Shown here piece after piece: positions 1 through 16,294 of a stretch of 16,294 nucleotides of DNA. The position numbers were made by a program, and so were the translations under genes. This stretch comes from Candidatus Methanomethylicia archaeon. Lineage in GTDB: Archaea > Thermoproteota > Methanomethylicia > Methanomethylicales > Methanomethylicaceae. How positions within the stretch are numbered: the first letter of the stretch is position 1; each line of letters starts with the position of its first letter. Location: NCBI GenBank assembly GCA_024464205.1, contig JANHAI010000006.1:1-16294 (forward strand), written 5' to 3'. The notes under the pieces were generated by a model that worked only from the letters and a program-made list of their open reading frames with translations, did no database searches and had not been told where the DNA came from.

Positions 1-1606
1 TGTCGATGAACTTTTCTTCCTGCTTATTAGCGATTAGGTTCAGGGGGTGCTCCCCAATGACGTCCGCGATTATGAACTCTATACGCATAAGGCCTATCCC
101 GTCGAAGGGGAGGTCGCGGTACTTCTCTATCATCGAGGGCTCCCCAAGGTTCATGTAGATCTTCGTCCCAGTTGCTGGGTACATTCCGGTTATTGTTGGA
201 ATCATCGGCGCCACTGGCTCAATCTTCTGCTGCGGCCCCAGAACGTCACCCTCGTACACGACCCCATGCGTCGCGTCGACTGTGATCAATTGTCCCGTCT
301 TTATCAGCGATGTCGCATTGCCTGCGCCAACGACGCACGGTATCCCAAGCTCCCTGCTCACGATGGCGGCATGGCAAGTCTTGCCCCCGCTGTTCGTTAT
401 TATCGCTTTCGCCTTGCGCATAGCCGGTGCCCAGTCAGGAGAGGTCATCTCTGTGATGAGTATCTCCCCCTTCATGAACTGGCTTATGTCTTTTACATCG
501 AGTATCACCCGCGCAGTCCCTGCGACCAAGCCAGGGGATGCAGGTATCGCCCTAAGGATCCTCTTCCCGTTGGTGGCCTCTTGCTCTTCCTCCTTCTTTG
601 AGGTTTTCATTGACCAGACCGTCTCGGGCCTCGCCTGGACGATGTAGAGCTTATCCTCTCCTTCATCCAGCGCCCATTCGATGTCCATAGGCATGCCGTA
701 ATGATTCTCGATCTCGGCAGCATATTTGGCGAGCAGGAGGACTTGCGTATCGCTTATGCACTGGGCCTCGCTCTTCTCAGGAGGGACCTTGATCTCCTTC
801 AGGTAGCCTCCCCCTCCCTCTGTGGGGGTCCTCAATGACATCAGCTCTTTCTTTGAGATCGTCTTCTCTACTATCTTCATTGACTTCTTGTCGATCACGA
901 ATTGGTCCGGCCTGACCTTGCCTTGGACGATCGTCTCGCCTACCCCCCAAGTACCTTCGATGAAGATTACATCCCTGTTCCCATCAGTGGGGTCAATCGT
1001 GAAGATTACGCCGGCGGCTTTGCTGTTGATCATCCTCTGGACGGCGACGCTCAGGTAGACCTTCGCATCGTCGAACCCCTTCTCTTTCCTATAGGCTATA
1101 GCGCGCGGCGTGAATAATGAAGAGAAGCACTTGATCACGTATTTTATGAGGGGCTTCTCTCCGGAAATGAACAGGTAAGTGTCCTGCTGCCCCGCGAAGC
1201 TGGCACCTGGCAAGTCCTCCGCCGTGGCGCTGCTCCTCACGGCGACGGTTGGGTCACGTATCTTTAGCCTTTCACCAAGAGCCCTGTAGGCATTGATGAT
1301 CTCGACCTCCAGCTCTTTCGGCAACGGGTCAGCCTCTATTATCGACCTTATCTTCTTTGAAGCCTCCTCGAGGGAGGCGGTGTCGCTTATGTCCATCTCC
1401 GAAAGCACCTTCATTATGCGCTCCTGCATCCCGTTCTTCTGGATGTGCAGCTTGTAGCCCTCAGCGGTCACGGCAAAACCGTCAGGCACAGGCATGCCTA
1501 TCGAGACGAGCTCTCCAAGGTTAGCGCACTTGCCGCCAACGAGCGCAACGTCATCCTTTCTGAGGTCGCTAAAGAAGATGGTATAAGGCTTGGATGATTT
1601 GTTCAT
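1..1606 (-). CDS. ppsA: Phosphoenolpyruvate synthase (pyruvate, water dikinase), C-terminus cut by window edge
   Basis: Converts pyruvate, ATP and water to PEP, AMP and phosphate, the entry to gluconeogenesis in the cytoplasm. About 535 codons are visible in one open frame; family members are usually 750-820 residues, so the end of the PEP/pyruvate-binding barrel lies outside the window. Visible: N-terminal nucleotide-binding domain with GGKCANLGEL (residues 24-33) and RSSATAED (124-131), then the swivelling phosphohistidine domain with GGKTCHAAI, whose His412 is the expected phosphorylated residue, then the start of the C-terminal barrel (GIGLMRIEF). The ATG at 1606 is preceded by GGTG, about 6 nt upstream on the minus strand, and by a TATA-like box. 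It is divergent from the lrp-type gene, so that regulator is a candidate controller (inference). Identity is very secure; it could only be confused with pyruvate phosphate dikinase, which is longer. Confidence 0.96.
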   Translation of the reverse strand, partial: MNKSSKPYTIFFSDLRKDDVALVGGKCANLGELVSIGMPVPDGFAVTAEGYKLHIQKNGMQERIMKVLSEMDISDTASLEEASKKIRSIIEADPLPKELEVEIINAYRALGERLKIRDPTVAVRSSATAEDLPGASFAGQQDTYLFISGEKPLIKYVIKCFSSLFTPRAIAYRKEKGFDDAKVYLSVAVQRMINSKAAGVIFTIDPTDGNRDVIFIEGTWGVGETIVQGKVRPDQFVIDKKSMKIVEKTISKKELMSLRTPTEGGGGYLKEIKVPPEKSEAQCISDTQVLLLAKYAAEIENHYGMPMDIEWALDEGEDKLYIVQARPETVWSMKTSKKEEEQEATNGKRILRAIPASPGLVAGTARVILDVKDISQFMKGEILITEMTSPDWAPAMRKAKAIITNSGGKTCHAAIVSRELGIPCVVGAGNATSLIKTGQLITVDATHGVVYEGDVLGPQQKIEPVAPMIPTITGMYPATGTKIYMNLGEPSMIEKYRDLPFDGIGLMRIEFIIADVIGEHPLNLIANKQEEKFID

Positions 1607-1640
1607 CTTAAACACCAAGATTGTGTTAGGATAACTTCCC

Positions 1641-1651
1641 AAAATATAAAA
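1641..1651 (-). promoter_or_regulatory. TATA-like promoter element of ppsA
   Basis: The minus strand reads TTTTATATTTT centred about 40 bp before the ppsA ATG. A start site about 26 bp downstream would leave a leader of roughly 14 nt that still holds the GGTG Shine-Dalgarno-like element. Assigned by sequence and spacing only. Confidence 0.6.
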
Positions 1652-1752
1652 TGCTTTTGGTAGCGAAGCAAAAATTGTTTGATCAATGGCCAAGAGTGCG
1701 TCCGTTTTTTGGCGTTCTGCCGATGCGCATCTGATCGCGTGCCAGTATTTCA

Positions 1753-1795
1753 TTAAGGGGCGCTATGGTACGTTGCTGCGCATGGTTCACCTTAA
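1753..1795. repeat. Inverted repeat TTAAGG...CCTTAA with inner GCGC/GCGC
   Basis: TTAAGG at 1753-1758 is the reverse complement of CCTTAA at 1790-1795. Inside it GCGC (1760-1763) can pair with GCGC (1778-1781), leaving a 14-nt loop and an uneven 8-nt bulge. It could be a DNA-binding site pair or an RNA hairpin; the asymmetric bulge makes a stable hairpin less likely. Confidence 0.4.
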
Positions 1796-1821
1796 ACGGT
1801 TGTCGCATATTGCTTGAAAAA

Positions 1822-1841
1822 TTAATGTAAAGCAGCATTAA
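1822..1841. promoter_or_regulatory. Inverted repeat TTAATG-N8-CATTAA, possible regulator operator
   Basis: Two perfect 6-bp half-sites with an 8-bp spacer sit directly upstream of the TATA-like element of the lrp-type gene. Lrp/AsnC proteins are dimers that often bind imperfect palindromes in their own promoters, so autoregulation is a reasonable guess. There is no direct evidence that this protein binds here. Confidence 0.4.
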
Positions 1842-1843
1842 GG

Positions 1844-1850
1844 TTTAATA
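1844..1850 (+). promoter_or_regulatory. TATA-like element of the Lrp-type gene
   Basis: TTTAATA lies about 56 bp before the ATG at 1903, giving a predicted leader of about 29 nt that contains GGTGA at 1894-1898, four bases before the ATG. A second AT-rich stretch (1866-1879) could serve instead, so the exact box is uncertain. Confidence 0.4.
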
Positions 1851-1902
1851 GTCAAAAAGAATACGATATTAATAATTATCTTCAATTACTAAAGGTGAAA
1901 AT

Positions 1903-2355
1903 ATGCGCGTGTTGGATGAGCTGGATTCCAAAATAATCGATGCTTTGAGGAAGGACGGCAGGGCATCCTACAGGAACCTCGCGATTCAGGTCGGGATCTC
2001 AAATGTCGCCGTGAGGGACAGGATAAACAAGCTCATGAAAGAGGGGTACATCAGGGGGTTCTATGCCCTCGTCGATTCCAAGATGGTGGGCAAGAACGTC
2101 TCGGTTCTCTTCGAGATCACCTCGAACCCCGTTGACATATCGAGGGTGGCCAACGAGCTGTCTAAGTGCGAGGAGGTCACGCGGATTTATGAAAAGGCTG
2201 GTAACTCTCAGCTGATAATCCATGCTCTCTTCAGCGACCTAAAGGAGATGCAGGAGTTCATCGAAGGGGTCCTTTACAAGACTGATGGCATCTCTCATGT
2301 CCAGTCTTCTCTAATACTAAAGAGGTACAAGTACGATCCTTCGTTGAGCGTTTAG
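1903..2355 (+). CDS. Lrp/AsnC family transcriptional regulator
   Basis: A 150-residue DNA-binding regulator of the feast/famine family. The N-terminal winged helix-turn-helix covers about residues 5-60 (LDELDSKIIDALRKDGR, then RNLAIQVGISNVAVRDRI). The C-terminal RAM/AsnC ligand-binding domain covers about 66-142, with the family's alternating strand and helix pattern. Length is typical. The ATG has GGTGA four bases upstream. The gene is divergent from ppsA and convergent with the Kef-type antiporter, 25 bp from its end. Members sense amino acids or other small metabolites and act locally or globally. Targets here are unknown; ppsA, its own promoter and the neighbouring energy genes are candidates by position only. 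Confidence 0.92.
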   Translation: MRVLDELDSKIIDALRKDGRASYRNLAIQVGISNVAVRDRINKLMKEGYIRGFYALVDSKMVGKNVSVLFEITSNPVDISRVANELSKCEEVTRIYEKAGNSQLIIHALFSDLKEMQEFIEGVLYKTDGISHVQSSLILKRYKYDPSLSV

Positions 2356-2380
2356 GATCGCGGAGTGTCGGGCAGCCAAG

Positions 2381-4105
2381 TTACAGCGAGTCAATTACCC
2401 GCTCTATCTCGCGCAGTATCCCCATTATCTTCCCCAAGATCGGGATGGAAAAAGCGATGACTATCAGAAGGATCAACGCAAAGATCAGGAAGTTTTGACC
2501 AGTGACCTCCAGCTCGTAAGGAATCAGCGCCCTTATGAAGTAGAAGGCATTGACCATTAATATGGCTGCAAGCGCCAAGATCACAAGAGATTCCATGAAC
2601 CCCTTCAGCGCCGAGTTCAGCCTGCTGACTGATTTTGCCTCGCCTCCAGAAGCTAGGGAGTATGAGAAATGCCCTATATCTACGCGCAGGCTCAAGATTA
2701 CGAGAGCCGACAACAGGATGACGGCGGCGAGGACTATGAGCTCGAATATGAATGTAAAAGGCGTGTTTAGCACCAGTATTGCCTGCATAAGCATAGAGCC
2801 TATCGTGCCTATGACAACGACAGAAACAGTCTTCTTGAAAATACTAAAGACGATGGTGTTGAAAGGTGAACCCTGCTTCATCCTGTTGGAGATCAGCCGC
2901 CTCAAGCTTGCAGAAGCTCCTTCAAGCGTAGAGAGCATCTGCGATGGGATGAATCGAAGCATGAACCCAACGGGTTTCTCTTCATCCTCGCTCAATTTCG
3001 AGGCCAGGAAGGCCGAGATTATTACGGCAAGGGGGGATGCTATGAATAGCTCTTCCCCAATGATCTGAAGCCTGTAGGCCTCCCTGCTAATGATGAGGCC
3101 AAATTCACTTATGACCATCATGAATATGCCGTATCTCAACGCCTCCTTAATGGGGAACCCCCCAAGAATGCTTGCTCCCGAGAAAGCGACGAATTTGGTG
3201 GCTATTATTGCGAGGGCTATGGCGAGCGAGGAGAGTACCAAGGTAAGATCGTCCAAACGCGGCATGTTCAAGCCAATGGATATGAAGAAAATGACGATGA
3301 AGAGTTCACTTATTGCACTTATCCTCTTTGAGACGCATTCAGGTATCTCAAGCGTTGAGCAGATGATTCCAGCCATGAATGCTCCGATTGCGAATGAGAC
3401 CCCGATGTAGTAGCTGAGCCAGCCGAATCCAATTGTCACCCCCAACAGGCAGAGCGTCAGAACTTCGTCCTCCTCACACCTGGAGACGAAATTGATGACC
3501 CTCGGTAGTAGCTTGATGCCGATAACAAAGACTATTAGCACAACGAAAACCACAAATGAAATTTTGTACATGCCTTCCTCGATTTTCAGCGCGCTAAAGA
3601 CCGCAAATGATGGGAGTAATGAAAGGCCGATCAGCTGCAGTATGTCTTCAACCGTGAGGGCGCCAAGCGTCAGCTTTGACTGTTCACTCTGGAGGATGCC
3701 CTTTCTCTCGAGTGTTTTGAATACAATGGAAGTGCTCGAGCCACAGGAGATGAGGATGAGGACGAATATAGCAATCGAAGGCAGGGCGATTATGATTCCG
3801 AATGTTGCCATCGCGAGCCCAATGATGATGAGCATTGATGTGGAGATAATCATGAGGAGGCTGCCCATACGCCTCAGGAAGCCGAGCTTCATCGTGAATC
3901 CTATCTGGAAGCAGATCAGTGCGATGCCGATTTCGCTGAAGAATACCACTATGTCATTGGAAGGATCGATGAGGTTGAGCAATGGTCCCACGATAAGGCC
4001 GGTTGCTATATAGCCCGCTATCGGGGATATGCCTGCCTTTTTCAGGATCACAGCGATGAATGAGGCAGACAAGATAGTGATAGTGAATACCAACAGTATG
4101 TCCAT
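2381..4105 (-). CDS. Kef-type (CPA2) cation/proton antiporter with extra C-terminal membrane domain
   Basis: An integral membrane antiporter, likely exchanging Na+ or K+ for protons. From the ATG at 4105 it has 574 residues. The first 370 or so form the usual Na+/H+ exchanger fold: GYIATGLIVGP at 31-41, a serine-rich CGSSTSIVF at 121-129 and the ion-site pair Glu153-Asp154 in TVEDI. Residues 371-574 are unusual: a charged linker is followed by about four more hydrophobic segments (near 425-446, 453-473, 503-524, 537-557) instead of the TrkA/RCK nucleotide-binding domain common in Kef proteins. The frame runs upstream to a TTG at 4264 that overlaps the preceding gene, but those 53 residues are hydrophilic and unlike the family, so I prefer 4105. 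It lies downstream of the hydrogenase/complex I-like operon and may share the ion it pumps. Confidence 0.85.
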   Translation of the reverse strand: MDILLVFTITILSASFIAVILKKAGISPIAGYIATGLIVGPLLNLIDPSNDIVVFFSEIGIALICFQIGFTMKLGFLRRMGSLLMIISTSMLIIIGLAMATFGIIIALPSIAIFVLILISCGSSTSIVFKTLERKGILQSEQSKLTLGALTVEDILQLIGLSLLPSFAVFSALKIEEGMYKISFVVFVVLIVFVIGIKLLPRVINFVSRCEEDEVLTLCLLGVTIGFGWLSYYIGVSFAIGAFMAGIICSTLEIPECVSKRISAISELFIVIFFISIGLNMPRLDDLTLVLSSLAIALAIIATKFVAFSGASILGGFPIKEALRYGIFMMVISEFGLIISREAYRLQIIGEELFIASPLAVIISAFLASKLSEDEEKPVGFMLRFIPSQMLSTLEGASASLRRLISNRMKQGSPFNTIVFSIFKKTVSVVVIGTIGSMLMQAILVLNTPFTFIFELIVLAAVILLSALVILSLRVDIGHFSYSLASGGEAKSVSRLNSALKGFMESLVILALAAILMVNAFYFIRALIPYELEVTGQNFLIFALILLIVIAFSIPILGKIMGILREIERVIDSL

Positions 4106-4135
4106 TGCTATCTTCGTAAGTATATGAAAAATGAA

Positions 4136-4147
4136 TGATATAGTTTT
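4136..4147 (-). promoter_or_regulatory. Possible own promoter of the Kef-type antiporter
   Basis: On the minus strand an A-rich stretch followed by CTATAT is centred about 35 bp before the ATG at 4105, in a 148-bp gap after the last operon gene. This would allow the antiporter to be transcribed separately. It is a weak match, based on spacing only. Confidence 0.35.
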
Positions 4148-4253
4148 CGGAGTGTTCCTAGTGCCTTTATCGCGCACCATGAAATGGCTGCTAGGCGAAG
4201 GCGCTTGCTGGGACGTTATGGTATTAAAATCACGGGTCAAATCGCTATAATTT

Positions 4254-5702
4254 TCATGGCACAAAGACCCAGAAGAGGCTTGTAATCAGGTAAGGTAGGA
4301 GGCTTATTGCCACGAGCGAAGATGTAAGAATGGCGAGTGGAAGTATCGTCACCACAGGGGGGTCGCTGGCATTCTGCAACCCCTCCGGAAGCTCGCCAAA
4401 AAGGGACCGCCTCACTGCCCATAGGGAATAGCCAACTGTTATCACGCTGGAAGCGATCGCGATCACCCCTATCGCCAACTTGAAAGCGTCGAATCCTGCG
4501 CCTATCGACGAGGAGATGAAGGCAAGGAAGATGAGGAGCTCACCCCAAAAGCCCAGAAAAGGCGGTATTCCGCAGGCGCTCATGAAAGAGGCGAAGAGTA
4601 TGGAAGAGGTCATTGGCATTTTCCGAGAGAGCCCGCCCATCTCTGAGAGCTTATCTGTGCCCAACTCCTTCCTATACAGGCCGGAGATCATGAAGAGGGA
4701 CGACTTGCTTAGCCCGTGTGCGAGGCTCCAGATCGCGACCCCGAGGAAGCCCAGTGACGAACCCGAAGCGATGCCAATGAACATGTATCCAACTTGGGAG
4801 ATGCTGGAGTAGGCGAGGAGCCTCTTCAGATCATCCTGCTTAATGGCGATGACTCCGCCGTACGATATGTTAATCAGTCCGAATATCGCGAGGGCGGTCG
4901 TCAAGGCATTGTCAGAGAGGATCGATGGCACGAACGACTGGAAGACCCTCATCAAGACATATCCGCCCACAGCCATTGTCGAGAACGACATCACGGCAGT
5001 GAGGGCGTATGGCGCCTCCGAGTAAGTATCTGGGAGCCAGCTATGGAATGGGAAAGAAGCACACTTAACCAAGACTCCCGCAAAGATAAGCGCCGCGCCC
5101 AAATAAACGCCACTTGTGATGGCGTGATCAGTGCCTATTGCAAGCATGTCGAACGTCCCTATAGAACTGCCTAACAAGAGGATGCCGGCAAGGAGGAGCA
5201 GGGCACCGAATTCAGTGTACAGGAAATACTTCAGGGATACAGCGCTGCGGTTTTGCCCTCCCCAAAAGCCGATTATGAGCCACGAAGCGACCAGCATCAA
5301 TTCAAAGAATATGAAGAGAAGAATCAGGTTTGATGATCCAAAGATGCCCAAGAGGGCTGCCACATAGAGCATGAAGAGCGTAAAGAAGCCTCTTTTGACG
5401 GCGCCCCCCTCGGCGAGCACGGCGAACCCTGACACGGCTGCTGAGATACCTAACGATGAAATTATGAATATGAAGGACATGCCATCCGCGAAAAGGCTCG
5501 CCTCGCCCAAAAAAGGTACCGAGAAGAGGAAATAAGATTGGCCCCCGCTGCTGGCTGCATACACAGCGATGGCAAATAAAGCGCAGAGAACGGCCGTGGC
5601 AAAAATGCTGGATGCCTTTTTCGAACGCCTTTCAATAAATGTTGGGATTAAGGACGATGCTAATAGGGCGAGGAGCACGAAGGGGAGAAGGATGTTTTGC
5701 AT
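4254..5702 (-). CDS. nuoN: Antiporter-like membrane subunit (NuoN position, NuoM/NuoN family)
   Basis: One of three Mrp antiporter-like subunits in the proton/sodium-pumping membrane arm. It has 482 residues and about 14 hydrophobic segments. Key charges: Glu134 in FFELM (TM5) and Lys213 in LVKCASFPFHSWLPD (TM7) are present. The TM8 lysine, expected 31 residues after the TM7 lysine, is Ala244 in MAVGGY. Lysine appears again in LAHGLSKSSLF. Sequence style is closer to NuoM than to E. coli NuoN; I name it by its place at the distal end of the operon. A GTG at 5714 would overlap nuoL; the ATG at 5702 has GGTGGTG about six bases upstream and is preferred. Last gene of the twelve-gene operon. Confidence 0.9.
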   Translation of the reverse strand: MQNILLPFVLLALLASSLIPTFIERRSKKASSIFATAVLCALFAIAVYAASSGGQSYFLFSVPFLGEASLFADGMSFIFIISSLGISAAVSGFAVLAEGGAVKRGFFTLFMLYVAALLGIFGSSNLILLFIFFELMLVASWLIIGFWGGQNRSAVSLKYFLYTEFGALLLLAGILLLGSSIGTFDMLAIGTDHAITSGVYLGAALIFAGVLVKCASFPFHSWLPDTYSEAPYALTAVMSFSTMAVGGYVLMRVFQSFVPSILSDNALTTALAIFGLINISYGGVIAIKQDDLKRLLAYSSISQVGYMFIGIASGSSLGFLGVAIWSLAHGLSKSSLFMISGLYRKELGTDKLSEMGGLSRKMPMTSSILFASFMSACGIPPFLGFWGELLIFLAFISSSIGAGFDAFKLAIGVIAIASSVITVGYSLWAVRRSLFGELPEGLQNASDPPVVTILPLAILTSSLVAISLLPYLITSLFWVFVP

Positions 5703-5707
5703 TCCTG

Positions 5708-7732
5708 TCACCACCAGCTGACGAGGATTACCATCAAGGCCAAAATCCCCATCCCGACAAGCATCATGAGCACATTAATATTGAGGTCTCCTGTTTGCAC
5801 TCTTCTTAATCTTTGGGCGAGGGCACCCGCCATGTTCGCAATGCCCTTGTTTGCGTTGTTGAATACCCCTTGTTCGAGAGTTATTTCGAGCCATCCACTG
5901 ACCTTTATGAGGGGGTTCACAAACAACGAGTAATACGCGATGTTGATGTAGTATCTTTTCTGGAGAATGACAGCTATGCGCCTGAATAAGGACAGGCTTT
6001 GCCTAATCGACTGCTGTTTTACGTAGATTAAGTATGCAGGTATGGCGCCCACCAGCAGGCACGATGCCGATGCCAACCCCGTTAGCAATTGAGTTGCGAG
6101 ACCTCCTTCCAGCGTTGCGCCCACCAGGCCAACAACATTCCCATAATATTCAGCCATTAGGGAGACCAGCCATTCCCTTTCAGAATATCCAAATATTCCG
6201 AGGACCACAGTTATCGATGCCAAAATGAGGAAAGGCATCCACATTGCGCGCGATGGGTCCTTCAGGCGGGCAGAAGCATCCACGTCTCCGCTGTATGCTC
6301 TTGGTTCGCCAAAAAAGACCAAGCCCAGCATCCTCACCGTATAGAATCCCGTCAGGGCAACTGTTGCGATCCCGATTATGAAAAGGACTGGGGTTCCAGA
6401 GACTAGCGCCGATTCAAGGATGAGGTCTTTGCTCCAGAAGCCGCCGAAGAGCAATGGGACGCCCATGAGAGACGGTGAGGCAAGGAGCATTGAGGCGAAC
6501 GTTATTGGCATCTTTTTCCTCATCCCTCCCATGTCTCTGAAAAACCTTGATTTGGCAGCATGGATGATCGCGCCAGCAGCGAGGAAGAGCGAAGCCTTGA
6601 ATACAGCGTGGCTCATCAGGTGCATCAGCCCCCCAGTGTACCCAAGATAGAACTCAGCCGCGGTTCCTGCGACCCCCATGGCCAGCATCATGTACCCGAT
6701 CTGGCTTACAGTGGAGTAGGCCAAAACTTTCTTGAGCTCTGTTGATGCTAACGCCTCGGTTGCTGCAACGAATGAGGTTATTGCTCCAATCCAGGCGACC
6801 GCTTGGAAGAAATATATGATCTCCGCTGAGTGCGTCATGGCGATGTAGAAGATCGGGAAGATCCTGGCGACGAGATAGACCCCCGCCTTTACCATTGTCG
6901 CAGCGTGGATCAGTGCGCTGACGGGGCTTGGCCCAGCCATTGCGTCGGGCAGCCACTCCATCAACGGTAGCTGGGCCGATTTCCCGATCGCTCCGAAAAA
7001 TATCAAGAGGGCCGCAGGCAGCAGCAGGTAACCTAGGGACCCGGGAATCGCCCTCACGCTCTCCTGCATGTCTAAGAAGTTGACCGAGCCAAGAGCTAAA
7101 GAGAGGAGGATTATGCCCAGCAGCATCACGAGATCCCCGAAGCGGGTCATCACAAAGGCCTTCATTCCGGCATGAGATGGCGGATAGGCCTCCCTCCCTT
7201 CCCCTACCCATGACTTAAGCCAGTCTTCCTTCGAGTCTCGGTTCCAAAAACCTATGAGGGCATAGCTGCAAAGGCCCACGCCCTCCCAGCCGAACATCAT
7301 CTGGATAAAGTTGTCCGAGAGCGAGAGCAGCAGCATGTTCCCTATGAAGAGGTTCATGAAGAACCAGTACCTTGTCATCGAGGGATCGCCTTCCATATAT
7401 TTTATGGAATAGATCATGATGAGCAGGCTTATCGGCGCAACAACGTTGGCGATTATTATGCTCAAGGGATCGATGAGTACTCCCAGCTGTATATTGCCGA
7501 TTGGTGATTGGGGCAGTTCCAGCCACGGGAACCTGAGATCTATGGGCAGCGGGGCAGACGTCAGCCAAGGGATCATCATCAATGCGAAGAGGGATGCTGC
7601 AGCGCTCAGAGATACCGCATATAAGTCCCTGGCTTTATTGCCGAATTTTGAGGCTATTGGGTTCAGCGCTGAGCCGAAGAGCGGCACGGCCCAACAGAGT
7701 ATTGCAGGATAGTAGTTAATCCATGTGTCCAT
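5708..7732 (-). CDS. nuoL: Antiporter-like membrane subunit NuoL/FpoL
   Basis: The largest antiporter-like subunit (674 residues), normally the distal pump with a long lateral helix at the C-terminus. Conserved charges are complete: Glu150 in FGWEG (TM5), Lys251 in GKSAQLPL (TM7) and Lys282 in MVKAGVY (TM8). The stretch LPDAMAGPSPVSALIHAATM is typical of NuoL. A hydrophilic loop near 163-190, rich in charged residues and tryptophan, interrupts the TM5-TM6 region; I believe archaeal FpoL-type proteins have a similar loop. The C-terminal 150 or so residues include the amphipathic connecting segment and a last membrane span. A GTG at 7741 overlaps the nuoM stop as GTGA; the ATG at 7732 has GGGGTGA five bases upstream and is preferred. 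Confidence 0.94.
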   Translation of the reverse strand: MDTWINYYPAILCWAVPLFGSALNPIASKFGNKARDLYAVSLSAAASLFALMMIPWLTSAPLPIDLRFPWLELPQSPIGNIQLGVLIDPLSIIIANVVAPISLLIMIYSIKYMEGDPSMTRYWFFMNLFIGNMLLLSLSDNFIQMMFGWEGVGLCSYALIGFWNRDSKEDWLKSWVGEGREAYPPSHAGMKAFVMTRFGDLVMLLGIILLSLALGSVNFLDMQESVRAIPGSLGYLLLPAALLIFFGAIGKSAQLPLMEWLPDAMAGPSPVSALIHAATMVKAGVYLVARIFPIFYIAMTHSAEIIYFFQAVAWIGAITSFVAATEALASTELKKVLAYSTVSQIGYMMLAMGVAGTAAEFYLGYTGGLMHLMSHAVFKASLFLAAGAIIHAAKSRFFRDMGGMRKKMPITFASMLLASPSLMGVPLLFGGFWSKDLILESALVSGTPVLFIIGIATVALTGFYTVRMLGLVFFGEPRAYSGDVDASARLKDPSRAMWMPFLILASITVVLGIFGYSEREWLVSLMAEYYGNVVGLVGATLEGGLATQLLTGLASASCLLVGAIPAYLIYVKQQSIRQSLSLFRRIAVILQKRYYINIAYYSLFVNPLIKVSGWLEITLEQGVFNNANKGIANMAGALAQRLRRVQTGDLNINVLMMLVGMGILALMVILVSWW

Positions 7733-7737
7733 TTTAT

Positions 7738-9234
7738 TCACCCCAGCAGCGCGTTAGCTACGCTGTTCACTATGTCGAGAAAGTATGGCAATGCAAGAGT
7801 GACTGCTACGCAGAGGACGGCCAGTACAAGGACCGGGACTAGCATCAGCGGCCCTGCCTCTTTTGCACCATCCGCTTTTACGGGCTTGAAGGAGATCCTC
7901 TGGATCAGCCAAACATAGTATGCAGCTGAGAATAGGCTGTTCAAGATCATGATCACTGCAACGGCCACCATGAGGGGAGCGCTGGACAGGTAGAGAAGGG
8001 ACAGTATGATTATCAACTTTGACCAGAACCCCGCCAGCGGAGGGATCCCTCCCAGAGACAAGGCGCCTAAAGAGAAAGATGCCGCCGAGTATGGCATCCT
8101 TTTAGAAATGCCTTCAAGGTCCACAATGTCTCTGGACTTGATTTCATGGATGAAATTTCCAGAGGCGAGGAAGAGGAGGCCCTTCCCAATGGCATGATTC
8201 AAGATGTGGAAAGCACCGCCCGCGAGCGCCAGATATGCAACATGAATGTCAGCTGGCGAGTGGTATGCCACATAGGCAGCTACGCCAGCGGCTGTGATGA
8301 TTATACCGACATTTGCAATACTGCTGAACGCAAGAAAGCGCTTTATGTCCCTTTGAGGGAAGACGAGGAGATTGGCAACCGTCATAGTAGCGACCCCGAG
8401 GATCAGTAGCATCGTTCCAAAATCATATCGCGCTGGGCCCAGAACGCTGAAGAGTACCCTGAGGATAGAGTATACCCCCGCCTTGATCACGACACCAGAG
8501 AGAAGGGCGCTTATCGGGCTTGGGGCAGCGGGGTGGGCGTCCGGAAGCCAGCTGTGGAAGGGGAAGATTGCTGCGGTGACGCCGAAGCCGGAGATTATCA
8601 TAGCAATCGAAAAATACCCTTCGATCGTCCAAGACGACGGCATCCTCGATGCGATCTCAGCTATGTTCAAGGTGCCTGTCATCCCGTAGAGGATCGAGAT
8701 CCCATAAAGCGCTATCAAGGACCCGATCGTGCTCATGACGAGATATTTGAAGCCGGCTTCAATCGGCTCCCAACGATCCTTCCTGAATGCAACAAGGGCA
8801 TAGGAGGCTATGCACATCAGTTCCCAGAAGACGAAGAGCGTGAAGAGGTCGCCTGAGATCGCCACCCCTGTCAAGCCTGAAATCAGGAGCAGGAGCAGGG
8901 CGTAATATTTCTCAAGGCCGCTGTCCTCGCTCATATATTTTAGCGAATACAGCGTGACAATGATTCCCATTAGCACGAACAGCGAGACCATAAAGAGGGA
9001 GAAGGAGTCAGCGTAGAGCACTACGCCCAGTGGCGGGGGATAGCCTTCGATCCAGTACGATGAAGGGATCAGCCCCGCTGTCTGGAAGAGAGTGAATGCC
9101 ATGAAGGAAAGCGAGGCTATGGCGAAGACCCCGAATAGCGAGCCCCTTTCTTTTACGACTGATGAGATGGCAACGATTCCAGCTGCCCCGACAATCGGGA
9201 AAAGCACCAGATCGAAGAGGCTCAAAGCTACCAC
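7738..9234 (-). CDS. nuoM: Antiporter-like membrane subunit (NuoM position, MrpD/MbhH-like)
   Basis: Second antiporter-like subunit, 498 residues with about 14 hydrophobic segments. Glu138 in FWELM (TM5) and Lys251 in GVVIKAGVY (TM8) are present. The TM7 lysine is replaced by Thr220 in GVTAAIFPFHSWLPD; I checked this in the DNA (codon ACC). HAIGKGLLF supplies a further lysine in the C-terminal half. The sequence resembles MrpD/MbhH and NuoN as much as NuoM, so the symbol follows gene order. The start is GTG at 9234, overlapping the end of nuoK by 7 bp with AGGAGG about five bases upstream; a TTG at 9225 is an alternative. Its stop lies 5 bp before the nuoL ATG. Confidence 0.9.
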   Translation of the reverse strand: MVALSLFDLVLFPIVGAAGIVAISSVVKERGSLFGVFAIASLSFMAFTLFQTAGLIPSSYWIEGYPPPLGVVLYADSFSLFMVSLFVLMGIIVTLYSLKYMSEDSGLEKYYALLLLLISGLTGVAISGDLFTLFVFWELMCIASYALVAFRKDRWEPIEAGFKYLVMSTIGSLIALYGISILYGMTGTLNIAEIASRMPSSWTIEGYFSIAMIISGFGVTAAIFPFHSWLPDAHPAAPSPISALLSGVVIKAGVYSILRVLFSVLGPARYDFGTMLLILGVATMTVANLLVFPQRDIKRFLAFSSIANVGIIITAAGVAAYVAYHSPADIHVAYLALAGGAFHILNHAIGKGLLFLASGNFIHEIKSRDIVDLEGISKRMPYSAASFSLGALSLGGIPPLAGFWSKLIIILSLLYLSSAPLMVAVAVIMILNSLFSAAYYVWLIQRISFKPVKADGAKEAGPLMLVPVLVLAVLCVAVTLALPYFLDIVNSVANALLG

Positions 9235-9524
9235 CTCAGCCTCCTCAGCTTGCGCGCGTCAGAGCTGCCCGTCTGCTTGAAGGCGTTCATGACGAAGGCG
9301 AGCGCAAAGGCAGCAATCGCAGCCCCTATAGCGATGGAGACGAGGACTACAGAGGACGCCAATGGATCGCTTTGCTGGCCGTCCCAAGCGAGCGAGATGA
9401 AGTTGAGGTTGACGCCAGCGCATATTATCTCTATCCCGATGATGATCTTTATCATGTTGTGCTTTGTGGCTATGCAATAAATGCCAATGAGGATGAGGGC
9501 CATGGCTGTCGCAGAGTAGATCAT
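9228..9524 (-). CDS. nuoK: NuoK/MrpC/MbhG-type small membrane subunit
   Basis: A 98-residue protein with three hydrophobic segments that links the antiporter subunits to the rest of the membrane arm. TM2 reads IKIIIGIEIICAGVNL and keeps the acidic residue (Glu32) expected in NuoK. The second conserved NuoK glutamate, in TM3 of the AAAEA type, is replaced: here the stretch is GAAIAAFALAF. A DPLASSVVLVSIAIG segment precedes it, as in MrpC and MbhG. It is therefore intermediate or MrpC-like. The ATG at 9524 overlaps the previous stop as TGATG. The last residues form a basic tail. Confidence 0.88.
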   Translation of the reverse strand: MIYSATAMALILIGIYCIATKHNMIKIIIGIEIICAGVNLNFISLAWDGQQSDPLASSVVLVSIAIGAAIAAFALAFVMNAFKQTGSSDARKLRRLRW

Positions 9525-9838
9525 CAGAGCCTTTCCTCCTCGAATTGCCCATCATCAGCTGGCTCCACAGGGGCGCGCTCTTCAGGGACCTCCCCTGTCG
9601 ATTCTCGGAACATCGATGATATTGCGATGGTGGCAGCAAGCACAATCGTGCCCTGTATGAGGAGGTCGATCCCTCGGAAGGTCCAAATGAATTCGGGGTT
9701 CTCTGAGAATGGCGGCGCATCTGGATGTGGAGGGGAGAGCCCGAACATGGAGGGCAGGAAAGATGCCATTGTAGCAAACAGGGCGAGCAGAATCATCGCT
9801 GCTGAGGCGCGCTGTGCAATCTCACGCTTTCCCTTCAT
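9524..9838 (-). CDS. Small membrane subunit, NuoJ C-terminal half / MbhE-like
   Basis: A 104-residue protein with two hydrophobic segments (about 12-33 and 56-77), separated by a proline-rich loop, and an acidic C-terminal tail. It lies exactly where the second half of nuoJ would be and starts at an ATG fused to the preceding stop (TGATG). The motif FRGIDLLIQGTIVLAATIAI recalls the RGxDxxxE-type segment of MbhE/Mrp subunits as well as the last helices of NuoJ. I infer that it completes NuoJ as a separate chain. Homology is weak at this length, so the role rests largely on position. Confidence 0.65.
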   Translation of the reverse strand: MKGKREIAQRASAAMILLALFATMASFLPSMFGLSPPHPDAPPFSENPEFIWTFRGIDLLIQGTIVLAATIAISSMFRESTGEVPEERAPVEPADDGQFEEERL

Positions 9839-10098
9839 CAGGACCTCCTCCTCTTTTGAATCACGTGAAGCAGCGCAAGGAAGAGCACGGTCACGGCCCC
9901 AGCGTTCACTGCCAGCTGGAAGGCAGAAACGTAGGGGGCCCCGAGCATGTAGAATGCTATTGCGATTGCGATGCTCATTATTGAGAACGATATCGCTGTA
10001 CGCACGAGGTCCCTCACCTCAATCGCCACGATCGCAGATGCTATTATGAGTAAAGAGATCGCATATTCAAGCAGCTCTGGATATGGCAAGCCCGTCAC
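9838..10098 (-). CDS. nuoJ: NuoJ N-terminal half (MbhD-like) membrane subunit
   Basis: An 86-residue protein with three hydrophobic segments, the first half of a normal NuoJ. The core is YMLGAPYVSAF followed by QLAVNAGAVTVLFLALL, matching NuoJ TM3 and the MbhD-type LGAP motif. Complex I usually has a Tyr in the VYAGA turn of TM3; here it is Asn66 (VNAGA). The frame is open upstream to 10203, but that part lies inside nuoI. The GTG at 10098 overlaps the nuoI stop as GTGA and is preceded by GGAGGT, so I use it. Confidence 0.82.
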   Translation of the reverse strand: MTGLPYPELLEYAISLLIIASAIVAIEVRDLVRTAISFSIMSIAIAIAFYMLGAPYVSAFQLAVNAGAVTVLFLALLHVIQKRRRS

Positions 10099-10433
10099 CT
10101 TACCTCCATCGTTTTCCTGTCGTATGACGCGTTCTCGAAATCCTTCGTGAATGATATGGCTTTTGTCGGACAGCTTTCTTTGCATTGACCGCAGAACATG
10201 CACCTGTCAAGATAGAAAACTGGGCGCTTCCCTTTCTGGTCCGTAATGATGGTTATCGCGCTGCTGGGACAATCTTTCTCGCAGATAGTGCACCCGATGC
10301 ATGCCTCGCGCTTCAGCGCCATCTTCCCCCTATACCCATCAGGAATCTGGAGTAAGTCTTTCCCGCCCAGCGGATACCTTAAGGTAGCCTTAGGCTTGAG
10401 CAGACTCCTGCAGGCTTCCAAAAAGATGGACAT
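10095..10433 (-). CDS. nuoI: NuoI/MbhN-type polyferredoxin subunit with two [4Fe-4S] clusters
   Basis: A 112-residue electron-transfer subunit that carries electrons from the donor, probably ferredoxin, to the NuoB-type cluster. Two complete motifs are visible: Cys45-x2-Cys48-x2-Cys51-x3-Cys55 (CIGCTICEKDCP) and Cys78-x2-Cys81-x2-Cys84-x3-Cys88 (CMFCGQCKESCP). YRGK precedes the first, as is usual. The frame extends upstream to 10499 inside nuoH; the ATG at 10433 shares one base with the nuoH stop (TGATG) and has GGAGG eight bases before it, so it is the likely start. No NADH- or F420-oxidising partner gene is present in the window. Confidence 0.93.
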   Translation of the reverse strand: MSIFLEACRSLLKPKATLRYPLGGKDLLQIPDGYRGKMALKREACIGCTICEKDCPSSAITIITDQKGKRPVFYLDRCMFCGQCKESCPTKAISFTKDFENASYDRKTMEVR

Positions 10434-11407
10434 CAGATGAGCCTCCAAATCAATGTCAGCGCCACTTGCAGGAATGAGAGGGGGATCAGGTATCGCCAAG
10501 CGAATGCGACCATTTGATCTATCCTCACCCTCGCGAATATGCCCCTGATTATCGTCAGTATCAGCAGTATTGCTACAGTTTTCAGAAGGAAGTAAACCGG
10601 GAAGGCTATGCCCTCAGCCCAATGGGGGGCCAATCCCATGGGCCCTCCAAGGTAGAGCGTTGCTGCGAGTGCGGACATGAAGACAAGCTCGAGGTTCCTT
10701 GCCATGCGTATGAGCGCCAACTTCCTCCCAGAATATTCAGTCATCCATCCTGCAACAATCTCCTGCTCAGCGTCTGGGATATCAAAAGGGATCCTCTCCA
10801 ATTCAGCTTGTATCGCTACAAGGAATATTGCGAAGCCTAGAAGCTGGGGACCGAATATGTTCCACCCGTGAGAGGCCTGCCAAGATACGATGGCAGAGAC
10901 CTCAATCGATCCGCTTGCGATGCAGCACCCAGCAATTGAGAGCATCAGCGGTATCTCGAAGCCAAGCAAGAGGAGGACGGCGCGCTCTGCGCCAAGCAAT
11001 GGATACGGGCTCATTGATGAAAACCCCGCCAAGAAGATCAAGATGCAGAAAAGCGTCATCGCTGCTATGGCAAAGATCACATCCCCGGTGAAGGAGATCA
11101 CCCCTGATTCTCCTGCCACTGGCAGTATGAGCATGACCGTGAGCATCAGGGCGCACATCAGCAGCGGGACGGAATTGAATATCTTTTTGTCGCTGTATTT
11201 TGGCGTTAGATCCTCTTTTTTGATGAGCTTTATGAAGTCGGCGATTGGCTGGAGCAAACCCAACGGCCCTGTGTAAAGCGGACCAATCCTCCTCTGCATC
11301 GCTGCGTACAACTTTCGATCCACCCACTCGAACAGGAAAGAGAGGAGTATGAAGAAAAGGAAGCCAGGGAATATGAAGAGTTGGAAGGTGGATGAGATAA
11401 CGTCCAA
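10433..11407 (-). CDS. nuoH: NuoH/FpoH/MbhM-type membrane anchor subunit
   Basis: A 324-residue membrane protein with about eight spans that joins the catalytic arm to the pumping arm. Diagnostic stretches: RKLYAAMQRRIGP (31-43) with GLLQPIADFIKL following, GAERA (139-143) and RIPFDIPDAEQEIVAGW (205-221) followed by TEYSG. The start is TTG at 11407; GGAGG lies eight bases upstream and no ATG fits. RIPFDIPDAE is shared by complex I and group 4 hydrogenases and does not separate them. It follows the D subunit after 14 bp. Confidence 0.95.
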   Translation of the reverse strand: MDVISSTFQLFIFPGFLFFILLSFLFEWVDRKLYAAMQRRIGPLYTGPLGLLQPIADFIKLIKKEDLTPKYSDKKIFNSVPLLMCALMLTVMLILPVAGESGVISFTGDVIFAIAAMTLFCILIFLAGFSSMSPYPLLGAERAVLLLLGFEIPLMLSIAGCCIASGSIEVSAIVSWQASHGWNIFGPQLLGFAIFLVAIQAELERIPFDIPDAEQEIVAGWMTEYSGRKLALIRMARNLELVFMSALAATLYLGGPMGLAPHWAEGIAFPVYFLLKTVAILLILTIIRGIFARVRIDQMVAFAWRYLIPLSFLQVALTLIWRLI

Positions 11408-11421
11408 CGCGTGCGCCTCCG

Positions 11422-12555
11422 TTACGATGATTTGACGACCTCGTTTCTTGAAGTGCAGCTGAAGCAGGGATCTATGGATGCCAATATTACCGGGACGTCA
11501 GCGACGTTCACGACGTATTTCCCTTTCGACCTAAGCATCTCCCTCAGGGGCGCGAGGTTCGAGAAGGTCGGGGTCTTCACCTTGTAGCGGTACGGCTTGT
11601 CGCTCCCGTCTGCCCTTAGGAAATGTACCAGCTCCCCCCTTGGCGCCTCTACCCTAGTTAGGAAGTCCCCAGCAGGCACTCTCCTTGGGAGGCGCTGGAG
11701 GAGTGGGCCGGGAGGCAATTTTTCTATGCAATACCTTATCATGTTTATGGACTCCAGCGTCTCATCAAGCCGGACGATGATCCGTGAGAAGGCGTCGCAC
11801 CCGTCGTCTGTCACTACCTTGAACGGCACTAGGCTGTGAGCCGCGTAAGGGTCGTCAGCCCTTGCGTCCATGTCCACTCCAGAGGCGCGCAGTGTTGGTC
11901 CGACAGCATTCAGCTGGATGGCGGCATCTCTCCTGAGGATGCCTATGCCCATTGTCCTTTTCATGACCGTCCTTTCAGAAAGGACGACCTTTTTATAGAA
12001 TTTCACCCTTTCTTCGAGCTTGTCCATACCTTTTTTCATCTTGTTTGCGACTTCAGGCGTCATGTCCCTCTTGACGCCCCCGATAGCATTGTACGACGTG
12101 GTTATTCTGTTACCAGCGAATTCCTCCATTAGGTCGAGCGATATCTCGCGGTCTAGCCAGATATACATGAAGAATGTGTCGAACCCAATCTCGTGCGCAG
12201 CAACCCCCAACCAAAGAAGGTGGCTCTGGATCCGCTCGAGCTCTTCAGCAATGACCCTGAGGTATTTCGCTCGCTCTGGGATCTCCTTCCCATGGAGGCC
12301 CTCGACGCATTGACAGAAGGACAGGGTATGGGCAATGTTGCATATGCCGCAGATCCGCTCGATCAGGTAGAGATCTTGGACGTAAGTCCTATATTCAGCA
12401 GCCTTCTCCATGCCCCTATGGTTGTAGCTGACGTCAAGTGCCACATCTACAACGTGCTCCCCTTCTACTTTTAGGTCGAGGAGCACAGGCTCCTTGAGCG
12501 CTGGGTGCTGCGGGCCAAGAGGGAGGTTGAATATTCGCTCATAACTCGATGACAT
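11422..12555 (-). CDS. Group 4 [NiFe]-hydrogenase catalytic (large) subunit, NuoD/FpoD/MbhL homologue
   Basis: A 377-residue catalytic subunit of the NuoD/hydrogenase large-subunit superfamily. Both nickel-binding pairs are intact: Cys69 and Cys72 in ERICGICNIAH, and Cys364 and Cys367 in DPCFSCTSR. I confirmed both in the DNA (TGC codons). Complex I NuoD and, as I recall it, Methanosarcina FpoD have lost them. The N-terminal loop is GPQHPALKEP, hydrogenase-like, instead of the GPQHPSTHG type of complex I. The EAPRGELVH and GSDKPYR segments are well conserved. Reaction inferred: proton reduction to H2 with electrons from ferredoxin, or the reverse, coupled to ion pumping. A seven-residue tail follows Arg370. 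ATG start one base after the C-subunit stop. An automated label of NADH-quinone oxidoreductase subunit D would be misleading. Confidence 0.93.
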   Translation of the reverse strand: MSSSYERIFNLPLGPQHPALKEPVLLDLKVEGEHVVDVALDVSYNHRGMEKAAEYRTYVQDLYLIERICGICNIAHTLSFCQCVEGLHGKEIPERAKYLRVIAEELERIQSHLLWLGVAAHEIGFDTFFMYIWLDREISLDLMEEFAGNRITTSYNAIGGVKRDMTPEVANKMKKGMDKLEERVKFYKKVVLSERTVMKRTMGIGILRRDAAIQLNAVGPTLRASGVDMDARADDPYAAHSLVPFKVVTDDGCDAFSRIIVRLDETLESINMIRYCIEKLPPGPLLQRLPRRVPAGDFLTRVEAPRGELVHFLRADGSDKPYRYKVKTPTFSNLAPLREMLRSKGKYVVNVADVPVILASIDPCFSCTSRNEVVKSS

Positions 12556-12556
12556 G

Positions 12557-13018
12557 TCATGGCCCCCTCAATGGCGCAGGCGTCTCTGGTTGGAATGATT
12601 TCCTGAGCGGGAATGTCCCCTTTGGCCATTCTTCAGGGAGCATGAGCCTAGAAGAGTCTGGGCAGTTCCTGAATTCGACCCCGAAAAGGTCATGGATCTC
12701 CCTTTCATGGAAGGATGCAGGCGGCAGGATGTCCGAGACAGAGTCTATGGAGGGCGTCTGGGCAGGGAGGATCACTTTTACGGTCACTATAGCGCGCCTT
12801 CCGATCTGGAGCAGGAGTTCCAAGTTTTCGCCTGAATCGATGCAGGTCATTGCAGCGATGTGCGCGAAGCCTTTCTTTTGGAGAGTTTCCACAACGGAAT
12901 GGTAGGCTTCTGCTGAGACTGTGACTTGAGCCCTGCGCTCGCAGATCACCTTTGAATCAATTACCCCTTTAATGCCTTTCATTTCCATGACAATCGAATC
13001 TACGGAGGGATCCATCAT
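12557..13018 (-). CDS. nuoC: NuoC/30-kDa subunit of the complex I/hydrogenase family
   Basis: A 153-residue peripheral-arm subunit that packs against the D and B subunits and has no cofactor of its own. The signature is REIHDLFGVEF, then PDSSRLMLPEEWP and FPLRKSF near the C-terminus. It is separate from D, unlike the fused NuoCD or HycE/HyfG. ATG start at 13018 overlaps the B stop as ATGA; a second ATG follows immediately. Length is typical of archaeal NuoC/MbhK-type proteins. Confidence 0.93.
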   Translation of the reverse strand: MMDPSVDSIVMEMKGIKGVIDSKVICERRAQVTVSAEAYHSVVETLQKKGFAHIAAMTCIDSGENLELLLQIGRRAIVTVKVILPAQTPSIDSVSDILPPASFHEREIHDLFGVEFRNCPDSSRLMLPEEWPKGTFPLRKSFQPETPAPLRGP

Positions 13019-13455
13019 TTTTCCTCCTTGATCTTTTTGACGAGCTTGGTTATGCCGTCGATTATTGCCTCTGGTTTAGGAGGGCAACCAGGCACATAAG
13101 CATCTACAGGCAGCAAGGAATCCAGGCCCGCATATACATTGTAACATGCACCCTTGCCGCAGTTAGAGAAGACCCCGCCACTGATACAGCAACTGCCTAC
13201 CGCAACTACGAATTTCGGCTCAGCCATCTGCTCGTAAACGCGTATGAGGCGATCCTTGACCTGCCTCGTGATGGGGCCTGTAACCATCAGGACGTCAGCA
13301 TGCCGTGGACTCCCTTTCAGGAATATGCCAAACCGCTCAATGTCGTAGCGGGGAGTCAGCGTCGCCACGACTTCAATATCGCAGCCATTACAGGAGCCGG
13401 TATTGAAATGCAGCACCCATGGGCTCCGCCCCATTGCCCAGCGCTGTACTCCCAT
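13015..13455 (-). CDS. [NiFe]-hydrogenase small subunit, NuoB/FpoB/MbhJ homologue
   Basis: A 146-residue subunit holding the [4Fe-4S] cluster next to the catalytic site. Ligands are visible as Cys22 and Cys25 in GSCNGCDIEV, Cys89 in VGSCCISGG and Cys124 in PGCPPKP. The first pair is the CxGC spacing of group 4 hydrogenase small subunits, whereas complex I NuoB has adjacent cysteines. This agrees with the intact [NiFe] site of the D subunit. ATG start with AGGAGG about ten bases upstream; four bases separate it from the nuoA stop. Confidence 0.93.
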   Translation of the reverse strand: MGVQRWAMGRSPWVLHFNTGSCNGCDIEVVATLTPRYDIERFGIFLKGSPRHADVLMVTGPITRQVKDRLIRVYEQMAEPKFVVAVGSCCISGGVFSNCGKGACYNVYAGLDSLLPVDAYVPGCPPKPEAIIDGITKLVKKIKEEK

Positions 13456-13459
13456 AGGT

Positions 13460-13786
13460 TCATCGCCTCCTCCTCAAGACTGGAAACGAATAAAGAGCGA
13501 GAGCTGCCAGCGCCAGGTAGGCCAATGGTAGGACAGGGGATAGCGCATTATAGGAGAATATGAGCAATACGGCGATTACATCGAGGACTAGGAAAGCGAA
13601 TGCGAACTCGAAAATGTGTATGCTGACTGGTGTCCTCTCGGCGTTACCCTTCTCTCCGCAGACGTATGGCATTGCCTTCTCTTCATTCGGTCGCTTCGGT
13701 GGGTTGGCAATCAGGAACAGGGCTAGAACGGTCAGCAATGCTGCTATGAACGCAAACAAGGGATTGGCAAGCAGTTCTGCGAGCAT
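13460..13786 (-). CDS. nuoA: NuoA-type membrane subunit
   Basis: A 108-residue protein with three hydrophobic segments. MPYVCGEKG between TM1 and TM2 and FEFAFAFLVLDVIAVLL in TM2 match NuoA. The Asp of the family's DxE motif is kept but the Glu (E. coli Glu81) is Ile. NuoA belongs to complex I/Fpo and is not normally listed among group 4 hydrogenase subunits, so its presence matters here. Two starts are possible: ATG at 13819, and ATG at 13786. I prefer 13786 because it begins at the membrane segment and has GGTG four bases upstream. First gene of the operon. Confidence 0.88.
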   Translation of the reverse strand: MLAELLANPLFAFIAALLTVLALFLIANPPKRPNEEKAMPYVCGEKGNAERTPVSIHIFEFAFAFLVLDVIAVLLIFSYNALSPVLPLAYLALAALALYSFPVLRRRR

Positions 13787-13830
13787 ATGGCACCGAATTT
13801 CAGCTGAAGCCTTTGGCATATATGTTTTTC

Positions 13831-13850
13831 TTATATAAACTATTTATAAT
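13831..13850 (-). promoter_or_regulatory. Tandem TATA-like elements of the hydrogenase/complex I operon
   Basis: The minus strand holds two AT boxes in a row, ATTATAAATA (13850-13841) and TTTATATAA (13839-13831). The nearer one predicts transcription from about 13809 and translation from the ATG at 13786; the farther one predicts a start near 13819, which would make the upstream ATG leaderless. Confidence 0.6.
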
Positions 13851-13882
13851 GCCGATTAACTTAAAATATTGAAGCACTTTTC

Positions 13883-13910
13883 AAAAAAAGCGACTTTATT
13901 GAGATCGCTT
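13883..13910 (-). terminator. Hairpin plus oligo-T terminator after the acylphosphatase gene
   Basis: AAGCGA (13888-13893) and TCGCTT (13905-13910) form a 6-bp stem with an 11-base loop. Read on the minus strand the stem is followed by a run of seven T, counting the last two stem bases. It starts 20 bp after the acylphosphatase stop. Archaeal termination mainly needs the oligo-T run, so the hairpin may be incidental. Confidence 0.6.
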
Positions 13911-13929
13911 GGGAGAGAGGGGCAGATTC

Positions 13930-14205
13930 TCATTTCAGTATCCGGAAGTCCTGCAGATCGCTCTTGGGCGGCTCCCATTTGATGCTCAGGTTCTCCACGC
14001 TGCAGTTAGGAGGGCCGATCCTGAGCTCTTCGATCAGCCTCAGGAGGTTTGATTTTTCGCCTTCCGCCACGACCTCCACCGTCCCGTTGGGCTTGTTCTG
14101 GACATAGCCTGTGAGAGACAGTTTCCTTGCGATCCTGAACGTGTAATACCTATAACCGACGCCTTGGACTACTCCTGAAACGTTGATCCTGATTCTCGCG
14201 TTCAA
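13930..14205 (-). CDS. acyP: Acylphosphatase
   Basis: A small cytoplasmic hydrolase of carboxyl-phosphate bonds (acetyl phosphate, carbamoyl phosphate and similar). From the TTG at 14205 it has 91 residues, the usual length. The phosphate-binding loop GVVQGVGYR ends in catalytic Arg19, and GYVQNKPNGTVEV carries catalytic Asn37; both family signatures are complete. No ATG is available. A TTG at 14229 would add eight residues but lies before the transcription start predicted from the TATA-like box at 14244-14249. The gene stands alone between the operon promoter and trmI; I see no functional link to either. Confidence 0.93.
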   Translation of the reverse strand: MNARIRINVSGVVQGVGYRYYTFRIARKLSLTGYVQNKPNGTVEVVAEGEKSNLLRLIEELRIGPPNCSVENLSIKWEPPKSDLQDFRILK

Positions 14206-14243
14206 GGGGTGCGCCCCAATGAGTATCAATAACGCTCACTTAG

Positions 14244-14249
14244 TATAAA
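14244..14249 (-). promoter_or_regulatory. TATA-like element of the acylphosphatase gene
   Basis: The minus strand reads TTTATA about 40 bp before the TTG at 14205, predicting transcription from near 14220. Spacing supports the shorter start of the gene. Confidence 0.45.
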
Positions 14250-14280
14250 TAAATTAACAGTGACTATTATCAACCGCTAC

Positions 14281-14288
14281 ATTTAATA
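14281..14288 (+). promoter_or_regulatory. TATA-like element of the trmI-atpH-atpC unit
   Basis: ATTTAATA is centred about 42 bp before the trmI ATG, predicting a leader of about 15 nt. GGTG at 14312-14315 may be the Shine-Dalgarno, though its 11-base spacing is long. Confidence 0.45.
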
Positions 14289-14326
14289 TTGAAAACAGCC
14301 CAAGTCGAGTAGGTGCGTAGAACATC

Positions 14327-15106
14327 ATGGTATCAGTGGCGCCAAGCGTGATCTCCGAGGGGGACGAGGCTTTACTGTATATCAACGAGAAGAAGAGCTG
14401 GATAGTCAAGATAGAAAGCGGCAAGAAGTTCCATACGCACCGAGGCATAGTGGATCTCGGACAATTAATCGGGAAGCCATATGGTTCGGAGATCCAATCT
14501 ACGATGGGGGCTTCGATGAAGGCGCTCCCTGCAGACTACCTGGATCACCTTGAGAGGATAGCCAGGCGCACCCAAGTCATATATCCTAAAGATACTGCCC
14601 TTATCACAATGCTGGCGAACGTGAAGCCAGGATCCCGCGTCGTTGAATGCGGCACTGGCAGTGGCGCTCTGACGAGCTATTTGGCAACACACGTCGCGCC
14701 TACTGGCAAAGTCTACACATACGAAGTTCGTGAAGATTTCCAGGACAATGCCAGAAGGAACCTTCAGAAGCTCAAGTTGCTTGATTACGTTGAGATGAAG
14801 CTTAAGGACATCGCCCTTGGGATCGACGAAGAAGGCGTGGACGCCGTTGTCCTTGATATGGCAACCCCTTGGCTCATAGTAGAGCATGCTTTCAAAGCCT
14901 TGAGGATGGGAGGGCGGCTTGTCTCATTCAGCCCCACAATCAATCAGGTCGAGAAAACTGTGGAAGAGCTTAGGCGAGCTGGTTTCGTGAACGTCAAGGC
15001 TTTAGAGCTCATCATGCGAACATATAAGGTGAAGGCCAACGAAACAAGACCAGACATGATTATGGTAGGGCACACAGGGTATATTGTTGCGGGAAGGAGA
15101 TGTTGA
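14327..15106 (+). CDS. trmI: tRNA (adenine-N1)-methyltransferase TrmI (position 57/58)
   Basis: S-adenosylmethionine-dependent enzyme that makes m1A at position 58, and in some archaea 57, of the tRNA T-loop; it acts as a tetramer in the cytoplasm. It has 259 residues: a small N-terminal beta domain (about 1-65), a linker with RRTQVIYPKD (81-89) and a Rossmann methyltransferase core. Motif I is VVECGTGSGALT (105-116), the acidic ribose-binding residue is Glu133 in YTYEVRE, and the catalytic-region motif IV is LDMATPW (176-182). ATG start at 14327. It ends one base before the ATPase H-subunit start, so the three plus-strand genes form one unit. Confidence 0.93.
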   Translation: MVSVAPSVISEGDEALLYINEKKSWIVKIESGKKFHTHRGIVDLGQLIGKPYGSEIQSTMGASMKALPADYLDHLERIARRTQVIYPKDTALITMLANVKPGSRVVECGTGSGALTSYLATHVAPTGKVYTYEVREDFQDNARRNLQKLKLLDYVEMKLKDIALGIDEEGVDAVVLDMATPWLIVEHAFKALRMGGRLVSFSPTINQVEKTVEELRRAGFVNVKALELIMRTYKVKANETRPDMIMVGHTGYIVAGRRC

Positions 15107-15107
15107 T

Positions 15108-15431
15108 ATGGATGGTATAATTGAAACGCTGAAGATGGCTGAGGAGAGGGCTGACGAATTGGAGGGCGAGGCCCATGCGAAGGCTTCTGCGCTCTTGAAG
15201 AAGGCTGAGGCCGAGAGCAAGAGGATCGAGGGCGAGGTGGAATCGAAGGCCAAGGCTGCTGGCGAAGCTCTTCTCCAATCCAAGCTTGGCGCTGCGAAAG
15301 CCGAATCGGAGAGGATCCGCAATGCCGGTAAGAAAGATGCGAAGATGCTCGAGGAAAGAGTGAGCAAGAATCTGGAAAAGTGCATCGTTGAAACAACAGA
15401 TGCAATAATTAAGACGGTAAAAGGCGAATGA
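15108..15431 (+). CDS. atpH: A-type ATPase peripheral stalk subunit H (AhaH)
   Basis: A 107-residue, almost entirely alpha-helical, charged protein rich in Ala, Glu and Lys with a heptad-like pattern, as expected for the peripheral-stalk coiled coil that pairs with subunit E. No membrane span. The frame opens earlier at a TTG (15084) inside trmI, but the ATG at 15108 is one base after the trmI stop and has AAGGAGAT upstream. Its length excludes subunit E, which is near 190 residues. It overlaps the next gene as ATGA. Coiled-coil proteins are hard to identify from sequence alone; the neighbouring C subunit strengthens the call. Confidence 0.8.
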   Translation: MDGIIETLKMAEERADELEGEAHAKASALLKKAEAESKRIEGEVESKAKAAGEALLQSKLGAAKAESERIRNAGKKDAKMLEERVSKNLEKCIVETTDAIIKTVKGE

Positions 15432-16294
15432 GGGGGCTGGCTTTGACTGACGCCGTCTACGCCTCAGTAAAGGCATCTTCGAGGAAGGGGCAACTGCTAA
15501 GGGAGCAGGGCTACGCCGAGCTCGTTGCTCTCAAGAGTCTCAAGGATTTTACAGCTAGACTCAGGGAAAGGTACCCAAAACTCGGTGCGGTAAGCGGGTC
15601 TGAGATAAAGGAGGTAGAAGGGGCGCTCCTGAGTTCGTTCTCTGAAGAGGCTGACGAGTTCTCAAAATTCTGCCCAGCTCTCGAGCAGGTGATTGGGCTT
15701 CTTAAGCAAGAGAGCGACGAGGACGAAAGGGTCGAGGTGCTGAAGTACGGGGCGGGCAATATTGATCTCGAAGCAATCCGGACGCTCCCCAAGAGGATCT
15801 CGAGGGAGGAGGCGCTCTCATTGCTCAAGAAGCAGGGGTATGGCGAGGAGGTAGAGGAGGGGCTGAGGCTGTACGGGAGGTTCAATATCCCCTCGCTGCT
15901 CAAAGCGGTATTCACGAAGCACAGGCTCTTGAGGCTGATCGATGCGGTGGCACGGATTGGCATGGGCGAAGAGCTGAAGGACTACCTAGATCTGAAAGCA
16001 GATTCCTACAATGCGACAACTCTCCTGAGGGCATTGAGGAATGAGTTTGACCCTAAGGCGATAGAAGAGCTTCTGATTTATGGAGCCGGCGAGATCGGCA
16101 AAGAAAGATTGAGGGCGGCTGCCAGGTCTGGCAATGCGCAAAAGATGATGGCAGTTTTTGAGGGCATGGGGCTGGAGAAGGCAGAGGGGCTTCGCGACAT
16201 CGAGAGGATCTACGAAAAAAGGATCTTCAAAAATCTTCAGCGCATTTATTACGCTGGCTACGTTGAGGCGGGATCAGTGATCGGTTATCTTGAG
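15428..16294 (+). CDS. atpC: A-type ATPase subunit C (AhaC), 3' end outside the window
   Basis: The socket that joins the rotor ring to the central stalk of the archaeal ATP synthase. 289 codons are visible, with no frameshift; the family has about 340-390 residues. Supporting stretches: an all-helical profile, KADSYNATTLLRALR in the middle, where the family has a conserved D-x-(Y/N)-N-x3-LR pattern, IYGAGEIG, and a final YYAGYVEAGSVIGYL resembling the family's C-terminal Yi-x-KE region. The ATG at 15428 overlaps the H stop; a TTG at 15443 behind a GAGGGGG stretch is a possible alternative. No signal peptide. Subunits I, K and E, which often lie between H and C, are not there. Confidence 0.85.
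   Translation, partial: MRGLALTDAVYASVKASSRKGQLLREQGYAELVALKSLKDFTARLRERYPKLGAVSGSEIKEVEGALLSSFSEEADEFSKFCPALEQVIGLLKQESDEDERVEVLKYGAGNIDLEAIRTLPKRISREEALSLLKKQGYGEEVEEGLRLYGRFNIPSLLKAVFTKHRLLRLIDAVARIGMGEELKDYLDLKADSYNATTLLRALRNEFDPKAIEELLIYGAGEIGKERLRAAARSGNAQKMMAVFEGMGLEKAEGLRDIERIYEKRIFKNLQRIYYAGYVEAGSVIGYLE

Follow-up and report, generated by a model that had tools for sequence, protein, structure and literature searches.

The window, by which we mean the whole stretch of 16,294 nucleotides analyzed here, is contig C106 of a metagenome-assembled genome (MAG G000; 1.17 Mb, 216 contigs, 78.5% complete). Twelve complex I-type genes were found to be packed on its minus strand from position 13819 to position 4254, in the order A-B-C-D-H-I-J-J-K-N-L-M, with overlaps or gaps of only a few bases between neighbors (Table 1), and they appear to be intact. 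All 11 Fpo/Nuo-type subunits are included in this single cluster, and the number of genes is twelve because J is encoded by two ORFs. A Pfam or NCBIfam family was assigned to 11 of the 12 genes, the exception being J2, for which searches of both libraries returned no match. The I gene was called from a TTG start that overlaps H, and its real start probably lies further in. No FpoFO or NuoEFG genes were seen among the window ORFs, those at the ends of the window being read from the sequence, nor was any gene for NADH or F420 input. There are no further genes within the twelve-gene run, and thus no Na+ module there.

Table 1 Features of the window, with the evidence for each assignment (tree support as SH-aLRT for N, L and M).
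Feature	Positions	Strand	Evidence
A (NuoA/ND3-like, 119 aa)	13460..13819	-	PF00507 2.8e-7; PDB matches; loop alignment
B (small [4Fe-4S] subunit)	13015..13455	-	hydrogenase-type GSCNGCDIE; profile matches; B tree
C (30 kDa type)	12557..13018	-	PF00329 6.8e-27
D ([NiFe] large subunit, 377 aa)	11422..12555	-	L1 RICGICNIAH, L2 DPCFSC; trees
H (membrane anchor)	10433..11407	-	PF00146 6.4e-88; residue alignment; H tree
I (two [4Fe-4S] cluster motifs)	10095..10499	-	ORF list; profile matches
J1 (MbhD / N-terminal NuoJ-like)	9838..10203	-	PF13244 2.4e-9; PF00499 2.5e-9
J2 (second half of J)	9524..9838	-	position conserved in relatives
K (NuoK/MrpC-like)	9228..9524	-	PF00420 1.1e-22; residue alignment
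N (NuoN counterpart)	7738..9234	-	antiporter tree, clade with E. coli NuoN (99)
L (NuoL counterpart, 677 aa)	5708..7741	-	antiporter tree, clade with E. coli NuoL (96)
M (NuoM counterpart)	4254..5714	-	antiporter tree, clade with E. coli NuoM (99)
CPA2/Kef-type Na+/H+ exchanger	2381..4264	-	
Stand-alone acylphosphatase	13930..14229	-	

To the left of the operon come an exchanger gene and an Lrp/AsnC regulator, with a putative PEP synthase gene at the edge. The right side holds genes for an acylphosphatase, for a tRNA methyltransferase and for ATP synthase (the PEP synthase and the last of the ATP synthase genes were read from the sequence). A PEP synthase-like gene also follows the corresponding locus of M. 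mesodigestus (L230), past a run of N. The exchanger gene abuts the M gene; a similar gene was not found in the other compared loci, many of which end before that place, so the exchanger is probably not part of the complex. The acylphosphatase gene is located directly upstream of the operon, and an acylphosphatase match about 1.4-2 kb from the D gene was also observed in the congeners G001, G002 and G003. Since the first domain of HypF is an acylphosphatase as well, a link of the window gene to hydrogenase maturation is conceivable.

The [NiFe] site and the membrane arm

The D gene is an ATG-initiated ORF, opposite to which the plus strand is interrupted by stops. Cys69, Cys72, Cys364 and Cys367, which the initial annotation had read as a complete [NiFe] site, are invariant in an alignment of the window D with 10 homologues of 53-76% identity. 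The L1 motif (CGICNIAH) matches the pattern quoted by Loh et al. (PMC7886697), in the part of that paper available to us, and the L2 motif (DPCFSCTSR) fits except for Ser369 at the non-ligand [DE] position, which is variable in relatives too. Of the 186 rows that qualified as D-like (60 bits or more and 300 aa or more, including 2 typed PDB references), 170 carry all four cysteines, or 130 of 146 when each distinct gene is counted once. One of the rows counted as metal-free, here and in the 51-row tree below, is L180 (G063), with Phe at the first cysteine position; this group 4 D (L180/L208, G063:C6) keeps the other three cysteines and is accompanied by a hydrogenase-type B. D homologues interrupted by a single internal TGA or TAG codon were also observed in related genomes (G016:C32, G006:C2 and G039:C1), which may reflect a pseudogene, an error or recoding.

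The best PDB matches of D were HycE of formate hydrogenlyase (267 bits) and MbhL (253 bits), followed by Nqo4 (224 bits). A match at 174 bits was 6u8y_L, which is named NADH dehydrogenase subunit D in the PDB and which we take to be the D-type subunit of Pyrococcus MBS. The best NCBIfam models were NuoD (340 bits) and FpoD (321 bits), both under their cut-offs of 360 and 600. The B subunit carries the motif GSCNGCDIE, as in hydrogenase rows; in the same alignment, two adjacent cysteines (CC) were found in the 8 B rows of Nuo/Fpo and in L200, which is metal-free.

All 14 PDB matches of the A subunit up to an E value of 1 were NuoA/ND3 chains, the best being Nqo7 (1.8e-4). The loop of A reads CGE where complex I has a YECG-type loop, with the CG kept. 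This subunit had been proposed as a distinguishing mark of the enzyme, a proposal that does not hold because an A homologue was detected in 68 of the 80 named loci with a related D, bacterial loci included. The 12 loci without an A match were L045, L046, L051, L055, L061, L063, L097, L102, L104, L109, L113 and L117, in several of which the contig ends there.

The three antiporter-like genes, which follow each other in the order N-L-M, were compared in a tree of 70 proteins, built by a quick search with SH-aLRT support only and containing several long branches, including that of E. coli NuoN. Each window gene grouped with a different one of NuoN, NuoL and NuoM (Table 1), which indicates that three differentiated pumps, as in complex I, are encoded by the operon. 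Most of the expected channel residues were present. In H, E151, D209, E214, E216 and E224 are kept, with Asp212 at the position of E. coli Glu216; in L, E153, R200, K254, H279 and K438 are kept. The equivalent of Glu36 is kept in K, with Ile70 in place of Glu72. In N, E138, K251 and K406 are kept and Thr220 stands in place of E. coli Lys217, a position at which Thr or Ser is common to the four other Hfo rows of the alignment and the metal-free G077. In M, E138, K217 and E392 are kept and Ala248 stands for E. coli Lys265, where the other archaeal rows have Ala or Gly. Without the equivalents of Lys217 in N, Lys265 in M and Glu72 in K, the pumping stoichiometry may differ from that of complex I.

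Phylogenetic placement and the published Hfo class

The D subunit was placed in trees of 51 and 57 rows. The 51 rows were thinned by identity from the 186 rows (146 distinct) and included an Ehb-like row; for the 57 rows, L002 and L180 had been left out as long or odd and others added. In the 51-row tree, the window fell in a clade of six rows (100/97) nested in a group of 43 rows (100/99); this group also holds Nuo/Fpo (4g plus Nuo/Fpo), but not MbhL, Hyf or the Ehb-like row. In the 57-row tree, the 18 metal-free Nuo/Fpo D rows formed one clade (100/100) with the window outside it, and the window D adjoined that of Ca. Methanomethylicus mesodigestus (100/98) in a nine-row clade (100/95). The window D and the MbhL/Hyf rows were on opposite sides of a branch with support of 100/96. 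The B and H trees also placed the window on the hydrogenase side, outside Nuo/Fpo, with B again next to M. mesodigestus, and the concatenated B+D+H tree agreed (100/100). Together with the pump counterparts, these placements bear out the initial description of the enzyme as a hydrogenase that has almost the whole architecture of complex I, and whose D and B branch with hydrogenases.

Ion-pumping hydrogenases are generally regarded as the ancestors of complex I. The operon, which had been suggested to be a possible evolutionary intermediate, may or may not be one, as several placements of Nuo/Fpo among the hydrogenases were not rejected: Nuo/Fpo held sister to Hfo in the D tree (p-AU 0.63), joined to bacterial 4g (p-AU 0.385) or joined to Bathyarchaeota-type 4g (p-AU 0.12). 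The free 57-row tree put Nuo/Fpo with the Mbh/Hyf rows without support (47/44). Based on the group of 4g plus Nuo/Fpo in the 51-row tree, which stands apart from Mbh, Hyf and Ehb, it is likely that Nuo/Fpo is attached to 4g rather than within Mbh/Hyf.

The initial annotation left open whether a class of this kind was already known, and it has in fact been described. An 11-subunit Fpo-like [NiFe] hydrogenase was named Hfo and placed with group 4g by Loh, Herve & Brune in 2021 (PMC7886697), who, in the part of the paper accessible to us, list the cluster of Ca. Methanomethylicus mesodigestum as almost identical in organization to Hfo, report Bathy-6 homologues as 4g, argue that Hfo closes the gap between hydrogenases and complex I, and propose ferredoxin/H2 chemistry. 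Earlier, in 2018, a CxxC motif had been noted in nuoD of Aigarchaeota GMQ bin_10 (PMC6053391, available passages), and the D of Ca. Wolframiiraptor sinensis isolate GMQ_bin_10 (L053) fell into the clade of the window in the 57-row tree. On the strength of these two papers, as far as their text was available, the window is a further species in the published Hfo class, and the kind of enzyme was already described in 2018-2021.

The window shares with the Hfo of PMC7886697, as presented in the available text, the subunit set, the L1 and L2 motifs, and a cluster without FpoFO or NuoEFG; it differs in the species, in the division of J into two ORFs and thus twelve genes, and in the CPA2-type exchanger gene that follows. 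Its D is 75-76% identical to the D of M. mesodigestum, its nearest relative in the tree. The 'nuo' clusters of Aigarchaeota GMQ bin_10 and JZ bin_10 are likewise complex I-like with a CxxC in NuoD, but come from a different host, and the accessible passages of PMC6053391 report nuoK and nuoN as absent, with mrpC and mrpD instead. Fpo/Fqo and Nuo have in common with the window an A of NuoA type and the counterparts of its L, M and N. Unlike them, the window has the [NiFe] cysteines, a B with CxxC and not CC, D, B and H in another clade, a K without the Glu72 equivalent and an N without the Lys217 equivalent. Mbh of Pyrococcus and Hyf/Hyc of E. coli share with it a [NiFe] large subunit of group 4; an A homologue was not found in the Hyf and Hyc loci of E. 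coli, whereas the window has one, no Mbh chain was among the PDB matches of the window A, and the window run is without the Na+ module. Hfo combines a hydrogenase active site with a three-antiporter pump arm and a NuoA subunit, which makes it a natural object for testing the replacement of the metal site by a quinone site.

Host, proposed function and alternative readings

The closest genomes, G001-G003, belong to the same genus and have D proteins 75-76% identical to that of the window, and the host appears to be a different species of Ca. Methanomethylicus from M. mesodigestus V1. The MAG carries mcr genes. The initial annotation had proposed the hyp genes as a check, and they were recovered in part: hypD (C92) and a HycI-type protease (C91) were found by library matches and hypC on C92 was read from the sequence, but full-length hypF was not found in the 78.5%-complete MAG. 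It is present at full length in the congeners G001 and G003, and hypF scored above the cut-off in 8 of the 11 genomes searched. PF00346 matches were located on four contigs of the MAG and correspond to three D genes, because one of them is split, with an identical stretch repeated at the ends of C117 and C200, as judged by eye. Two other group 4 systems are carried by the MAG, one on C13 and one split over C117/C200. Judging from sequence, we take the C13 cluster, which adjoins ATP synthase genes, to be Ehb-like, and the split D is presumably HycE-like. On C189 lies the terminal part of another [NiFe] large subunit, probably of group 3.

A second, divergent mcr cluster was also observed in the MAG (L126, G000:C212, 941-4787, minus strand), the McrA of which shares about 41% identity with the family's ordinary McrA and recurs at 77-82% identity in 3 more of 22 family genomes (L234, L235 and L236). 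Its neighbors were read from the sequence as mcrB, mcrG, a corrinoid protein, a methyltransferase, a sodium:solute-type transporter and an AMP-ligase. An assignment of this McrA as an alkyl-CoM reductase was considered and rejected on its PDB scores, the best matches being ordinary MCRs (474 bits) versus ethyl-CoM reductase (362 bits). Fragments of a further mcrA were found on C64 and C60.

The D cysteines, the CxxC of B, the placement of D, the NuoN, NuoL and NuoM counterparts and the hyp genes support that the operon very probably encodes an energy-converting [NiFe] hydrogenase of the Hfo type (Fpo-like, group 4g-like) in a Ca. Methanomethylicus methanogen. It is most likely ferredoxin-linked and ion-pumping. 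Electrons of reduced ferredoxin, the putative partner, would enter through the iron-sulfur clusters whose motifs are found in I and B, and protons would be reduced to H2 at the [NiFe] site of D, for which the ligands are in place. The energy released would drive ion translocation via H, J and K, and then N, L and M, in which most channel residues are conserved. In the host, which has at least some of the maturation genes, the enzyme would probably re-oxidize ferredoxin derived from heterodisulfide reduction and feed the ATP synthase. The direction, the ion and the stoichiometry are those that we infer, and none of the group 4g enzymes had been biochemically characterized as of 2021, according to the portion of Loh et al. 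that we could consult (PMC7886697).

The doubt that weighs most concerns this direction. Energy-converting hydrogenases are reversible, so the reverse direction is possible, and the same enzyme might work mainly in that sense, with the ion gradient driving H2-dependent ferredoxin reduction for biosynthesis. Such a role was argued by Loh et al. for the termite-gut Bathyarchaeia hosts (PMC7886697, accessible text). We regard it as rather unlikely here, because Ca. Methanomethylicia are predicted to be H2-dependent methylotrophic methanogens (PMC10033731, in the available part), and because the MAG also has the Ehb-like cluster on C13, Ehb serving carbon fixation in Methanomada according to the sections of PMC9635834 at hand.

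The readings under which no such hydrogenase exists are far less probable than a reversed Hfo-type enzyme. A respiratory Fpo/Nuo-like complex that regained its cysteines secondarily and does not handle H2 would agree with the membrane arm of complex I type and with NuoD and FpoD being the best NCBIfam models for D, although both scores fall below the cut-offs. The window nevertheless lies outside the clade of the 18 metal-free D rows, the B, H and concatenated trees agree, and B has CxxC instead of CC, so a gain of cysteines inside Nuo/Fpo is not borne out and appears very improbable. We give as little credence to a metal-free complex resembling the sulfane reductase MBS, to which the match of D with 6u8y_L could point: MBS is not known to have the full cysteine set, whereas all four ligand cysteines are kept in the window, and HycE and MbhL score much higher. 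Least probable of all, to the point of being nearly negligible, is an assembly chimera in which hydrogenase B and D genes were joined to a complex I membrane arm. The contig does come from a MAG of 216 contigs, but the same twelve-gene order was found in L131, L132, L049, L053, L081 and L213 and partly in congeners, A-B-C-D are consecutive in congeners (L133 and L134) and in other genera, which argues against a false junction across 11422-13455, and a 97%-identical D is present on other contigs (P0001).

Apparently mosaic complexes in family f22

Outside the window, three loci of the Thermoproteota family f22, L200 (G077), L227 (G171) and L228 (G169), were found to carry D and B of the respiratory type without the metal site. 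G077 has the gene order of the window; the four ligand positions of its D are occupied by N-D-W-D, and its B carries the CC pair. The A+C+I and the B+D+H concatenations of G077 each grouped with Nuo/Fpo (100/100), and holding them with Hfo was rejected (p 8e-5 and 3e-48, respectively). The N, M and L proteins of G077 and G171 were instead found among Hfo rows, in clades of 7 rows (100/99), 6 rows (97/95) and 6 rows (99/97), respectively.

Holding the mosaic N, M and L with the archaeal Nuo rows was rejected (p 2e-7, 1e-4 and 6e-6); the archaeal Nuo rows alone were not rejected for N (0.09) or M (0.38), and for L they already formed one side of a branch (70/93). Holding the mosaic proteins with all Nuo rows gave a clean test for N only, because all Nuo rows alone as one clade were rejected for M (p 2e-4) and borderline for L (0.06), and the test was therefore repeated with the archaeal Nuo rows only. 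A clade of all Hfo rows plus the mosaic proteins was recovered for N (100/99) and M (93/90), and was not recovered for L (p 0.31). For the mosaic J1+K, the Nuo placement was rejected (p 0.007) and the Hfo placement was weak (50/86).

The pattern of G077 is repeated in G171 (74% identical D), where the two halves lie on a 481-kb contig as divergent half-operons. G169, with a D of 62% identity, carries the front half and J1 up to the contig end, and only its D was placed in the tree. A COX1 gene was observed about 8 kb downstream of the A-I half in G171 and in none of the other 7 of the 8 f22 family genomes.

By these comparisons, the complexes of G077 and G171 are predicted to combine a front half of complex I type, A-B-C-D-H-I, with a pump half of Hfo type, J-K-N-L-M, and the simplest reading would be that the pump block was exchanged where I meets J. 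With the front half going with complex I and the pump half with Hfo in two genomes, pump modules seem exchangeable. It is a tentative proposal, which we hold to be possible and not the favored outcome, that no living hydrogenase is more closely related to respiratory complex I than the Hfo lineage, and that the J-K-N-L-M arm moved as a block, cut at I/J, between hydrogenases and respiratory complexes. The mosaic complexes may be new, and they would open the modular origin of complex I to direct testing.
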